Notes under the pieces: generated by a model
Databases searched by the model: none
The model's input: only the letters and a program-made list of their open reading frames with translations
Told to the model about the DNA's origin: nothing
DNA from: Bacillus sp. KH172YL63
Lineage (GTDB): Bacteria > Bacillota > Bacilli > Bacillales > Bacillaceae_B
Direction: 5' to 3'
Length of the DNA stretch: 64,000 nucleotides
NCBI RefSeq assembly: GCF_011398925.1
Contig: NZ_AP022842.1
Coordinates: 3,718,001 to 3,782,000 of the forward strand
Shown here: piece by piece, positions 1-64,000 of the stretch
How the letters are laid out: every line of letters starts with the position of its first letter
Numbering within the stretch: the first letter of the stretch is position 1
Program-made: the position numbers and the translations under genes

Positions 1-562
1 TGATCATCATAAGCGGGATGACGATCAGCGCAAGCTGCAGCACCCCGTAACCTGCCTTTTCAAGTCCAAGCATGATGATTTCTCCCCACCCGCCGGGCTC
101 TGCCTGCTGAGGGGGCATCATGCCATAAACGGCCGTTTCCGATCCGCCGCTCCAGACCAGGTTGATGACAACCGCAGCGACCAGGGCGAGTCCGATCCTT
201 ACGGCTACAATCAGCCAGATCTTCACTCCCACCTTGGAAGCAACCGTTGATTCGATGAACAGATTGTGGGAAAAGGAAAGCATCACCGCAATGATGAACA
301 CTTCCTTCACGGTCAGATCAAGTGACAAAATGCCTCCGATCCCCGCATACAGATTGAGAAAATTCCCAAGAACAAGGGGAATCGCCGCATCACCGGACAG
401 ACCGAGAAGCTTCATAAAGGGTGAAATCCTCTCCATGATCCACGGGAGGACCGGCGTGTATTGCAGTAAATAAACGATCAGCGTGATCGGAAAGATGACC
501 TTGCCCAGTGACCAGGTCGTCCGCAAACCTACGATGCCGCCATTCTTAAAAGATGACCACAT
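1..562 (-). CDS. yvoD: Nucleoside-recognition (Gate) domain membrane protein, YvoD-like, 3' part cut by window
   Basis: Hand translation from an ATG at 562 reads open to the window edge, so the C-terminus is missing. The start region (MWSSFKNGGIVGLRTTWSLG) is followed by several hydrophobic segments, as expected for the nucleoside-recognition/Gate family of multi-pass membrane proteins. The gene starts 17 bp after the lgt stop codon, giving the order hprK-lgt-yvoD known from B. subtilis, which is the main reason for the symbol. The cellular role of YvoD is not established; the genes are probably co-transcribed. Confidence 0.8.
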   Translation of the reverse strand, partial: MWSSFKNGGIVGLRTTWSLGKVIFPITLIVYLLQYTPVLPWIMERISPFMKLLGLSGDAAIPLVLGNFLNLYAGIGGILSLDLTVKEVFIIAVMLSFSHNLFIESTVASKVGVKIWLIVAVRIGLALVAAVVINLVWSGGSETAVYGMMPPQQAEPGGWGEIIMLGLEKAGYGVLQLALIVIPLMMI

Positions 563-579
563 ACTCCCACTCCCCTTTA

Positions 580-1416
580 TCAGGCGTTTACGCTCTCTGT
601 CTTCTCATCGTATGCCTTGTTCGCAAGACCTGCTTTCCTTCTATAGATGAACATCCCGATGGCAGCAATGATGAGGACAATGGAAATGACCTGTGCAAAC
701 CGAAGTGATCCGAGCATCAGACTGTCTGTTCTGAGACCTTCCACGAAAAATCGTCCGATAGAGTACCAGATGACATATATAAGGAATAATTCCCCACGGC
801 GAAGCCAGTTAGCTTTCCTTCTCAACACAAGGAGGAGAATCAGGCCGGCAAAGCTCCAAAGTGATTCATACAGGAATGTAGGGTGATAATACGCACCACT
901 GATATACATTTGATTGATGATGAAATCAGGGAGCATCAGACTTTCAAGAAAAGAACGGGACACTTCGCCGCCATGGGCTTCCTGATTGATGAAATTGCCC
1001 CAGCGGCCGATTGCCTGCCCTAAAATAATGCTTGGTGCAGCAATATCAGTCAGCTTCCAGAACGACAGCCCCTTAATCTTGGCAAACACGATCGTCGTCA
1101 ACACCGACCCGATCAATGCACCGTGGATGGCAATCCCTCCCTCCCACACTTGGATGATATCCCCTGGATGATCCGCATAATAATTGTCCCATTCAAAGAT
1201 GACATAATAGGCCCTGGCCGAGATGATGGCGATCGGGATTGCCCACACGAGTAAATCAATGAATGTGTCAGGATGAAGACCTAACCGTTTGCTTTCACGA
1301 ATGACCAAATAGAGTCCGAGTGCGATGCCAAGTCCGATAATGACACCGTACCAGTGTACCGGAATCGGTCCGAGTGTAATCGCAACCGGATTGATCGGCG
1401 TAATATTCTCGTTCAT
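580..1416 (-). CDS. lgt: Prolipoprotein diacylglyceryl transferase
   Basis: Transfers a diacylglyceryl group from phosphatidylglycerol to the lipobox cysteine of prolipoproteins, the first step of lipoprotein maturation, in the cytoplasmic membrane. The 278-residue protein is close to the usual 270-280. It has the Lgt signature [10 protein letters not shown] at about residues 137-146, the conserved His in IAIHGA near residue 98, and about seven hydrophobic segments. AAGGAGAG precedes the ATG. It sits between hprK (37 bp upstream to the start) and yvoD, the classical arrangement in Bacillus. An obvious substrate in this window is the lipoprotein cytochrome CccB. Confidence 0.97.
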
Positions 1417-1453
1417 GTTGTCTCTCCTTTTTCACGTATAGGATATGTAAAAC

Positions 1454-2389
1454 TTAAATATCTTCGTTTTCACCGTCTTCGATCACATCGGATAAACGGT
1501 TCGTAAACTGCTCCGCTGCATTCACGCCCATCCGCTTCAGGCGGAAGTTCATGGCAGCGACTTCAATGATGACCGCCAAGTTTCGTCCAGGACGGACAGG
1601 CACGGTCAGCTTCGTAATATCGGTATCAATGATCCGCATTTTCTCTTCCTCAAGTCCGAGGCGGTCATACTGTTTCGTTTTATCCCACAGCTCAAGATTG
1701 ATACAGAGGGTGATCCGTTTATAGCTCCGGACTGCTCCCGCCCCGAATAAAGTCATCACGTTGATGATGCCGAGCCCCCGGATTTCAAGGAGATGTTCGA
1801 TCAATTCAGGAGAGCTCCCGATCAGCGTATCCGTATCTTCCTGCCGGATTTCCACGCAGTCATCGGCAACAAGGCGGTGTCCTCTTTTCACAAGCTCAAG
1901 GGCCGTCTCACTTTTACCAACGCCGCTTTTACCGGTGATCAGCACCCCAACCCCATATATATCAACAAGTACACCGTGGATCGCCGTTGTCGGTGCAAGC
2001 TTGCTTTCAAGATAATTCGTCAGTCTCGAAGAAAAGCGTGTCGTTTTCATAGAGGAGCGCATGACAGGTACATCAAAGCGGTTCGCCGCCTCTACAAGCT
2101 GCGGCGGAATCTCAAGATCCCTGGAGATGATGATGCCGGGTGTGATATCGGTACAAAGCGCTTCCATTCTGCGCTTGCGTTCAGCTTCATCCAATAATTC
2201 AAGGAATGACAGCTCGGTTTTCCCCAATAATTGAATCCGCTCTGCCGGATAATAGTTGAAATAACCGGCCATCTCAAGTCCCGGCCGGGAAATGTCACTC
2301 GTTGTTATCGGCCTATGTAAACCTTCTTCTCCGCCGACCAGCTCAAGATTGAACTTTTCGACGATGTCTTTCGTGCGAACTTTTGCCAA
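1454..2389 (-). CDS. hprK: HPr kinase/phosphorylase
   Basis: Bifunctional ATP-dependent kinase and pyrophosphate-producing phosphorylase acting on Ser46 of HPr (and Crh), the sensor step of CcpA carbon catabolite repression. The P-loop GKSGVGKS lies at about residues 153-160, the catalytic His at about 138, ADD at about 175-177, and the family signature [17 protein letters not shown] just after residue 200. I chose the TTG at 2389: AAGGAGG lies 8 nt before it and the product then begins LAKVRTKD, matching the 310-residue B. subtilis protein. An in-frame ATG at 2407 overlaps the ribosome binding site itself. First gene of hprK-lgt-yvoD. Confidence 0.96.
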
Positions 2390-2510
2390 AAATAGCTCCT
2401 CCTTCATGTTACACTCGCTTCATATTTATTATGTTTCTTACTCTAACCTATTTTAGCAATTATAGAAAAAAGCGCAAGGAAGCTTACTTCGAAGAAAAAA
2501 GGGGATAAAT

Positions 2511-2533
2511 GAAAAAAAGCGCAGATCTGCGCT
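2511..2533 (-). terminator. Terminator of the alpha/beta hydrolase gene
   Basis: Perfect palindrome AGCGCAGATCTGCGCT directly after the stop codon, followed on the minus strand by seven T residues. It isolates the hydrolase gene from hprK, whose promoter must lie in 2390-2510. Confidence 0.85.
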
Positions 2534-2535
2534 CC

Positions 2536-3177
2536 TTAAAATGCTTCGATGATTTTCATGATCTCCCGGTGGGTCGATATGCTGTCTATGACGTTGAAGT
2601 CATGCTCGAGACTGTGATTGGTCCCTTCCATCACATGAAGCTGCAGGCGGGGATTGCGTTTCAACTCATCTAAACGTCCTTCATCATAGTGACGGTCCTC
2701 GCTTCCAAAGATGCAAAGCCCTTCATTGTGACTATCTCTCATCGCCTGGAACAGAAAATCCTCTTTTATTAAAGGAGTCAGCCAGACGAGCCTCGCATCC
2801 TTCAACTCATCCCGCACAAAGTCTGCGCACAGCGCGATCGTCCCGAACGACTTGGCGATCAAATAAACCTGGGGATAGCTCTTGTCATCTAATACATGAT
2901 TGATCACCTTTTGAACGTCTGCCTTCAGCACTTCATCCAATTCTTCCACGGTCAGATCCTCATAGCCCTTATTCCCATAGTGGTAATTGACCTGCAACAC
3001 ATCAAACCCTCTATTTAAATAAATGCCCGTCGCATAATGCAGCAATGGCGCCTGGACCGAATAGCCGGATCCCGGCAGCAGGATGGCGATCCCTTCAGCC
3101 TTTTCTTTCATGGATAACAATGCGTACGGTACATCCAAACCACGGAAACCTTTCATCACACCAGCGGTCTTTTTCAT
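2536..3177 (-). CDS. Small alpha/beta hydrolase of unknown substrate
   Basis: A 213-residue soluble alpha/beta-hydrolase fold protein. Visible catalytic elements are the oxyanion-hole region LPGSGYS (34-40), nucleophile Ser110 in AKSFG, a likely acid at Asp151 (GSEDRHYD) and His178 in GTNHSLEH. There is no signal peptide, so it should be cytoplasmic. AGGAGGAG precedes the ATG by a good distance. It is monocistronic: the yvlD terminator lies upstream and its own terminator downstream. An esterase, peptidase or acyl-hydrolase role is possible; the sequence does not decide. Confidence 0.8.
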   Translation of the reverse strand: MKKTAGVMKGFRGLDVPYALLSMKEKAEGIAILLPGSGYSVQAPLLHYATGIYLNRGFDVLQVNYHYGNKGYEDLTVEELDEVLKADVQKVINHVLDDKSYPQVYLIAKSFGTIALCADFVRDELKDARLVWLTPLIKEDFLFQAMRDSHNEGLCIFGSEDRHYDEGRLDELKRNPRLQLHVMEGTNHSLEHDFNVIDSISTHREIMKIIEAF

Positions 3178-3237
3178 CTGCTTCTCCTCCTGTTTCCAAG
3201 TATTTCTATCTACAGAGAGGAAACTCCTTTTTTCACC

Positions 3238-3272
3238 ACAAAAAAACCTGACTATACCAAAGTCAGGTTTTC
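3238..3272 (-). terminator. Terminator of the yvlABCD operon
   Basis: Stem AACCTGACT / AGTCAGGTT followed on the minus strand by a run of seven T, three bases after the yvlD stop codon. Confidence 0.88.
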
Positions 3273-3274
3273 CG

Positions 3275-3631
3275 TCACTTATCTCTCATCGGGTCAAGCA
3301 CCGCTTTTTGGATGACGAGGTTCGCCAGTGACAGGATGATTGAAGCCAAAAATGCCATGCCGAATCCTGATAACTCGAAGCTGCTCCCCATCAATCCGTC
3401 GGTCAAAAGGAGCGTGATTGCATTGATCACAAACAGGAACAAGCCGAGGGATAAGATCGTCACCGGCAGGGTCAGGATGATCAGTATCGGTTTGACCAGC
3501 ACATTCAGGATGGCGAGGATGAAACTCGCCCCGATGGCCGCACCGATCCCTGATACCGCGAACCCCTCGAAAAATCCAGCTAATGCAATGAAGATGACTG
3601 CATTAATTAAAATTCCAATAATCCATCTCAT
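3275..3631 (-). CDS. yvlD: Phage-holin-superfamily IV type membrane protein YvlD
   Basis: A 118-residue, four-helix hydrophobic protein of the YvlD family (annotated as phage holin family 4, without evidence of a lytic role). It opens with MRWIIGILINAVIFIALAG and has Gly-rich helices and an LVKPIL motif typical of the family. Its start codon shares one base with the yvlC stop codon (3631), so it is translationally coupled and is the last gene of yvlABCD. Confidence 0.9.
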   Translation of the reverse strand: MRWIIGILINAVIFIALAGFFEGFAVSGIGAAIGASFILAILNVLVKPILIILTLPVTILSLGLFLFVINAITLLLTDGLMGSSFELSGFGMAFLASIILSLANLVIQKAVLDPMRDK

Positions 3632-3834
3632 TATCTGATGGTTTCCTCCTCATGTGGCAGCACGAAGGCGAGTAAACCGTATACGACGACCAGAGGGAAA
3701 AATCCCGTCGGAATGAGCAGGATGATGAAAATCACCCTGAGGATTGTCGCATCCATCCCCACATATCGGGACAGTCCTCCAATCACCCCAGCCAGTTTTC
3801 TGTCGGACCTTGATCGTGCCAATTGTTTTTTCAT
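3631..3834 (-). CDS. yvlC: PspC-domain protein YvlC
   Basis: A 67-residue PspC-type protein: a basic N-terminus with the RKLAGVIGGLSRYVGMD motif, then a hydrophobic segment and a short acidic tail. PspC proteins act in phage-shock/envelope-stress responses at the cytoplasmic membrane. It lies between yvlB and yvlD in one operon, the same order as in B. subtilis. Start at ATG 3834. Confidence 0.92.
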   Translation of the reverse strand: MKKQLARSRSDRKLAGVIGGLSRYVGMDATILRVIFIILLIPTGFFPLVVVYGLLAFVLPHEEETIR

Positions 3835-3855
3835 GGTTATTCCTTCTTTCTCATC

Positions 3856-4980
3856 TTATGCGTTGTCCTTATTAACATTCTTCTGTTCATACTTTTTTAT
3901 GAGGACAGATCCTGCTTTTGTTTCCGCGAATAGATGCAGCTTATCCGTTGCGTCTGTTTTACGGCTGAAACGGATCGATTTTTGTACCACTTCATTTTTT
4001 TCTTCCAATACATCAATACCCTCAAGCTCGAGCTTAAAACCGCCGAAGTTTGATTTTGCTTCACCGGATATATTGACTTTCTCCGGTACGAACAGATCGA
4101 TGTTGCCCGTCACTGTTTTCGCATGAAGGGTGTCTGCCTTCTCACCGGTCAGGGAGCATACGACGTTTCCGTTCAACGATTGCACATCAGAATAAGAGAT
4201 GTCCCCTTCAACGTGCACTTTACCGTTAATAGATTCCGCTTCCACATGATCAGCTTTGGCATTCAGGATGGAAATCGCCCCGTTCGACGTCTCCACTTCC
4301 GCTTTCTTCGCCGTCAAGTGATCGATCATGATCTTCCCGTTCGCGGCCTTCGCACGTAAATCCTCTACATCCAGATGCTCCGCTTTCAATCCGCCGTTGA
4401 ACAAACGGACAGAAATCCGCTTATATTGATGCTTCGGTATAAACAGCTTCGAATCTACCTTCATCCATTTCAGTTGGGTTGCATAATACAGCGTTTCCCC
4501 ATCGACTGTGAATGAAGTATTCTCCAGGAACTGCTTTCTTGCTTCTTCAAGGTCCTCGGTACGATACACCTTCGCCTCACACTCCACACGGACTTCCTCA
4601 CCGTCCCAAGGAATGAGTTCAACCTTGCCGTTAGCCACATCCACATCGATTTTCACAAATTCCGTGTTCGGTTGCTGATAGACATGTGACAGCTCGACCG
4701 ATTGATTCCACTGGAAATCAAAATCGAAATTCTTGATTTTGGTGAACGCCGTGTTCATGAAATCAATAAGCTTATCCTTTGGCTTTGAGTCCGCTGAATG
4801 GTCTCTTCCGCTCTTTTTGCCATCCTGGAAGATCGACACAAATTCATCTAAGAAATCCTTTTCTTTTTCCTTTGATGAATCAGGTTTCTTCTCAAGTGCC
4901 TCCAACAATGCCAGAGCTTCCTGTGCCGAAATCGTTCCATTTTCCAACATATCCAAAATGCGTTTACGTTCTTCATTCAT
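3856..4980 (-). CDS. yvlB: DUF4097 beta-repeat protein with SHOCT-like N-terminus, YvlB
   Basis: A 374-residue protein with two parts: an N-terminal helical segment (about residues 1-35, LDMLENGTISAQEALALLEALE), typical of the SHOCT-like YvlB N-terminus, and a long C-terminal stretch (about 105-365) of repeated short beta strands of the DUF4097 putative-adhesin type, rich in NG and VE turns. No signal peptide is visible, so despite the adhesin label it is probably cytoplasmic. Third position in yvlABCD; a role as cytoplasmic partner of the PspC/YvlD membrane proteins is inference. Confidence 0.9.
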   Translation of the reverse strand: MNEERKRILDMLENGTISAQEALALLEALEKKPDSSKEKEKDFLDEFVSIFQDGKKSGRDHSADSKPKDKLIDFMNTAFTKIKNFDFDFQWNQSVELSHVYQQPNTEFVKIDVDVANGKVELIPWDGEEVRVECEAKVYRTEDLEEARKQFLENTSFTVDGETLYYATQLKWMKVDSKLFIPKHQYKRISVRLFNGGLKAEHLDVEDLRAKAANGKIMIDHLTAKKAEVETSNGAISILNAKADHVEAESINGKVHVEGDISYSDVQSLNGNVVCSLTGEKADTLHAKTVTGNIDLFVPEKVNISGEAKSNFGGFKLELEGIDVLEEKNEVVQKSIRFSRKTDATDKLHLFAETKAGSVLIKKYEQKNVNKDNA

Positions 4981-5002
4981 ACTTCTTCATCCCCTCTATT
5001 GG

Positions 5003-5314
5003 TTATAAAAGTACTTTGATGCCCTTATACACATTCCAAATGACTACAGCCACACTGACCAATATCACTAATCCGATGATCAAAATGGTGAATACCGGCA
5101 ATCCTCCGCCGGCGAAAAAGCCTAAATCCATCACCAGTCCGGTGAAGATGAACGGCACCGCAATGACCGGTATCAAGTGGGATAGAAATGCCGCTTTCGC
5201 ATCCTTTTTCACGCCAGGATCGTCGGATACAAAATAGACGATCAGGGGGAAAAGGAAGCCGGCAAAGAAGATACTAAAATAGCAAAGAGCTGATAATACT
5301 TTGTTGGTTTCCAC
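5003..5314 (-). CDS. yvlA: DUF4870-type membrane protein YvlA
   Basis: A 103-residue protein with three hydrophobic segments separated by DDPGVKKDAKAAF, the pattern of the DUF4870/Tic20-like family. It starts at GTG 5314 with GAGGAG nine bases upstream and is the promoter-proximal gene of yvlABCD, 22 bp before yvlB. No catalytic residues are evident; function unknown. Confidence 0.85.
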   Translation of the reverse strand: METNKVLSALCYFSIFFAGFLFPLIVYFVSDDPGVKKDAKAAFLSHLIPVIAVPFIFTGLVMDLGFFAGGGLPVFTILIIGLVILVSVAVVIWNVYKGIKVLL

Positions 5315-5491
5315 CTACATCATCTCCTCTACTACTATTTACGATACGTGGCGGAAAAGGTTTCAATGCATTTCTTATGATCTTATTTTCACATATGGTG
5401 CCGGTTTCTCCCTCCATCCCGGGGCTGATATTCAGTAGGTACGGAGAGGTGTTTTCATAATGGATAGAGGGAGATGGGGGACCTCGCCCTA

Positions 5492-5523
5492 TTAATAAAG
5501 GGAGATGCTCATGCACCTCCCTC
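5492..5523 (-). terminator. Probable terminator of uvrBA
   Basis: Imperfect stem GGGAG(G)TGC / GCA(T)CTCCC just after the uvrA stop codon, followed on the minus strand by TTTATTAATA. The U-tract is modest, so efficiency may be partial. Confidence 0.6.
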
Positions 5524-5527
5524 CCCA

Positions 5528-8401
5528 TCAATTGGTCACTTCTTCTTTTTCACGTATCTTCTGCTTCATGCGTTCACGGTCTCGCTCGAGTACTGGTTTC
5601 AGATACTTGCCTGTATAAGAGCCTTTTGCTTCGGCCACTTTTTCAGGTGTACCGCTTGCGACGATCATGCCGCCTTTGTCTCCGCCTTCAGGACCAAGGT
5701 CCACAAGGTAGTCGGCCGCTTTGATGACATCAAGATTATGCTCGATGACAAGGACCGTATCCCCGTTATCAACCAATCGCTGAAGGACGACGAGCAGGCG
5801 GGCAATGTCATCCACGTGAAGACCTGTCGTAGGTTCGTCAAGGATATAAAGAGATCGGCCTGTCGAACGGCGATGCAGTTCGGACGCCAGCTTCACACGC
5901 TGTGCTTCTCCACCTGATAACGTAGTGGCAGGCTGCCCCAAAGTGATATAGCCCAATCCGACATCATAGATCGTCTGCAGCTTGCGCTTGATCTTCGGGA
6001 TATTTTCAAAGAACTTCACCGCATCCTCCACAGTCATTTCAAGGACATCGGAAATGTTCTTATCTTTATATTTCACTTCAAGCGTTTCACGGTTGTAACG
6101 TTTTCCGTGACATACTTCACAAGGAACGTAAACATCAGGCAGGAAGTGCATCTCGATCTTGATGATCCCGTCCCCGCGGCATGCTTCACAGCGTCCGCCT
6201 TTTACGTTAAAGCTGAAGCGGCCCTTTTTGTATCCCCGGACTTTCGCTTCATTCGTTGTGGCAAACACATCACGAATGTCATCGAAGACCCCTGTATATG
6301 TGGCAGGGTTCGACCTCGGAGTACGTCCGATCGGTGACTGATCGATGTCGATGACTTTATCAAGGTTTTCGATTCCCTTCACTTCTTTATGCTCACCTGG
6401 TTTGGCTTTTGCATGATGAAGCTTCTGGGCGAGTGATTTGTGAAGGATTTCATTGATCAGCGTGCTTTTTCCTGAGCCGGAAACACCTGTGACCGCCGTA
6501 AAGACGCCTAATGGCAGCTTCACTTTGACGTTGTTCAGATTGTTCTCCTTCGCACCGACGATTTCAAGATAGCGTCCATCAGGCTTCCTTCTTTCCTGAG
6601 GCAGGGGGATGAATTTCTTTCCGGATAAATATTGACCTGTCAATGAATTCGGATCGTCCATCACTTCCTGGGGAGTTCCCGCTGAGACGACCTCTCCTCC
6701 GTGGACTCCGGCCCCCGGACCAATATCAATAAGGTAATCGGCTGCCATCATCGTATCTTCATCATGTTCCACGACGATCAGCGTATTCCCGATTTCCCGC
6801 ATATTTTTCAACGTATCGATCAGGCGGTCATTATCCCGCTGATGCAAGCCGATCGACGGTTCATCAAGGATATACAGGACGCCGGTCAGGCGGGAACCGA
6901 TTTGTGTGGCCAAGCGGATCCGCTGCGCCTCTCCCCCTGACAGCGTCCCTGCCGCCCGGCTCAATGTCAGGTATTCCAACCCTACATTCACAAGGAAGCC
7001 AAGTCGTTCACGGATCTCCCTTAAGATGAGATTGGCGATTTTCATATCTTTTTCAGACAGTTCGAGCTTGTGGAAGAACTGCTCTGCTTCCTCGATGGAA
7101 AATGCCGTTACTTCCCCGATATGAAGGGAATCCACTTTTACTGCAAGACTCTCCTGCTTCAAACGGTGGCCTTTACAGGTCGGACAGTGCTGCTGAGCCA
7201 TATACTTTTCCATCTGTTCCCGGATGTAGTCTGAGCTCGTTTCTCTGTAGCGGCGCTCGACATTCGGGATGACACCTTCGAAACGGAGATAGTTTTCACG
7301 GACCTGTCCGAAATCATTTTCGTAGCGGAAATAAATCTCATCCTTGCCTGATCCGTAAAGGATTTTGTCCATTTGTGTTTTCGGGATGTCCTTCACCGGG
7401 ATATCCATCGGAATTTCATAATGGTCACAGACCGCCTTCAATAAAGACGGATAGTACTGGGAACTGGTCGGCTCCCACGGAGCAACCGCATGTTCATCAA
7501 GGGTGCGGTCCCAATCCGGGATGATGAGCTCCTTATCGACCTCGAGCTTCGTACCCAGACCGTCACAACTTTCACATGCTCCGTATGGGCTGTTGAAAGA
7601 GAACATTCTCGGTTCCAGTTCAGTGATCGAAAATCCACAGTACGGACATGCGTGATGTTCACTGAACAATAACTCCTCTTCACCGATGACATCGATGATG
7701 ACCTGGCCGTCCGCAAGCCGCAGGGCCGTTTCAAGCGAATCGGACAGACGGGCTGCGACCCCATCTTTTACGACAATTCGGTCGATGATCACTTCGATGG
7801 AGTGTTTCTTATTTTTCTCAAGGGAGATGTCTTCCCCGAGATCCTGGACTTCCCCGTTGATCCGGACACGGACAAACCCCTGCTTCTTGATGTCTTCCAA
7901 TGTTTTCACATGGGTCCCTTTACGTCCGGATACGACCGGTGCAAGCACTTGAAGCTTGGTCCTTTCCGGATATTCAAGGATCCGGTCGACCATCTGTTCA
8001 ATCGTTTGGGAAGAGATTTCGATGCCGTGATTCGGGCAGATCGGCTTCCCGACCCTCGCGAATAACAGTCTGAGATAATCATAAATTTCGGTCACCGTCC
8101 CCACTGTCGAGCGGGGATTTCGGCTCGTCGTTTTCTGGTCGATGGAGATCGCCGGGGACAATCCTTCGATTGCATCCACATCAGGTTTGTCCATCTGCCC
8201 AAGAAATTGACGTGCGTAGGCAGAAAGCGACTCTACATATCTCCTTTGCCCTTCTGCATAAATGGTATCAAAGGCCAGGGAAGATTTCCCCGAGCCTGAA
8301 AGCCCGGTTAAAACAACGAGTTGATCACGGGGGATTTCAATATCTATATTCTTTAAATTATGAGCCCTCGCTCCTTGTACGATGATTTTGTCTAGCGCCA
8401 T
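5528..8401 (-). CDS. uvrA: Excinuclease ABC subunit A
   Basis: DNA-damage recognition ATPase of nucleotide excision repair; it loads UvrB on lesions. The 957-residue protein shows two ABC modules: Walker [10 protein letters not shown] near residue 32 and GVSGSGKST near 640, two LSGGEAQR signatures, and two CxxC zinc sites (CPYCG..CESCDG near 255-280 and [18 protein letters not shown] near 740-765). Start ATG 8401 is seven bases after the uvrB stop codon, so the two genes form one operon under the LexA-controlled uvrB promoter. Confidence 0.98.
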
Positions 8402-8408
8402 AATGCGT

Positions 8409-10391
8409 TCATCCTTCCGCTTTCAGCTCAAGAATGGTATCACGAAGCTGTGCTGCACGCTCAAAGTCCAATGCCTTGGCGGCTTCCTTCATTTCCACTT
8501 CTAAGCTGGCAATAAGTTTTTGTCTCTCCGGTTTAGACATTTTCGAGGGTTTCGTACGCTCTCCTTCATACACCTCTTCATCTTCTGCGGTACGGGTCGC
8601 CCTGATGACGTCCCGGATGTCTTTTTGGATGGTCATCGGTGTCACACCGTGCTTTTCATTATATTCTTCCTGAATCGTCCGGCGTCGCGCCGTTTCATCC
8701 AGGGCTTTCTGCATGGAGTCTGTGATTTTATCCGCATACATGATGACCCGGCCGTTGCTGTTACGGGCAGCACGCCCGATCGTCTGGATGAGTGACCGCT
8801 CGGAACGAAGGAAGCCTTCTTTATCGGCATCCAATATCGTGACGAGGGAAACCTCAGGGATATCCAAGCCTTCCCGAAGCAGGTTGATCCCGACGAGCAC
8901 GTCATATTTACCAAGGCGGAGATCCCTGATGATCTCGATTCGTTCCAGCGTCTTGATTTCAGAATGAAGGTACTGGACCTTGATGCCCATTTCTTTTAAG
9001 TAGGCTGTAAGATCCTCTGACATTTTCTTTGTCAGGGTGGTCACGAGGACACGTTCGTTCTTCTCTATTCGCTCGTTGATTTCACCCAGCAGATCATCAA
9101 TCTGCCCTTCGATTGGACGGACCTCGATGATCGGGTCGAGCAGTCCTGTCGGGCGGATGATCTGCTCGACCATCTCAGGGCTGTGTTCGATTTCATATGG
9201 GCCCGGTGTCGCAGAAACATAGAGAAGCTGGTTTGTTTTCCCTTCGAATTCTTCAAAGCGCAGCGGACGATTGTCCATCGCCGACGGCAGACGGAAGCCA
9301 TGGTCCACGAGCACTTTTTTTCTGGCCTGGTCACCGTTGAACATTCCCCGGATTTGAGGAAGGGTCACGTGGGACTCATCAATGACGATCAGGAAGTCTT
9401 CTGGAAAATAGTCGATTAGGGTGTATGGCGTCGAACCTGACGGCCTGAGCGTAAGATGCCGGGAATAGTTCTCGATTCCGGAACAGAAGCCCATCTCCCT
9501 CATCATCTCCAGGTCATAGCGGGTCCTTTGTTCCAGGCGCTGCGCCTCCAGAAGCTTATTCTCCTCTTTCATGATGGCGAGCTGCTCTTCAAGCTCCTGC
9601 TCAATATTCTTGATGGCAACTTGCATCTTCTCCTGCCGGGTGACGAAGTGGGAAGCCGGGAATAGTCTAAAATGATCCCGGTCTCCTATGATTTCACCTG
9701 TCAGGGCATCCACTTCACGGATCCGGTCGATTTCGTCACCGAAAAATTCTACACGCATACAGTGTTCATCGCGGGAAGCCGGGAAAATCTCAACGACGTC
9801 TCCCCTTACCCGGAAAGTCCCCCGCTGAAAGTCGATGTCATTCCGTTCATACTGGATATCCACAAGTTTCCGGAGCAGCTGGTTTCGTTCGATTTCCATG
9901 CCGACACGCAGGGACAGAACGAGCTCTTTATATTCTTCCGGATTACCCAAACCGTAAATACAGGAGACGCTGGCGATGATGATGACATCTTTCCGCTCGA
10001 ATAAGGCAGATGTGGCAGAGTGCCTCAGTTTATCGATTTCATCATTGATGCTTGCATCCTTCTCAATGAAGGTATCCGTTTGCGGGACATATGCCTCAGG
10101 TTGATAGTAATCATAGTAACTGACAAAATATTCAACGGAATTCTCAGGAAAAAACTCTTTGAATTCACTATAGAGCTGTCCTGCCAATGTTTTATTGTGT
10201 GCAATGATGAGGGTGGGCTTTTCCACCTGCTGGATCACGTTGGACACAGTGAATGTCTTTCCTGTCCCCGTCGCCCCAAGCAGGGTCTGGTGACGCTTCC
10301 CCTCATTGATGCCTTCCACTAATTTCTCAATCGCCCGGGGCTGATCCCCTTCAGGCTTATACTTAGACTTGAGCTCGAATTGATCTTTCAC
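8409..10391 (-). CDS. uvrB: Excinuclease ABC subunit B
   Basis: Helicase-like damage-verification subunit of nucleotide excision repair. The 660 residues contain Walker A GATGTGKT (about 39-46), the strand-separating beta-hairpin [12 protein letters not shown] (about 92-103), the DESH box near 338, helicase C motifs and a C-terminal UVR domain (about 625-655) that binds UvrC. The start is GTG at 10391 with AGGAGG upstream. A LexA box at 10514-10527 indicates SOS control, and a cluster of DnaA boxes lies just behind it. Confidence 0.98.
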
Positions 10392-10475
10392 CGCGAAACC
10401 TCCTATATTAAAGGACTGCTACCTTGTATTTACCTACTTTTACCCTGTTTAAACACTGTCCATTCATCTATACAC

Positions 10476-10481
10476 ATTCTA
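10476..10481 (-). promoter_or_regulatory. Candidate -10 element for uvrB
   Basis: TAGAAT on the minus strand about 85 bp before the uvrB GTG and about 32 bp downstream of the LexA box. The -35 element is poorly conserved (GGTTAA region), as is common for repressible SOS promoters. Confidence 0.45.
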
Positions 10482-10513
10482 CCACATTCCTCTTGATCTT
10501 AACCATTAATAAG

Positions 10514-10527
10514 CGAACAAAAGTTCG
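10514..10527. promoter_or_regulatory. LexA (DinR) operator
   Basis: CGAACAAAAGTTCG is a perfect match to the Bacillus SOS box CGAACNNNNGTTCG. It overlaps the expected -35 region of the uvrBA promoter, so LexA should repress the operon until DNA damage. Confidence 0.93.
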
Positions 10528-10553
10528 TTTTTATTTTGTTCAATCTGTTTTTC

Positions 10554-10796
10554 TGTGGATAAGTTCCAAATAATCCAAGTGGTTGCAGCTCCAGACAGCA
10601 ATTCGACAAAATCTGAGGATGTCTATGCACAATCTGTGTATAACTATGTGTATAAGTGTATTACGCTTGTGGAAAATCTCTTTATTTACTCACAATTCGT
10701 CATTTTTTTTGTGAACAATGTCGATGTTTACGGTTTCAAGCTGTGAATAACTCTATTTATTTTCGTTTATTCACACAATTCCATTTTTTATCCACA
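10554..10796. promoter_or_regulatory. Cluster of six perfect DnaA boxes upstream of uvrB
   Basis: Six exact matches to TTATNCACA occur in 243 bp: minus-strand boxes at 10554-10562 (TTATCCACA), 10635-10643 and 10647-10655 (both TTATACACA) and 10742-10750 (TTATTCACA), plus-strand boxes at 10767-10775 (TTATTCACA) and 10788-10796 (TTATCCACA). Further one-mismatch boxes are visible (for example CTATGCACA near 10623 and TTACTCACA near 10686). No gene is credible here. This is a DnaA-box cluster outside the origin; dnaA and dnaN are not nearby. Confidence 0.8.
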
Positions 10797-10931
10797 ATAA
10801 AAGAAGCTTGAATGCGAATGATTCAATTAGGCGCATAAATACCGTTTGCTTATCCATTTTTCTATTGGTAATTTTAATATTACTAGCTGTTCAAGGGGAT
10901 ATCCTCTCAAAGAAAAGAAAGCACCAAATAA

Positions 10932-10968
10932 AACAAGGCTGCCCTTAAATAGTAAGGGCAGCCTTGTT
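10932..10968 (-). terminator. Terminator of csbA
   Basis: Long stem AAGGCTGCCCTTA / TAAGGGCAGCCTT with a short loop, then TTGTTTTATTT on the minus strand, 12 bp after the csbA stop codon. Confidence 0.88.
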
Positions 10969-10980
10969 ACATGATTCTAT

Positions 10981-11214
10981 TCATTTCGCACTTTTCTTCG
11001 CTTTCTTCATCATCCGGTCACTATACCAAAATCCGGCGGTCAATGAAGCCGCGTCTATGACAATCAGTACCCAGGAGTCTGTATACCCCTTCGACACAGA
11101 AGCCGCAATGAGGGCAACGGTCAAGATCAAACCGACATAATGGTTGTACGTCACCCGGGCGAACAAAACGACAAGTAATCCTGGCAGAAATATGCCTAAT
11201 ATTATTTTGGACAC
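10981..11214 (-). CDS. csbA: General stress membrane protein CsbA
   Basis: A 77-residue protein with two to three hydrophobic helices; the VTYNHYVGLILTVALI segment resembles B. subtilis CsbA, a sigma-B-dependent membrane protein of unknown biochemical role, and csbA also lies beside uvrBA in B. subtilis. I chose GTG 11214 because AAGGAG lies eight bases before it; an in-frame ATG at 11250 would place that ribosome binding site inside the gene. No convincing sigma-B promoter was found by eye. Confidence 0.85.
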   Translation of the reverse strand: MSKIILGIFLPGLLVVLFARVTYNHYVGLILTVALIAASVSKGYTDSWVLIVIDAASLTAGFWYSDRMMKKAKKSAK

Positions 11215-11286
11215 GGTCAACTCTCCTTGAAAGATAAGGGAATAACACATATTCTACCGAAGATTCCCCTATCTGGAAAGGGAATT

Positions 11287-11928
11287 CTATTGATCCCCTT
11301 CTCGTATCAGCTTTTTGGTTCTCTCCTTCAATTCACTGTGAGGGATGAATTTTTCCGAAAGCATGTCGGGAAGGATGTATTCCAGGAAGTATTGAACGCA
11401 CGCCATATCTTTATACTTTACGATTGTGGACAATGCTTCTTGGTAGATTTCGATAAAGAGAGGTTCAGGATTCCCTTTTTGGATTTCCCCAAACGATTCG
11501 TAAAGAAGATCAATTTTATCTGCGACCGCTAAGATCCTTCCTTCGATCGTCTCGTCCTTTCCTTCTTTAAACCGTTCCCTGTACACTTCCTGAAACTGTG
11601 GAGGGAACTCAGTTGTAATGAATTTATTCACCATCTGCTCCTCCACCTGGTTGAACAGTTCCCGGAGCTTTCCAGAGGCATATTTCACAGGCGTCTTGAT
11701 ATCTCCTGTAAATAACTCTGCATAGTCATGGTTCAACGCTTTTTCGTACAGCGATTTCCAATCCAATTCCTTTCCTTCCTGTTCCTCAACTGTCGCAAGA
11801 AATTGGGCGATTTTCGTCACTTTGAATGAGTGGCTGGCCACATTGTGTTCGTGGTACTTGAACCTTCCTGGACAGCGGGTGAGGGTTTCGAGATCTGATA
11901 AGCTTTTGAAATAATGGTGGATGCCCAT
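11287..11928 (-). CDS. HD-domain hydrolase, YfbR-like (putative 5'-deoxynucleotidase)
   Basis: A 213-residue all-helical HD-superfamily phosphohydrolase. Metal-binding residues are visible in HNVASHSFKV (about 27-36), NHDYAELFTGD (about 67-77, the HD pair) and a later Asp in AVADKIDLLYE. This spacing resembles YfbR-type HD proteins, which dephosphorylate deoxynucleoside 5'-monophosphates; the substrate here is inference. AAGGAGAGGAG precedes the ATG. It is probably expressed alone; the next gene is about 70 bp away. Confidence 0.75.
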   Translation of the reverse strand: MGIHHYFKSLSDLETLTRCPGRFKYHEHNVASHSFKVTKIAQFLATVEEQEGKELDWKSLYEKALNHDYAELFTGDIKTPVKYASGKLRELFNQVEEQMVNKFITTEFPPQFQEVYRERFKEGKDETIEGRILAVADKIDLLYESFGEIQKGNPEPLFIEIYQEALSTIVKYKDMACVQYFLEYILPDMLSEKFIPHSELKERTKKLIREGDQ

Positions 11929-12001
11929 AATATTCTCCTCTCCTTGTAATTCTTTATAAAAATAGTACCAAGTAGAAAAAATAAGGGCAAAGATTATTCA
12001 T

Positions 12002-12769
12002 TCATCTCTTTTCGAACTCTCCTATTTCTCCTATCAATATGTTATTTAGTGCATGGTGATAACGTGTGGGAATCTGATGGGAGGCACCTTGAATGGTATA
12101 GATTTTTTTCGGGTGGCAATCATCGAATAAAGATGCGTGAGAATTGATCCAATCCGAATACTCCCCATATATTAAGAGAAGTGGGACAGAGAGGCTTTCC
12201 ACCTGCTGTATGCCATCATAATGGAGCGATTCCATGTAATAATGATGCCAAATATAAGGGTTCGCCTTATACATATGTTTCCGTAGCGTTTCCCGGTCGG
12301 ACCGGTCCCTGAAATGGGCCCTCGAGATGATGTCAGCCAGTCGGGATGGATGATGACGGGTCATTCTCATCCCAATATGATGCATCCATTTAAGCTTCGG
12401 GTTCGTCACTTTAGGATAACCACCGATTAGAATTAAGAAGGAAACCCGCTCTTCAAAGGAGCGGGAGAAGGCTTGTCCAATGACTCCCCCTGCAGAGTAT
12501 CCAATCACTACACAACGGGAAATGTCCAAATGATCAAGGACAGCGCTGATATCAGCGATAAACTCGTCAATGCCGCAATGCTGTTTCAACGTGAATGAGT
12601 CCCCGTGCCCTGTTAAATCGGGGATGATGAGGCGAAAATGGCTGGAAAGGCTATGCTGCTTAATGAAAGTCATCCTCCCCATGCCCGGGGGATGGATGAA
12701 AAGGAGCGGGGTCCCTTTTCCTATATCTTCATAATATAAGTCCCTGTCGTGTAAATGTATGCACGGCAT
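12002..12769 (-). CDS. Alpha/beta fold hydrolase
   Basis: A 255-residue alpha/beta hydrolase with a full triad: nucleophile Ser92 in GYSAGG (90-95), acid probably Asp206 (YGEYSDW) and His231 (GASHQIP). The oxyanion-hole HPPGMG (about 26-31) and DLTGHGDS (51-58) motifs are typical of the broad BioH/MhpC/RsbQ-like group. No export signal. GGGAGGAT lies before the ATG. The substrate cannot be read from the sequence. Confidence 0.82.
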   Translation of the reverse strand: MPCIHLHDRDLYYEDIGKGTPLLFIHPPGMGRMTFIKQHSLSSHFRLIIPDLTGHGDSFTLKQHCGIDEFIADISAVLDHLDISRCVVIGYSAGGVIGQAFSRSFEERVSFLILIGGYPKVTNPKLKWMHHIGMRMTRHHPSRLADIISRAHFRDRSDRETLRKHMYKANPYIWHHYYMESLHYDGIQQVESLSVPLLLIYGEYSDWINSHASLFDDCHPKKIYTIQGASHQIPTRYHHALNNILIGEIGEFEKR

Positions 12770-12858
12770 ACGACCAATCCTCCCTCAACCTATTTATACA
12801 CATTGTTCTCCGGCTGAGGGGGTTCTAGTCACACAATTAAGATTGTTTGCCTAATCCT

Positions 12859-14040
12859 TTATATGAGGCGGACGGAAACCACTCCCTGGATTTCTTTCAT
12901 CCCGGTCTTCACTTGCTGCTGGTCTTCCTCTGACAGCTTCTGATCCAAGTCGATCATCGTATATGCCCACGTATTCTTACTGCGATTAATCATATCTGCG
13001 ATGTTGACGGCGTAGCCTGAAAGGACCGTTGCGATTTGTCCAACCATGTTCGGGATATTTTGGTGCATCACGGTCACCCGCATTTTCCCGCTGTACGGAA
13101 GCTCAACATCCGGCAGGTTGACCGCATGCTTGATATTCCCTGTTTCAAGATAGGTTTTCAGCTGTTTCGTTGCCATGACGGCACAGTTCTCTTCTGATTC
13201 AATCGTAGAAGCACCCAGATGGGGGACCGGTACGACGTTTTTCATGCCGAGCACCTTTTTATTCGGGAAGTCTGTCACATATTTCCGGACGGTTCCTGAT
13301 TCCAAGGCATGTGATAGGAAGTCTTCCTCAACAAGCTCCCCTCTGGAGAAGTTCAGGATCGTCATCCCTTTTTTCATCTTCCTGAAGGCCTCTTCACCTA
13401 CAAAGCCCGCCGTTTTGTCTGACAGTGGGATATGGAGCGTCACGAAGTCACATTCTGCCCACACCTCTTCAATCTGATGGGCACGCTTCACATCCTGGGA
13501 CAATCTCCAGGCAGCATCGACTGAGATGAACGGATCATATGCCACAACGTCCATTCCGAGGGCAAGAGCATCATTGGCCACGAGGACACCGATTGCACCC
13601 AATCCGACGACCCCCAGCTTTTTCCCTTTGATCTCCCTGCCTACAAATTCCTTTTTCTTCGCTTCAACGGTCCCTGGCACATCTTCTTCCGAGTCTTTCA
13701 GTGAATGGGTCCAGCCGACGGCAGAATAAAGGTTACGGGAAGAGGCGATCAAATTGGCAAGGACAAGCTCTTTGACTGCATTGGCGTTGGCTCCTGGCGT
13801 ATTGAATACGACGATCCCTTTTTCCGTGCAGAAATCGACGGGGATATTGTTCACCCCTGCGCCGGCACGTGCGATTGCTTTAACTGATGCAGGAAACGCA
13901 AAGTCATGGAGATTCTTCGATCTGACAAGGATTCCGTCCGGATCTCCCTTCCCATTCAGGTGGTAATTCAAGTCATCCTCGATCAGTGAAAGTCCGCTCT
14001 GGCTGATGGCGTTGTAGGTATTAATAGAAATCATTTTCAA
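12859..14040 (-). CDS. serA: D-3-phosphoglycerate dehydrogenase (short ACT form)
   Basis: Catalyses NAD-dependent oxidation of 3-phosphoglycerate to 3-phosphohydroxypyruvate, the first step of serine synthesis. The 393-residue protein has a catalytic domain, a Rossmann motif GLGAIG (about 146-151), the conserved HIPLSDKT and PHLGAST segments of D-isomer-specific 2-hydroxyacid dehydrogenases, and a C-terminal ACT domain (about 318-393). It lacks the extra domain of the 525-residue B. subtilis SerA, so it is the short form. Its ATG overlaps the serC stop by 4 bp, and the serC-serA pairing supports the pathway assignment. Confidence 0.9.
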   Translation of the reverse strand: MKMISINTYNAISQSGLSLIEDDLNYHLNGKGDPDGILVRSKNLHDFAFPASVKAIARAGAGVNNIPVDFCTEKGIVVFNTPGANANAVKELVLANLIASSRNLYSAVGWTHSLKDSEEDVPGTVEAKKKEFVGREIKGKKLGVVGLGAIGVLVANDALALGMDVVAYDPFISVDAAWRLSQDVKRAHQIEEVWAECDFVTLHIPLSDKTAGFVGEEAFRKMKKGMTILNFSRGELVEEDFLSHALESGTVRKYVTDFPNKKVLGMKNVVPVPHLGASTIESEENCAVMATKQLKTYLETGNIKHAVNLPDVELPYSGKMRVTVMHQNIPNMVGQIATVLSGYAVNIADMINRSKNTWAYTMIDLDQKLSEEDQQQVKTGMKEIQGVVSVRLI

Positions 14041-15116
14041 AATCCTCCTTGTTTCGATTCAAATTTCCCCATGAAATCAATAAGTGCTTCCACCCCTTCA
14101 AGAGGCATCGCATTATACAGGCTGGCCCTCATTCCTCCTACGGAACGATGACCTTTTAAAAATTGGAATCCGGCAGCTTCCGCTTCTTTAATAAACGTGG
14201 CGTTCAGTTCCTCATCCTTTGTGGAAAACGGGATGTTCATCAGTGAACGGTTTTTTTCAGGTACGGGATTGTGGAAAAGCTGTGAATCATCAATGAAACG
14301 GTATAACAGGCCTGCCTTTTTCTCGTTCAGCTTCTGCATGCCTTCTACCCCACCGTTCTCCTTCACCCACTCAAGCACAAGCTTCAACACATAAATCGAA
14401 AAAGTGGGCGGTGTATTATAGAGGGAATCGTTTTTCACATACGTCTCATAATCAAGCATCGTCGGGCAAGTATCAGGTGCCCCTCCAACGAGACTGTCGT
14501 GGATGATGGCAACCGTCACACCTGAAGGACCAAGATTTTTCTGTGCCCCGGCATAAATGAGCCCGAACGATGAAACGTCTATCTTCTCGGAAAGGATATG
14601 GGAAGACATATCCGCCACAAGCGGGATCCCCCCTGTATCCGGCCATTGGTGAAAACGGGTTCCTTCAATTGTATTGTTTGATGTGATATGTACATACTTT
14701 GACTCTGGCGAGAAATTTTCCGGTTTATAAGCCGGGATTTCAAGCGGTTCAGCAGGCGTTAGCGTCCGCACCCCTCCTGCTTTTTCCGCTTCCTTGACCG
14801 CCTTTTTCGACCAGCTTCCCGTCAGGATATAGTCTGCTTCTTCTCCTGCTGACAACAGATTCAGCGGAATCATCGAAAACTGCAGAGAGGCCCCGCCCTG
14901 CATAAATACGACATGATAATCATCCGGGATCGAAAGCAATTCACGGAGCAAAGACTTTGCTCCGTCGATAATCCCTTGGAACGGGGCAGAGCGATGGCTC
15001 AATTCCATCACAGACATGCCTGTTTCCCCATAATTCAATAACTCATCTTGCACTTTACGCAACACAGGTTCAGGCAACACAGCCGGACCGGCAGAAAAAT
15101 TATACACTCGCTTCAA
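14037..15116 (-). CDS. serC: Phosphoserine aminotransferase
   Basis: PLP enzyme converting 3-phosphohydroxypyruvate and glutamate to phosphoserine and 2-oxoglutarate (also used in pyridoxal phosphate synthesis in some bacteria). The product begins KRVYNFSAGPA, the family N-terminus, and has the PLP-lysine region GAQKNLGPSG and the SLYNAMPLEGV C-terminal motif. I chose TTG 15116: GGTGGTG precedes it, and a sigma-A promoter at 15151-15179 makes the longer reading from 15179 impossible. It is translationally coupled to serA. Confidence 0.95.
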   Translation of the reverse strand: MKRVYNFSAGPAVLPEPVLRKVQDELLNYGETGMSVMELSHRSAPFQGIIDGAKSLLRELLSIPDDYHVVFMQGGASLQFSMIPLNLLSAGEEADYILTGSWSKKAVKEAEKAGGVRTLTPAEPLEIPAYKPENFSPESKYVHITSNNTIEGTRFHQWPDTGGIPLVADMSSHILSEKIDVSSFGLIYAGAQKNLGPSGVTVAIIHDSLVGGAPDTCPTMLDYETYVKNDSLYNTPPTFSIYVLKLVLEWVKENGGVEGMQKLNEKKAGLLYRFIDDSQLFHNPVPEKNRSLMNIPFSTKDEELNATFIKEAEAAGFQFLKGHRSVGGMRASLYNAMPLEGVEALIDFMGKFESKQGGF

Positions 15117-15150
15117 CGATAGCACCACCAAGAGTTCAGAATTTTTCAAC

Positions 15151-15179
15151 AGTATACTGTCGGCGGCCCGTTTAGTCAA
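15151..15179 (-). promoter_or_regulatory. Sigma-A promoter of serC-serA
   Basis: TTGACT-N17-TATACT on the minus strand (-35 at 15174-15179, -10 at 15151-15156). Transcription would begin near 15143, giving a short leader before the TTG start at 15116. Confidence 0.85.
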
Positions 15180-15554
15180 CAGGAATCAAGCCCGATGAAA
15201 ACGCTTAACGGGATGGTTTTCAGACTATTGCGAGAGTATGAGGGGTTCTTTGGTGTTTTTGGAAAGTTGGGGGTGTCTTTTAGCTGGGGCACGCTCACTC
15301 TCAGGGAGTGAATCAGGAGGGATTGGGAGGAAGCTTATGATATGCTCATTTGAAGGTGATTTCGCGGGGGAATGGATGGTTTTTAAGAAGAACCTTCACT
15401 GACATCTCCTTTTTGTTAACACACAGCCGGTATTTCTCCTGATTACAGATCCTGCACAACCACCCCACCTGCTTTATGAGCCGCTTTTCACCAGATATGA
15501 TCCCCTTGTCGAAAAATAGATATTCTCATCAGCACATGCCAATAGCAGCGCAAA
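15180..15554. other. Intergenic stretch upstream of serC with no recognised feature
   Basis: About 375 bp between the ktrB terminator and the serC promoter. I looked for T-box, S-box and other leader motifs and for a small gene with a good ribosome binding site and saw none. A 21-codon plus-strand reading near 15337 behind GGGAGG is too short to support. Confidence 0.5.
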
Positions 15555-15590
15555 CAAAAAAGGCTTCCCGCTTTCCTGTATGAAGGAAGC
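15555..15590 (-). terminator. Probable terminator of ktrAB
   Basis: Stem GCTTCC / GGAAGC around a 16-base loop that can pair internally, then CTTTTTTG on the minus strand, about 20 bp after the ktrB stop codon. Confidence 0.7.
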
Positions 15591-15612
15591 AAGAAAACCA
15601 AGGTCATTCCTA

Positions 15613-16935
15613 TTAACCTGTTAAAATATCTTCTTTCGGATAACGGATTTTCTCTTTATCCGGCCTTGAAAGTGAGAAGGCAAGGGTAAGCGGGCCGAGC
15701 TTCCCGGTGAACATGACGACGATGATGATCCATTTGCCGACGGTAGAAAGGGATGCGGTGATCCCCATCGACAACCCGACTGTGCCAAAGGCCGAAACAA
15801 CTTCGAAAACCAGTGACATGAATGTAGCGTCGCTTTCGGTCATCTCAAGGAAGAACAGTGCCGTAAAGACAAGCAACACGGAGATCATGGAGATGGCGAG
15901 CGCTTTGAATATATGGGTTTGACCGATCGTACGGCGGAAGATGCGAATCTCTTTCTTATCCCGCAGGAACGCAAACACACTTAAGGAAATTACCACAAAC
16001 GTCGTTAGCTTGATGCCCCCTCCCGTCGAAGCGCTCCCTGCCCCTATGAACATCAGCAGAATTGTTAAGAGGAGGGTCGAGCGTTCCATTCCTCCGTAAT
16101 CCAGGGAATTGAAACCGGCTGTCCTCGGCGTGACCGCCTGAAAGTAAGAGGCGAAAAGCTTATCGGGAAGCGGCAGCTGGGCCAGTGTATTCGGGTTGTT
16201 GTATTCAAGGACGAATATCATCAGGAACGCGGCCACATTGATGATGAAGGTTCCAAGGACCATGATTTTCGTATGAAGGGAAAGTTTCCGGATCGACTTT
16301 GATTTCCACAGATCCACAAGGACGGTGAATCCGATCCCGCCCACGATGAAGAGGAACGAAATCGTCAAATTGATGACCGGGCTTCCGACGTATCCTATCA
16401 AACTATCGGACCACAATGAGAATCCGGCATTGTTAAAGGCGGAAATGGAATGAAAGACGCTGACATACAGCCCGTGCTTCCAGCCAAACGCCGGGACCCA
16501 TTCAGTCGCCAACATCATGACGGCGATTCCTTCAACAAGAAACGAAAAGATAAATAAATATTTTACAAGCTTGATGACTCCGCCGACAGATGTCTGATTA
16601 AGTGCCTGCTGCAGCAGCAGCCGTTCTTTGAATCCGATTTTTCTTCCAAGCATCATAAAGATCAAGACAGCAAATGACATGATCCCGAGTCCCCCGATCT
16701 GGATCAAACACAGTACGACCACTTCCCCCAAAGTGGTGAAGGCGCCGCCAGTGTCGACGACGGCAAGTCCCGTCACCGTCATCGCACTTGTCGTGGTGAA
16801 CAGTGCGTCCAGCCACGTAATCGTTTCTGTAGTGGCAAACGGCAGCTTGAGCAATCCCATCCCGAGGAGGATGAAAAATAAAAACGTCACAACAAGAAGC
16901 TGCGGCGGGCTTAACCGAATGGCCTTTTGCTTCAT
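15613..16935 (-). CDS. ktrB: Potassium uptake channel subunit KtrB (TrkH/KtrB superfamily)
   Basis: Ion-conducting membrane subunit of a Ktr K+ (Na+-stimulated) uptake system. The 440-residue protein contains the four M1-P-M2 repeats of the superfamily; pore segments with selectivity-filter glycines are seen in TTSAMTVTGLAVVDTGG (near 45-60), SIAFNNAGFSLW-type (HSISAFNNAGFSLWSD), TPRTAGFNSLD and FGTVGLSMGIT. Its start lies 4 bp after the ktrA stop. Pairing with the RCK subunit KtrA behind a c-di-AMP riboswitch matches B. subtilis ktrAB rather than the separate ktrCD genes. Confidence 0.93.
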   Translation of the reverse strand: MKQKAIRLSPPQLLVVTFLFFILLGMGLLKLPFATTETITWLDALFTTTSAMTVTGLAVVDTGGAFTTLGEVVVLCLIQIGGLGIMSFAVLIFMMLGRKIGFKERLLLQQALNQTSVGGVIKLVKYLFIFSFLVEGIAVMMLATEWVPAFGWKHGLYVSVFHSISAFNNAGFSLWSDSLIGYVGSPVINLTISFLFIVGGIGFTVLVDLWKSKSIRKLSLHTKIMVLGTFIINVAAFLMIFVLEYNNPNTLAQLPLPDKLFASYFQAVTPRTAGFNSLDYGGMERSTLLLTILLMFIGAGSASTGGGIKLTTFVVISLSVFAFLRDKKEIRIFRRTIGQTHIFKALAISMISVLLVFTALFFLEMTESDATFMSLVFEVVSAFGTVGLSMGITASLSTVGKWIIIVVMFTGKLGPLTLAFSLSRPDKEKIRYPKEDILTG

Positions 16936-16938
16936 CCT

Positions 16939-17595
16939 TTATACACCTTCTTTTTCGAAACGATTGATATCCCGATTATGACCGATGATGATTAACAGAT
17001 CATCGATTTTCACCACTTCATCGGCTGAAGGAGAAACGATGACTTCCTCTCCCCGGTGAATGGCGATAATATTGCAGCCGAATTTCGCCCTGACATCCAG
17101 GTCATTCAGCGTTTTGCCTGCAACCTTTTTAGAGGCATACACTTCAACGATGCTGTGTTCCTTTGAAAGCTCGATGTAATCAATGATCTTTTCAGAAGTG
17201 ATATGATGGGCGATCCTTCTTGCCATATCCCGTTCCGGATGAATGACTTTATCGGCGCCGATCCGGTCCAGCACCTTTTGATGATAGGCATTCGATGCCT
17301 TTACCCATACTTCCTTGACCCCTAATTCTTTCAGGAGGAGGGTCGTAAGTATGCTTGCTTCTATATTATCCCCGAAGGAAACGATCACGTGATCAAAGTT
17401 CCTTAAACCGAGGGATTTTAATACCGACTCATCCATCGCATTCGCCTGAACTGCATGAGTGGCAACATCAATATACCTTTGTACAACATCGTGATGAATG
17501 TCGATGGCCAATACCTCGACATCCAATTCCGTCAATTCCTGAACTAGATTCCCTCCGAATCTTCCTAATCCAATAACGGCAAACTGCTTTTTCAT
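16939..17595 (-). CDS. ktrA: Ktr potassium uptake regulatory subunit KtrA (RCK)
   Basis: Cytoplasmic octameric RCK ring that gates KtrB in response to ATP/ADP. The 218-residue protein has a Rossmann RCK_N domain with GLGRFGGN near residues 8-15 and an acidic strand-end residue (AIDIHHD), and an RCK_C domain (about 135-218), a known c-di-AMP binding site in this family. The ATG at 17595 is preceded by GGAGG at eight bases; a TTG at 17610 would overlap that site. First gene of ktrAB. Confidence 0.95.
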   Translation of the reverse strand: MKKQFAVIGLGRFGGNLVQELTELDVEVLAIDIHHDVVQRYIDVATHAVQANAMDESVLKSLGLRNFDHVIVSFGDNIEASILTTLLLKELGVKEVWVKASNAYHQKVLDRIGADKVIHPERDMARRIAHHITSEKIIDYIELSKEHSIVEVYASKKVAGKTLNDLDVRAKFGCNIIAIHRGEEVIVSPSADEVVKIDDLLIIIGHNRDINRFEKEGV

Positions 17596-17661
17596 GCTGA
17601 AATCCTCCAAAACCTTTTTTATAGCTTAACCAACTGCCACTTCTTCCATCAATCTCAACGC

Positions 17662-17692
17662 AAAAAGACCACCAGGAACTAAGCCTGTGGTC
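17662..17692 (-). terminator. Expression-platform terminator of the ktrAB riboswitch
   Basis: Stem GACCACAGG / CCTGGTGGTC followed by TTTTTG on the minus strand, between the c-di-AMP aptamer and ktrA. It is the expected switch-controlled terminator: ligand binding should favour termination. Confidence 0.88.
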
Positions 17693-17714
17693 ATCCATGA
17701 CAGATCACAAGTAT

Positions 17715-17842
17715 CATCCTCTCCCACTACGCTTACGGGGTTAGCTGACGGATTCGGGTCATGGAAGTGCCCCTACCCTTCAATAGAAAGGATTCACCCC
17801 TAGGAAATCGGGTCCCCCGCTTCAAAATGAATTAAGCGATCA
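17715..17842 (-). promoter_or_regulatory. c-di-AMP riboswitch (ydaO-yuaA type) upstream of ktrAB
   Basis: On the minus strand the leader shows the conserved blocks of the ydaO/yuaA aptamer in order: ATCGCTTAAT near 17835, GAAGCGGGGGACCC, GGGGTGAATC, GGGTAGGGGCACTTCC, ACCCGAATCCGTCAGC, TAACCCCGTAAGCG and GGGAGAGGA at the 3' end. A terminator and then ktrA follow. In B. subtilis the same riboswitch class precedes ktrAB and switches expression off at high c-di-AMP, limiting K+ uptake. Confidence 0.95.
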
Positions 17843-17865
17843 AGAATATTCAATTGATGATAGAT

Positions 17866-17894
17866 ATATTACTCCTCTCCTATACCGTTGTAAA
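17866..17894 (-). promoter_or_regulatory. Sigma-A promoter of the riboswitch-ktrAB transcript
   Basis: TTTACA-N17-TAATAT on the minus strand (-35 at 17889-17894, -10 at 17866-17871), about 24 bp before the 5' end of the aptamer. Confidence 0.75.
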
Positions 17895-17975
17895 TAGGTT
17901 TCTTTTAAAAAATCGCTCCTGCCAAAACAGGTAAAATTGTTTTCATTCTCCCAACATTTACTGCCCTTAAAACGG

Positions 17976-18001
17976 GTTTGTAACGCCACGATTGCGGGAA
18001 T
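17976..18001 (+). promoter_or_regulatory. Candidate sigma-B promoter of the DUF1206 gene
   Basis: GTTTGT-N14-GGGAAT resembles the Bacillus general-stress consensus GTTTAA-N12-15-GGGWAT with one base off in each hexamer. It lies 49 bp before the ATG at 18050. Confidence 0.5.
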
Positions 18002-18049
18002 AGCATACTTAGGTACTATGAATATCGATTCAGAAGGGAAGTTACGTAT

Positions 18050-18913
18050 ATGGCAAGAGTGTCATCCATCACTTCTTCAAACGAAAGAAAGCAGCGTCCG
18101 TCTGTTTCACCCGGAGACATTAAACCTTGGATAAAAGGATTCGCACGAATTGGATACATTTCACGTGGGACCGTCTATATACTCATCGGGGCCCTTTCCG
18201 TCATGGCCGCACTTGGCATTGGGGGAAGCACATCTGACTCTAACGGTGCATTTTCTGCCGTTGCTTCCAAGCCTTTCGGGGAAATCCTTCTTTGGATTCT
18301 TGGGGCAGGACTGATCGGCATCGTCCTTTGGCGCCTCATTCAGGTGATCCTCGATCCTGAACATGTGAAAAATGACGGTAAATCCCTATTCAGAAGGTTG
18401 ACTCACCTGATCAGCGGAATCGCCTACGCCTCACTGACATATAATGCTTTTGCCATTGCCATGCATGCCAAAAGTTCAGGTTCCGGTTCGGGATCCAAGC
18501 AGACACTGTCTGCAAAATTATTAGCCCAGCCGTTCGGACAATGGATCGTCGGGGCAGTCGGCCTCATCATTATCGGTTTCGCCCTTTATGAAATCCATAA
18601 AGCCTATACAGAAAAATACACCGACAAATTCAAACGCAGTGAAATGAGCGAGAAGGAATGGGAACTGGGCAGGAAAACCGGAAAGCTTGGTTTATACTCC
18701 CGGGGGATCGTCTTTTTGCTTATCGGATATTTCTTTGTTCAAACCGCCATCACGGCAGATCCCTATAAAACCAAGGGCTTGGACGGTGCCCTGCAAAAAA
18801 TTGCCCAACAGCCGTTCGGTCAATGGCTCCTCGGTATCGTTGCACTCGGCTTGGTCTTATATGGCGTTTTCCAGATATTAAAAGGAAAGAACAGACACCT
18901 GTCGATCTATTGA
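18050..18913 (+). CDS. DUF1206 multi-pass membrane protein
   Basis: A 287-residue integral membrane protein of the DUF1206 family: three copies of a two-helix unit, each beginning with a conserved Gly-Tyr/Leu-x-(S)RG-x-V/I-(Y/F) turn (IGYISRGTVYILIG, ISGIAYASLTYN, LGLYSRGIVFLLIG) and ending near PFG(E/Q)(I/W)(L)LW. About six membrane segments. The biochemical function of the family is unknown. It is one of only two plus-strand genes in the window, with a possible sigma-B promoter upstream and its own terminator downstream. Confidence 0.88.
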   Translation: MARVSSITSSNERKQRPSVSPGDIKPWIKGFARIGYISRGTVYILIGALSVMAALGIGGSTSDSNGAFSAVASKPFGEILLWILGAGLIGIVLWRLIQVILDPEHVKNDGKSLFRRLTHLISGIAYASLTYNAFAIAMHAKSSGSGSGSKQTLSAKLLAQPFGQWIVGAVGLIIIGFALYEIHKAYTEKYTDKFKRSEMSEKEWELGRKTGKLGLYSRGIVFLLIGYFFVQTAITADPYKTKGLDGALQKIAQQPFGQWLLGIVALGLVLYGVFQILKGKNRHLSIY

Positions 18914-18943
18914 GGGTCTTTTAATAGTTGAATTGATCGGAAT

Positions 18944-18987
18944 CTCCGAATGATGTTCGTGAAGAGCGAATGCATTCGGAGTTTTTT
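18944..18987 (+). terminator. Terminator of the DUF1206 gene
   Basis: Stem CTCCGAATG / CATTCGGAG followed by six T, 30 bp after the stop codon. Confidence 0.85.
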
Positions 18988-19112
18988 GTTTAGTCAGGGA
19001 CAATGTTTTAAGCCGAAGATGCCTTCCAAATCAATAATCCTCATGTGAAATGCAGTGTTATTGAATAGATAATTATCGTGCTGCCTCGGCTTTTTTGATC
19101 AAGTCAGGAATT

Positions 19113-19141
19113 TTGACACGTCCATCCTTCTGGTGTATAGT
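19113..19141 (+). promoter_or_regulatory. Sigma-A promoter of the symporter gene
   Basis: TTGACA-N17-TATAGT (-35 at 19113-19118, -10 at 19136-19141), about 80 bp before the ATG at 19220: a near-consensus, probably strong, vegetative promoter. Confidence 0.85.
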
Positions 19142-19219
19142 ATGGCAATCAATCCTTACTAAACCTATCAGAATTAACAGAGGATTAAATTTATTGACCA
19201 TTAAAAGGAGAAGTACACT

Positions 19220-20431
19220 ATGACATCTATATGGAAGGGATATCTTCACACGTCCCTCATTGTAAAAATTACTGCAGCACTGGTGTTGGGGATCGCTGCC
19301 GGACTTATTTTCGGAGAAGGAGCATCTGTCTTGTCACCACTCGGGGATGTATTGATCCGCCTGCTTAAGTTCTTGATCATCCCTCTTATCCTGTTCACCC
19401 TGATCGTCGGGGTCAACCAGACGAATGTCAGTAAACTCGGACGGATGGGTGGAAAAACGTTCTTATATTATGTACTCTCATCTGCACTTGCCATCATCGT
19501 CGGAATCGCCGTCGCAAGCGTCTTTCAGCCTGGAACAAGGATGTCCCTCAACACGGAGGAAACGTTCGATGTACCGGATAACCCCGGATTGACGAGCGTA
19601 CTGTTGAACATCATCCCGGACAATATCGTCGTCGCATTCACCAATATGAACCTGCTTGGCATCATCTTCACTGCCATTGTGTTCGGAATTGCCATTTCCT
19701 ATTTACGTTCCTCGTCAGAACATCACGAAGTCGGAGAACAAGTGTATAAAGTCGTTAGCGGCTTGAACGAAGCAACGATGATCATCATGAAAGTTGTCCT
19801 TCAATATGTGCCTGTCGGGATCTTTGCCATCATGGCTAGTACCGTGGGCAATCAAGGATTGACCGCTTTAACCTCATTGGGGAACATGGTTCTCGTTCTC
19901 TATGTCGCTTTACTCGTTCAACTGGCGATTTATATGATCGCTCTGAAAGGATTCAAGATCAGTCCGCGCAGCTTCTTTGCACAGGCACGGACACCGATGA
20001 TCACGGCATTTGTGACACAAAGCAGCTCAGGCACACTGCCGCTTACGCTGAATGCTGCGAAAAACCTCGGCCTACCGAAAAGCCTGTATGGATTCAGCCT
20101 GCCACTTGGGGCAACGATCAATATGGACGGCGCTGCCATCCGGATTGCCGTTTCAGCCGTTTTTGCCGCCAATGTGGTTGGAAATCCGTTGAGCTTCACC
20201 GATATGCTTGTCGTCGTCCTTGTCGGCACGCTCGCTTCGATCGGTACGGCCGGCGTTCCCGGTGCCGGTATCATCATGATTGCAACGGTCTTTGCACAGC
20301 TCGGACTTCCGATGGAAACCGTCGCACTGCTGACTGCCATCGATGCACTTGTCGGGATGGGCTGTACCGCTCTGAATGTCACGGGCGATTTGGTTGGAAC
20401 ATCGATTATTGATAAGACAGAGAAGGAATAG
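19220..20431 (+). CDS. Dicarboxylate/amino acid:cation (Na+ or H+) symporter, DAACS family
   Basis: Secondary transporter for glutamate/aspartate or C4-dicarboxylates. The 403-residue protein has the family landmarks: a serine-rich re-entrant loop QSSSGTLP (HP1), GATINMDGAA (the NMDG cation-site motif in TM7), GVPGAG (HP2) and a TM8 substrate region ALVGMGCTALNVTGD. In GltPh-type proteins an Asp-x-x-x-Arg pair in TM8 selects acidic amino acids; here the region reads NVTGDLVGT without the Arg, so a dicarboxylate or neutral substrate must be considered. AAGGAGAAG precedes the ATG. Confidence 0.92.
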   Translation: MTSIWKGYLHTSLIVKITAALVLGIAAGLIFGEGASVLSPLGDVLIRLLKFLIIPLILFTLIVGVNQTNVSKLGRMGGKTFLYYVLSSALAIIVGIAVASVFQPGTRMSLNTEETFDVPDNPGLTSVLLNIIPDNIVVAFTNMNLLGIIFTAIVFGIAISYLRSSSEHHEVGEQVYKVVSGLNEATMIIMKVVLQYVPVGIFAIMASTVGNQGLTALTSLGNMVLVLYVALLVQLAIYMIALKGFKISPRSFFAQARTPMITAFVTQSSSGTLPLTLNAAKNLGLPKSLYGFSLPLGATINMDGAAIRIAVSAVFAANVVGNPLSFTDMLVVVLVGTLASIGTAGVPGAGIIMIATVFAQLGLPMETVALLTAIDALVGMGCTALNVTGDLVGTSIIDKTEKE

Positions 20432-20440
20432 TTGAATAAG

Positions 20441-20475
20441 CACAGAAAAACGTCCATCATGGACGTTTTTCTGTG
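20441..20475. terminator. Bidirectional terminator between the symporter and the GT2-fusion gene
   Basis: Perfect inverted repeat CACAGAAAAACGTCC / GGACGTTTTTCTGTG with U-tracts usable in both directions, located between the two convergent stop codons. Confidence 0.9.
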
Positions 20476-20478
20476 TTT

Positions 20479-20940
20479 TTAGCTATTATAATCATACACC
20501 CTTGCATTGAAGCTTTCAGGGCCGACACGATTTAAGGTGTTATCTCCACCATCTATACTGCTCTGTACATACATAGAATAGATTAACAGATCATCCGGAT
20601 CCGCCACTTGATAATCAGACCCTTCAAATGAAACAATCGTTATAGCTGGTTCAGGACCTGTCTCCAACGGGACATTTAAATTTTCCGTAGCAGAATATAC
20701 AAGCGTCCCGGTCGGGTCTTCTCCTCTGTAAATATTGATGGTAATCCCGGTCACCCCGACGAATCCTGGTCTTGGTTGGATGGACACGGTCCCTCCGAAC
20801 TGTGTGGTGACAGCACCTGCAGCCCCGGTCGTATTCAACCCGACAATCCCCGTTAACACTGGACCGGCAGTCAAAGGAACGTTAATCGAATTCTCAAAGC
20901 TGGCATTTTGTGACGTTCGTGCATCAAGTAATACCGTCAT
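20479..20940 (-). CDS. Possible internally initiated 153-residue beta-rich protein (nested in the GT2 fusion)
   Basis: In-frame ATG at 20940 preceded by GGGAGGTGAT at three to six bases, a better start signal than that of the full fusion. The product would begin MTVLLDARTSQNASFENSI and end PESFNARVYD, parallel at both ends to the 150-residue neighbour (MTRLLDARTSQNASFANSI ... PESFNAEVYD). The domain is rich in Val, Thr, Gly and Asn, has no Cys, signal peptide or membrane segment, and looks like a beta sandwich. Similarity to spore-surface-type proteins is only an impression. Confidence 0.6.
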   Translation of the reverse strand: MTVLLDARTSQNASFENSINVPLTAGPVLTGIVGLNTTGAAGAVTTQFGGTVSIQPRPGFVGVTGITINIYRGEDPTGTLVYSATENLNVPLETGPEPAITIVSFEGSDYQVADPDDLLIYSMYVQSSIDGGDNTLNRVGPESFNARVYDYNS

Positions 20941-21681
20941 ACAATCACCTCCCTTCCCTATATTTGATTGAATCAATTCTTTTAAGATCATCATTTCAAC
21001 ATGTAAATGGTGCTGTTGTTGTACAAATGTTATCTCTTCTTCCATTTCATTTCCAAACCTCTTGGTTCCCATCTCCTCATGTACCCTGTATTGTATGAGC
21101 GGTTCATCTAAATAAGAGAAGGAATATTGACGCAAAATACGAAGCCAGAGATCATAATCCTGTGTATAAAGAAGTGATTCGTTGAATACACCGATCTGAT
21201 CGAGCACATCCATCTTCATCATGATGGTGCTTCCGTTGACAAAGTTCCCCTGTTTCAATTGATTGAGAAACGAAAGACGATCTTCAAAATGTTTACCGAT
21301 TGAGGGCGTGAGAACATGATCATTTTCATCTATCAGCGAATAAGCGGTATGACAAATATCGGCCGCCACAGACTCCATGTACTTCAATTGTTTTTCGATC
21401 TTATCAGGAGCATAAATGTCATCTGCACTCAGCCAGGCGAAATACTCACCTGTCGCATATTCAATGCCTTTATTTAACGCGCTTCCGGTTCCCCCATTTG
21501 TTTTTTCTATATAGAGGTTGATGTGATGAAGAAAAGGGTATATTTTTTCCGTGTAACTGGTCGAACCATCATTGACGACAATCAGTTCGATGTTCTGATA
21601 CGTCTGATTCAGTACACTCAGAATCGCTTGATCTACATATTCACAATTATAAAATGGAATGATGATGGATACTTTTTTCAC
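20479..21681 (-). CDS. GT2 glycosyltransferase fused to a C-terminal beta-rich domain (unusual fusion, internal start likely)
   Basis: The N-terminal ~240 residues are a GT-A fold family 2 glycosyltransferase: KKVSIIIPFYN, LIVVNDGST, NGGTGSALNKG, an SADD metal motif and the acceptor-side QDYDLWLR. The last ~153 residues (from MTVLLDARTSQN) are homologous to the whole neighbouring protein at 21709-22161. The GTG start 21681 follows GGGGGGAG, with tight spacing. At the junction a second, excellent ribosome binding site (GGGAGGTGAT) precedes an in-frame ATG at 20940, so a free 153-residue domain is probably also made. The GT sugar and acceptor are unknown. Confidence 0.75.
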   Translation of the reverse strand: MKKVSIIIPFYNCEYVDQAILSVLNQTYQNIELIVVNDGSTSYTEKIYPFLHHINLYIEKTNGGTGSALNKGIEYATGEYFAWLSADDIYAPDKIEKQLKYMESVAADICHTAYSLIDENDHVLTPSIGKHFEDRLSFLNQLKQGNFVNGSTIMMKMDVLDQIGVFNESLLYTQDYDLWLRILRQYSFSYLDEPLIQYRVHEEMGTKRFGNEMEEEITFVQQQHHLHVEMMILKELIQSNIGKGGDCMTVLLDARTSQNASFENSINVPLTAGPVLTGIVGLNTTGAAGAVTTQFGGTVSIQPRPGFVGVTGITINIYRGEDPTGTLVYSATENLNVPLETGPEPAITIVSFEGSDYQVADPDDLLIYSMYVQSSIDGGDNTLNRVGPESFNARVYDYNS

Positions 21682-21708
21682 GTTCTCCCCCCTTTTTCCA
21701 TCTCTCAA

Positions 21709-22161
21709 CTAGCTGTTGTCATATACTTCTGCGTTAAAACTTTCCGGTCCTATCCGAAAGGGCATGAATCCTGTTAGCCTGGCATTATTCACATATACTG
21801 TATAAATTAATAAATCATCCGCTACCACATTGTAATCTGACCCCTCAAACGTGACTACGGCTTGAGTGATATCCCCTGCATTCGATAAAGTGTAGGTTTC
21901 AGTTGCTGAATACACAGTGGGATCGGCCACTAAATCCACCCCTCTGACTACACGAATCGTCACGCCTACATCCTCCCCGACTCCAACGTCTCTAAATTCA
22001 AGGGATAGTGTACCAGAAAACTGGGCGGTGACAGGTCCGGTTGCCTCGTAAATATTTAAACCCACCACCCCTATCAAAACCGGTTCATTCTCCAGAGGAA
22101 CGTTGATAGAATTCGCAAAACTCGCATTCTGAGATGTTCTCGCATCTAATAATCTCGTCAT
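21709..22161 (-). CDS. Beta-rich hypothetical protein, paralogue of the neighbouring fusion domain
   Basis: A 150-residue protein beginning MTRLLDARTSQNASFANSI. AGGAGGTG five to six bases before ATG 22161 fixes the start; in-frame codons further upstream have no such signal. Composition suggests an all-beta fold with repeated VTFEGSDY and IGPESFNAEVYD blocks. No signal peptide or membrane helix. It lies 27 bp before the GT2-fusion start and is probably co-transcribed. I do not recognise a named family; a surface or spore-coat structural role is speculative. Confidence 0.75.
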   Translation of the reverse strand: MTRLLDARTSQNASFANSINVPLENEPVLIGVVGLNIYEATGPVTAQFSGTLSLEFRDVGVGEDVGVTIRVVRGVDLVADPTVYSATETYTLSNAGDITQAVVTFEGSDYNVVADDLLIYTVYVNNARLTGFMPFRIGPESFNAEVYDNS

Positions 22162-22331
22162 CTCGACACCTCCTGACCTTTCTTCTATCATTTCTTTCAT
22201 AACGATTCATAGGATTAAAAGATTACCTCCCATCCTATCAACCGCCTCATTTCATTGTATGCAACAGGTAAAAAACAGTTCGGACAAGTCCCCAATTTGC
22301 TTATAAAAGTCTTGAAATCTATTTTTTTCAT

Positions 22332-22362
22332 AAAAAAAGACCAGCCCGCGATGGACTGATCT
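22332..22362 (-). terminator. Terminator of minJ
   Basis: Stem AGATCAGTCC / GGGCTGGTCT with a five-base loop, followed by seven T on the minus strand, about 20 bp after the minJ stop codon. Confidence 0.88.
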
Positions 22363-22384
22363 CTCGTTATTTGACTTCTCTCTA

Positions 22385-23581
22385 TCATGAAACCTGATAT
22401 TGCTCCCAACCTGAAGCTTCATCAGCGAAGATGATTCCAAGTTCATGGTGATCCCCTTCATACAGGGCACCTTGGGTGAAACGGTTTTCCCCGTTGGTCC
22501 CGAGAACCTCGAGCTTACAATAAGCCCCGTTCTTTTGAAGCGCCTCATAAAAGGCCCGCTCCGTATTCACGTCTGTTCCGTTCACTTTCAGAACGATCTC
22601 ACCAACTTGAAGTGTTAGCTTTCTGGCTGGGGAACCTGGTAGGATCCCCAGTATCATTACTCCGTTTGGCTGACGCTTGAAGAAATACGGCTTGGCATCA
22701 TCCCCGGCCCGGAATCGATACCCAATCCATGCCCTGCCGACTATACCGACAACCGCGGCGGCAATTGAAAACATTGAGGCCCAAAATCCGGTGATTGCCA
22801 GGGTGAGCGTAAATGCACCAAGCCAAAAGACCCGAGAGCCTGTATGCTTCATCGCCACTTCCGGCAGTGTGCTTTTCACCAGCTGCTGAAAGCCGATAAG
22901 AAACGGTACGCATAGAAGGGAATAGGTTTCCGTCCCGAGTGTAAACACCGGCCACCAGTCAAAGGGAAGGCTGAACGAACCCGTCGGGATCAGCACAAAC
23001 ATCGGGACAAGCCATAACCTTTTCCCAAGATGTGCACCTACTTTCAATCCCCTTGCACTTTTGAACAAGCGGGGAGACGTATGTTTCCATCCATTCAGAC
23101 GGATCAAGCTTCCTTCAATCAACGTCAATACACCGAGGAGGACGACAATGGAACTTAAAAGCCCCAGATTCAAATCGTCTGCATATGTACTGAACACAGG
23201 AAGATCCCATTGGAAATAATCCAGCATCACCAGGATAAAATACGAAAACCCAACCGTCATCGCTGCCGACAGCAGCTGATATCGGCTCGTCAAGGCAAAC
23301 AGAATCGTGATTACTCCTATAAGAAGGATGGCAGCTGGAGGAATGACCACCCCTGCCCCGACAATGAGAAGTGAAAACAATAGTCCCAACCCAAGACCGT
23401 GGGTAAACATCATCCTTAAGTCATGATAACCATCGAGTAATCTCGTATTAAAATCCCTTCGTTCCCTCTTTACGCGATAGTAGCCTGTCATGATCGCGAA
23501 AAGAATAGATACATATAAGACAGGATGAAGAAATAACTTCCCAAATCCTTTCAACACTTCAAGCAGCCAAAGCTCAATCAA
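22385..23581 (-). CDS. minJ: MinJ-like cell-division topological factor (multi-pass membrane, C-terminal PDZ)
   Basis: About 398 residues: eight or so hydrophobic segments (up to about residue 300) followed by a PDZ domain (about 305-375) with GILPGSPARK and LQVGEIVLKVNGTDV. MinJ bridges DivIVA and MinD at poles and septa in Bacillus; length, topology and the ctpB neighbourhood match. The TTG at 23581 is preferred because GGTGGTGA precedes it and the product then begins LIELWLLEVLKG, like other MinJ proteins; an ATG at 23611 has no ribosome binding site. Here minJ is separated from ctpB by the exopolysaccharide operon. Confidence 0.85.
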   Translation of the reverse strand: MIELWLLEVLKGFGKLFLHPVLYVSILFAIMTGYYRVKRERRDFNTRLLDGYHDLRMMFTHGLGLGLLFSLLIVGAGVVIPPAAILLIGVITILFALTSRYQLLSAAMTVGFSYFILVMLDYFQWDLPVFSTYADDLNLGLLSSIVVLLGVLTLIEGSLIRLNGWKHTSPRLFKSARGLKVGAHLGKRLWLVPMFVLIPTGSFSLPFDWWPVFTLGTETYSLLCVPFLIGFQQLVKSTLPEVAMKHTGSRVFWLGAFTLTLAITGFWASMFSIAAAVVGIVGRAWIGYRFRAGDDAKPYFFKRQPNGVMILGILPGSPARKLTLQVGEIVLKVNGTDVNTERAFYEALQKNGAYCKLEVLGTNGENRFTQGALYEGDHHELGIIFADEASGWEQYQVS

Positions 23582-23761
23582 TGATCCGTCACCACCTTCG
23601 TTAATTTGCATTATCTACTATTTTATCAAAAGACTCTCCTAAAACCTATTGCAATTTTAGTCGAGGGTTTTACGATATGATTTCATTTCTGACAGCATTC
23701 ATCATATTTTCCCGGGAAATGATGTCGGAAATCATCAAAACAGGCTGAAATACCGTTAACA

Positions 23762-23793
23762 GAAAAAGGAATGAGCCGGTAATCGCTCATTCC
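23762..23793 (-). terminator. Terminator of the exopolysaccharide operon
   Basis: Stem GGAATGAGC / GGCTCATTCC around GATTACC, followed by TTTTTCTG on the minus strand, directly after the last gene of the operon. Confidence 0.88.
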
Positions 23794-23800
23794 TTCCCTT

Positions 23801-24601
23801 CTATTTAAAGCTCGCCTCGACAAAGTCCGGATTCTTCTCCCATTTCTTACTTAGAACAAACAGGACGGCTTTCCCTGCCAAACTATCAGCTTTGTAGTAT
23901 TTATACTCCATGACTTCACGTCCGCCGAAGCCCTTTTTAAATTCCGTAATATTCTTCATGGCTTTATCCCGGTCATCGAAAGACAGGCCGACAAAATCAT
24001 ACGTTTTGAAATGCTTTCCTTTGAAATAAAGCATATCGTTCCAGTGGAGAAGCCGGTTTGCCCTTCCGATCCGGTTCCTTTCAGCGTTGTGACCAAACTC
24101 GAAACGTCCCGAACAGGAATGGATCATGCTCGCTTTTCCTTCCGTCAGTGAATAAGCATGGGATGCTAATTTCCTTCCGTCTTTGTCGACTACCTTCGTC
24201 AGGACGAGCATGCCTTCTTTCCGGAGCGACAGCAATTTACTGTGACTGCATGGCGGAATGTCCTTTTCTTTCGCAAACGGGATGAAAAACTGAACAAACT
24301 CTTCGATATCTTTCACGGATGGAGTGTCAAGGATTGTGACGGTATGCGATTCTTTAAACGCCCTGTTGATCTGATAGCGGGTGGTCCTGTTCATCGCTTT
24401 AAACAGCTCATCCTCTGTCTGCTCAAGATCGATATGCAGGGTTTTAAACCTTTTGAGCATGTGATACTTCCCTTGGATCTTGTCTTTCGGCAGTTGAGAG
24501 ACGATGGTGATATCGGTTTTCTTACGGGGAATATCACGATCGCTTCCATACAAATCAGTTATATCCAACATCCATTTTCGCCAATAAATCGGTTTCATCA
24601 T
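23801..24601 (-). CDS. FemAB/GNAT-like acyltransferase of the exopolysaccharide operon
   Basis: A 266-residue protein with a GNAT/FemAB-like central part: TTRYQINRAFKE (Arg-rich, like FemAB NxRYxIRKA motifs), SHAYSLTEGKASMIHS and a C-terminal KFKKGFGG-type segment (TEFKKGFGGREVM). AGGGGGAT lies just before tandem ATG codons at 24601/24598. The start overlaps the deacetylase gene by 47 bp, so it is translationally coupled. It may acylate or aminoacylate the polymer; FemAB-like genes are common in such loci. The exact donor is unknown. Confidence 0.72.
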   Translation of the reverse strand: MMKPIYWRKWMLDITDLYGSDRDIPRKKTDITIVSQLPKDKIQGKYHMLKRFKTLHIDLEQTEDELFKAMNRTTRYQINRAFKESHTVTILDTPSVKDIEEFVQFFIPFAKEKDIPPCSHSKLLSLRKEGMLVLTKVVDKDGRKLASHAYSLTEGKASMIHSCSGRFEFGHNAERNRIGRANRLLHWNDMLYFKGKHFKTYDFVGLSFDDRDKAMKNITEFKKGFGGREVMEYKYYKADSLAGKAVLFVLSKKWEKNPDFVEASFK

Positions 24602-25628
24602 AGATCCCCCTATTTCGATTGAATTCCGTTTCCAGCTCTTTCATATTCATCGTCCTCATCCCGTACTCTTCCTTCAGATGTGAGAACGTGTCCAGGATTT
24701 GCCGGAGAAAATCGATGTTCTCCTTTAAGTTCGCATTGAAATTATGGGGGTGCCACCAGAGGTGATACACTTCGCCATGCTTCGCCGCGTATGTCAGGTC
24801 GTCCACGATTCTCTGTAACCGCAAGTGCTCCACTTTTTTCAGACGGGAACAATACGGCCTCAGAAATCGGCTGGATGGAATATTCAAAGGCATATCCTTT
24901 TCGTTTTCTTTCAATTTGTACGTATTGTGTCCGGTCAGATTCAGATATGAATCCAGGAAGCGGAGTGCCCTCTTAAGATATCTTTTGTTTTCTCCAGTTT
25001 GGAGGTCATATATCCACGACCGCTCCGTCCCCCGGTAAGAAGTGATTCCTTTCCTTTTGCATAATTGGACATATTCTTTCACGATCTGATTTCGCGGGAA
25101 GACGATGCTTTTCGGCTCATGCCTCGCTTTCTGCATGACTTCAATGGCTTTGCTCAGGTCTTCATCGAATTGCTCGAGCGTCTGCCCCTCCTCTAGGCAA
25201 TAGTAGTGGGAAAAGGTGTGTGTCCCGATTTCCTGATGTTCCGTTTTCGCGATTTCCTGTATCAAAGCAGGAGAGAAATGAAAATCCCGGTATTCTTTCT
25301 CTTTTTGGATGGAGCTGAGATAGTGATACGGCGAAAGCTGTGTATCACGATAGCTCGGTCGTTTTTCCGGTAGATCTTTTCTTAACTCTTTGAAGTGGTT
25401 GTAGAACATGAAACCGACGACGGCCCAGGTTGCATGAATCTGGTATTGTTCAAAGCATTCCAGTATCGATTTCACCACATGCCCGGCATCTTCTTCAGAT
25501 TGATCTTGATAGGTTGATAGGGAGAGTTGATCCTGCATTCCCCAATAAAGTTCAAAATCCAATGAAATCACAAGTGTTCCCGGTTGCACTTTGTTAAATG
25601 GAGTGACTTTTTTCCCTGCCGGCTTCAT
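24555..25628 (-). CDS. Polysaccharide deacetylase family protein (NodB homology)
   Basis: A 357-residue protein with the NodB-type motifs: VISLDFELYWG (first Asp region), HATWAVVGFM, and the metal-binding EIGTHTFSHYY box, plus WHPHNFN near the C-terminus. Such enzymes remove N-acetyl groups from polysaccharides. No signal peptide is visible (begins MKPAGKKVTPFNKVQPG), suggesting action inside the cell on a precursor rather than on secreted polymer. It overlaps both neighbours (35 bp with the epimerase, 47 bp with the acyltransferase). Confidence 0.85.
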   Translation of the reverse strand: MKPAGKKVTPFNKVQPGTLVISLDFELYWGMQDQLSLSTYQDQSEEDAGHVVKSILECFEQYQIHATWAVVGFMFYNHFKELRKDLPEKRPSYRDTQLSPYHYLSSIQKEKEYRDFHFSPALIQEIAKTEHQEIGTHTFSHYYCLEEGQTLEQFDEDLSKAIEVMQKARHEPKSIVFPRNQIVKEYVQLCKRKGITSYRGTERSWIYDLQTGENKRYLKRALRFLDSYLNLTGHNTYKLKENEKDMPLNIPSSRFLRPYCSRLKKVEHLRLQRIVDDLTYAAKHGEVYHLWWHPHNFNANLKENIDFLRQILDTFSHLKEEYGMRTMNMKELETEFNRNRGIYDETDLLAKMDVGYN

Positions 25629-26553
25629 GGCTCCTCCTTCTATCTCTTTGTATTTCTTCCATCGTTTCCAGTAAGCCCTGTTCTAAAGAGTATGTTGGGT
25701 CCCATTCTAATTGTTTCCTGGCATGATTGTGGTTCAGGCTGCTGTGTTCTATGTCGCCTTCCCGGGGGTTCTTGAATTGTATGGATAAAGGTTTTTCGCT
25801 CACCTTCGATATTGTATGAATCAATTGATTGATGCTCAACTGTGTCTTGGACCCGATATTCACGATTTCATTATCTCCCCGGTCGATTGCCCGGACGCAA
25901 GCATTTGCCACGTCTTTCACATAGATGAAATCCCGGGTCTGATTTCCATCGCCGAAGACTTGTATCGGCTTATTTTCTGCCGCATTCGTCAGGAATATGG
26001 AGACGACGCCTGCTTCGCCTTCCGCCGTCTGCCTTGGACCGTATACGTTGGAAAACCGCAGAATCGTAAATGGCAGTTGCTTCGACTGGTGGTACATCTG
26101 GATGTAATTCTCTGATGTCATCTTGGATAATCCGTATGAAGAGGTGGGCATAAGTTGATGGTTTTCAGAAACCGGCAGCGTCACCGGGTGTCCGTAGACG
26201 GCAGCTGAAGATGCGAAAATGAATTTCCTCACATCATACTTTGCACTCAGATGGAGGAGGTTGATCGTACCGATGATATTCACTTTCCCGTCTTCCTGAG
26301 GATATTTCATGGAGTAGGAAACGGATATTTGCGCGGCCAGATGAATCACGACGTCCGGTTCTTCACTGCTGAAAACCGTCTCTATCTCTGGATCGGTAAT
26401 ATCCATGGAATAAAACGTCACAGCATCAGGGATATTCTCTTCTTTTCCGGTAATGAGGGTATCGACAATGATCACCTCATGTCCTTTTTCAAGCAGCTCT
26501 TTCGTCACATGATGGCCTATGAATCCGCCTCCGCCCGTCACGAGTATTTTCAT
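25594..26553 (-). CDS. NAD-dependent epimerase/dehydratase (GalE-like nucleotide-sugar epimerase)
   Basis: Short-chain-dehydrogenase-type enzyme, 319 residues. It has the Rossmann motif GGGGFIG (about 7-13), HLAAQ, SSAAVYG, and the catalytic Tyr-x-x-x-Lys in SSYGLSK; FGDGNQTRDFIYVKDVA is typical of extended SDR sugar epimerases. Likely supplies a 4-epimerised UDP-sugar for the polymer. ATG at 26553 lies two bases from the GT4 stop codon. Confidence 0.9.
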   Translation of the reverse strand: MKILVTGGGGFIGHHVTKELLEKGHEVIIVDTLITGKEENIPDAVTFYSMDITDPEIETVFSSEEPDVVIHLAAQISVSYSMKYPQEDGKVNIIGTINLLHLSAKYDVRKFIFASSAAVYGHPVTLPVSENHQLMPTSSYGLSKMTSENYIQMYHQSKQLPFTILRFSNVYGPRQTAEGEAGVVSIFLTNAAENKPIQVFGDGNQTRDFIYVKDVANACVRAIDRGDNEIVNIGSKTQLSINQLIHTISKVSEKPLSIQFKNPREGDIEHSSLNHNHARKQLEWDPTYSLEQGLLETMEEIQRDRRRSHEAGREKSHSI

Positions 26554-26555
26554 GT

Positions 26556-27701
26556 TTACACCTCTCTCTTTTTAGTTGAAAGTACCAGTTTCTTATTTTC
26601 AACGCTTCTTCCCAATATGTCGGCATACATCTTGACGGTTTGGTTTCTCATCTGGTCGAAAGCAAAATGCTGTTCATATTTTTGCCGGCTCATCTGTCCC
26701 ATCTTTTCCATCAGTTGTTTTTTCACCATGAGTGAGTTCAGCCTTTTTGTTAAAAGTCCGGTGTCATCCCGGGGGATCAGGAAACCGTTGTGTCCGTCAT
26801 CGATCAGTTCATTTACTCCCCCGACATCAGATGCGACGATCGGCAAACCGCTCCTCATCCCTTCGATGATCGAGATGGGGAGGCCTTCATGCCTGGAAGT
26901 TAAGACGAGGATATGGGACCGGGCCAGGAGTTCCGGTATATCCCGGCTTTTCCCCAGGAAGTTTACCCTGTCTGCAATCGGGCCCCGCTTCACTTGCTCC
27001 TTCATGGTCTCCAGCAAAGGTCCGTCCCCCACAAGATCCAGCTCCCATGGTAATCCCTCAATCTGCTCCAGTGCCTTGAGGAGGTGGTGGTGATCTTTCG
27101 GGAAGGCGAAGCGTGCGATCATGATGAGTTTGGTGACACCCGGGACTCTGTCGGGTGGTGGCAGCGGTATGTCCGGTATGCTGTTATGGATGGTCCTCAT
27201 GTTGGAAGGCGGGATGACTTTATGTTTGAGCGCTAATTGATAGTCGTATTGTGATACGGTGATGACCCCCGTGGAGATTTTTCCTGCAGCCCTTTCAAGC
27301 AGCCCGTACACCTTCCGCTTCCTCTCGGGCACCCCTTCTGAGAACGCCCAGCCGTGGGCAGTGAAGACGGTCGGGACGTTGCACATCTTCCCTGCAATCC
27401 TGCCGAGCATCCCGGCTTTCGATGAATGTGTGGCGAGGATGTCAGGCTCCCATTCCTTCAAAAAGCGGCACAGCTGCATAAGCGCAAGACCGTCATGAAC
27501 AGGATGGATCTTTAATTGAAGATTCATTAATTCCACGCACGTGATCCCGTGTTCCTTGAGTTCTTCCGTTACCGGACCCGTGCCCATCGACAGCACGGTC
27601 ACTTCATGACCTGCTTCCTTCAGGCTTAACGACAGATCCAACACATGTATCTGGGCCCCTCCAACGTCATCCATCCTTGTAATGAACTGAACGATTTTCA
27701 T
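26556..27701 (-). CDS. Glycosyltransferase family 4 protein
   Basis: A 381-residue GT-B fold transferase: N-terminal TRMDDVGGAQIHVLDL (acceptor domain), HGWAFSEGVPERKRK, and the C-terminal donor-site EGLPISIIEGMRSGLP with the E-x7-E pattern. It overlaps the polymerase gene upstream by 4 bp. It is the only dedicated glycosyltransferase in the operon besides the priming enzyme, suggesting a short repeat unit or help from enzymes elsewhere. Confidence 0.92.
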   Translation of the reverse strand: MKIVQFITRMDDVGGAQIHVLDLSLSLKEAGHEVTVLSMGTGPVTEELKEHGITCVELMNLQLKIHPVHDGLALMQLCRFLKEWEPDILATHSSKAGMLGRIAGKMCNVPTVFTAHGWAFSEGVPERKRKVYGLLERAAGKISTGVITVSQYDYQLALKHKVIPPSNMRTIHNSIPDIPLPPPDRVPGVTKLIMIARFAFPKDHHHLLKALEQIEGLPWELDLVGDGPLLETMKEQVKRGPIADRVNFLGKSRDIPELLARSHILVLTSRHEGLPISIIEGMRSGLPIVASDVGGVNELIDDGHNGFLIPRDDTGLLTKRLNSLMVKKQLMEKMGQMSRQKYEQHFAFDQMRNQTVKMYADILGRSVENKKLVLSTKKREV

Positions 27702-28885
27702 ATGGTACCCTCCCTTTCTTTTCGACCGTGATCAGGCTTATCCGTCATGCACCACGGCAATGCAAGAAGCAGCCAGAAATGGCGCCAGTGCAGCGTATCG
27801 ATGAAGAAACTGTTAAAGAGTAACCCGATGATGGAAGCGAGTATGACGACAAACAATCCCTGTTTCATCCCTTGCAGGCAACTGATCTGTTTAAAGCATT
27901 GGGAAATGCTCAATCCGACAAAGGCGAGGAAGGAAATGATCCCGATCACCCCATTTTCAGTAAGGATCCTTACATATAAGCTGTGGGTTGAATGATTGAA
28001 CAACATTTCCGACTGACCAGACCCGACTCCCCAGGGATAGGTGATGGCAGCTTCCAGCGATTCCCTCTGTTTATCAAACCGGGTATTGTCATATTCCTGA
28101 TAGCCGAAGCGCTCCTGAAACAATTCCATTAAATCTGACGACGCCGTGACAAAGAATAATATCGGTATGAATGAGACCAGCAAAAGGATCAAAACCCCGA
28201 TCCGCTTGTTCAAATTCCCTCGAAAAAAATGAAAGTAGACAAACAGTGCAATGACAAGATGCCCCCAGGCTGCCCTTGAAAAGCTGAGTGAAACGGCTAG
28301 AACCAGTACGATGAAACCGAAGAACATGAGCGCTTTCCTTCTTCCTGCACCACTTTCAATTTTTAATAGAAGAAATAGCGCCGCAGGAATGAGAAAGGGA
28401 CCGAACACATTCGGATCTTTAAACAATGACTTGATCCGCCCCGACCACATGAACACGTCTGAAAACGGGAAAAGGTTGAAAAAGGAACCGATGCCGATCA
28501 AAGCTGCTGCGATCGCCGCAATGACGTAGCCGTTGAAGATGGTCTCAATTGCTTTTTCACTATAAAGATAACTGACGCTCCCTATACACACCCACGTCAC
28601 CACAAGGTAAAAGGTGATGACACTATAATTGAGGCCGTGCACCGGGTCTTTCGCAAAAAAGAGTGAAAACAAATTGCATAGTATGAATGCGACAAGGAGG
28701 AGCATGGGTGCCGGGAACGCTAAGGAAAAAGGGATCAGCTTTTTCAAAGTTAAAAAGATGAGCACCATCATCAACAGATCATATGGCGAAGGCTCCACCA
28801 GCACGATGGAGCTGACCGCAATGGTGATAAATAAAAAGGGTAACAGCCACCCTGGCGGTGAATTAGTTGGCTTCACGGGCTTCAA
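27698..28885 (-). CDS. O-antigen ligase/polymerase family membrane protein (Wzy-like)
   Basis: A 395-residue protein with about ten hydrophobic segments and the large extracellular loop typical of Wzy_C/O-antigen ligase family proteins; NHSTHSLYVRILTENGVIG carries the conserved His of the family. In a Wzx/Wzy-type operon it should polymerise repeat units on the outer face of the membrane. Overlaps the flippase gene by 23 bp. Confidence 0.85.
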   Translation of the reverse strand: MKPVKPTNSPPGWLLPFLFITIAVSSIVLVEPSPYDLLMMVLIFLTLKKLIPFSLAFPAPMLLLVAFILCNLFSLFFAKDPVHGLNYSVITFYLVVTWVCIGSVSYLYSEKAIETIFNGYVIAAIAAALIGIGSFFNLFPFSDVFMWSGRIKSLFKDPNVFGPFLIPAALFLLLKIESGAGRRKALMFFGFIVLVLAVSLSFSRAAWGHLVIALFVYFHFFRGNLNKRIGVLILLLVSFIPILFFVTASSDLMELFQERFGYQEYDNTRFDKQRESLEAAITYPWGVGSGQSEMLFNHSTHSLYVRILTENGVIGIISFLAFVGLSISQCFKQISCLQGMKQGLFVVILASIIGLLFNSFFIDTLHWRHFWLLLALPWCMTDKPDHGRKEREGTI

Positions 28886-30194
28886 CTCCTATTTCACATT
28901 CATCTTCCTCCTCCCTGCTGTGCATCGCATACCAGGCAAGAAAGGCGAGCGCCATATAACCCAACGAGCCAACAACACTTAAGCAAAGGAGCGTATGGAT
29001 GGCTGAAAGATCGGAACTTGCCGAAATCCAGACGGCAGCGAGGAGCAGGATGAAACGGATGCACTCCCCAATGAAATGTAACCGCTGCGCTTCGAATATA
29101 AAGAAGTTGGCGGTGATCGGTCCCACGACCATCTGGAAGAAGAACAGGATGGAAAGTACCTGGATGTACGTTCCCGATTCACTCCACCCCTTCCCAAAGA
29201 CATGGCCAAAGGTCCAGGGCGCCACAAAGACGATGAAAGAGATGATCAGGAAACTCACCCCCGACAGCTTCCACACCATTTGCCAGAAGAGGGCAGTCAA
29301 TGGCGTCGTCGTCGATCTGATCTGCTTCGTGGCGCTGGCGAAATACACCTGCTTCACCGAAAATCCGATTAGCGCATCAGGAATCGACAGCACCCGCTGT
29401 CCGAGCATGTATAACCCTGCAGCTTTAGAACCAAAGGACGCAGCGATGAAGAAGACAGGAAGATGACCGCTTGCGACACTGAGGATAGATGACCAGCTCG
29501 AGATGAGCGGAAAATATTTATACCGGCCTGCAAGGTTCGCCATCGTCCGAACCCTGATGCTCTGCAGCCTGGTTCTCATCGAATGCCATGAAAGCCTGAA
29601 TGCTGTACCGCTTCCAGCCATCCTTCCGATCACTTCACCTGCGACCAACCCGGCAGGTCCCACCTGGAGGAGCCCCAAGCTTACCTGTGAAAACACCTGG
29701 CCCAAGTTCATGACCACCTTCCCTCTCGCCATGGAAGGATAGGCTTCATTCCGGATCAGCCAGGCATTCAAAATTTGAAAAACCCCAAAGCCGAAAAGAC
29801 TTAACGGCAATAGCCACAGATACCCTTCCAAATGCGGGATGTTTACGACCGATGCAATGAGGTCACGGAACACCCACACCCCGGCGAGTGTCAGAAGGCT
29901 CATGCAAAAGACGATAACGAAGGAAAGGCTCACAAGATTCAACGCATCATCCTCATCCTTCGGCAGTGGAATCGCTGATTCGTACAGGAGTGACGCCATC
30001 ACCGAGGCCGTATAAAGGATTGATACATAAATCGAATATCCACCGAATTCTTCAGGTGTGTACAACCTTGTCAATAAAGGGGTCGTCAACACGATGACAC
30101 CGAGTGACAGGGCCGTGCCCGAAACAAGTATGGAGACGTTTCCGAAGAAGTTTCCTTTCATCATGAGCGATTTAAGCTGCTGAATTAATTTCAT
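28863..30194 (-). CDS. Lipopolysaccharide/oligosaccharide flippase (Wzx-like, MOP superfamily)
   Basis: Around 443 residues with twelve or so membrane segments and the N-terminal family pattern LTTPLLTRLYTPEEFGGYSIY. It would flip the lipid-linked repeat unit. I prefer ATG 30194 because GAGGTGG lies nine bases before it; a GTG at 30212 is also in frame. The next genes overlap, and the phosphatase gene ends or begins 44 bp upstream. Confidence 0.88.
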   Translation of the reverse strand: MKLIQQLKSLMMKGNFFGNVSILVSGTALSLGVIVLTTPLLTRLYTPEEFGGYSIYVSILYTASVMASLLYESAIPLPKDEDDALNLVSLSFVIVFCMSLLTLAGVWVFRDLIASVVNIPHLEGYLWLLPLSLFGFGVFQILNAWLIRNEAYPSMARGKVVMNLGQVFSQVSLGLLQVGPAGLVAGEVIGRMAGSGTAFRLSWHSMRTRLQSIRVRTMANLAGRYKYFPLISSWSSILSVASGHLPVFFIAASFGSKAAGLYMLGQRVLSIPDALIGFSVKQVYFASATKQIRSTTTPLTALFWQMVWKLSGVSFLIISFIVFVAPWTFGHVFGKGWSESGTYIQVLSILFFFQMVVGPITANFFIFEAQRLHFIGECIRFILLLAAVWISASSDLSAIHTLLCLSVVGSLGYMALAFLAWYAMHSREEEDECEIGVEAREAN

Positions 30195-30238
30195 CTCCTT
30201 GTACCACCTCACTCAAGGTTCCCTTCGCAGAAATGTAC

Positions 30239-31018
30239 TCACCTGAACCCGATCAGCCTTTGTTTTCTTCTCATCTTTTCAGGTTGAAAGCTTGAGAAGT
30301 CCATCCCATTTGCGATATAAATCGCATTGGCCCGAAAATAGTTGGTGTACATGGCCGAAAATTCATGCTGGATCGCTTTATAGCTTTCCGCCAATGTGAA
30401 GTTTCTGGAACGAAGATTATGGGCGTCGGATGCTACGACGTGAACGTGATTATACTTAATGAGCTCATACACGAATTTTTGAATCGTTTTCCCAAACTTC
30501 CCGAGGATGCTCCCTGCGTTCACCTGGAAAAGAGCCCCTTTTTGAAATAAAGAGTAGAGAAGCTCAGGTTTCTTCCTCAACTCTTCATTCCGTTCGACAT
30601 GGGCGATGACCGGGACGTAGCCGACCAACTGAAGCTTATAGAGGATAAGTTCCGTGTAAGAAGGATAATGGCTGTCCGGCAGCTCGATCAGTACATATTT
30701 ATTGGTTTCATTCAGGGTCAACAGCACCGAGTCGATTTTCTGTAGATCCTCGGCCACCTCCCCATACAGATGGATTTCCATCCCCGGCAGGACAGTGAGG
30801 GGGATGCTCCTGAACTGCAGCTCCCGATTGAATTCCATCACTTGATGGATGATCGGCTTCGCCCGGTTCAGATGGAGCCCGTTTTCCCGGTGTGGCGTGG
30901 CGATCACATGGGTAATGCCGGCATCCACTGCCTGTTCGGCCATTAATATCGATTCCTCAAGCGTCTCTGGTCCATCATCGACCCCATGCAGGATGTGGTT
31001 GTGTATATCAACGATCAT
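30239..31018 (-). CDS. CpsB/YwqE-type protein-tyrosine phosphatase (PHP fold)
   Basis: Manganese-dependent PHP-domain phosphatase of 259 residues that dephosphorylates the adjacent BY-kinase. Visible metal ligands: DIHNHILHGVDDGP at the N-terminus, ATPHRE, PGMEIHLYGE, HVERNEEL and SDAHNLRSR near residue 195. ATG at 31018 lies 15 bp after the kinase stop codon, so kinase and phosphatase are made together and should cycle to control chain length or export. Confidence 0.92.
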   Translation of the reverse strand: MIVDIHNHILHGVDDGPETLEESILMAEQAVDAGITHVIATPHRENGLHLNRAKPIIHQVMEFNRELQFRSIPLTVLPGMEIHLYGEVAEDLQKIDSVLLTLNETNKYVLIELPDSHYPSYTELILYKLQLVGYVPVIAHVERNEELRKKPELLYSLFQKGALFQVNAGSILGKFGKTIQKFVYELIKYNHVHVVASDAHNLRSRNFTLAESYKAIQHEFSAMYTNYFRANAIYIANGMDFSSFQPEKMRRKQRLIGFR

Positions 31019-31033
31019 GTGGTTTCCTCCTTA

Positions 31034-32380
31034 TTAATAGTAGTAATGAACCTTCTTCCCGTTGGCGATTTCGTTTAATACGATACCGAGGATATCGGTT
31101 TGTATGTGCTGCAGCTGCTGAATTCCGTCGGTGACCTCATCCCGCTTTGATTTCCTGGCATTCACCACGAACACACATCCATCCACCTTGTTTGCGAGAC
31201 TGAGGGAATCGGAAACGACCATCGGCGGGCTGTCGATGATGATATAGTCATAGTCTTTCTTCAATTCCTCCAGAAGCTGATCCATCTTCCCCGATGAAAG
31301 GAGCTCCGACGGATTCGGCGGGATGATCCCTGCGACGATGACCGATAAATTGGGGATATGGGTTTTCGATACGATTTCACTGACGGTCGAGTACCCTTCC
31401 AAATATGACGTCACCCCTTTTCGGCTGCTGATGCCGAAAATGAATTGTCCGTCCGGCCTTCTTAAGTCGCAATCAATATAGACTGTTTTTTTATGATCCA
31501 GGGCCATGACGATTGCAAGGTTCGCACTGGTCAATGACTTCCCTTCATTCGGGTGCTTGCTTGTCACCATCAGGGAATACGGCCCACTCGGCTTCGTTTT
31601 ATATTGAATGATTGTCCTTAGTGAGCGGTACGCTTCTGAAAGGGGAGAATGAACCTCGCCTTCTTTCAACAGATGATAAGAATGACCCTCATCTGCCCTT
31701 TTCGGCTTCTTCATGTGAGGGATGCCGCTCAGCACGGGAAGCGACAGGGCTTCCTCTACTTCATGGATCGATATCAATTTCATATCAAAGTGTTTCCTAT
31801 AGAGAACCCATGTAGCAGACAAAATAAACCCAATTGCCATAGACAGCAGGATGTTGACGGCTTTATTCGGACGCACCGGATCTCCAGTGGGGCGCGCTGC
31901 TGATAAGACATGGACATTGTCTACATCCATGACCGTTTTCACTTCTTTCTTGAACGTATCGGCCACCATATTCGCAGTATCGGCTGCCTGCTTCGGATCG
32001 GGGCTTTCGACGATGATGGTGAGGATTTGTGAGTTTTCATTGGTGAGCACCCTCGTTTGCTTCACTAACTCTTCCTTACTCAGTCCGTCATCAAGACGGG
32101 CAAGGACCTTATCCATAATGCGGTCACTCTTGATCATGATGCTGTATGTTTCGATTAATCGTATATTGATTTCCACTTCGCTCAAAGACAGGTTTTCACC
32201 ATTTTCTTTCACAACCGTTCCATTGACGAGAAGATCGGTCCTGGATTCATAAACGGGAGAAAGCAGGAAAAATGTGATGAAGGCTCCCAAGGCCGTCGAG
32301 AACAAAGTGGTTAGGATGATGAACTTCGAGCCGTTTTTCAGCTCTTTCATCAAAGCTTGATAATTGAATGTCTGCTCCAC
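31034..32380 (-). CDS. Fused Wzz-type chain-length regulator and BY-family tyrosine autokinase
   Basis: One 448-residue polypeptide combines a Wzz domain (TM helices at about 21-44 and 174-195) and a cytoplasmic BY-kinase with Walker A PNEGKS (about 277-282), Walker A' YIDCDLRRPD (311-320), Walker B IIID (370-373) and a short C-terminal Tyr cluster YYY. In B. subtilis these functions are separate proteins (for example YwqC and YwqD). The GTG at 32380 has AAAGGAG seven bases upstream and is preferred over an in-frame codon at 32401. Confidence 0.9.
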   Translation of the reverse strand: MEQTFNYQALMKELKNGSKFIILTTLFSTALGAFITFFLLSPVYESRTDLLVNGTVVKENGENLSLSEVEINIRLIETYSIMIKSDRIMDKVLARLDDGLSKEELVKQTRVLTNENSQILTIIVESPDPKQAADTANMVADTFKKEVKTVMDVDNVHVLSAARPTGDPVRPNKAVNILLSMAIGFILSATWVLYRKHFDMKLISIHEVEEALSLPVLSGIPHMKKPKRADEGHSYHLLKEGEVHSPLSEAYRSLRTIIQYKTKPSGPYSLMVTSKHPNEGKSLTSANLAIVMALDHKKTVYIDCDLRRPDGQFIFGISSRKGVTSYLEGYSTVSEIVSKTHIPNLSVIVAGIIPPNPSELLSSGKMDQLLEELKKDYDYIIIDSPPMVVSDSLSLANKVDGCVFVVNARKSKRDEVTDGIQQLQHIQTDILGIVLNEIANGKKVHYYY

Positions 32381-32410
32381 CCCTACACTCCTTTCCACCA
32401 CAGGTGTTCT

Positions 32411-33073
32411 TTAATAAGAACCCTTACGCCGCAAAACGATGGAGAAAGTCTTCAACAGGATCTTGAAGTCCAATCCAATCGATTGATTATATACATAATA
32501 CAAATCATATTCTATTTTTTGTCCGTGATTGATGTCGGATCGTCCGTTGATTTGGGCGAACCCGGTCATTCCAGGCTTAACAGCAAGGCGCTGCGCCTGA
32601 TGATGATCATAGAAGTTGGTGATATGGGGGACTTCCGGTCTCGGGCCGACAATGCTCATGTCCCCTTTCAGCACGTTGAACAGCTGGGGGAGTTCGTCGA
32701 GACTCGTTTTACGGAGGATCTTTCCTAAAGGAGTGATATTGGGGTTGCTTCCCCGCTTGAAAACGAAGTCATCCGGGACTTTGTCTTTCCATTGATAGCT
32801 CACTGCTTTCGATTCTCTCATCGTTCTGAATTTATACATCGTGAACGGGGTATGATGGACACCTGAACGAACCTGCTTAAACAGGATCGGCCGTCCGTCG
32901 AAAATGAATATGAGTACAGAAATGATCAGGAAGAACGGGCTTAATAGTATGATAGAAACCAAGCTGATCAGAATATCCATTATCCGTTTACCATTCAGCC
33001 TCTCCCTTTCAAGGGTTACAGCCCTCCGATGGAAGGAAATGGTAGATTCTTTCATTTTATCCTGCTCTATCAC
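32411..33073 (-). CDS. Undecaprenyl-phosphate sugar-1-phosphate transferase (priming sugar transferase)
   Basis: A 220-residue bacterial sugar transferase: one N-terminal membrane hairpin (about 30-55), KFRTMRESK, LRKTSLDELPQL, SIVGPRPEVP and PGMTGFAQINGRS, which are the canonical motifs of the PglC/EpsL/WcaJ catalytic domain. It attaches the first sugar phosphate to the lipid carrier. GTG 33073 with AAAGGAGGTGAGG upstream is the first gene of the operon. Confidence 0.93.
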   Translation of the reverse strand: MIEQDKMKESTISFHRRAVTLERERLNGKRIMDILISLVSIILLSPFFLIISVLIFIFDGRPILFKQVRSGVHHTPFTMYKFRTMRESKAVSYQWKDKVPDDFVFKRGSNPNITPLGKILRKTSLDELPQLFNVLKGDMSIVGPRPEVPHITNFYDHHQAQRLAVKPGMTGFAQINGRSDINHGQKIEYDLYYVYNQSIGLDFKILLKTFSIVLRRKGSY

Positions 33074-33279
33074 GTTTCCTCACCTCCTTTAACATCCTCT
33101 ATTAATCCAGGACTTTGTTAGTCTACTATATTTAGGAGAAGGACTATATATGCATTACTTTTCTTTCAATTTGTTGACACTTCACCTCCATATGGTTAAT
33201 TAGAACCTAACATTGGTAAATTTAGTTATATTATTCGACACTCCTACCCAATACCCCTCCTTTTTTCCCAATAAACTTA
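33074..33279. other. Leader/promoter region of the exopolysaccharide operon
   Basis: About 200 AT-rich bases that must hold the operon promoter. The best minus-strand candidate is weak (TTGAAA at 33162-33167 followed by TATAG-like bases near 33146). On the plus strand TTGACA-N17-TAATTA at 33173-33201 looks better but points away from the operon into ctpB. No known riboswitch or operator was recognised. Confidence 0.4.
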
Positions 33280-33280
33280 A

Positions 33281-33320
33281 AAAAAGAGAAAGATTCTGAA
33301 AAATGGAATCTTTCTCTTTT
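33281..33320 (-). terminator. Terminator of ctpB
   Basis: Stem AAAGAGAAAGATTC / GAATCTTTCTCTTT with T-runs on both sides, five bases after the ctpB stop codon. Confidence 0.88.
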
Positions 33321-33325
33321 ATATT

Positions 33326-34780
33326 TTACTGAGCCGCCCGTTTTCCAGTACGGTCGATATATTCGAGGGCCGCCTGGAGTTGAAGGTCATTTTTGTCGTT
33401 TTGGACTGCTTCGAGAATTTCCTCCTGGAGGCGCTCTGCCGTCTTCGCATCGATGATTCCCGTGACGTCGAGGCTTTCCTGGATTTGAAAATCTTTTACG
33501 GCCCTTGCCGTTTTTTTGCTGAAATAACCATCCACCCGGTCCGGCGTAAAGCCGATGCCTTGCAGCATTTCCTGCGCATTTTTCACCTGTTCATTATTCG
33601 TTCCCTCTGTCAGTGGTTTATCCACTTGAAGCGGATGGGCGTAGAAATAATCAGGCTGCCTGACCGGGATATCCGGCTTGATCCCTTTTTTATGGATCCA
33701 ATTGCCGTTTGGCGTCAGCCACTTGAACATCGTCAGTTTAATATTGCTTCCGTCCCCCATCGGCACCGCCTGCTGTACGGTCCCTTTTCCAAAGCTTTTC
33801 GTCCCGATCAGCGGATATCCTTCTGCCTCTTTCAGTGCGCCTGCAAGGATCTCAGAAGCTGAGGCACTTCCTTCATCAATCAAAACGACAACAGGGTACG
33901 CTTTTCGATCCTTGCTGTTAGAGAAGGATTTCAGTACTTCCCCGCTCCGTTCCTGAATCTGTACATAAGGTTTCTTCTCTGTGACGAACTGTTTCAGGAT
34001 CTCTTGCACGCTGGAGAGGAGCCCACCCGGGTTGCCCCTCACATCCAATATCAACCCTTCCACTTTCTGCTTCTCAAGTTCATCCAGCTGTTTCTTAAAA
34101 TCGACGGCAGTATTTTCCGAGAAGGTCGTAATCTGAATATAACCGGTCTTCTTGCCATTGACCTCTTTCACATCCGAGATCACCGTCTCAACCGGGATCT
34201 CGTCCCGTTTTACAGATACCTGGATCGGGTCATTCAATCCTTCCCTCGTAATGTCGAGCATTACTTCCGTCCCTTTCTTACCCCTGATCTTCAGCGTCGC
34301 TTCATAAAGATCAAGCCCTTCGATGCTGTTCCCATCCACCTTGATGATGCGGTCATTCGGCCTCAGTCCGGCTTTTTCCGCAGGAGAATTTTTAAAAGGT
34401 GCCACAATCAGCAACTTGCCATCCATGATCGTGACCTCTGCCCCTATCCCTTCAAAGGAAGAATCCAGGGCATCGTTGAATTGAGACGCCGTTTCCGCAT
34501 CCATGTAAACCGAATACGGATCATCCAGCGTCTTCAGCATCCCTTGGATCGCCCCTTCGACCAGGCGGCCCTTGTCAACATCCTGATAAAATTTGTCGCT
34601 GATCAAGTCATAAGCCACTTCGACTTTGTGAAGCTTATCATTCAGCTCACCTTTTCCGTCAAATTGGGCAACGCCGTCCCCGGACTTACCGGTCCACTCC
34701 AAGCCGCCGTACATGCCCCCTGCACCGATCAGCATACTGACGATGATGGTGATGATGAACTTTCTGCCCGTCCACTTCAT
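33326..34780 (-). CDS. ctpB: Carboxy-terminal processing protease, S41 family (CtpB-like)
   Basis: Secreted membrane-anchored serine protease, 484 residues: N-terminal TM (about 7-25), a PDZ domain (about 90-180) with GIGAEVTIMDG and GLRPNDRIIKVDG, the S41 core with DVRGNPGGLL, catalytic Ser in EGSASASEILAGAL, Lys in GTKSFGKGTVQQ, and a C-terminal peptidoglycan-binding domain (about 395-465). In B. subtilis CtpB cleaves SpoIVFA to trigger sigma-K activation in sporulation and lies next to minJ. The size matches. GGAGGGG precedes the ATG. Confidence 0.93.
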   Translation of the reverse strand: MKWTGRKFIITIIVSMLIGAGGMYGGLEWTGKSGDGVAQFDGKGELNDKLHKVEVAYDLISDKFYQDVDKGRLVEGAIQGMLKTLDDPYSVYMDAETASQFNDALDSSFEGIGAEVTIMDGKLLIVAPFKNSPAEKAGLRPNDRIIKVDGNSIEGLDLYEATLKIRGKKGTEVMLDITREGLNDPIQVSVKRDEIPVETVISDVKEVNGKKTGYIQITTFSENTAVDFKKQLDELEKQKVEGLILDVRGNPGGLLSSVQEILKQFVTEKKPYVQIQERSGEVLKSFSNSKDRKAYPVVVLIDEGSASASEILAGALKEAEGYPLIGTKSFGKGTVQQAVPMGDGSNIKLTMFKWLTPNGNWIHKKGIKPDIPVRQPDYFYAHPLQVDKPLTEGTNNEQVKNAQEMLQGIGFTPDRVDGYFSKKTARAVKDFQIQESLDVTGIIDAKTAERLQEEILEAVQNDKNDLQLQAALEYIDRTGKRAAQ

Positions 34781-34852
34781 ATATTCCCCTCCAGCTTATG
34801 TTTATCTTTGGCAATGACCAGGCGTTCAACCACAGCTGCCCGATCTCCAACG

Positions 34853-34896
34853 AAAAAAGACACCACACAAAAACGCGCTGAGGCGGTGCGATGTCT
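34853..34896 (-). terminator. Terminator of metY-metX
   Basis: An 11-bp stem AGACATCGCAC / GTGTGGTGTCT with two G-U pairs, followed by TTTTTTCG on the minus strand, about 50 bp after metX. Confidence 0.72.
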
Positions 34897-34947
34897 TTGC
34901 TTATTTCACTATATGCCGGAGAGGGACGAGTTATGATAAGGGGGGGT

Positions 34948-36009
34948 TCATTTCATGCCGGTAAATACTTCTTTTTTCAAATGGGAAGCGATGATCCCTC
35001 CCCACTTTTCAAATTCAACGAGGAAACCGTCATGGCCGAATTCTGTCGAAATAAAATAGTGGCGGCCGTTTGACGTCTTCTCGGTAAAATCCTTTAAATA
35101 CTCAGGGGAATAGATGCTGTCGCCTTCATAGCTGATGGAAATCAGCTCGCTCGGATAAGTTCCGGCCACATGTTCAAGATCTCCCCTCCCCCGGGCGATA
35201 TCATGGGTGTTCATTGCTTTCAGGAGCGTCAGATAGCTGTTCGGGTCAAACCTCCTTGCTAGCTTCTGTCCCTGATAATCCAGATAGCTTTCCACACTGA
35301 AGCGGTCATCCTTTTCCTCACGGCGGAACCGCTCGTCAAACAGCTCCCGTGTCCGGTACGTGACCATGCCGACCATCCTGGCAATCTCCAATCCTTTTAT
35401 AAGTGAACCATCACGGTAATGTCCATTGCAAAAGGCAGGATCCCCTTCAATCGCGGTGATGCCGATGTGATTAAATGCAATCCCAAAGTCATTCAACCGG
35501 GGCGTGACCGCCAGTGCGAATACTTTACCGATGTAATCAGGATAAAGGACGCCCCACTCCAGTGCCTGCATGCCTCCCAACGAACCCCCTATGACCGCTT
35601 CTATACGGGGAACTGCAAGCAGCTTTAACGCCTCATACTGAGCGTTGACCATATCCCTGATCGTGATGCCAGGAAAGCTCGGACCGTACGGCTGTCCAGT
35701 ATCCGGGTTTCTTGTCGTAGGCCCTGTGCTCCCTTCACATCCTCCCAGGACATTGAAAGAAATCACCTGATAGTGATTTGTATCGATATAAGAACCGGGC
35801 CCGATCAATCCATCCCACCAGCCCGGGCACTCATCCGTCCCCTTCACTATATGGGTCCCGGTGAGGGCGTGGCAGACAAGGATCACAGGACCCTCTTTAT
35901 TTCCTGTACGTTCATATGCCAAATCGACATTCCGCAGCGTGGTGCCTGACTCTAATGTGAGGGATGGGAGAGATATGGAGCTGACTTCATACGCAGTGGA
36001 CGCATCCAT
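34948..36009 (-). CDS. metX: Homoserine O-acetyltransferase
   Basis: Alpha/beta-hydrolase-fold acyltransferase that activates homoserine for methionine synthesis. The 353-residue protein has NVLGGCEGSTGP, nucleophile Ser143 in GGSLGGMQALEW and the C-terminal GHDGFLVE His region, all typical of MetX. It follows metY by 36 bp in the same SAM-riboswitch-controlled operon, which supports acetylation for direct sulfhydrylation. B. subtilis instead uses MetA, so this is the alternative route. Confidence 0.93.
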   Translation of the reverse strand: MDASTAYEVSSISLPSLTLESGTTLRNVDLAYERTGNKEGPVILVCHALTGTHIVKGTDECPGWWDGLIGPGSYIDTNHYQVISFNVLGGCEGSTGPTTRNPDTGQPYGPSFPGITIRDMVNAQYEALKLLAVPRIEAVIGGSLGGMQALEWGVLYPDYIGKVFALAVTPRLNDFGIAFNHIGITAIEGDPAFCNGHYRDGSLIKGLEIARMVGMVTYRTRELFDERFRREEKDDRFSVESYLDYQGQKLARRFDPNSYLTLLKAMNTHDIARGRGDLEHVAGTYPSELISISYEGDSIYSPEYLKDFTEKTSNGRHYFISTEFGHDGFLVEFEKWGGIIASHLKKEVFTGMK

Positions 36010-36045
36010 TTCTCCACCTCCTTTTTCAAGTTTGTCGTTTCTTCC

Positions 36046-37341
36046 TTATACAGGAGAGGTTTCCAGTGCCACTTCGATTGCGTGGTCAAGGTCCTCAATA
36101 AGATCCTTCGCCGATTCCAATCCAACAGAAAGCCTCACCAGATCCTCCGTCACGCCAGTCGCCCGGATTTCCTCGGCGTTCAACTGCTGGTGTGTCGTGG
36201 AAGCCGGATGGATGATCAATGATTTCGCATCCCCCACGTTCGCCACATGTGACCAAAGGGAAATATTGTCGACGACTTTCCGGCCCGAATCCCTTCCACC
36301 TTTGATGCCAAACACAACGATCGATCCGGCACCGTTTTTCAAATACTTCTCGGCAAGCCCGTGGGACGGATGCTGTGGGAGTCCCGGATATGACACCCAT
36401 GCGATCCCTTGATGCTGATCGAGATGCTCGGCGATCTTCCGGGCATTTTCTGTATGGCGTTCAATGCGGAGATGGAGCGTCTCCAACCCCTGCAGGAGCA
36501 GGAACGCATTTTGCGGGCTCAGACATGCCCCAAGATCCCGCAGCAGCTGTACCCTCAATTTAGTAATGAAGGCGGCCGCACCCACATCCTGTGCGTAGCG
36601 CAATCCGTTATAGCTTGGATCCTCCTCGGTGAAGCCCGGGAACTTCTCATGATTCCAGTCAAACTTCCCGCCGTCGATCACCACTCCCCCAATCGCCGTC
36701 CCGTGGCCGCCGATCCATTTCGTGGCAGAATGGATGACAATATCTGCTCCCCACTCAATCGGCTTACAAATATACGGCGTCGCAAACGTGTTATCGATGA
36801 TGAGCGGAATATGATGCTCATGTGCAACCTTCGCCACCGCTTCAATATCCAGCACGTGAAGACTTGGATTCCCGATCGTCTCCGCAAACACCGCCTTCGT
36901 TTTCTCAGTGATCCTCTTGCGGAAATTCTCCGGATCGGACGGATCTACGAAATGGACCTTGATGCCGTATTTCGGAAGCGTCGTGGAAAAGAGGTTATAC
37001 GTCCCGCCATACAGATTTGTCGCAGCCACAATCTCATCACCTGCCTGCGCAATGTTCAGGATCGCCAGGGAAATCGCCGCCATCCCCGACGACACCCCAA
37101 GCGCCCCGATGCCGCCCTCGAGCAGTGCCAGGCGCTTCTCCAGCACATCGACCGTCGGGTTCATGATCCGGGTATAAATGTTCCCCGGCTCTTCAAGGGC
37201 AAATAATTTTGCGGCATGATCACTGCTGTCAAATACATAGGATGTGGTTTGGTAAATCGGGACCGCACGTGATCCTGTGGTCGGGTCCGGTTCTTGGCCT
37301 CCGTGAAGCAGTAGTGTGTCGAAGTCGAATGATTTGGTCAT
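36046..37341 (-). CDS. metY: O-acetylhomoserine sulfhydrylase (MetY-type)
   Basis: PLP enzyme forming homocysteine from O-acetylhomoserine and sulfide. The length of 431 residues, longer than cystathionine synthases, the start [26 protein letters not shown] and PLP-lysine segment [11 protein letters not shown] are characteristic of the MetY/Met17 branch. AGGAGG precedes the ATG. Its mRNA starts with a SAM riboswitch, then a 300-nt leader containing an eight-unit repeat array. Confidence 0.93.
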
Positions 37342-37408
37342 TTTGGGTTCCTCCTGTGGGTTGGGATTTTGGTTTGGTTAGGGTGTTGCCTAGGCATTTG
37401 CCTAGGGT

Positions 37409-37595
37409 TTTGCCTGTTGAATTTTGGGTGGATTTTGTCTGTTGAATTTAGGCTGATTTTTGACTGTTAAACTTTGAACGAATTTTAACTGTTGAATCCA
37501 AACTGATTTTTACTGTCAAACTTCAACCGAATTTTAACTGTTAAATCTAAGCTGATCTTTACCTGTCAAACTTCAACCGATTTTTAACAGGCAAC
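37409..37595. repeat. Array A: eight 13-bp quasi-palindromes at 24-25 bp pitch in the metY leader
   Basis: Units begin at 37409, 37434, 37459, 37484, 37508, 37533, 37558 and 37583; they vary around TTTGTCTGTTGAA / TTTAACTGTTAAA / TTTACCTGTCAAA, and the last (TTTAACAGGCAAC) mirrors the first (TTTGCCTGTTGAA). Linkers of about 12 bp are also related, and units 4+5 and 6+7 form a 49-50 bp higher-order duplication. The same unit flanks the transposase gene at 57.6-58.2 kb. Confidence 0.88.
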
Positions 37596-37651
37596 AAAAC
37601 CGGGCAAACCGCCCAGTCAAACTCCCCCCGATCCTCTACCGGAAAGAGCAA

Positions 37652-37681
37652 AACAAAAACCCCCTTCCTAAGAAGAGGGTC
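37652..37681 (-). terminator. SAM-riboswitch-controlled terminator upstream of metY
   Basis: Stem ACCCTCTTC / GAAGGGGGT with loop TTAG, then TTTTTGTTTTG on the minus strand, between the S-box aptamer and metY. Confidence 0.88.
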
Positions 37682-37699
37682 TAATTGAATAGGGTCCTC

Positions 37700-37818
37700 C
37701 TCTTATCTTTCAGGCAAATTGCCTGCAGGAATTAGCACCTTTTCATGAGACGCGATCTGCGCACATGAAGGTTGCCGGGTTTCATCGGGCCTAGTCCCTC
37801 CACCTCTCTGGATAAGAG
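37700..37818 (-). promoter_or_regulatory. SAM-I (S-box) riboswitch of metY-metX
   Basis: Minus-strand leader with the classical S-box blocks: CTCTTATCCAGAGAGGTGGA, GGGACTAGGCCCGATGAAAC, CCGGCAACC, AAGGTGCTAATTCCTGCAG and the closing AGATAAGAG. SAM binding should favour the terminator at 37652-37681 and shut off metY-metX. Confidence 0.97.
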
Positions 37819-37857
37819 CATGTAGTTGTCAATGTGTGATTTCTTGCGTTGAGATGA

Positions 37858-37887
37858 ATTATAAAGGGTAACCGACCTCAGCGTCAA
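37858..37887 (-). promoter_or_regulatory. Sigma-A promoter of the S-box transcript
   Basis: TTGACG-N18-TATAAT on the minus strand (-35 at 37882-37887, -10 at 37858-37863), about 40 bp before the aptamer. Confidence 0.75.
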
Positions 37888-37913
37888 GGGTATTGTTAGA
37901 ATTTTTTAATTAT

Positions 37914-39053
37914 TTACTTTTCGACCGATTTTTTAACAGCTTCTTCAAATTGAGCGACGATGTCCTCCCCGTCTTCGATGCCGAGCGATATCCGGACGAC
38001 GTGGGTGTTGATGCCGAGCTTTTTCTGGGCATCTTTCGGCAGGGCACGGTGGGATGTTCCGAGCGGGTAGGACACCGTTGTTTCGACACCGGCAAGGGAA
38101 GGAACGATTTTGATCCAGCCGAGGGACTTGAAGAAGGTGCTCATATCGCATCTTTCATCAAGCTCGATCGTCACGATCGCCCCGTTTCCTTTCGTCGATA
38201 AGTTTGTCGGGTAATAAACTTCTTTAATATCGGTGTTGCTGTGAAGCCATCCTGCCAGGGTTTCTGCGTTGCGGGCCTGGGTGCCGATCCGGAGCGCGAG
38301 GGTTTTTGCCCCTCGGCATGTCAGCCAGGCTTCGAATGGACTCAGATTGGAGCCGATGTTGACGACCTTCTCTCTTGCCTTCCTTACCAACTCTTCCTTT
38401 CCGACGACGACCCCGGCGGTGATGTCACTGTGGCCGCCGATATATTTCGTGGCGCTGTGTGCGACAAGATCCACCCCTTCAAGGTAAGGCTGTTGTAAAA
38501 ACGGTGTCGCAAAGGTGTTATCAATCATGGTGAACAGATTGTGTTCTTGAGCGAGGTTCACCATTTGTTTGATATTCTCTACCCGCATAAACGGATTAGT
38601 GACTGTTTCACTGTATAGGAGCTTTGTTTGCGGGGTTAGGGCCGCTTCAATGCTATCTTTATCGGTAAAGTCGACGAAAGTGGTCAAGATGCCGAATGAC
38701 TTCAGCTCTTCTTTTAGCATATGGAATGTGCCGCCGTATAAATCCTCGGCAGCCACGATATGATCACCTGAGCGGACAATGGCAAGGATGCCGACAAGGA
38801 TGGCCGATAACCCTGATGATGTGGCCACTCCGGCCGGTGCACCTTCAAGGCCGGCAACCATGTTCCCCAGCTCATCTGTATTGGGATTCCCCGTTCTTGT
38901 GTAGAGATAAGGGGACTTCCCTTCATAGAAACCTTCAAGCTCTTCAAGGGAACTGAATGAGAAAGCGGACGTCTGATAAATCGGCGTCGTTTTACTGTGG
39001 ATCTCCTCCGTTCCCTGTAACTGACTATGTACGACCTTCGTAGTGAAATTCAT
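37914..39053 (-). CDS. Cys/Met metabolism PLP-dependent enzyme (cystathionine synthase/lyase or methionine gamma-lyase type)
   Basis: A 379-residue PLP enzyme of the same fold as MetY but shorter. Visible are YTRTGNPNTDELG, the PLP-contact [19 protein letters not shown] and PLP-lysine HSATKYIGGHSD. A typical MetB/MetI reading is possible, but the sequence does not fix the reaction. ATG 39053 is preferred (AGGAAGG nine bases upstream); the earlier ATG at 39062 overlaps that site. It is not part of the metYX transcript and has no S-box, so its regulation differs. Confidence 0.85.
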   Translation of the reverse strand: MNFTTKVVHSQLQGTEEIHSKTTPIYQTSAFSFSSLEELEGFYEGKSPYLYTRTGNPNTDELGNMVAGLEGAPAGVATSSGLSAILVGILAIVRSGDHIVAAEDLYGGTFHMLKEELKSFGILTTFVDFTDKDSIEAALTPQTKLLYSETVTNPFMRVENIKQMVNLAQEHNLFTMIDNTFATPFLQQPYLEGVDLVAHSATKYIGGHSDITAGVVVGKEELVRKAREKVVNIGSNLSPFEAWLTCRGAKTLALRIGTQARNAETLAGWLHSNTDIKEVYYPTNLSTKGNGAIVTIELDERCDMSTFFKSLGWIKIVPSLAGVETTVSYPLGTSHRALPKDAQKKLGINTHVVRISLGIEDGEDIVAQFEEAVKKSVEK

Positions 39054-39117
39054 GTCTGTCATCCTTCCTGAATCGATGTATTTTTAAAAGTGTATCATAT
39101 TCAGAAGATTGTGGCAT

Positions 39118-39151
39118 GAAAAAAACCTGCTGCCGATCAAGGCAACAGGTT
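39118..39151 (-). terminator. Terminator of the DUF302 gene
   Basis: Stem AACCTGTTGCC / GGCAGCAGGTT with loop TTGATC, followed by TTTTTC on the minus strand, just after the stop codon at 39157. Confidence 0.88.
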
Positions 39152-39156
39152 CTTCT

Positions 39157-39537
39157 TTATACGCGTTCCAAACATCCGATCAAACGGTTTTCAATATCGA
39201 GTGCAGTAGCCTTCAATTCATCAGAATCGACCATTTCAATCAGCTTGCTTGGCTTCGCCATACCGATCTTCGTTGTCCCTGATTCTGTGTAGACGGTCAC
39301 TTTACAAGGGAGGAAGTAGCTGACGAGCATGCTCTCTTCAAGCACCTTCTTCGCTTCATGGGGATTACACACTTCCAATACGACGACTTCTTCGTTAAAG
39401 TCCAATCCTTTGTCATCAAGTTTTTGTGCCAGATCAAGATGCCACAGTACACCAAAGCTTTCCTCTTTCAGTGCCGCTTCCACTTTCTCGACTGCTTCCT
39501 TTACGCTCATTGAGACTTCCTTTGTATAATGAAACAT
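39157..39537 (-). CDS. DUF302 family protein
   Basis: A 126-residue DUF302 protein: the N-terminal strand MFHYTKEVSMSVKEAVEKVE, the FGVLWHLDLAQKLDDKG segment and LEVCNPHEAKKVLE, and SYFLPCKVTVYTE with a conserved Cys. DUF302 proteins are small, soluble, of unknown function, sometimes linked to redox or metal contexts; the next gene is a thiol-disulfide oxidoreductase. AGGAGGAG precedes ATG 39537, which is chosen over a GTG/ATG further upstream. Confidence 0.85.
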   Translation of the reverse strand: MFHYTKEVSMSVKEAVEKVEAALKEESFGVLWHLDLAQKLDDKGLDFNEEVVVLEVCNPHEAKKVLEESMLVSYFLPCKVTVYTESGTTKIGMAKPSKLIEMVDSDELKATALDIENRLIGCLERV

Positions 39538-39596
39538 AAAAACATCTCCTCCTGTCATTTTTATACCTCAGAGAGTATCGGATCAAACTACTTTTT

Positions 39597-39613
39597 GGGA
39601 GGTCCGTCCCTCC
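39597..39613 (-). repeat. GAGGGACGGACCTC-family repeat, single copy
   Basis: GGGAGGTCCGTCCCTCC (reverse orientation of GAGGGACGGACCTC) directly beside the stop codon of the thioredoxin gene, in the gap to the DUF302 gene. Same family as the copies at 48.2-48.6 and 53.1-53.2 kb. Confidence 0.8.
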
Positions 39614-39615
39614 GG

Positions 39616-40197
39616 TTATTCCATTCCTTTGACCATTTTCTCCATCATGTCTTCGTTCATGGGGCCGACGATTTTGTGCTGGATGGTCCCATTGGTGTCG
39701 ATCATGTAGGTGGTTGGGATGGTGAAGGCCCTGTACAATTCACCTGCATCGCCTGTTTCATCCATCAAGATCGGGAAGGTGAGGCCGTAGCCATCAACGA
39801 ACTGCTGCACCGCTTTTTGGCCTTCATCCATGGAAGTCAAGTTGACGGCAAGGATTTCGACATTTTCCGATTCTGCCTTTTTTTCGTAGTATTTTTGCAT
39901 ATGTGGCATTTCTGCCTTGCAGGGCGGACACCACGTCGCCCAGAAGTTCAGGATCACCTTCTTACCCTGATAATCGGAGAGTCTCACACTTTCCCCGTCA
40001 AGGGTCTCAAGCGCCAATGCCGGTGCCTTGTCCCCTTTTGCAAGACCCTGCTCCGCATCCGAGAGATCCATCGATTCATTGGCTAATTGAGCGGCTTCTT
40101 CCTTTGCCTTTTTTTCCTGCTGATCTTGAAAGAAGTTCACCAGAAAGATCCCGATCAGAATCGCGACCACCGCCAATGCGAAATTCCGTTTATTCAC
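39616..40197 (-). CDS. Membrane-anchored thiol-disulfide oxidoreductase (ResA/TlpA type)
   Basis: Extracytoplasmic thioredoxin-fold protein, 193 residues. An uncleaved N-terminal anchor (about 6-22) is followed by a TlpA domain with active site WCPPCK (89-94), the FWATWC context and a cis-Pro loop IPTTYMID. ResA-type proteins reduce apocytochrome c or other envelope disulfides; a c-type cytochrome, cccB, is encoded 7 kb away. GTG 40197 is preceded by AAGGAGG. The gene overlaps the Lgt-like membrane gene by 8 bp, so they are coupled. Confidence 0.9.
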   Translation of the reverse strand: MNKRNFALAVVAILIGIFLVNFFQDQQEKKAKEEAAQLANESMDLSDAEQGLAKGDKAPALALETLDGESVRLSDYQGKKVILNFWATWCPPCKAEMPHMQKYYEKKAESENVEILAVNLTSMDEGQKAVQQFVDGYGLTFPILMDETGDAGELYRAFTIPTTYMIDTNGTIQHKIVGPMNEDMMEKMVKGME

Positions 40198-40807
40198 TTT
40201 GTTTCCTCCTTACAAATAAAAGAAAGGTGAAGTATGCTGCTGCAACAAGGTAGGTCCAGTCGGCCGTCGTCAACTCAAAGGCACCGTTAATAGAATGAAA
40301 AAGGATCTGCAGTAGAGTAAAAACAATCAGTAGCTGTCCTGACCATACATTCCCTTTTGCCCCCCTTACTTTTCCCTTAACATATAAAAGCAACGCGCCA
40401 TTGAAAACAAATTGAATTGATCCGATGAGGTATTCCTTCTCCAAAAGATGAAAAACAAGCTCAAAGAATAAGACTGTGATCAACCAGACAAGGATGGTCA
40501 CCGAAATTTGATCGACCCGTTTTAAAAGGAGATAGCCGCCTGCAGCAAGCAACCCAGACCAATATCCAACTGTACCCCCATGGAAATAGATCAGGGTCAG
40601 CGGATGTTTGATGACGGTTTGAAAATCGACTATGATTACACTCAGCTTCCAAACGAGAATAAATAAGATGATCCCCGTGGAATACCAGTCGCTCGCCTTC
40701 CGATTCCAGAAGTGGAGTAACAGGAATGTCAGGAAAAAGGATGCCAGCATAGCGCCCCAGGAACTGGGGAAAGTAAAGGATCCTATCGTATACCAGTTTT
40801 CTGTCAT
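40190..40807 (-). CDS. Multi-pass membrane protein resembling Lgt, without Lgt catalytic motif
   Basis: A 205-residue protein with six or seven hydrophobic segments. Its first half parallels Lgt of this window in order: MTENWYTIGSFTFPSSWGAM against the Lgt IP-x-HWYG segment, then a VDFQTVIKHPLTLIYFHGG stretch like the Lgt loop ending in EGGIAIHGA. The essential Lgt block [10 protein letters not shown] is absent. GAGGAATC lies before ATG 40807. Coupled to the thioredoxin gene; it may be an accessory for thiol chemistry or lipoprotein handling. Function unknown. Confidence 0.7.
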   Translation of the reverse strand: MTENWYTIGSFTFPSSWGAMLASFFLTFLLLHFWNRKASDWYSTGIILFILVWKLSVIIVDFQTVIKHPLTLIYFHGGTVGYWSGLLAAGGYLLLKRVDQISVTILVWLITVLFFELVFHLLEKEYLIGSIQFVFNGALLLYVKGKVRGAKGNVWSGQLLIVFTLLQILFHSINGAFELTTADWTYLVAAAYFTFLLFVRRKQSE

Positions 40808-40900
40808 GATGATTCCTCGATTCTTTCTATATACCCCATTATGTATGATTATCTGAAATTTCAAAGGATTAATCAAGCGGAGAGGCTTACCATACAAATA

Positions 40901-40928
40901 AAACCGAATGCTTGAGGGCATCCGGTTT
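40901..40928 (-). terminator. Terminator of the c-di-GMP-controlled small gene
   Basis: Stem AAACCGGATGC / GCATTCGGTTT around CCTCAA, followed by TTTTATTTG on the minus strand, directly after the small gene; it makes that gene monocistronic. Confidence 0.82.
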
Positions 40929-40935
40929 AAAGCTT

Positions 40936-41175
40936 TTATGCAGCCTTGATTCCTTTCAAGATCAGCATGAAATATTTCACTGTATCTCCATTCCTGCGGC
41001 TGATGATTTCAATATCCGCCAGAATCCTTCTCAACTCGTCTACCCCCAGCCGCTCAATCAACAGGTCACTGATATCCTCTGCACTGCATTCCCCTATTTG
41101 GGTATACTTCAATGCGGTCCGGTTTCTTCTGCAAAAACTTCTTAATTTCCTTTTTATCTCTCGTGCTTCCAACAT
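40936..41175 (-). CDS. Small basic protein of unknown function under a c-di-GMP riboswitch
   Basis: A 79-residue soluble, helical protein starting MLEAREIKRKLRSFCRRNR; two further in-frame ATG codons lie at 41178 and 41181, but AAGGA is best spaced for 41175. The N-terminal third is strongly basic (RNA or DNA contact is possible), followed by an acidic helical part with LLIERLGVDELRRILADIE. No signal peptide or membrane helix. I do not recognise the family. It is alone between a riboswitch terminator and its own terminator, so its level is set by c-di-GMP. Confidence 0.75.
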   Translation of the reverse strand: MLEAREIKRKLRSFCRRNRTALKYTQIGECSAEDISDLLIERLGVDELRRILADIEIISRRNGDTVKYFMLILKGIKAA

Positions 41176-41222
41176 CATCATCCTTCATACAGATTCAAAT
41201 CATACTATTTCGAATATCAAGA

Positions 41223-41250
41223 CAAAAATAACCTACCTATAGGCAGGTTA
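41223..41250 (-). terminator. Expression-platform terminator of the c-di-GMP riboswitch
   Basis: Stem AACCTGCC / GGTAGGTT with loop TATA and a following ATTTTTG on the minus strand, between the aptamer (3' end near 41290) and the small gene at 41175. Confidence 0.75.
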
Positions 41251-41289
41251 CATGATGCTAATAACATTCGAGTCAGTAGTCATCGCGTC

Positions 41290-41393
41290 CATTTTTTCGG
41301 TAACCCGGCGATCATTATCTTATTGGAACAGGATAGAAGACCCGTGGCTTTGCGTCCTAATCTTTCAATTAGTTTGCCTTTATCGAAATGTTG
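41290..41393 (-). promoter_or_regulatory. c-di-GMP-I (GEMM) riboswitch
   Basis: Minus strand shows the GEMM-I core in order: GGCAAAC, a stem CTAAT-TGAAAG-ATTAG closed by the GAAA tetraloop, GGACGCAAAGCCACGGGTCT, a variable arm, and GCCGGGTTACCGA. The GAAA tetraloop and its receptor region and the two conserved joining segments are all present. It precedes a terminator and then the small gene at 40936-41175. Confidence 0.93.
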
Positions 41394-41409
41394 CATGAAT
41401 ATAATTGTC

Positions 41410-41415
41410 ATTATA
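41410..41415 (-). promoter_or_regulatory. -10 element of the c-di-GMP riboswitch transcript
   Basis: Perfect TATAAT on the minus strand (context TAGTATAAT), placing transcription start about 8-10 bp before the aptamer. The -35 is weak (TGTTTT region). The promoter lies inside the former 3' exon side of the group II intron. Confidence 0.65.
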
Positions 41416-41476
41416 CTAGAAAAAACAGGAGATGAAAACAGGTCAAAGCATTCCGGTGTTCCGGAAAAAACAGGGA

Positions 41477-43365
41477 ATCGAGTAGGAGGGGATGATTAAT
41501 CCCCGACCTCTCACACCACCGTACGTACCAATCGGTATACGGCGGTTCAATCAAGATGATTGACGAAGACTTTCATACCTATCGATAAGACTTAGGAGCC
41601 CTTGGCGATTCCAAAAGGAATTGCCAAGGGTTCTGTGTAGTATTGGACTTTGTGCGATCCTCCAATATCCCTTCCGGGTATTTCCCCATTCATACGCCTT
41701 CCATTTTGGAACGCCGAGCGCAATGAGGTTACGGACTTTAGTTTTCGGCAGTTTCCACTGCTTCCACAGACACATTCGCAATCTTCTTCTGATCCATGCA
41801 TCCAGGTATTTTAGGAAGCTGTGTGTATCAGCCAGCTGAAAATAGCCGATCCATCCCATTAAATATTGGTTCAGCTTTCTGATTCGAACCTCCATCGACC
41901 ATCCTGAAGATCTGGAAGTTAGAGAGCGGATTTTCTGTTTTAACCGTTTTATACTTTTGGAGGCCACTCTGACTTTTGGTTTGCGATTTGATGTAAAACT
42001 AAAGCCAAGGAACGTTCTTCTCCAAGGTCGGTCCACCGCAGATTTCTTTCGGTTTACCTTCAGTTTAAGTTTCTTCTCAAGAAACGTTGTCACTGAAGTC
42101 ATCACCCGGTTACCGGCTTTTGGCGAACGGACAAAGATATTACAATCATCTGCGTACCGTATAAAGCGTAGCCCCGTTTCTCTAATTCCTGGTCCAGTTC
42201 ATTCAAAATGATGTTAGAAAGCAATGGACTGAGAGGTCCGCCCTGTGGCGTACCTTCCTCACTTTTCACCTTTACACCTTCTATCATAATTCCTGCATTG
42301 AGGTAAGAACGAATCAGTTTCAGAAGTGCTTTGTCCTTTACTTTCTTCGCCAGAAGACCCATGAGCTTATCATGATTCACTCTGTCAAAGAATTTCTCTA
42401 AATCTATATCGATAACCCAGCGATATCCTTCCCGGATATACATCTTCGCTTTTCTAACGGCGTCATGGGCACTCCGATTTGGTCGGAACCCATAACTATG
42501 ATCAGAGAAGGTCGGCTCGTATATCCCGGAGAGTATCTGGGCAATTGATTGTTGAATCATACGGTCTGTCACCGTTGGGATGCCTAACAACCGGACGCCG
42601 CCGTCTGGTTTCGGGATTTCGATTCGACGTACCGGGCCCGGCTTGTAGGTTCCCCCAAGGAGATTCTTGCGAATCGACTGCCATTCGCGCATGATATGCG
42701 ATCGCAGGTTTTGTACGGGCATATCATCCACGCCATGGCTTCCCTTATTACGTTCTACACGTTTCAGTGCTTCAAGCATATTCGGTTTAGACAGAATCAT
42801 ATTCATCAACATCACTGATATTCCTTTCCTTCGTGTGTCACGTTTCCTCTTTCGATGGCCCTGCCTCACACTTCCACCAGCCCTCACGGAATTCACCGTT
42901 ACCTCTAAATGGACAGCTCTTTTCAGATTGTCTGTGAGTCTCTCAGTTACCATGAGCCAGGTCGTGACACTCTCTTGATTGTTCAGTCCTTCCCGGCTTC
43001 CTCGAGAAAAGCCGGTACTATGACCTCGGCTGACTTCTGGCGGTTCAGCGGAGAATCGCTTCTCCGGTTACCAAGTGTTCAAGGCGTATCCGCCAGATCT
43101 CCCCGGGTAAGAGTGTAATCTTTCCCTCCATCTATCCGCCTCATTTACTTTCTGCACCTTCGACAGTTCGGACTTCATCTTGTATTGCAGACTCATCCAG
43201 TGCAACAAGCCTTATATGAGATTCGTGTTCCTCGGACCGGAGGTTTGCCGCCCGCTTCCTTCAGATTCCAGGTCACCCCGGACACCCTTGCGTTAAGCTA
43301 ACCGCTACAACTGTCTTCACGGCTCGGGACTCTCACCCTATAGATCACACCCATGCCGGGCGCAC
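41477..43365 (-). mobile_element. Group IIC intron (bacterial class C) with interrupted reverse transcriptase
   Basis: On the minus strand the element begins GTGCGCCCGG at 43365 (group II 5' end GUGYG) and ends CTACTCGAT at 41477 (AY end). Domain V (41508-41545) shows GAACCGCCGTATACCG and TACGTACGGTGGTGTGAGAGG, and a domain VI stem with GGGGATTAATCATCCCC follows. The 5' exon is the rho-independent terminator of the M23 peptidase gene, the typical insertion site of class IIC introns. Length about 1.89 kb. Confidence 0.92.
41551..42812 (-). pseudogene. ltrA: Group II intron reverse transcriptase/maturase, frameshifted
   Basis: The start at ATG 42812 (GAAAGGAA upstream) reads through RT domains (LRSHIMREWQSIRKNL, RRIEIPKPDGGVRLLGIPT, SDHSYGFRPNRSAHDAV, DIDLEKFFDRVNHD, EEGTPQGGPLSPLLSNI) up to ELEKRG and then loses frame. 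Reading one base shifted restores the catalytic block RFIRYADDCNIFV and a complete C-terminal maturase domain to 41551. Adding one G to the G-run near 42172-42175 gives KRGLRFIRYADD and an uninterrupted product of about 420 residues. It lacks an endonuclease domain, as class C enzymes do. Confidence 0.88.
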
Positions 43366-43398
43366 AATAAAAAACCCCCGCTGTTCAAAGCGGGGGTT
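43366..43398 (-). terminator. Terminator of the M23 peptidase gene and 5' exon of the intron
   Basis: Stem AACCCCCGCT / AGCGGGGGTT followed by TTTTATT on the minus strand, with the intron 5' end GTGCG starting immediately after it. Confidence 0.92.
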
Positions 43399-43403
43399 CG
43401 ATG

Positions 43404-44741
43404 TTAGAAGTTGATGTATTGACGTGGGTTTACAGCGTTTGAATGGGATGCATTCCAAGGGCCTGCATGAAGCTCAAAGTGTAAATGCTGTCCGAATGAG
43501 TAGCCTGTATTCCCCATATAACCGATTTGATCACCTTTGTTCACTGCTTGTCCCTGTCCGACTAAAGAAGAAGACATGTGGGCATATACAGTGGTGAACA
43601 TTTTACCATTGATAGAGTGAGTGATGTATACGACGTTTCCGTAGCTTGAACTGTACTGGCTTTTAATAACATAACCATCTGCCGCTGCAGAGATCGGCAC
43701 ACTGCCCCGTGCTGCGATATCCATCCCATAGTGGAAGCGTTGCTTGCCGTTCAGCGTATCCCAGCCGAAGTTGGTTGTAACCGTTCCTGAAGCTGGAGAT
43801 GTCCATGCACCGGCGCTAACAGGTGCTGCTGGAGCTGACGCCGCTGGAGATGAAGATGAACCGCCTGTCGCCTGTTGCTGGGATGCCGCACGTTTTGCAG
43901 CTTCTGCTTCAGCCTGGCGCTTGCGTTCGATTTCCCGTTTACGGGCAAGCTCGGCTAGACGTGCCTGTTCAGCCTGGATTTCACCTTCAAGCTGGTGCTC
44001 CATTTTAGAAAGCTCTTCAGATTCTTTTTCAAGGTCTGCTTTTTCTACTTTCAGTGTAGCTTGTTGTGCTTCGAGCTGCTTGAACAGGTCAGCTTTTTTC
44101 GCTTTTTGACTGTCCAGGTCTTTTTTCAGTGACTCAAGATTCGCTTTGGAAGCTTGAAGGTCTGCAAGTTCTTTTTCAACTTCTGCTTGCTTCTTCTCTA
44201 ATTCAGCTTGATCACGTTTCTGCTCGTCCATGATCTTTTTATCTGCACTGACGATTGTGTTCACTGCTGTTACACGGTTGATAAAATCTCCGAAGCTGTC
44301 CGCACCAAGAAGTACATCCAGGTAGTTTGCTGAGCCGCCTTTTTCCTGGATTGCACGTGCACGCTCTTTAAGAAGCTCATTGCGCTCTGCGATTTTCTTC
44401 TTCAGAACTTCGATCTCTTCTTTAAGTTTGTTGATTTTTTCAGTCGTCTCATCGATTTCTTTTGTTTTTTCAGTGATTTTAGTTTCAGTATCTTTTAGTT
44501 TGGTACTGATCTCCGCAATCTGTGCCTGAATATCTTTTTGTTTAGTGATATTTTGATTAATCTCTGCTTTCTTCTCATCAATCTTGCCGTTGATTTCTTC
44601 TTTCTTAGAAGAGATGTTGTCCTGCTGTTTCTTCAAGTCCTCTACAGAGGAGTTAGCGTTAGCAGTTGTAGCTAACGTTGGTAGACTTCCGATTGTTAAT
44701 GCTGCTGCGATTGTTAATGATACAAAATACTTCTTGTTCAA
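43404..44741 (-). CDS. Secreted coiled-coil M23 family peptidoglycan hydrolase (EnvC/PcsB-like)
   Basis: A 445-residue exported protein: signal peptide ending near TANANS (about 1-30), a long coiled coil (about 31-275, with repeated KKEEINGKID, KDIQAQIAEI and KADLEKESEEL type heptads), a Ser/Ala/Pro linker, and a C-terminal LytM/M23 domain (about 320-445) with the zinc motifs HYGMDIA and HLHFELH. It follows ftsX by 39 bp; FtsEX controls such coiled-coil hydrolases (PcsB in streptococci, CwlO in B. subtilis), so it is the likely FtsEX client. Confidence 0.93.
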   Translation of the reverse strand: MNKKYFVSLTIAAALTIGSLPTLATTANANSSVEDLKKQQDNISSKKEEINGKIDEKKAEINQNITKQKDIQAQIAEISTKLKDTETKITEKTKEIDETTEKINKLKEEIEVLKKKIAERNELLKERARAIQEKGGSANYLDVLLGADSFGDFINRVTAVNTIVSADKKIMDEQKRDQAELEKKQAEVEKELADLQASKANLESLKKDLDSQKAKKADLFKQLEAQQATLKVEKADLEKESEELSKMEHQLEGEIQAEQARLAELARKREIERKRQAEAEAAKRAASQQQATGGSSSSPAASAPAAPVSAGAWTSPASGTVTTNFGWDTLNGKQRFHYGMDIAARGSVPISAAADGYVIKSQYSSSYGNVVYITHSINGKMFTTVYAHMSSSLVGQGQAVNKGDQIGYMGNTGYSFGQHLHFELHAGPWNASHSNAVNPRQYINF

Positions 44742-44780
44742 GCGGCATGCTCCTTTCAGCTTCTATCAACCTATCAAATT

Positions 44781-45665
44781 TTACACTTTTAAGAACTTAC
44801 GTACGGACATAAAGCTTCCCCAAGCCCCGATCAAGCAACCCATTAATAGAATCAATCCGTTTACTTGATAGATAAAAGGGGTAAAATCTAATATCTGAAT
44901 AAAATGGTTTTGTAGTTTTGGTTTAATAAATTCATAAGCATAGTAGTAACCTGTTGTGACAAGAGCGATCGGGATAATAGAACCTAAAATTCCGAGCCAT
45001 AATCCTTCTAATATGAATGGCCAGCGTACAAACCAGTTGGTTGCACCTACGAGTTTCATTATCTCGATTTCCCTTCTTCTCGCGACAATGGTGATTTTGA
45101 TTGTATTCGAGATGAGGAACATAGCGGTAAACAATAGACCGATGATCAACACAAGTCCAACGTTTCGACTCATTTCCAGCACATTGAATAATTTTTCAAT
45201 CTTCGCTTCACCGTACAAGGCTTCATTGACACCTTCATACTGATTAATTTCCCGAGCTATTTTACCAGTTTCCCGGGGATTTTCCGCTTTCACGATGAAC
45301 ACATCGTATAACGGGTTATCCTGTTCAAATAGTCTGAAGTCATCTCCAAGATCCTTCACAAGATTTTGAAGTTCTTGCTCTTTGGAAGAATATTCAACCG
45401 ATTCGACCCCGCTTATGGAGTGAATCTTCTTATCAATTGCATCGATTTGAGACTTTTCCGTACCGATTTCAAGCAATACCCGCACTTCAACGTCTCTTTC
45501 AATGTCTGTTGCAACTTTATTCATGTTTAACATCAGGACAATAAACACACCGACAAGCAACAATGTTACGGTGACGGCACTGACGGATGCGAATGTCATC
45601 CAGCCGTTTCGTCCGATGCTTTTAAGACTCTCTCTCAGGTGGCGGCTATATGTTCTAGCTTTCAT
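44781..45665 (-). CDS. ftsX: Cell-division ABC transporter permease FtsX
   Basis: A 294-residue type VII ABC permease: cytoplasmic N-terminus with ESLKSIGRNGWMTFASV, TM1 near 25-48, a large extracytoplasmic domain (about 50-160) that contacts the peptidoglycan hydrolase, then three TM helices with the VARRREIEIMKLVGATNWFVRWPF coupling region split by TMs. ATG 45665 is preceded by GAGGTGAT and overlaps ftsE by 11 bp; an in-frame codon at 45707 lies inside ftsE and lacks a ribosome binding site. Confidence 0.95.
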   Translation of the reverse strand: MKARTYSRHLRESLKSIGRNGWMTFASVSAVTVTLLLVGVFIVLMLNMNKVATDIERDVEVRVLLEIGTEKSQIDAIDKKIHSISGVESVEYSSKEQELQNLVKDLGDDFRLFEQDNPLYDVFIVKAENPRETGKIAREINQYEGVNEALYGEAKIEKLFNVLEMSRNVGLVLIIGLLFTAMFLISNTIKITIVARRREIEIMKLVGATNWFVRWPFILEGLWLGILGSIIPIALVTTGYYYAYEFIKPKLQNHFIQILDFTPFIYQVNGLILLMGCLIGAWGSFMSVRKFLKV

Positions 45666-46341
45666 AACCGTAATCACCTCGCTGTTCGTCCCGGACAATC
45701 CGGCCATTCTCGATGGCGATTACCCGATGCTTGATTGTATTGACGATTTCCCGGTTATGGGTGGCCATGATGACCGTCGTTCCCCGGTTGCTGATATCTT
45801 CGAGAATGTTCATGATATCCCAGGACGTTTCAGGGTCAAGATTCCCTGTAGGCTCATCAGCGATCACAAGCTTCGGCGTGTTCACGATGGAACGTGCGAT
45901 CGATACCCGCTGCTGTTCTCCGCCTGACAATTCATTTGGAAGCATTCTTGCTTTGTGCTTCAATCCTACAAGATCAAGCACTTCCATGACCCTCTTCTTG
46001 ATTTGCTTAGGCTGTTCTTCTATCACTTCAAGTGCAAAGGCGATATTTTCATAGATTGTAAGCGATGGTAACAGCTTGAAATCCTGAAATACAACCCCAA
46101 CGTTTCTTCTTAAATATGGAACCCTGCTGTTTCGTATTTTTGCCAGATTAATACCGTTCACGATAATATCACCTTTTGAAGGGCGTTCTTCACGGTACAT
46201 CATTTTAATGAATGTAGATTTCCCGGCACCACTTGGACCGACAACATACACAAACTCGCCTTGCTTAATGTGGACGTTCAAACCATTAGCAGCCATGACA
46301 CCATTGCTGTACTGCTTATAGACGTCTTTCATTTCTATCAT
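45655..46341 (-). CDS. ftsE: Cell-division ATP-binding protein FtsE
   Basis: ATPase of the FtsEX mechanotransmission complex, 228 residues. Walker A GPSGAGKS (about 36-43), signature LSGGEQQR near 138, Walker B LVIADEPTGNLD (about 158-169) and a switch His in MATHNREIV. AGGTGAT precedes ATG 46341. First gene of ftsE-ftsX-M23. Confidence 0.96.
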   Translation of the reverse strand: MIEMKDVYKQYSNGVMAANGLNVHIKQGEFVYVVGPSGAGKSTFIKMMYREERPSKGDIIVNGINLAKIRNSRVPYLRRNVGVVFQDFKLLPSLTIYENIAFALEVIEEQPKQIKKRVMEVLDLVGLKHKARMLPNELSGGEQQRVSIARSIVNTPKLVIADEPTGNLDPETSWDIMNILEDISNRGTTVIMATHNREIVNTIKHRVIAIENGRIVRDEQRGDYGYES

Positions 46342-46848
46342 ATTAAAATCACCTAATTTGTATTATGTAGTAACCCTCTTGGCTGTTATCGACATATGAG
46401 CTCGGTACGCAACCAAAGTCGTCTTCATCACTTTTAGACAAAAAATGGTGAAAAAACTCGAATCACGCTTCCGAAAATAATTATAACATCACTTTCTCCG
46501 ATTTTAAGGAAAAAAATTATTACATTTTTGTTTCAGTAATCAAAAAAATGTGAATTTTTTACCTGTTTTCCTGTCGATTCTACCTATTATTTGAGCTTTT
46601 TTTAGGTTATTCGACCTATTACCAGGTAATAAAGGTAAGTCATTAGGTCTCTCTTATTTTCTCTTGTAAAACCTTTGCCCATGCTATTCTGATTAAGTTA
46701 CTAGGTTATAATTCTTACGTGGTGATGGGAGGATAAATACTGGGGGACGTTTTGTAATATAGACTTAAAGAAGGGTGAAAAGTGGCTGTGGATATTGAGT
46801 TTTTTTATATTTGTCGACATTCCCTATTCATGAAGGTTTTCCGGATAC
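46342..46848. other. Long AT-rich intergenic region upstream of ftsE
   Basis: About 500 bp without a credible gene. A minus-strand TTAAAA-N16-TATAAT (-10 at 46481-46486) is a candidate ftsE promoter with a leader of about 135 nt. A plus-strand GGTTATAAT near 46690 followed by GGGAGG has no start codon behind it. No known riboswitch motif was recognised. Confidence 0.45.
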
Positions 46849-46883
46849 AAAAAAAAGAAGAAGATCTGTTACAGACCCTCTTC
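46849..46883 (-). terminator. Terminator of cccB
   Basis: Stem GAAGAGGGTCTG / CAGATCTTCTTC with loop TAA, followed by eight T on the minus strand, about 14 bp after the cccB stop codon. Confidence 0.88.
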
Positions 46884-46896
46884 CCGTGTTTCACGC

Positions 46897-47208
46897 TTAT
46901 TTTTTATTCGATAACCATTCAGCCACGGCTTCCGCTTCTTCCCCTTTGATGAGTCCAGGAGGCATCTGTCCTTTTCCGTTTTGAATGGTTTCAAGAATCT
47001 GATCTTTGCTCAGTTCGGCACCGATATTTTTCAGGGCCGGCCCCATACCACCTTCAAGGTTTCCACCGTGGCAGCTGGTGCATTTATTGGTGACGATTTT
47101 TTCAGGGTCCACTCCGCCAGAGCTTGTTTCTGTACTGTCACCGTCTCCACCGCAGGCTGCCAGTACCAATGAAGCGCCAAAAAGAACACCAAGCAGCTTT
47201 TTCTTCAT
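46897..47208 (-). CDS. cccB: Lipoprotein cytochrome c-551
   Basis: A 103-residue membrane-tethered c-type cytochrome. The N-terminal lipoprotein signal ends in the lipobox LVLAAC (Cys about 19), followed by a Gly/Asp/Ser linker and a heme site CTSCH; GMGPALKN and KGQMPPGLI carry the distal Met. It shuttles electrons to cytochrome c oxidase in Bacillus. AAGGGGGAA precedes ATG 47208, chosen over an upstream in-frame codon at 47232 because it gives a proper signal peptide. Confidence 0.94.
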   Translation of the reverse strand: MKKKLLGVLFGASLVLAACGGDGDSTETSSGGVDPEKIVTNKCTSCHGGNLEGGMGPALKNIGAELSKDQILETIQNGKGQMPPGLIKGEEAEAVAEWLSNKK

Positions 47209-47280
47209 TTTTATTTCCCCCTTTTCAAGCATTTTAGAGTTGCGGATTTCCCACTCCTCTCCTACATAATTATACCAAGT

Positions 47281-48153
47281 TTACACCCGTTTGAAACCTT
47301 CACCAAGGACCTCGGATGCGTCCATTGTGACGACAAACGCAGAAGGATCAATGGTTTTGACCAGTTGTTTCAGTTTTGTGAATTCTGTTTGATCCACAAC
47401 GCACATCAGGATCGGACGCTCGTCATCCGTATATCCCCCGTATGCGGATAATTTGGTCACGCCACGGTCGATCTTACTCAAGATCCCTTCACGTACCTCT
47501 TCTTGTCGGTTTGTAATGATCAGTGCCATCTTCGATCTGCTGATCCCCACCTGCACCAAATCGATGGTCTTGCTCGTGACATACAAGCCTATGAGAGCGT
47601 ATAAGCCACGTTCGATATCGTAGACGATCGCTGCAGACAGAACGATCATGCCGTCGATCATGGCGACACATGTACCGAGGGAAAAGCCTGTGAATTTATT
47701 GACGATCTGTGCTGCAAGGTCCGTCCCTCCCGTAGAGGCTTTCCCCCGAAAGACGATGCCAAGACCAATGCCGACTCCAATTCCGCCGAAGAGTGCCCCT
47801 AGCAGGGGATCCTCTGTCCACGGCTGCCAATCTTCCGTCAAGTAAACGACAAGAGGTAAAAATACGGTCCCAATCGCCGTTTTCACACCAAACTGAAGTC
47901 CCAGAAAAATCAATCCTGCTATGAACAGCGGGATGTTAAATGCCCATTGAACATACGCCGGCCTCCAGTCAAACAAACCGTACAGGATCGTCGAAATCCC
48001 GCTCACTCCGCCTGATGCCACTTCATTAGGAAGTAAAAACACATTGAACGCAATTGCCACAATCGTCGATCCAAACACAACAAACAAATACTCTAACAAC
48101 TTCTCTTTCCTCGGATTAAAAGCCTGCTCCCGACGCCTTTCCTTCAAACCCAT
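47281..48153 (-). CDS. yvjA: YitT/DUF2179 family membrane protein YvjA
   Basis: A 290-residue protein with five to six membrane segments (about residues 15-200; GSTIVAIAFNVFLLPNEVASGGVSGIST and GTDLAAQI motifs) and a C-terminal cytoplasmic DUF2179 domain (about 225-285) with ALIITNRQEEV and VVTMDASEVLGEGFK. Role unknown. Its position between prfB and cccB is the same as yvjA of B. subtilis. Confidence 0.9.
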   Translation of the reverse strand: MGLKERRREQAFNPRKEKLLEYLFVVFGSTIVAIAFNVFLLPNEVASGGVSGISTILYGLFDWRPAYVQWAFNIPLFIAGLIFLGLQFGVKTAIGTVFLPLVVYLTEDWQPWTEDPLLGALFGGIGVGIGLGIVFRGKASTGGTDLAAQIVNKFTGFSLGTCVAMIDGMIVLSAAIVYDIERGLYALIGLYVTSKTIDLVQVGISRSKMALIITNRQEEVREGILSKIDRGVTKLSAYGGYTDDERPILMCVVDQTEFTKLKQLVKTIDPSAFVVTMDASEVLGEGFKRV

Positions 48154-48212
48154 CCAGTACGACCCCTTTACCCTATGTATTAATAGTATGAACCCAACCC
48201 AAACCTTTGATG

Positions 48213-48239
48213 CAATACGAAGGACGGACCTCTGTATTG
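48213..48239. repeat. Variant GGACGGACCTC repeat inside a small hairpin
   Basis: GAAGGACGGACCTCT (48219-48233) is enclosed by CAATAC (48213-48218) and GTATTG (48234-48239), forming a 6-bp stem around a repeat-family core. A degenerate relative (AAGGACGG...TGGTCCCT) lies at about 48271-48288. Confidence 0.6.
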
Positions 48240-48450
48240 GCCTGTTTTCGTCTCCCTACATTGCACCGTAAGGACGGTTGGTCCCTGTTTATAAATTCAA
48301 GCTGGTGCAAATCCAAACACCCGGTTTTTGCGGACCACGCAAAACCCCTCTGCCTCAACCTTTGAGAGTATAGCATGGGTGCACAGAGGTGTAAATAACA
48401 GCTCAATAACGTATTAAAGCATTAATCTATTGAGGCGTTAGAGCGTTTTC

Positions 48451-48610
48451 GTTGTGAGGGACGGACCTCTGTTTGGTAGCGATTTGAAGGGGACACGGGG
48501 TATCAGGTTATCCTTGAATACAGATGGCATAAGGGTTAGCATTTATATTACCCGTTTAGAGTTACATATAATGGAAGAAACTCGTTATTTGTGGAGGTCC
48601 GTCCCTCATA
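48451..48610. repeat. Inverted pair of GAGGGACGGACCTC repeats (about 160 bp unit)
   Basis: Left copy GTTGTGAGGGACGGACCTC begins at 48451; right copy GAGGTCCGTCCCTCATAAC ends at 48612. The arms match over 19 bases with one difference (GTTGTGAGGG against GTTATGAGGG) and enclose about 120 bp without a gene. The unit abuts the prfB terminator. The layout resembles a REP doublet or a small MITE. Confidence 0.78.
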
Positions 48611-48612
48611 AC

Positions 48613-48644
48613 AAAGCCCTCTCCGGCATGCCGGAGAGGGCTTT
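48613..48644. terminator. Terminator of prfB
   Basis: Perfect 32-bp palindrome built from AAAGCCCTCTCCGGCA and its complement, 15 bp after the prfB stop codon. The T-run is longer on the plus-strand side, so it may stop transcription in both directions. Confidence 0.85.
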
Positions 48645-48659
48645 TTAGTTTGTTGTTGG

Positions 48660-49761
48660 TTATTGAATTCTGGAACGGAGGTATGCGTTGATGAATGGAT
48701 CGATGTCGCCGTCCATGACGCCTTGTACGTTCCCTGATTCTGTGTTGGTTCTGTGGTCTTTGACCATGGAGTATGGATGGAAGACGTAGGAACGGATTTG
48801 GCTTCCCCATCCGATTTCCTTTTGCTCACCGCGGATTTCAGCAAGTTCCTGCTCTTGCTCTTCGATCCGTTTTTGGTAGAGCTTCGCTTTCAGCATCTTC
48901 ATGGCTGACTCACGGTTCTTGATTTGCGAACGTTCCGATTGGCAAGTTACCACGACATTGGTCGGAAGGTGGGTGATCCGGACCGCCGAGTCGGTTGTAT
49001 TGATATGCTGTCCGCCAGCTCCGCTTGCACGGTACGTATCAATTTTCAGATCTTCCGTACGGATTTCGATTTCGATTTCTTCATTGAATTCCGGCATGAC
49101 TTCACATGATACGAAGGATGTGTGACGGCGGCCTGAAGAATCGAAAGGCGAAATACGGACAAGGCGGTGTACCCCTTTTTCAGCTTTAAGGTACCCATAC
49201 GCATTGTGTCCTTTGATGGCAAGGGTCACACTCTTGATCCCAGCTTCATCTCCAGCCAGGTAGTCAAGGGTTTCAACTTTGAATCCTTTTTTTTCAGCCC
49301 AGCGCGTGTACATGCGCAGAAGCATCGAACCCCAGTCCTGTGACTCGGTCCCGCCTGCACCCGGGTGAAGCTCGAGGATGGCGTTGTTTTTATCATGCTC
49401 CTCGCTTAGTAGCAGCTGAAGCTCGTAATCATTCAGACGTTTGACAAGATCTTCAAGCTCTTCTTCAAGATCTTTTTGAAGCTCCTCATCCGGCTCTTCT
49501 TTGATTAATTCCAGTGTAAGTTCAAGGTTTTCATGGGATTCAAGCAAAGATTTGTACTCGTTCACTAAATCCTTTAATCCGTTTCCTTCGTTGATGAGTC
49601 CCTGTGCTTTTTGCTGGTCATCCCAGAAGTCCGGCTGAACCATGATTTCATCCAGTTCCTGAATTCTTGCCTCTTTGTTTTCTAAGTCAAAGAGACCCCC
49701 TGAAGTCCGCTAATGTCTTAGCTGTTTTTTCTAACTCTGCTCTGATTTCTGAAATTTCCAT
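48660..49761 (-). CDS. prfB: Peptide chain release factor 2, with programmed +1 frameshift
   Basis: RF2 ends translation at UGA and UAA. Zero-frame translation from ATG 49761 gives 24 codons ending CTT, then TGA at 49687-49689. The frameshift signal is complete: internal Shine-Dalgarno-like AGGGGG, spacing TCT, slippery CTT TGA C. A +1 shift continues to 48660, for 366 residues in all, as in other bacteria. The SPF anticodon-like tripeptide (RISPFDSSG) and GGQ motif (GAGGQHINT) identify RF2. The frameshift autoregulates RF2 level. Confidence 0.97.
49687..49700 (-). promoter_or_regulatory. prfB programmed frameshift site
   Basis: AGGGGG (49696-49701), three bases, then CTTTGA read on the minus strand. 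In-frame TGA at 49687-49689; ribosomes slip +1 on CTT when RF2 is scarce. Confidence 0.93.
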
Positions 49762-49849
49762 GTGTGGTCACCTCTATAGTTATTTGGGTTGTTGATTTTG
49801 CGTAAAGGCTGTTCTCGTAAACATTGTGGCTTTTAAATAAGCGAGATGC

Positions 49850-49977
49850 GGTTGATTTCCGCTCCAGATGCTCGCTTTCCGCGGGGATGGCGGTGAGCCT
49901 CCTCGGGCTCTGCCCTGCGGGGTCTCACCTGTCCATCAGTTCCCGCAGGAGTCGAGCATCTTCCGCTCCAATCAACC
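49850..49977. repeat. MITE-like 128-bp Bacillaceae intergenic repeat
   Basis: The element has 8-bp perfect terminal inverted repeats GGTTGATT / AATCAACC and inner complementary blocks (GATGCTCG against CGAGCATC; CGCGGGG, GGTGAG against CTCACC, CCGCAGG). It is non-coding. I recognise near-identical sequences (GCTTTCCGCGGGG and CCGCAGGAGTCGAGC blocks) as frequent dispersed repeats of Bacillus genomes; this is from memory, not a search. Confidence 0.75.
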
Positions 49978-50283
49978 ATCGAAGATAAAAACCAAAAATT
50001 CATTGGATAAACTGCTTATTCATCTTCTGAATAATAATGATCAACTTCATTCAAATTCAATGACCTTGATTCATTGCTATGGCATTTTTTTCATTCCACA
50101 GTCTCAAATTATCGAAGATGCTCACATTAACGTCTAATAATAGCAACAATCTATGCGAAAAGAGCCCTCTTAAAAAGATTTTGCGTTCTTATTAAACAGT
50201 GGTGTAATGACCGCTGCCCTATTACAAGTACATTCACTATTCATGCCTTCTATTTTATCCAACCTATAAAAAACGGAAAAGTA

Positions 50284-50325
50284 CCTGGCACTTATTTTAA
50301 CAAAATAAGCACCAGGTAGCATCTT
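50284..50325 (-). terminator. Terminator of secA
   Basis: Long stem TACCTGGTGCTTATTTT / AAAATAAGTGCCAGGTA followed by CTTTTCCGTTTTTT on the minus strand, directly after the secA stop codon. Confidence 0.85.
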
Positions 50326-50329
50326 TCAT

Positions 50330-52840
50330 TTATCCGGTTATGCCGTGGCAATGTTTATATTTCTTGCCGCTGCCGCATGGGCATGGGTCGTTTCGGCCGA
50401 CGTCAGCCTGTTTGCGCAGTGGTTGTTTCTTTGCTTTGGCGCCGTCTTCCTTCGGGTTCACCGCTTGGCCTTTAGCTACTTCCTGGCGCTCCAGGTTGTT
50501 GCGGATTTCCGCTTTCATGACGTATTTTGCCACGTCTTCTTCGATTGCGAGGATCATGCTTTCGAACATGGCGAAACCTTCATGCTGGTATTCACGAAGC
50601 GGGTCGTTTTGTCCGTAAGCGCGAAGATGGATACCTTGGCGTAGTTGATCCATTGCATCGATATGGTCGATCCATTTCGTATCAACGGCACGGAGCAGGA
50701 TGACTTTTTCAAACTCGCGCATTTGTTCCGGCGATAGCTGTTCTTCTTTTTCATTGTAGCGATGCTGAACATCTTCATAGATCAAGTGAAGCATCTCTTC
50801 CGGCTCTTTGCCGCGAAGGTCTTCGACGGTTACATCGTTTTCAGGAAGCAGATTTGCGTTCACATAATCGACGATGCCCTGAAGATTCCAATTCTCCATC
50901 TCTTCTTCTGCCGTGTGGGCTGCCACCTGACGTTCGATGGTTGATTTGATCATGCCTTCCACGATTTCACGAAGATTGTCAGAATCGATGACTTCATTAC
51001 GCTGTTTGTAGATGATTTCACGCTGTTGACGGAGGACATCATCATATTGAAGAAGCTGTTTACGGGCGTCGAAGTTATTTCCTTCAACCCGCTTTTGAGC
51101 TGATTCAACGGCACGGCTGACCATTTTACTCTGGATCGGCTGTGAATCGTCCATACCAAGGCGTTCCATCATGCTCTTCATGTTGTCAGAGCCGAAGCGG
51201 CGCATCAGTTCATCTTCCATGGAGAGGTAGAATTGCGTGACACCCGGGTCACCTTGACGTCCCGAACGTCCACGGAGCTGGTTATCGATACGGCGTGATT
51301 CGTGACGCTCGGTTCCGATTACCGCGAGACCGCCAAGATCGATGACGCCTTCGCCAAGCTTGATATCCGTACCACGGCCGGCCATATTCGTCGCGATCGT
51401 AACCGCGCCAGGCTGACCCGCTTCGAGGATGATTTCCGCTTCTCGTCCATGGTTTTTCGCATTGAGGACGTTGTGACGTACGCCTTTTTTCGTCAGCAGC
51501 TTGGAAATAAGCTCTGACGTTTCAACAGCAACAGTACCGACCAGTACCGGCTGTCCTTTTTCATGGCGTTCCTTGATGTCTTCCACTACTGCATTGAATT
51601 TCCCTTCAATGGAAGCATAAATCAAATCGGCACGGTCATCACGGACGATTGGTTTATTCGTTGGAATGACAATGACGTTCATATTGTAAATGTTACGGAA
51701 CTCTTCCTCTTCCGTCTTCGCCGTACCGGTCATACCGGAAAGCTTTTCGTACATACGGAAGTAGTTCTGGAACGTGATCGTTGCCATCGTCATGCTTTCG
51801 TTCTGGATTTCAAGGCCTTCTTTAGCCTCGATTGACTGGTGAAGTCCGTCACTGTAACGGCGGCCTTTCATCAGACGTCCCGTGAATGAATCGACGATGA
51901 TGATTTCACCTTCCTGCACCACGTAGTCCACATCACGGTGCATGCTTACATGAGCTTTTAACGCCTGATTGATGTGGTGATTCAGGGTAACGTGTGAAAT
52001 ATCGAACAGGTTTTCAATGTGGAACGCTCTCTCCACCTTGCTGATTCCATCTTCGGTCAGTTGCACACCCTTTGTTTTTTCATCATAAGTGTAGTCTTCA
52101 TCTCTGTTCAGCGTACGGACGACCGCATTCGCCTGGATATAAAGCTGAGGCGTGCGCTGTGCGTTACCTGAAATGATGAGTGGCGTACGGGCTTCATCGA
52201 TTAGAATTGAGTCAACCTCATCAATGACGGCAAAATGAAGGTCACGCTGCACCATTTGATCTTTGTACAGGACCATATTGTCACGAAGGTAGTCGAAACC
52301 GAATTCGTTATTCGTACCGTATGTAATATCGGCTTTATACGCTTCCCGCTTCTCGTCCTTGGACATGGAGTTCAGGTTCAGGCCGACAGTCAGGCCAAGG
52401 AAGTTGTACAACTTGCCCATTTCCTCGGCATCACGGCTCGCCAGGTAATCATTGACCGTGATGACGTGAACGCCTTTACCTGTGATCGCATTCAAGTACA
52501 CCGGCATGGTCGCCGTCAACGTTTTACCTTCACCGGTTTTCATCTCGGAGATGTTCCCGCCGTGGAGGGAGACACCACCCATGAGCTGAACACGGTACGG
52601 ATACAGACCAAGCACGCGGCGGGCCGCTTCCCGCACGACAGCAAATGCTTCAACGAGCATATCCTCTAATTCTTCACCTTTTTGGTAGCGTTCTTTGAAA
52701 CGCTCCGTTCTTTCACGGATTTCGTCATCCGTCAAACGCTCCATATCCGGGCCTAATTCTTCTATTTGATCGGCCAGTTTCTCAAGCCTCTTTAATTCTC
52801 TTTTATTTGCATCGAACACTTTATTCAGTAGACCAAGCAT
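50330..52840 (-). CDS. secA: Preprotein translocase ATPase SecA
   Basis: Motor of the Sec translocon. The 836-residue protein has Walker [10 protein letters not shown] (about 99-107), DEVDSILID (about 208), [14 protein letters not shown], the preprotein cross-linking domain, and a C-terminal zinc site [14 protein letters not shown] that binds SecB or ribosomes. AAAGGAGCG precedes the ATG. Its own terminator lies between it and prfB, although in B. subtilis secA and prfB are adjacent and co-transcribed; here a 568-bp gap with a MITE-like repeat separates them. Confidence 0.98.
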
Positions 52841-53091
52841 ATATGAACGCTCCTTTATCTGTGTTTAAATGAGAGCCAAACGTCACCAGTATAACGAAAG
52901 AAAATGAGATTCCGATGAGAAAGATGTGAAATCCTTGTAAATCATCCGATTCACGCTCCACTCACTCTACATAAAATTCGCTACAAAAGCCCGATATCCT
53001 CCCAAAAAACACGATATATTCCCTACCAATCTTACCACTATCCCCTATTGGTTACAACTGGAGGCTTTTGTGGAGGAGGGACGTGCTGGTC

Positions 53092-53194
53092 TTTGAGGGA
53101 CGGACCTCCAGATTCCCGTCCACAGGAGAAAGGAATGCTATGGTATCAAGCTTCCCTCCTATAAAAATCATCAAAAGGGAGGTCCGTCCCTCAA
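53092..53194. repeat. Inverted pair of GAGGGACGGACCTCC repeats
   Basis: TTTGAGGGACGGACCTCC (53092-53109) and GGGAGGTCCGTCCCTCAAA (53177-53194) are reverse complements over 17-18 bases and enclose about 67 bp without a gene. Located between the secA start region and the terminator of the SEC-C gene. Confidence 0.8.
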
Positions 53195-53203
53195 AAAGCA
53201 CAC

Positions 53204-53231
53204 CAAAAAAAGCCGCCTTTTCAGACGACTT
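53204..53231 (-). terminator. Terminator of the SEC-C protein gene
   Basis: Eight-base stem AAGTCGTC / GGCGGCTT (two G-U pairs) followed by TTTTTTTGG on the minus strand, about 25 bp after the stop codon. Confidence 0.72.
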
Positions 53232-53255
53232 TCAGTTGCATCTTAGATTTGGTTG

Positions 53256-54380
53256 TCAGGCGTTTACCGTTTTCAGCAGTTCCTGGACGGTGTCCTGGTA
53301 GCTTTCCCAGATTTGTTTGCTTCGTCTGGAGATGCTGTTGGCGGAGACGTCGAAGTGCTCGGCCAGTTCTTTTTGAACGTGGCGGATGCTGATTTCGTCG
53401 ATGTTCTTCGCCATGTCGACCATCGCGCCCGAGTAGATTTTCGGGTTGCGGATCGTCGGGCGTTCTGTGTAGAAGTATTTTTCCAATACGGCTACGAGCA
53501 GATCGCTTTCTTTTTTATTCTCCCCTTTTTCAGTAAGGAAGCTTTGCAATGCAGTGATCGCCTCCACGTACTCAGGGGTTTTCCAGATTTCGATGCCTTC
53601 CGTTCCGGCTTCTGTTTCTTCACCAGATTCAAGGACAGCATCCGCTTCTTCTGTTTGCTTAGCAGGTGCCGCGGCTTTCCCTGCCTTCTTCTTTTCGGCA
53701 CTGTAAAGGACGAATCCTACATCTGCAAGTTCAAGGTACTGTCCTGATAGATAATCGTTCAGGTTCGTAAATTCACCTTGCTCGTAGCGGATCTTCACAA
53801 GTTCCATTGCGGCTTTCTCGATCACAGGATAAATGAAGTATTGAGCGAATGGCAGATACTTCTCACCGTTCGGCAGCAGTAATCCCAAGAAGAAGCTGTT
53901 CTCCTCAAGCTTACCGAATTTCTCGGTGACAACAAGTGTATCACCTGAGATTGCTTCCTGGACACGCAGCGTCTGATCGTCAATTTTCTCGACTGTACCA
54001 GCCGTCACACGGACATTCTTCCATGATTCAAGCACTGCTTTTGTCTGAGGACGGGTAACCGTACCCAGTTGCTTATCCACAAATCGCTCAATCAGGCGGA
54101 CGCCTTCCCCATCCTTTTGAGTCGCACCGTACCAGCTGACAAACGCCATTTCATAAATATCCGGGTCTGCCTGCATCAGATCCATTTTCGTTAAGTAACG
54201 ATGATAAGATTCTTCCATCTCGGCAGACTGAGCGGTTGCGATGAAATCATACAGCTGTGCCTGAAGCACATCCAATTCCTGATTTACCAACGCATCTATA
54301 TTCACAGCATTTTCGCAGCATTTCTTATATTTTTTCCCACTGCCACAAGGACATGGTTCATTTCTTCCGACTGTACTCAT
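53256..54380 (-). CDS. SEC-C metal-binding domain protein
   Basis: A 374-residue soluble protein that starts with a zinc-binding SEC-C motif, [17 protein letters not shown] (about 6-22), the same module that ends SecA upstream. The rest is helical and acidic, with a charged low-complexity part (about 235-265, KKKAGKAAAPAKQTEE) and a C-terminal helical region that includes FDVSANSISRRSKQIWE, resembling a helix-turn-helix. GGAGG lies before ATG 54380. Possibly a ribosome- or Sec-associated factor; function not established. Confidence 0.75.
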   Translation of the reverse strand: MSTVGRNEPCPCGSGKKYKKCCENAVNIDALVNQELDVLQAQLYDFIATAQSAEMEESYHRYLTKMDLMQADPDIYEMAFVSWYGATQKDGEGVRLIERFVDKQLGTVTRPQTKAVLESWKNVRVTAGTVEKIDDQTLRVQEAISGDTLVVTEKFGKLEENSFFLGLLLPNGEKYLPFAQYFIYPVIEKAAMELVKIRYEQGEFTNLNDYLSGQYLELADVGFVLYSAEKKKAGKAAAPAKQTEEADAVLESGEETEAGTEGIEIWKTPEYVEAITALQSFLTEKGENKKESDLLVAVLEKYFYTERPTIRNPKIYSGAMVDMAKNIDEISIRHVQKELAEHFDVSANSISRRSKQIWESYQDTVQELLKTVNA

Positions 54381-54469
54381 GTTTGTATTTACCTCCAAAT
54401 TCTCGAGTCCCGTACACAAACATTCATTATATAACATTTCAAGCGTTCGTTAAACTGTTTCAGGGCAAG

Positions 54470-54500
54470 AAAAAAGAACCAATCGATTTCCGACTGGTCC
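54470..54500 (-). terminator. Terminator of the aminopeptidase-DUF1028 operon
   Basis: Stem GGACCAGTC / GATTGGTTC (with G-U pairs), loop GGAAATC, followed by TTTTTTC on the minus strand, just after the DUF1028 stop codon. Confidence 0.78.
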
Positions 54501-54512
54501 CATCACGGGCTA

Positions 54513-55346
54513 TTACCCCTGATTTCTCATATAATCCAATACATCAAGATCGATATAATCCCCTTCCTGCTCACGCATTTCAAAGTTTTCCGTGTGCAGG
54601 TAGTCTTTTAGATTCTGATGAAGAGATTGATGTTCTTTCCCGTAGCCCAACCGGGTAAGTTCACGCTCCACATCGCCCCGGATTTCTCCTTCGAGCGCTA
54701 CGACTCTATCAGACTTCGATGCTTGGAAATACAGCTGATGAAGATGAAAAAGCCGCTGCAACTCTTCAATCGGTGAAGCATGATCGTCCACCCTTAAGTC
54801 TATGTACCGGTCGTTGAAGCCGCCATAGCCACCATTTTCTTTTACAATTAAAAGGGCCGCAGACTGCATGCCCCGGGAATCCCCGCCAGCTTCCTGACCG
54901 GCAGCGAGGGCCCCCAACAGCCTTTCGGCAAGGGAACCGGCCGACGATTCGAAGCTTTCCGCCATCTTCTTAACCGTCTCCTGATTCACCAGAATATTCC
55001 CCTGGGCAGCGAAGTGCTTGCCCGTCTGTCCACCGGCCCAGTGATAGCAGCCTTCCCCCGTGAACGTAGCCGGGTTTCCACATGAATCAATCATCCCAAC
55101 CTGCCGCAGCGGGCGGTCGGGATCGTCCTTTGTCACAATTTCAAGGGCCTCCTCGGCCGTCTTTCCCTGTTTCATCAACCGGAGTGCCTGCGGACCGTAT
55201 GAAGTATTCGCGAACGATTGGGTCGCCACAGCCCCTACACCGGCCTTTGCAAACGGAACAACCGACCCTACACCGAGGAACTTGGACTGAACCGCGACCC
55301 CCCACTCTTTCTCTTCCGGATCATAGCCTACAATGGAATACGTCAT
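54513..55346 (-). CDS. DUF1028 family protein (putative Ntn-hydrolase)
   Basis: A 277-residue protein with the DUF1028 pattern: MTYSIVGYDPEEKEWGVAVQS at the N-terminus, VGAVATQSFANTSYGPQAL, HWAGGQTGKHFAAQGNIL and RGMQSAALLIV. The fold is predicted to be Ntn-hydrolase-like and the family is often found beside peptidases or amidases; here it starts 13 bp after an M29 aminopeptidase gene, so both may act in peptide turnover. The last ~60 residues (LHQNLKDYLHTENFEMRE) form a helical extension resembling a putative peptidoglycan-binding-like tail of the family. Confidence 0.85.
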   Translation of the reverse strand: MTYSIVGYDPEEKEWGVAVQSKFLGVGSVVPFAKAGVGAVATQSFANTSYGPQALRLMKQGKTAEEALEIVTKDDPDRPLRQVGMIDSCGNPATFTGEGCYHWAGGQTGKHFAAQGNILVNQETVKKMAESFESSAGSLAERLLGALAAGQEAGGDSRGMQSAALLIVKENGGYGGFNDRYIDLRVDDHASPIEELQRLFHLHQLYFQASKSDRVVALEGEIRGDVERELTRLGYGKEHQSLHQNLKDYLHTENFEMREQEGDYIDLDVLDYMRNQG

Positions 55347-55359
55347 GGTGAAGCCCTCC

Positions 55360-56469
55360 TTAAATTAACGCGTCAGGATTCAATCCTTTCAGCTCATCTA
55401 CTACAAACAACCCGTCTTTCCGTATCAACACATCGTCAAAATAAATTTCCCCGCCGCCGTATTCAGGACGCTGGATGCAGACCATATCCCAGTGGACGCT
55501 GGAACGATTGCCGTTGTCAGCCTGCTCATACGCCTGTCCAGGTGTGAAGTGAAAGCTCCCGTTGATCTTTTCGTCAAATAAAATATCCAGCATCGGCTCA
55601 TTGATCTTCGGATTTACCCCGAGGGCAAACTCCCCAATGAACCTCGCCCCTTCATCCGTATCCAAAATATCGTTCAATTCTTTCGTTTTATCCGCCGTCG
55701 CCTTCACAATTTTCCCATCTTCAAACGTCAGCGACACATGGTTGAACGTAAATCCACGGTACAATGTCGGCGTGTTATATGTAATCGTCCCGTTCACACT
55801 GTCCTTCACAGGAGCCGTGTACACTTCCCCGTCCGGGATATTCCGTTCACCAAAGCACATGACCGACGGAATATCCTTGATCGAAAACGTAAGGTCCGTC
55901 CCTTCACCGGTGATACGTACCTTGTCCGTCCTGTCCAACAGCTCTTTCAGCGGTTTCTGCGCCTCTTCCATCTGCTGATAGTTGACCGTACAAACGTCCA
56001 ATACATAATCAAAAAACGTGTCGTTGCTCATCTTCGCTTTTTGGGCAAGTGATGGATTCGGATAGTTTAAAAGAACCCACTTTTTATTTTGAATCAAGTA
56101 ATCATTGGACTCTTTCATATGAGGAATCAAAAGCTGCCACTGCTCAGCCGGTACCTCACTCATCTCCGCATCGTTGAGCTCACTTGAAATATGGATAAAC
56201 GCGTCTATATCCTCGTATTGCTGCAAATTCCATTTATTTTTCAAAATCATCTGCTCTGGTTTCGCATGGGTAGCGACGATCCGTTGCAGTTCCATATCTC
56301 CGAACTCAAAATACGGAATGACTCCCATATCATAAGATTTTGCAACCAGTTCCTTTACAAGAGGCTTCGTTGAATACTCTCCAGTAATGAAAAGCTTCTC
56401 CCCTTCTTTCATCTTCAGTGAATGCGTCAGCAGCACTTCCGCCAGCTGTGTTAATCGTGGATCTCTCAT
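55360..56469 (-). CDS. M29 family aminopeptidase
   Basis: A 369-residue thermophilic-type M29 metallo-aminopeptidase. Family features include the N-terminal MRDPRLTQLAEVLLTHSLKMKEGE, TDLTFSIKDIPSVMCFGERNIPDGE (metal-binding Glu region), RFIGEFALGVNPKIN and SVHWDMVCIQ with the conserved His/Asp. GAGGGGGAA precedes ATG 56469; in-frame codons upstream run through the hpf terminator and are rejected. It releases N-terminal residues from peptides in the cytoplasm. First gene of an operon with DUF1028. Confidence 0.9.
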   Translation of the reverse strand: MRDPRLTQLAEVLLTHSLKMKEGEKLFITGEYSTKPLVKELVAKSYDMGVIPYFEFGDMELQRIVATHAKPEQMILKNKWNLQQYEDIDAFIHISSELNDAEMSEVPAEQWQLLIPHMKESNDYLIQNKKWVLLNYPNPSLAQKAKMSNDTFFDYVLDVCTVNYQQMEEAQKPLKELLDRTDKVRITGEGTDLTFSIKDIPSVMCFGERNIPDGEVYTAPVKDSVNGTITYNTPTLYRGFTFNHVSLTFEDGKIVKATADKTKELNDILDTDEGARFIGEFALGVNPKINEPMLDILFDEKINGSFHFTPGQAYEQADNGNRSSVHWDMVCIQRPEYGGGEIYFDDVLIRKDGLFVVDELKGLNPDALI

Positions 56470-56534
56470 TGTGGTTCCCCCTCTTTTTTGTCTACATTCA
56501 CACTTCGACAAAAAATGGTAAAAACCTCCTTTAT

Positions 56535-56570
56535 CAAAAAAAATCCTGCGGCCGCAATGACCGCAGGATC
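56535..56570 (-). terminator. Terminator of hpf
   Basis: Stem ATCCTGCGG / CCGCAGGAT followed by a run of eight T on the minus strand, about 15 bp after the hpf stop codon. Confidence 0.9.
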
Positions 56571-56584
56571 CTTCCTCTACGAGA

Positions 56585-57163
56585 TTAATTCGTTTCAATC
56601 AAGCCGTACTTGCCATCACGTCGCTTGTATACGATATTCGTAGCGTTTGTTTCTGCATCTGTGAAAATAAAGAACGTATGACCAAGCATATTCATCTGAA
56701 GGATCGCTTCCTCGCTATCCATCGGCTTCAGATTGAACTGCTTCGTTCTTACTACTTCCGTATCGTCCTCTTCCTCCAGTTCAACGGCTGCTGCACCATT
56801 TGGAGAAACATGGTTCAGATCCTCCTGAGCCGCAAAGAACTCCTTCGGGCTGCCCTTTTCACGCATCTTGCGGTTCACCCGTGTCTTATGCTTGCGAATC
56901 TGACGCTCCAATTTATCCACTATAAGATCAATGGCCGCATACATATCCGTGTTCCGTTCCTCTGCACGAAGCACCAAATGCGGCATTGGAATAGTCACTT
57001 CAGTTTTCGTATTTTTATCAGGATACACTTTCAAATTAACATGTACATTTGCATCAGGAGTTTCATTAAAGTAACGGTCTAACTTGCCAATCTTCTTCTC
57101 CACGTGTTCGCGAATCGCTGGAGTTACCTCAATGTTCTCGCCTCGAATGTTGTAGTTCAACAT
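56585..57163 (-). CDS. hpf: Ribosome hibernation promoting factor, long form
   Basis: A 192-residue long HPF (YvyD): N-terminal beta-alpha-beta domain (about 1-100, MLNYNIRGENIEVTPAIREHVEKKIGKLDRYF) that occupies the decoding centre, a linker, and the C-terminal dimerisation domain (about 130-190, VRTKQFNLKPMDSEEAILQMNMLGH) that joins two 70S ribosomes into 100S particles in stationary phase. AGGAGGAG precedes ATG 57163, and a sigma-B promoter lies 46-71 bp upstream. Its place before the flagellar genes is as in B. subtilis. Confidence 0.96.
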   Translation of the reverse strand: MLNYNIRGENIEVTPAIREHVEKKIGKLDRYFNETPDANVHVNLKVYPDKNTKTEVTIPMPHLVLRAEERNTDMYAAIDLIVDKLERQIRKHKTRVNRKMREKGSPKEFFAAQEDLNHVSPNGAAAVELEEEDDTEVVRTKQFNLKPMDSEEAILQMNMLGHTFFIFTDAETNATNIVYKRRDGKYGLIETN

Positions 57164-57208
57164 GTAAACTCCTCCTTTTAAAAATAAAGCTATGTTTATC
57201 TATTCTCC

Positions 57209-57234
57209 ATTCCCTTCACAATTCCTTCTTAAAC
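57209..57234 (-). promoter_or_regulatory. Sigma-B promoter of hpf
   Basis: GTTTAA-N14-GGGAAT on the minus strand (-35 at 57229-57234, -10 at 57209-57214), a near-perfect general-stress promoter. B. subtilis yvyD/hpf is known to be sigma-B and sigma-H dependent. Confidence 0.8.
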
Positions 57235-57474
57235 TTTCTTAATTTTATGTCATTTTATCGTAAAGGTTGTAACATAGTGTCGAAAGTGTTGATGGAACAA
57301 GGATTGGAGAATATGAGAGTGGGGTGATGGATGCCGAATTCTTTGGTTCACCTTTCACTCTTTATAGTATTATTATCCCACTATTTTTGGTGTTTAGACG
57401 GTGGGAATTTGGAGGTTTTGTGGAGAGATTGGGGCGGTTTTGTGAATGGGGGGTTTTTGTTTGACGTTTATTTG

Positions 57475-57586
57475 TTTGTCAGTTGAATTTTGAGGGAGTT
57501 TGTCAGTTAAATAAAGGACAATATTCAACTGTCAAAATATCATCAAAGTTTAACAGTCAAATATCAAGCTAAATTCAACAGGCAAA
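57475..57586. repeat. Array B: five 13-bp quasi-palindromes at 24-25 bp pitch, downstream of the transposase gene
   Basis: Units start at 57475 (TTTGTCAGTTGAA), 57499 (TTTGTCAGTTAAA), 57524 (TTCAACTGTCAAA), 57549 (TTTAACAGTCAAA) and 57574 (TTCAACAGGCAAA): two forward and three inverted copies on one phase. The linkers are about 12 bp and unrelated. Confidence 0.88.
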
Positions 57587-57587
57587 A

Positions 57588-57620
57588 TAAAAAACCCGCT
57601 GAACACCACATCCAGCAGGC
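57588..57620 (-). terminator. Terminator of the transposase gene
   Basis: Stem CCTGCTG / CAGCGGG followed by TTTTTTATTTT on the minus strand, overlapping the edge of repeat array B. Confidence 0.75.
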
Positions 57621-57627
57621 ACACCCC

Positions 57628-58176
57628 TCACTCATTAAATTGCTTCCACCTAATCTCCACATAAAACTTATAGTGACTTTTCGACCCACCATTCATAAAA
57701 GAGAGAATCTTTTTCGTATCAACATGCTTATTTTCCCTGTTTGAAATAAATGAACGATAACTCGACCACTGATAGTTTTGTGCTTCAGCAGTGATCCCAG
57801 CTTTCACTGGGTTCAGGTGAATATAACAGCTTGTATCGATCAGCTGCTTGTTATTGCGGATGATGACTGATTTAAAACGTCCTTGAAATAGATGCCCTTG
57901 GAAGCCATTTTTCTTATTAAAATAGCGGGCGTAACGGTAATGGATGTATTGAATGATTTTGCCTGGGGGAACATCGATGGTTTCTATGAGAAGGTGAATG
58001 TGGTTCGTCATGAGGCAATAAGAGTGGAGAATAAAGGGGAACTTGTCTTTGGCTAATTCAACGATTTCCAAATACTTAAGTCGATCGGCTTTGTTGCGGA
58101 AGATGGTGTATTTTCGGTTTCCTCTTGCGGTAATGTGATAGGTATATCCAGGGGACCATTCTCTTTTTGGGGCCAT
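57628..58176 (-). CDS. REP-associated tyrosine transposase (RAYT, Y1/HUH superfamily)
   Basis: A 182-residue single-strand transposase of the IS200/REP-associated group. Landmarks are WSPGYTYHITARGNRKYTIF at the N-terminus, the metal-binding HIH of the HUH motif (59-61), the candidate catalytic Tyr segment YIHYRYARYFN (77-86), GHLFQGRFKS and YIHLNPVKAGI (118-128). AAAGGATG precedes ATG 58176. It is an intact single gene with its own terminator, bracketed by repeat arrays B and C, which fits a RAYT that processes the repeats; such genes are typically single-copy and domesticated rather than part of an insertion sequence. Confidence 0.88.
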   Translation of the reverse strand: MAPKREWSPGYTYHITARGNRKYTIFRNKADRLKYLEIVELAKDKFPFILHSYCLMTNHIHLLIETIDVPPGKIIQYIHYRYARYFNKKNGFQGHLFQGRFKSVIIRNNKQLIDTSCYIHLNPVKAGITAEAQNYQWSSYRSFISNRENKHVDTKKILSFMNGGSKSHYKFYVEIRWKQFNE

Positions 58177-58247
58177 GTCAACATCCTTTCTAGTTTTGGT
58201 CTTTCTTTATTCGACATGGGTGGAGCGAATTCCTGCTTGTAGATGAG

Positions 58248-58360
58248 TTTGTCTGTTGAAATCACGTTGATATTTAACAGGTAAACTTTTGTGATTCTTT
58301 GTCTGTTAAAAAACCGCCCAAATTCAACAGACAAATTAATCACAAAATTCAACTGACAAA
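58248..58360. repeat. Array C: five 13-bp quasi-palindromes at exact 25-bp pitch, upstream of the transposase gene
   Basis: Units start at 58248 (TTTGTCTGTTGAA), 58273 (TTTAACAGGTAAA), 58298 (TTTGTCTGTTAAA), 58323 (TTCAACAGACAAA) and 58348 (TTCAACTGACAAA). Orientation alternates but the phase is kept exactly. The first unit is identical to a unit of array A at 37434. Confidence 0.9.
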
Positions 58361-58369
58361 CAAAAACCC

Positions 58370-59125
58370 CTAAACATCCACATCCCTCCTCCCAAACACC
58401 CATCCAGCCAAACCACCAAATCCGATCAAATACACCAGAATCACCACAACCGAAAACCCAAACGTCATTCCTTCGAACGGCGGCGAACTGAAGAAATACT
58501 GCTGCAAATCAGTATTAGCGAGCAGAAGATACCTTCCCCACTCCAAACCGCGTTCGTTCATCAGTATCAATAATGTCCCGGCAGAGAATGTCAAAAAAAT
58601 GGTGGTACCGATCGCAAATGAACTGCTTCTGGTTACAGCCGACAGCGTAAAGGCAATCGAGCAGATGACGACCATTTCCAAAAACCTCAACACATAAGCC
58701 CCCGCAACGATAAAAAAGTTCACGTCCAGATCCAGGAAGCTATCATAAAACCACAGGGCACCAAGCAGGGCAGAAAATAAGAAATGACCGGCGGTGAACA
58801 CAGTCGCAATGACTAACACGGTTAAATACTTGGAAAGTAGAATCTTCATTCGGTTAGCGGGGCGGATGAGCAACAGCTTAATCGTTCCTGCTGAAAATTC
58901 GCTGGAAACAATGTCCCCTGCAATGATCAGGCAGAAGATTTGAATGACGATCAGAAGGTTGGAGCTGATCCGCATGTATTCCCAAAAGGAAAAATGGATA
59001 CCGTCGAAGAGCATGTAGACGAACAGGGATGCAACGGCATCTATGAATACGATGAGGCCAAGGGAAATCCACATGCGGGGGCGGGATATTTGTTTGATGA
59101 GTTCGTTGGTGATGAGATTGGTCAT
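58370..59125 (-). CDS. ABC-2 type transporter permease without adjacent ATPase
   Basis: A 251-residue protein with six membrane segments and the ABC-2 permease pattern (long first periplasmic loop, SSEFSAGTIKLLLIRPANRMKIL coupling helix, C-terminal GFGGLAGWVFGRRDVDV). In similar operons the ATP-binding subunit is next to it; here the neighbours are the flagellar operon and repeat array C, so the partner must be elsewhere or lost. The insert sits between fli genes and hpf, which are contiguous in B. subtilis, and may have arrived by insertion. Confidence 0.85.
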   Translation of the reverse strand: MTNLITNELIKQISRPRMWISLGLIVFIDAVASLFVYMLFDGIHFSFWEYMRISSNLLIVIQIFCLIIAGDIVSSEFSAGTIKLLLIRPANRMKILLSKYLTVLVIATVFTAGHFLFSALLGALWFYDSFLDLDVNFFIVAGAYVLRFLEMVVICSIAFTLSAVTRSSSFAIGTTIFLTFSAGTLLILMNERGLEWGRYLLLANTDLQQYFFSSPPFEGMTFGFSVVVILVYLIGFGGLAGWVFGRRDVDV

Positions 59126-59189
59126 GTTTGTCCATCCGTTTCTAGAGATATTAGTCGGAGAGGAAACACAGTCCCTTTGACTTTCTACT

Positions 59190-59198
59190 ATTATACCA
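59190..59198 (-). promoter_or_regulatory. Extended -10 promoter of the permease gene
   Basis: TGGTATAAT on the minus strand (TG motif plus a perfect TATAAT) about 65 bp before the ATG at 59125; the -35 (TTCTTT) is weak. Confidence 0.6.
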
Positions 59199-59215
59199 TG
59201 AGAGAATTTGACAAA

Positions 59216-59242
59216 AGAAAAAAGCCCCGGGATCCGGGACTT
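59216..59242 (-). terminator. Terminator of the flagellar fliD operon
   Basis: Stem AAGTCCCGG / CCGGGGCTT with loop ATC, followed by TTTTTTC on the minus strand, overlapping the stop codon of the last gene. Confidence 0.85.
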
Positions 59243-59630
59243 AATGCGTTAAAAATGGTTGGATTTCTTTTTCCATGCTCTCTTTCCATAGAGCGAAGGC
59301 AGGCGCCAGATTTTCCTGAACGATACTTTGTTTCATTGATAGATTGTCTAAATGTCCGTCGAGCTTCCATGCCTGATCGGTGACCGTATCAAAATCGCTC
59401 AGTGCTTTCTGAATCCCTTCGTGTCCTTCAAACATTTCTTTCAATAAGGGATTACTTTCTGAAATCTGTCCAATGGCCAAGAAGACATCTGAGAGTACTG
59501 TGTCCCCTTCTGTTTTGCTTAAATCCGCGAAGCTTGCTTCGACATATTTCAAGGCTTCCTCAATGGTGTCGAGCATGGCGACGTATTGGCTGACCAATTC
59601 GTATTGTTTTTCGTCGAGTTTCGTTGTCAA
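59241..59630 (-). CDS. Uncharacterised helical protein at the end of the fliS-fliT operon
   Basis: A 129-residue, acidic, all-helical soluble protein; TTG 59630 is the likely start because AGGTGAT lies six bases before it. It follows the fliT-like gene by 8 bp and ends in the operon terminator, so it is co-expressed with the flagellar cap and chaperone genes. Composition and size resemble small flagellar chaperones, but no family signature is visible. B. subtilis has no gene at this place. Confidence 0.65.
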   Translation of the reverse strand: MTTKLDEKQYELVSQYVAMLDTIEEALKYVEASFADLSKTEGDTVLSDVFLAIGQISESNPLLKEMFEGHEGIQKALSDFDTVTDQAWKLDGHLDNLSMKQSIVQENLAPAFALWKESMEKEIQPFLTH

Positions 59631-59638
59631 AGAATCAC

Positions 59639-59986
59639 CTATTTCTTTTTATCGTAGAACATTCCATCATGTTGCAGGGATTCGTATGGGTTTGAGTATT
59701 TTTGAACAGAAGTTTTTTTCTTCGATAATCCGTTCATATCCCGTTTAATAACGAGGCGCAGTTGAGCAAGCTTCTGGTCGATTTCGCCGTTCCAGGCAAC
59801 CATCTGCTTCCCAAGTTCCTGCTCCTCCTGAGTGTAAGGCGGCTTGAGGCTGTCAATTGCACTTTGTCTTTTTTCTAAAAGGGACTCTACTTCTTCAATC
59901 GTAGATTCCCTGTTCTCATCATTCACTTGATCCAATGCTGTTTTCAGCTGTTTCGTGATGGTGTAGCAAAGGAGAACGGAACTCAT
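59639..59986 (-). CDS. fliT: FliT-like flagellar export chaperone
   Basis: A 115-residue helical protein with the FliT pattern: SSVLLCYTITKQL at the N-terminus, a long charged helix (about 20-85, EEVESLLEKRQSAIDSLKPPYTQEE) and a short C-terminal tail. ATG 59986 overlaps the fliS stop codon in TAATG, so translation is coupled. FliT binds the cap protein FliD before export; it is directly downstream of fliS as in B. subtilis. FliT proteins are poorly conserved, so the call leans on context. Confidence 0.82.
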   Translation of the reverse strand: MSSVLLCYTITKQLKTALDQVNDENRESTIEEVESLLEKRQSAIDSLKPPYTQEEQELGKQMVAWNGEIDQKLAQLRLVIKRDMNGLSKKKTSVQKYSNPYESLQHDGMFYDKKK

Positions 59987-60390
59987 TATGCCTGTCCGCC
60001 CTGTCCTGCATGCTGCTTCTGGCGGTTCAGCTGAATGACTTGTTTCCACGTATCACGGAAATCCGTGATCAGCCCCTCTACTTCCTCTAAAATCGCCACA
60101 TCGTTTTTAATATTGGCTTCTGTCAGGCGACGATTGATGTAGTCGTACAGTGACATGAGATTTTGTGACACTTCCACGTCGGTATTCAGTGTCACCATCA
60201 GTTCATTCACGATGGCTTGGGTTTTTTGGATGTTCGTATTTTTCAACTCAATGTTTTTATCTTCAATAGCTTTTTTGGCGATGTGGATAAATTTCAGGCT
60301 TCCGTTATAGAGCATAAGGGTCAGTTCACCCGGTGAAGCGGTGTTGACCGAGTTATTCTGGTATGCTGCATACGGGTTGTTGATGGCCAT
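59986..60390 (-). CDS. fliS: Flagellin-specific export chaperone FliS
   Basis: A 134-residue four-helix chaperone that binds the flagellin C-terminus and blocks premature polymerisation. It begins MAINNPYAAYQNNSVNTASPGELTLMLYNG, the classic FliS N-terminus, and contains NVEVSQNLMSLYDYINRRLTEAN-type motifs (TDVEVSQNLMSLYDYINRRL). ATG 60390 is preceded by AAGGAG. Between fliD and fliT. Confidence 0.95.
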   Translation of the reverse strand: MAINNPYAAYQNNSVNTASPGELTLMLYNGSLKFIHIAKKAIEDKNIELKNTNIQKTQAIVNELMVTLNTDVEVSQNLMSLYDYINRRLTEANIKNDVAILEEVEGLITDFRDTWKQVIQLNRQKQHAGQGGQA

Positions 60391-60412
60391 ATTGACACTC
60401 CTTTAGTTATGT

Positions 60413-61936
60413 TTAGCCGCCGAATTGGTTCATGAGGTACATCGACTGCTGGTTCGCGCGCTGGATGGCTTTTTCCATGGCGGTGAATTGGCGCCAGTAG
60501 CGGTCTTCTACTTGGATCAGGCGATCTTCAAAACGATTCATCTGGCTGTCCATGTTGTTTAATAAACGCCCCAGTGTAAAGGTGTTGTTGGTACTTGAAG
60601 CTTTACCGGCTTTCTTCTCGATGCTGTCCATCGTGGTTTTCAATGTATCACGTAAACGGCGGGCGATTCCCTGTTCATTAGACGTGGAACCGTTTTTCGC
60701 GAAGATTTCATAAATCGCATTCGGATCTTTGGAGATTGCTTCTTTCAGCTTGCTTTCATCGATAATCAGCTTACCACGGTCAAGGTAGTTACTGGATGTT
60801 TTGATGCCGATTTGAGCCAGTTGGTCGAGGCCTGACGTACCTCCGGAGACTGGTGTGTACATGTCTGTCCGCATCTTGTTCAAACCAGACGTCAGGACAG
60901 AATCATTTCTCAGCGTCCCACTGCGGGATTTTTCTTCCCATAGTTCTATTTCCTTTTCTTCCATCGACTCTTTCTGCTCTGCAGTCAATGGTTGGAAGTC
61001 ACGGTATTTCTTTTCGTTTACTTCGCCGTTTACTTTTTCGATGAGCTTATTGTATTCGTCGACGAATTTTACGATTTTTTCAAGGATTTTGTCGGTGTCG
61101 GGTTTAGATGCAAAGGTTACATTCGTATTGGATGCATTTTTAAGGGAAATCTCAAATCCATTAATATTGAAAGTGTTTGATGAACGCTCAGTGGCCATCC
61201 CGTTGTATGTAAACTTGGCATTTTCTCCAATTGAACCTCGTGTATTTGTCACAGCGATATCATTATTCGCATCCAATTTCAGATGTGTGGTGAATAGATC
61301 ACCCTGCAACTCAATTTCAGCACCGCTGTCGTTACTCCCGGTGTTTTTGCTCATGACCGACATTTGCTTCGTTTGCTGGTCATAGAACATCGTTACCCCT
61401 GTTTGAGAATTGATTTTAGAGATTAAACTTTCCAAAGTTTCGTCTTCAGCCTTGAACTTGATTTCAGTGAAATCCGCTGCCATCGTTCCGTCCGCTTTAA
61501 TCGCTTTGACCTTGATGCTTTGTTCACCAGTCAGTCCAAATGAAGCACTCAACTTCTTTTTCGAATCAAATGCCCCACCGTCTGCCTGGGTGATAGGGGT
61601 GCTGTACATGGTAGCTGCCGTGGCTAATTTCTCAACTTTTAAAGTGCCAGTAAAATCAGTGGTAGCGTTAATATTCTTAATGGTCACTTCATTCGGGTTC
61701 GAAACCGAGACTGTCTTCTGCGTATACGTCCCCTGCTTCATCACCCCGTCAAAAATAAGATTACTGAAATCAAACATCATCTTATTCATGTCACGGTAAT
61801 CATCACGCTGCCACTCGAGGTACTGTTTCTTCTGTTCCAGCTTATTTAAAGGAATCCGTTCCGCCTTCATCAAGTCTTTAATAATCTGATCTGTGTCCAT
61901 ACCACTGGCAAGGCCACCAATTCGCATATCAGCCAT
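60413..61936 (-). CDS. fliD: Flagellar filament cap protein FliD
   Basis: A 507-residue hook-associated protein 2 that caps the growing filament and helps flagellin fold. The N-terminus MADMRIGGLASGMDTDQIIKDLM and the C-terminal coiled region MDSQMNRFEDRLIQVEDRYWRQFTAMEKAIQ are diagnostic; between them lie the variable D2/D3 domains (about 70-420). AAAGGAG precedes ATG 61936. It follows flaG by 15 bp and is in the sigma-D operon. Confidence 0.96.
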   Translation of the reverse strand: MADMRIGGLASGMDTDQIIKDLMKAERIPLNKLEQKKQYLEWQRDDYRDMNKMMFDFSNLIFDGVMKQGTYTQKTVSVSNPNEVTIKNINATTDFTGTLKVEKLATAATMYSTPITQADGGAFDSKKKLSASFGLTGEQSIKVKAIKADGTMAADFTEIKFKAEDETLESLISKINSQTGVTMFYDQQTKQMSVMSKNTGSNDSGAEIELQGDLFTTHLKLDANNDIAVTNTRGSIGENAKFTYNGMATERSSNTFNINGFEISLKNASNTNVTFASKPDTDKILEKIVKFVDEYNKLIEKVNGEVNEKKYRDFQPLTAEQKESMEEKEIELWEEKSRSGTLRNDSVLTSGLNKMRTDMYTPVSGGTSGLDQLAQIGIKTSSNYLDRGKLIIDESKLKEAISKDPNAIYEIFAKNGSTSNEQGIARRLRDTLKTTMDSIEKKAGKASSTNNTFTLGRLLNNMDSQMNRFEDRLIQVEDRYWRQFTAMEKAIQRANQQSMYLMNQFGG

Positions 61937-61951
61937 ATGTATCTCCTTTCG

Positions 61952-62308
61952 TTAAACCTTCTTATCAACAAGTAAACCAACAAACTCCGTCATCGCAGCA
62001 TGCATGTCGAGAACCTTTTTTGCTGGTATTTCCTTCACTATTTCATCTGTACGATTGTCCACAATCGTTACATAGTATTCTTTTAATTTATCATGAAATT
62101 CAAATTTGAGGTGGGTATTAGAACCAGATAAAAACTCATTCATGCCCTGGACGACTTCTTCCATTTTTTCTTTCGTGACAGGTTCCTTTGGTGTTTGTTC
62201 ATGGTGTCGTTCCTGTGCTTGAATACGCTTCACTTCTTCATTCGTTTGGTTCTCTAATCTAGTAAATGATTGTACTGCTGGTATAGTGCCCGTCACTTTT
62301 TCAATCAT
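61952..62308 (-). CDS. flaG: FlaG family protein (YvyC)
   Basis: A 118-residue small protein of the FlaG family, whose members limit filament length in some bacteria. The conserved core NTHLKFEFHDKLKEYYVTIVDNRTDEIVKEIPAKKVLD is near residues 58-95. CAGGAGGATC precedes ATG 62308. First gene of the fliD operon, behind a sigma-D promoter 31-57 bp upstream. Confidence 0.92.
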   Translation of the reverse strand: MIEKVTGTIPAVQSFTRLENQTNEEVKRIQAQERHHEQTPKEPVTKEKMEEVVQGMNEFLSGSNTHLKFEFHDKLKEYYVTIVDNRTDEIVKEIPAKKVLDMHAAMTEFVGLLVDKKV

Positions 62309-62338
62309 CGTTTGATCCTCCTGAGGGTTATATGGGTT

Positions 62339-62365
62339 ATATCGGTGGTTGGTGGGGAAAGTTTA
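62339..62365 (-). promoter_or_regulatory. Sigma-D promoter of flaG-fliD-fliS-fliT
   Basis: TAAA-N15-ACCGATAT on the minus strand (-35 TAAA at 62362-62365, -10 at 62339-62346), one base from the sigma-D consensus TAAA-N15-GCCGATAT, about 31 bp before the ATG at 62308. Confidence 0.85.
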
Positions 62366-62561
62366 GTTTAGTACAGAAGAAATAAGGTTGTTTGGGCTAT
62401 TCAATAGCAATTAACTAATTCGCACAATAAAAAACAATTTTTTCAATAAGGTAATAGATTACAATCGATATTCTCAAAATGAAAGAAATTGGTACATAAA
62501 TAAGATGATCCACATTAAAAACGAATAAGTCCAAGAAATATATATTGCCATGGAACCCCGC

Positions 62562-62623
62562 GGTGGATTTCCTTGCAAGACTTCGCTTCCTCCCAGGAGT
62601 CTTCGACTTGCAATCCTATCAAC
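62562..62623. repeat. Degenerate, internally deleted copy of the 49.85-kb MITE-like repeat
   Basis: GGTGGATTTCC, then CTTCGCTTCC at the left and TCCCAGGAGTC, CGA and ATCAAC blocks at the right match the ends of the element at 49850-49977 in the same order. About 55-65 bp from the middle are missing. The remainder forms an imperfect hairpin (GGATTTCCTTGCAAG against CTTGCAATCC). Confidence 0.55.
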
Positions 62624-62662
62624 AGCTGGGACCAACTCTATAAATTGAGAGTGCTTTAAAAA

Positions 62663-62721
62663 TAAAAAATCCGAACGCATTCGATTTCCATCAAAGAAAT
62701 TCAAATGTTCGTTCGGATTTT
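62663..62721 (-). terminator. Terminator of hag
   Basis: Stem AAAATCCGAACG / CGTTCGGATTTT around a 32-base loop, followed by TTTTATTTTTAA on the minus strand, about 50 bp after the flagellin stop codon. Confidence 0.75.
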
Positions 62722-62771
62722 CATTTACCTTGCAGACTTTATCCCAGCCTCATCTTATAAAAATATTACTA

Positions 62772-64000
62772 TTAACGAAGTAATTGTAATACTCCTTGTG
62801 GCTGTTGATTTGCTTGAGCTAACATAGCTTGAGCTGCTTGAGAAAGAATACCATTCTTAGTAGATTCCATCATCTCTTTAGCCATATCAACGTCTCTGAT
62901 GCGTGACTCTGCTGCTGTTAAATTTTCAGAAGATGTGCTAAGGTTATTGATTGTGTGCTCAAGACGATTCTGTACAGAACCAAGGCTAGAACGTTGAGCA
63001 GACACCTTTTGAATGGCTGAATCGATTACTTTTATTGAAGAACTAGCTTGACCTGCACTACCTACTTTAAGGTCTTTCACTCCAAGAGCTGAAGCACTCA
63101 TGTCTTTAATTGCAAGTTGGATACTTTGACCAGTGTTAGCGCCAATTTGGAATGATGCAGAACCATCAGAATGATCTTTTGTAGCTTGAGTTGTTTCACC
63201 AAAGCTAGAAAGTGCACTTGATGCTCCACTACGAACATTTCCTGCAGAATCTTTTACGCTTACTGTGAATCCGTGAACTGCTCCTGCATCACCAGTACCT
63301 GTAGCAGTAATTTCGATCTCACCATTAGCTCCGATAGCTGCGGCTCCAAAATCTCCTGCTGCTACGATATCAGCAATAGTAGAAGCACCTGTTAAAGAAA
63401 CGGTTTTAGTTTCGCCATTTTTCACATAAGATACTTCGATAGAATCAGTCGCTTGAATACCTAAACTATTTCCATCTTTATCAGTTAATGTATCAAGAAC
63501 TTCTGTTGCTGCTGCGATTGCTGCTCCTCCAGCACCCTTAAGTGATGAGTTACTGTTAACGTTAGCTCCAGCAGTTGTTGATTTATCCATTGAACCATCG
63601 ATAAGGTTTTTCGTATTGAATTGAGTAGTTCCCGCAATACGGTCAATTTCTTTTCCTAATTGATCCATTTCATCTTGAATATTTTTGCGGTCTTCAGCAG
63701 TGTTCGTGTCATTTGAAGCTTGAGTTGCTAACTCACGTTGTCGTTGAAGAATTGAATGCGTTTCAGATAAAGCTCCCTCTGCTGTCTGTACAAGTGATAT
63801 TGCATCCTGTGAGTTACGTGTCGCTTGATCTAAACCACGAATCTGCCCACGCATTTTTTCAGAGATAGCAAGACCTGCTGCATCGTCTCCTGCTTTGTTT
63901 ATGCGAAGACCAGAAGATAATTTCTCCATAGATTTAGATTGAGCACCAGAAGCACTATTTAGTTTGTTGTAAGTATTAAGAGCTGCAATATTATGATTAA
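62772..64000 (-). CDS. hag: Flagellin, N-terminus cut by window
   Basis: Structural protein of the flagellar filament. The reading frame is open to the window edge; only the first two or three codons are missing (it opens NHNIAALNTYNKLNSASGAQ). It has conserved D0/D1 parts at both ends (MEKLSSGLRINKAGDDAAGL and QAAQAMLAQANQQPQGVLQLLR at the C-terminus). At over 409 residues it is about 100 longer than B. subtilis Hag (304), with the extra length in the variable surface part (about 150-310). Codon use is more AT-rich than the neighbours, as is common for highly expressed flagellin. Confidence 0.95.
   Translation of the reverse strand, partial: NHNIAALNTYNKLNSASGAQSKSMEKLSSGLRINKAGDDAAGLAISEKMRGQIRGLDQATRNSQDAISLVQTAEGALSETHSILQRQRELATQASNDTNTAEDRKNIQDEMDQLGKEIDRIAGTTQFNTKNLIDGSMDKSTTAGANVNSNSSLKGAGGAAIAAATEVLDTLTDKDGNSLGIQATDSIEVSYVKNGETKTVSLTGASTIADIVAAGDFGAAAIGANGEIEITATGTGDAGAVHGFTVSVKDSAGNVRSGASSALSSFGETTQATKDHSDGSASFQIGANTGQSIQLAIKDMSASALGVKDLKVGSAGQASSSIKVIDSAIQKVSAQRSSLGSVQNRLEHTINNLSTSSENLTAAESRIRDVDMAKEMMESTKNGILSQAAQAMLAQANQQPQGVLQLLR

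Follow-up and report, generated by a model that had tools for sequence, protein, structure and literature searches.

Comparative evidence for the joint change of a RAYT gene and its flanking 13-bp boxes at one chromosomal locus

We found that a RAYT gene (encoding a REP-associated tyrosine transposase-like HUH/Y1 protein) in a Rossellomorea-like bacterium lies between two arrays of a short palindromic box that recurs at a fixed pitch. Comparisons of related sequences give good support to the conclusion that the RAYT and its form of repeat are a matched pair, and that both change together at one locus. The window, that is, the whole stretch of DNA analyzed (64,000 nucleotides), comes from a genome of 4,251,700 bp in one contig.

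The RAYT gene and the phased arrays

The RAYT gene (57628..58176, minus strand) encodes a protein of 182 aa in which the motifs NHIH and YIHLNP are intact. Array B (57475..57586) lies between the 3' end of this gene and the hpf promoter region, and array C (58248..58360) lies between the start of the gene and the stop of a permease gene. Each array contains five 13-bp boxes. Those of array B start at 57475, 57499, 57524, 57549 and 57574 (orientations +,+,-,-,-) with a pitch of 24, 25, 25 and 25 bp. Those of array C start at 58248, 58273, 58298, 58323 and 58348 (orientations +,-,+,-,-) with a pitch of exactly 25 bp. An earlier note on this DNA had described two five-unit arrays (24-25 bp pitch in B, 25 bp in C) on both sides of a single RAYT gene, with phase kept even where orientation flips. 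The coordinates, unit and pitch were all confirmed, as was the phase. The note had also called the unit a 13-bp quasi-palindrome. This was correct and can be refined: the unit is variable, often fully symmetric, and reads about TTTRnCWGnYAAA.

Two genes are conserved anchors on either side of the replaced unit: an hpf-like gene (ribosome hibernation factor; 56585..57163, minus strand) and an ABC-transporter permease-like gene (58370..59125, minus strand). A stand-alone array, array A (37409..37595), has eight boxes at a pitch of 25 bp (one interval of 24 bp) and is flanked by two PLP-enzyme-like genes; no RAYT gene adjoins it. The gene names used here (hpf, ABC permease, murC, ileS, pheT and PLP-enzyme-like) are presumptive and were given from inspection.

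Eighteen sites in the window differ from the box at no more than one position, and all 18 are inside the three phased arrays. Forty dinucleotide shuffles of the window had a mean of 1.6 box sites and never two in phase. Across the whole genome, the two-box pattern had 24 matches compared to 0 for a reversed-pattern control. The window shuffles and the reversed-pattern control together rule out a chance origin of the phased boxes. A CRISPR-like array was also considered and set aside, as the spacers are 12 nt and the repeats are in both orientations.

Counting the 13-mer and its spacing across the genome, as the earlier note had proposed, revealed at least 12 arrays with 95 boxes and 83 intervals (a relaxed unit with at most 2 mismatches counted as a box). 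The 12 arrays read are 10 stand-alone arrays plus B and C. The interval was 25 bp in 80 of the 83 cases, 24 bp in two and 20 bp in one. TTTGWCWGTTRAA has 50 exact matches in the genome, 49 of them within the 12 arrays. Box halves are mostly TTTGnC-like or TTYAAC-like around a central A/T, and one array has as many as 14 boxes at the 25-bp pitch. The outermost boxes are + on the left and - on the right in all 12 arrays. Spacers mostly differ between units; boxes and pitch are retained. All 10 stand-alone arrays lie clear of ORFs of 90 aa or more. A GT[AG]G foot, the mark of a canonical REP, is present within 6 nt 5' of the box (on either strand) at only 6 of the 95 boxes. With B and C counted as one, 11 array sites were read, and nine of them fall between 3.15 and 4.12 Mb on the 4.25-Mb chromosome, in about a quarter of its length.

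The symmetry of the arrays alone already favors folding. As single strands, all 12 arrays folded more stably than their shuffles (z -2.7 to -8.6; 60 shuffles each), and this folding comes largely from + boxes pairing with - boxes. Together with its flanks, array B has a fold of only moderate strength (z -2.5; as low in 3 of 200 shuffles); for array C with flanks, z was -6.7. A single TTTGTCTGTTGAA box had no fold alone (0 kcal/mol), a symmetric TTTGACAGTCAAA box folds at -1.4 kcal/mol, and GC-richer box types fold at -1.5 to -3.5 kcal/mol. Because the outermost boxes are inverted and face each other, an array can fold across its center like a REPIN with many rungs.

The HUH motif and the catalytic tyrosine in Y...NP are intact in the window RAYT, and its predicted fold is that of TnpAREP (matching 4er8), which places it in the RAYT/TnpAREP family. 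It scored 75.7 bits against the NCBIfam model REP_Tyr_transpos (curated cutoff 80), all 24 aligned RAYT sequences matched this model at E 0.001 or better, and a domain search with the window RAYT (E 0.001) returned Y1_Tnp alone. The genome has one RAYT of the array lineage plus paralogues at 49% and 36% identity. That is, it does not contain the multiple near-identical transposase copies that characterize IS200/IS605, since the paralogues are only 49% and 36% identical. Neither paralogue has 25-bp arrays. The closer one (L025, G000:C1:4030095-4030610; 49%) is in a 197-aa open frame and the other (L026, G000:C1:3958156-3958566; 36%) is in a 262-aa open frame. The longer paralogue, L026, may bear the extra C-terminal domain of RAYT subclass 2.1.

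Judged by its motifs, the window RAYT leans towards this same subclass (Bertels group 1), though it is without the C-terminal domain. In the part of a 2018 survey available to us (PMC6006769), the motifs listed for subclass 2.1 are NHVH/NH[YF]H, W[EQ]/FQ and Y[IV]HLNP, which resemble NHIH, FQ and YIHLNP of the window RAYT. By letter, FQ and YIHLNP fit and NHIH is absent from the HuH variants in Table 1 of that source. Unlike the window RAYT (182 aa, no extra domain), proteins of the subclass are described there as having a median of 238 aa and an extra C-terminal domain. According to the same part of the survey, REP-like sequences were not found near genes of subclasses 2.1 and 2.3.

RAYT and box type in related genomes

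Nearly every array-lineage RAYT sampled in the genus had palindromic boxes beside it. We took the best RAYT locus per genome from 30 of 36 genomes (L106-L135); some RAYT was present in 36 of 36. At the array-lineage loci (L106-L129), a run of at least three palindromic boxes was found in 23 of 24 cases (at 50 bp in L117; the exception was L116) by a search that presupposed a CWG center. Phased boxes of the locus's own type (at most 2 mismatches) were on both sides of the gene at 19 of these 24 loci and on one side at five (L119, L121, L123, L124, L126). Locus L130 had two box-like sites by lag and none by runs. The other five (L131-L135), paralogues of ~50% identity that form a separate clade on the RAYT tree, had arrays at 0 of 5 loci; weak lag signals at L134 and L135 were unlike boxes.

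We also compared relatives in named genomes, using the best 79 loci of 321 stretches that encode a relative. Within this set the closest orthologues (71-87% identity) are from Rossellomorea and Bacillus species. All nine close orthologues have arrays of at least three boxes on both sides, as expected for the flanking repeats of a TIRtron, and no TTTG-type runs were found at the other 70 of the 79 loci. The nine orthologues and the genus loci are overlapping sets (at least two in common) and are not independent. The earlier note had held that orthologues without nearby arrays would count against a pairing of transposase and repeat. On this point the evidence is divided: every close orthologue has arrays, and the ~50%-identity paralogues have none.

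There are seven box types in the genus, which read approximately TTTRnCWGnYAAA, TTCAGCWGCTGAA, TTCACCWGGTGAA, TGTACCWGGTACA, TGAGCCWGGCTCA, TGTGCCWGGCACM and GGTGCCWGGCACC. Across types the arms change in step, and the 13-bp palindromy, the CWG center and the 25-bp pitch are kept; single boxes deviate. With arrays found by periodicity alone, palindromy was significant at 20 of the 24 loci (p at most 0.006) and had p about 0.03 at L116 and L126. The two loci without significance, L106 (the window's own; p 0.72) and L128 (p 0.23), are those at which the stack overran the array.

The longest array in a relative has 17 boxes. Arrays beside the RAYT in L119, L121 and L124 have 17, 15 and about 10 units, with spacers nearly as conserved as the boxes, which suggests recent tandem growth. 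By eye, a small ORF between array C and the RAYT gene is present only in L114 and L115 (G026 and G030), of 14 loci printed. A broken, fragmentary RAYT reading with GGTGCC-type boxes on both sides is present at G001:C27:325330-326074, and fragmentary readings are also present in several other genomes.

Boxes of the same build, but with GG..CC, lie near more distant RAYTs. This class was defined after inspection of the flanks of distant RAYTs. At 39 of 70 distant loci, GG..CC boxes lay no farther than 400 nt from the RAYT (on both sides at 16), compared to 27 of the 70 for a control area that was about twice as large and 1.6-2.4 kb away. The density was 1.34 per kb near the RAYT (75 boxes) and 0.35 per kb in the control (38 boxes). 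Neighboring GG..CC boxes were 23, 31, 39, 42, 47, 48 or (once) 118 bp apart, and none were at 25 bp. Spacings at L040, L053, L057, L059, L071, L081 and L101 were 23, 31, 39 or 47 bp, that is, in 8-bp steps; those at L073 and L100 were 42 and 48 bp.

The same neighbors, ABC permease and hpf, surround the unit at 15 of the 30 genus loci. hpf adjoins the RAYT gene at 20 of the 30 loci and at 19 of the 24 array loci. The amino acid identity is 93-100% for hpf, which was located at 20 of the 30 loci (the window's own included), and 71-84% for the permease, which was located in 14 relatives. Neither gene lies within the 1.5-kb flanks read at five array-bearing RAYTs (L119, L121, L122, L125, L126).

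Box type follows the RAYT and not these neighbors. On the RAYT tree (30 rows), box type, which we labeled ourselves with 'none' included as a type, changes 9 times (minimum 7). Shuffled labels changed a mean of 20.7 times, with 0 of 200 shuffles as low. TTTG, TTCAGC, TTCACC and TGTACC each form one clade; the TGAGCC, TGTGCC and GGTGCC labels are split (2, 3 and 2 changes). In contrast, on a tree of permease plus hpf (15 rows) there were 7 changes compared to 7.6 for shuffled labels, that is, no clustering. The permease-hpf tree rejects the RAYT clade TTTG+TTCAGC+TTCACC (p-AU 2.3e-51). A comparison of RAYT trees with repeat families, suggested in the earlier note, thus came out in favor of the pairing: the RAYT tree tracks box type, and the tree of the flanks conflicts with it.

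Pairwise identities (10 pairs compared) point the same way. The permeases of G035 (TTTG), G022 (TTCAGC) and G007 (TGTACC) are 92-93% identical and the hpf flanks are 93-96% identical, yet the RAYT proteins are only 85, 55 and 56% identical and there are three different boxes. In G003 and G029, the permeases are 93% identical, the RAYTs 74%, and the boxes differ. G003 and G007 have permeases that are 85% identical, RAYTs that are 95% identical and boxes identical in type; for G035 and G004 the figures are 92% and 97%, again with boxes identical in type. Flanks stay similar almost up to the outermost boxes (14 loci printed, judged by eye). Alike flanks around a diverged RAYT and a changed box indicate that gene and boxes are exchanged as one unit. 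The repeat-transposase pair that the earlier note had envisaged is well supported, in that RAYT and box sequence change together at a single locus.

Arrays away from the RAYT gene

Some stand-alone arrays have counterparts in relatives and others do not. Arrays with the same box type as array A lie ~22-24 kb from the RAYT gene in G003, G007 and G022, compared to about 20 kb here (orthology judged by distance and box type only). An array at the ileS site is present in the window's genome and absent in 15 of 15 relatives with a matching segment; 20 genomes gave no matching segment. The 13 other near relatives group together on the flank tree to the exclusion of the window's genome, and the ileS array may therefore be either a gain here or a single loss in the ancestor of those relatives.

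It is possible, but in our view unlikely, that the array-RAYT-array unit is a transposon whose ends have many transposase-binding boxes, with the stand-alone arrays being internally deleted, MITE-like copies. The ileS array, missing from 15 relatives, fits such an element, as do the ends of the replaced unit near the outer boxes (by eye) and the five array-bearing RAYTs that have neither hpf nor permease in their flanks. However, hpf is the neighbor at 19 of the 24 array loci, so moves of the unit would be rare, and the window's genome has a single RAYT of the array lineage (for the relatives, only the best locus per genome was taken). Furthermore, only one side of the gene is arrayed at five loci, and B and C each have the full +...- layout of a stand-alone array and so are not half-elements.

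At least two phased boxes were found at the murC site in 13 of 29 relatives read and at the pheT site in 15 of 29, two-box cases being counted without a shuffle control; at each site, 6 of the 36 genomes matched but fell outside the reading. These arrays vary in length, from 2 to 11 boxes as detected. Growth by 50 bp at a time is seen in some arrays (L145, L206). By eye, the ileS and murC arrays adjoin terminator-like hairpins with T-runs.

We counted boxes of each type outside the RAYT locus in 36 genomes (RAYT locus removed; 12 genomes without an assigned type placed among the others). Without correction for kinship, genomes with a matching RAYT had more boxes for four types: a median of 6 compared to 3 for TTTG (p 0.027; 0.072 without the window's genome), 18 compared to 4 for TTCASC (p 0.032), 45.5 compared to 17 for TGWRCC (p 0.029), and 21.5 compared to 4 for KGTGCC (p 0.007). 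The earlier note had proposed that copies might correlate with the presence of the transposase. There is such an excess, but it is modest, the matching is loose and there are clear exceptions. The maxima for TGWRCC are in G002 (151) and G010 (130), both of which have a TTCACC-type RAYT. KGTGCC reaches 64 in G010 and 42 in G011, though the RAYT fetched from each is of another type. G022 has a TTCAGC RAYT, no TTCASC box outside the locus, and 11 TTTG boxes. G003, G007 and G029 retain TTTG arrays beside RAYT units of other types; in G029 the TTTG array has 11 boxes and the RAYT unit is of the GGTGCC type. G005 has an array at pheT, and its sole RAYT match (48% identity) is off the tree. These exceptions indicate that a matching resident RAYT is not needed for upkeep of an array. 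Arrays in genomes that lack a related transposase had been named in the earlier note as evidence against the pair, and to this extent the result goes against it: arrays persist where the RAYT locus fetched is of another type. The exceptions fit replaced residents whose old arrays linger.

Persistence of arrays without a matching RAYT also fits a different proposal, namely that the boxes serve in duplex DNA as operator-like sites, with a phasing that lets dimers bind cooperatively (the RAYT as a regulator, or another host protein), and that the arrays are regulatory or chromosome-organizing. What is conserved is palindromy and a rigid register, TTTG boxes form no single hairpins, and arrays lie upstream of hpf and adjoin gene ends. 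We consider this proposal quite unlikely, as box type follows the RAYT gene and not the flanks of the host genome, and the presence of an array at the same site varies between close species. That the arrays are ordinary tandem repeats spread by slippage, with the RAYT adjacent by chance, is highly improbable: a 50-bp unit was amplified in G003 and G010 and array length changes at murC and pheT, but the boxes flanking the RAYT switch type with it (on both sides where both are arrayed) and spacers mostly differ where boxes and pitch are kept.

Relation to known systems and a possible mechanism

The system in the window is REPtron/TIRtron-like, a RAYT with its own repeat family, and is not a new kind of system. 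As in REPtrons (TnpAREP/RAYT with REP or BIME; E. coli, Stenotrophomonas, Marinomonas), a HUH/Y1 RAYT is flanked by palindromic repeats that are dispersed between genes; here, B and C are at the gene and 10 stand-alone arrays are between genes. Further features in common with REPtrons are the frequent grouping of repeats in inverted orientation, a repeat type specific to each RAYT, and the 4er8 fold. The cleavage dinucleotides given for TnpAREP in the available part of PMC8266576, CT and CA, occur in the box center (CTG/CAG).

The form of the repeat (a 13-bp box, a fixed 25-bp register and no regular GTAG foot) differs from described REPs. Unlike the repeats of REPtrons, the boxes in the window are without a regular GTAG/GTGG foot, keep a rigid 25-bp pitch with up to 14 boxes, and, for the window type, do not fold singly. 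The box is 13 bp compared to 20-50 nt for REPs in the available part of PMC8266576, which also describes a Marinomonas REP, with 10 paired nt around 4, that is close in size to the box. The earlier note had considered the layout to be unlike known REP/RAYT systems. This is true of the fixed pitch, which differs from a REP of GTAG plus hairpin, but a RAYT between copies of a dispersed repeat that belongs to it is already familiar from REPtrons and TIRtrons.

In 2013, non-REP repeats had already been recorded in groups next to RAYT-like genes (PMC3733652; part of the text available). In the TIRtrons (TIRYT) of that account, as here, a RAYT-like gene lies between non-REP inverted repeats, some self-complementary, in dimers or groups. 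The sequence GGGGWSAS, common to some TIRs in the same part of PMC3733652, is found in GGGGWCAGWCCCC boxes beside more distant RAYTs; GG..CC boxes contain it when they read GGGGWCAG. It is absent from TTTG-type boxes. Unlike the arrays here, the TIRtron repeats are described as terminal inverted repeats, and the 13-bp unit, the 25-bp register and joint replacement of gene and repeats are absent from the available part of that description. The arrays are also like REPINs (term per the available part of PMC6006769), which have inverted repeat ends around a variable interior, intergenic dispersal and a link to a RAYT, but there are two REPs in a REPIN and several phased rungs in these arrays. A literature search of titles and abstracts, with subscription journals mostly outside it, found no description of such arrays.

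We think that the REPtron-like explanation as a whole is probably correct. That is, the RAYT has its own family of 13-bp boxes and forms with them a self-matched, repeatedly replaced unit. The RAYT, as a HUH/Y1 single-strand DNA endonuclease-ligase, would most likely recognize the box by the letters of its arms, and most likely where replication forks expose single strands. If DNA were cut and rejoined at boxes or close to them, arrays could insert beside gene ends, and tandem gain or loss in 25- or 50-bp steps would change array length. At this single chromosomal site, the RAYT and its flanking boxes have been exchanged among species time and again, probably through recombination within the conserved flanks. 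We infer binding, cleavage, mobilization, the role of single strands and the agent of insertion by analogy; in particular, cutting at CT or CA in the box center and insertion driven by the RAYT would be as suggested by work on TnpAREP (PMC8266576, in the part available).

A more specific and tentative version of the REPtron-like explanation is that this is a group-1-like branch of RAYTs for which a palindrome of only 13 nt, repeated along a 25-nt ladder, serves as a minimal address. Address and protein would co-evolve as an interchangeable unit of specificity, passed between species at one locus, and older ladders in the spelling of former residents would be left behind. If so, the constant register would imply joint action of several RAYT molecules on one ladder, which they would extend or copy rung by rung.

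An exactly defined short box now stands beside each RAYT of the array lineage, which bears on what RAYTs without REPs recognize. Because there are seven natural protein-box types, several of them at the same site, specificity, strand preference and the 25-nt register are directly testable. The swaps at this locus also provide a natural record of the replacement of resident RAYTs and of the fate of the repeats they leave behind.
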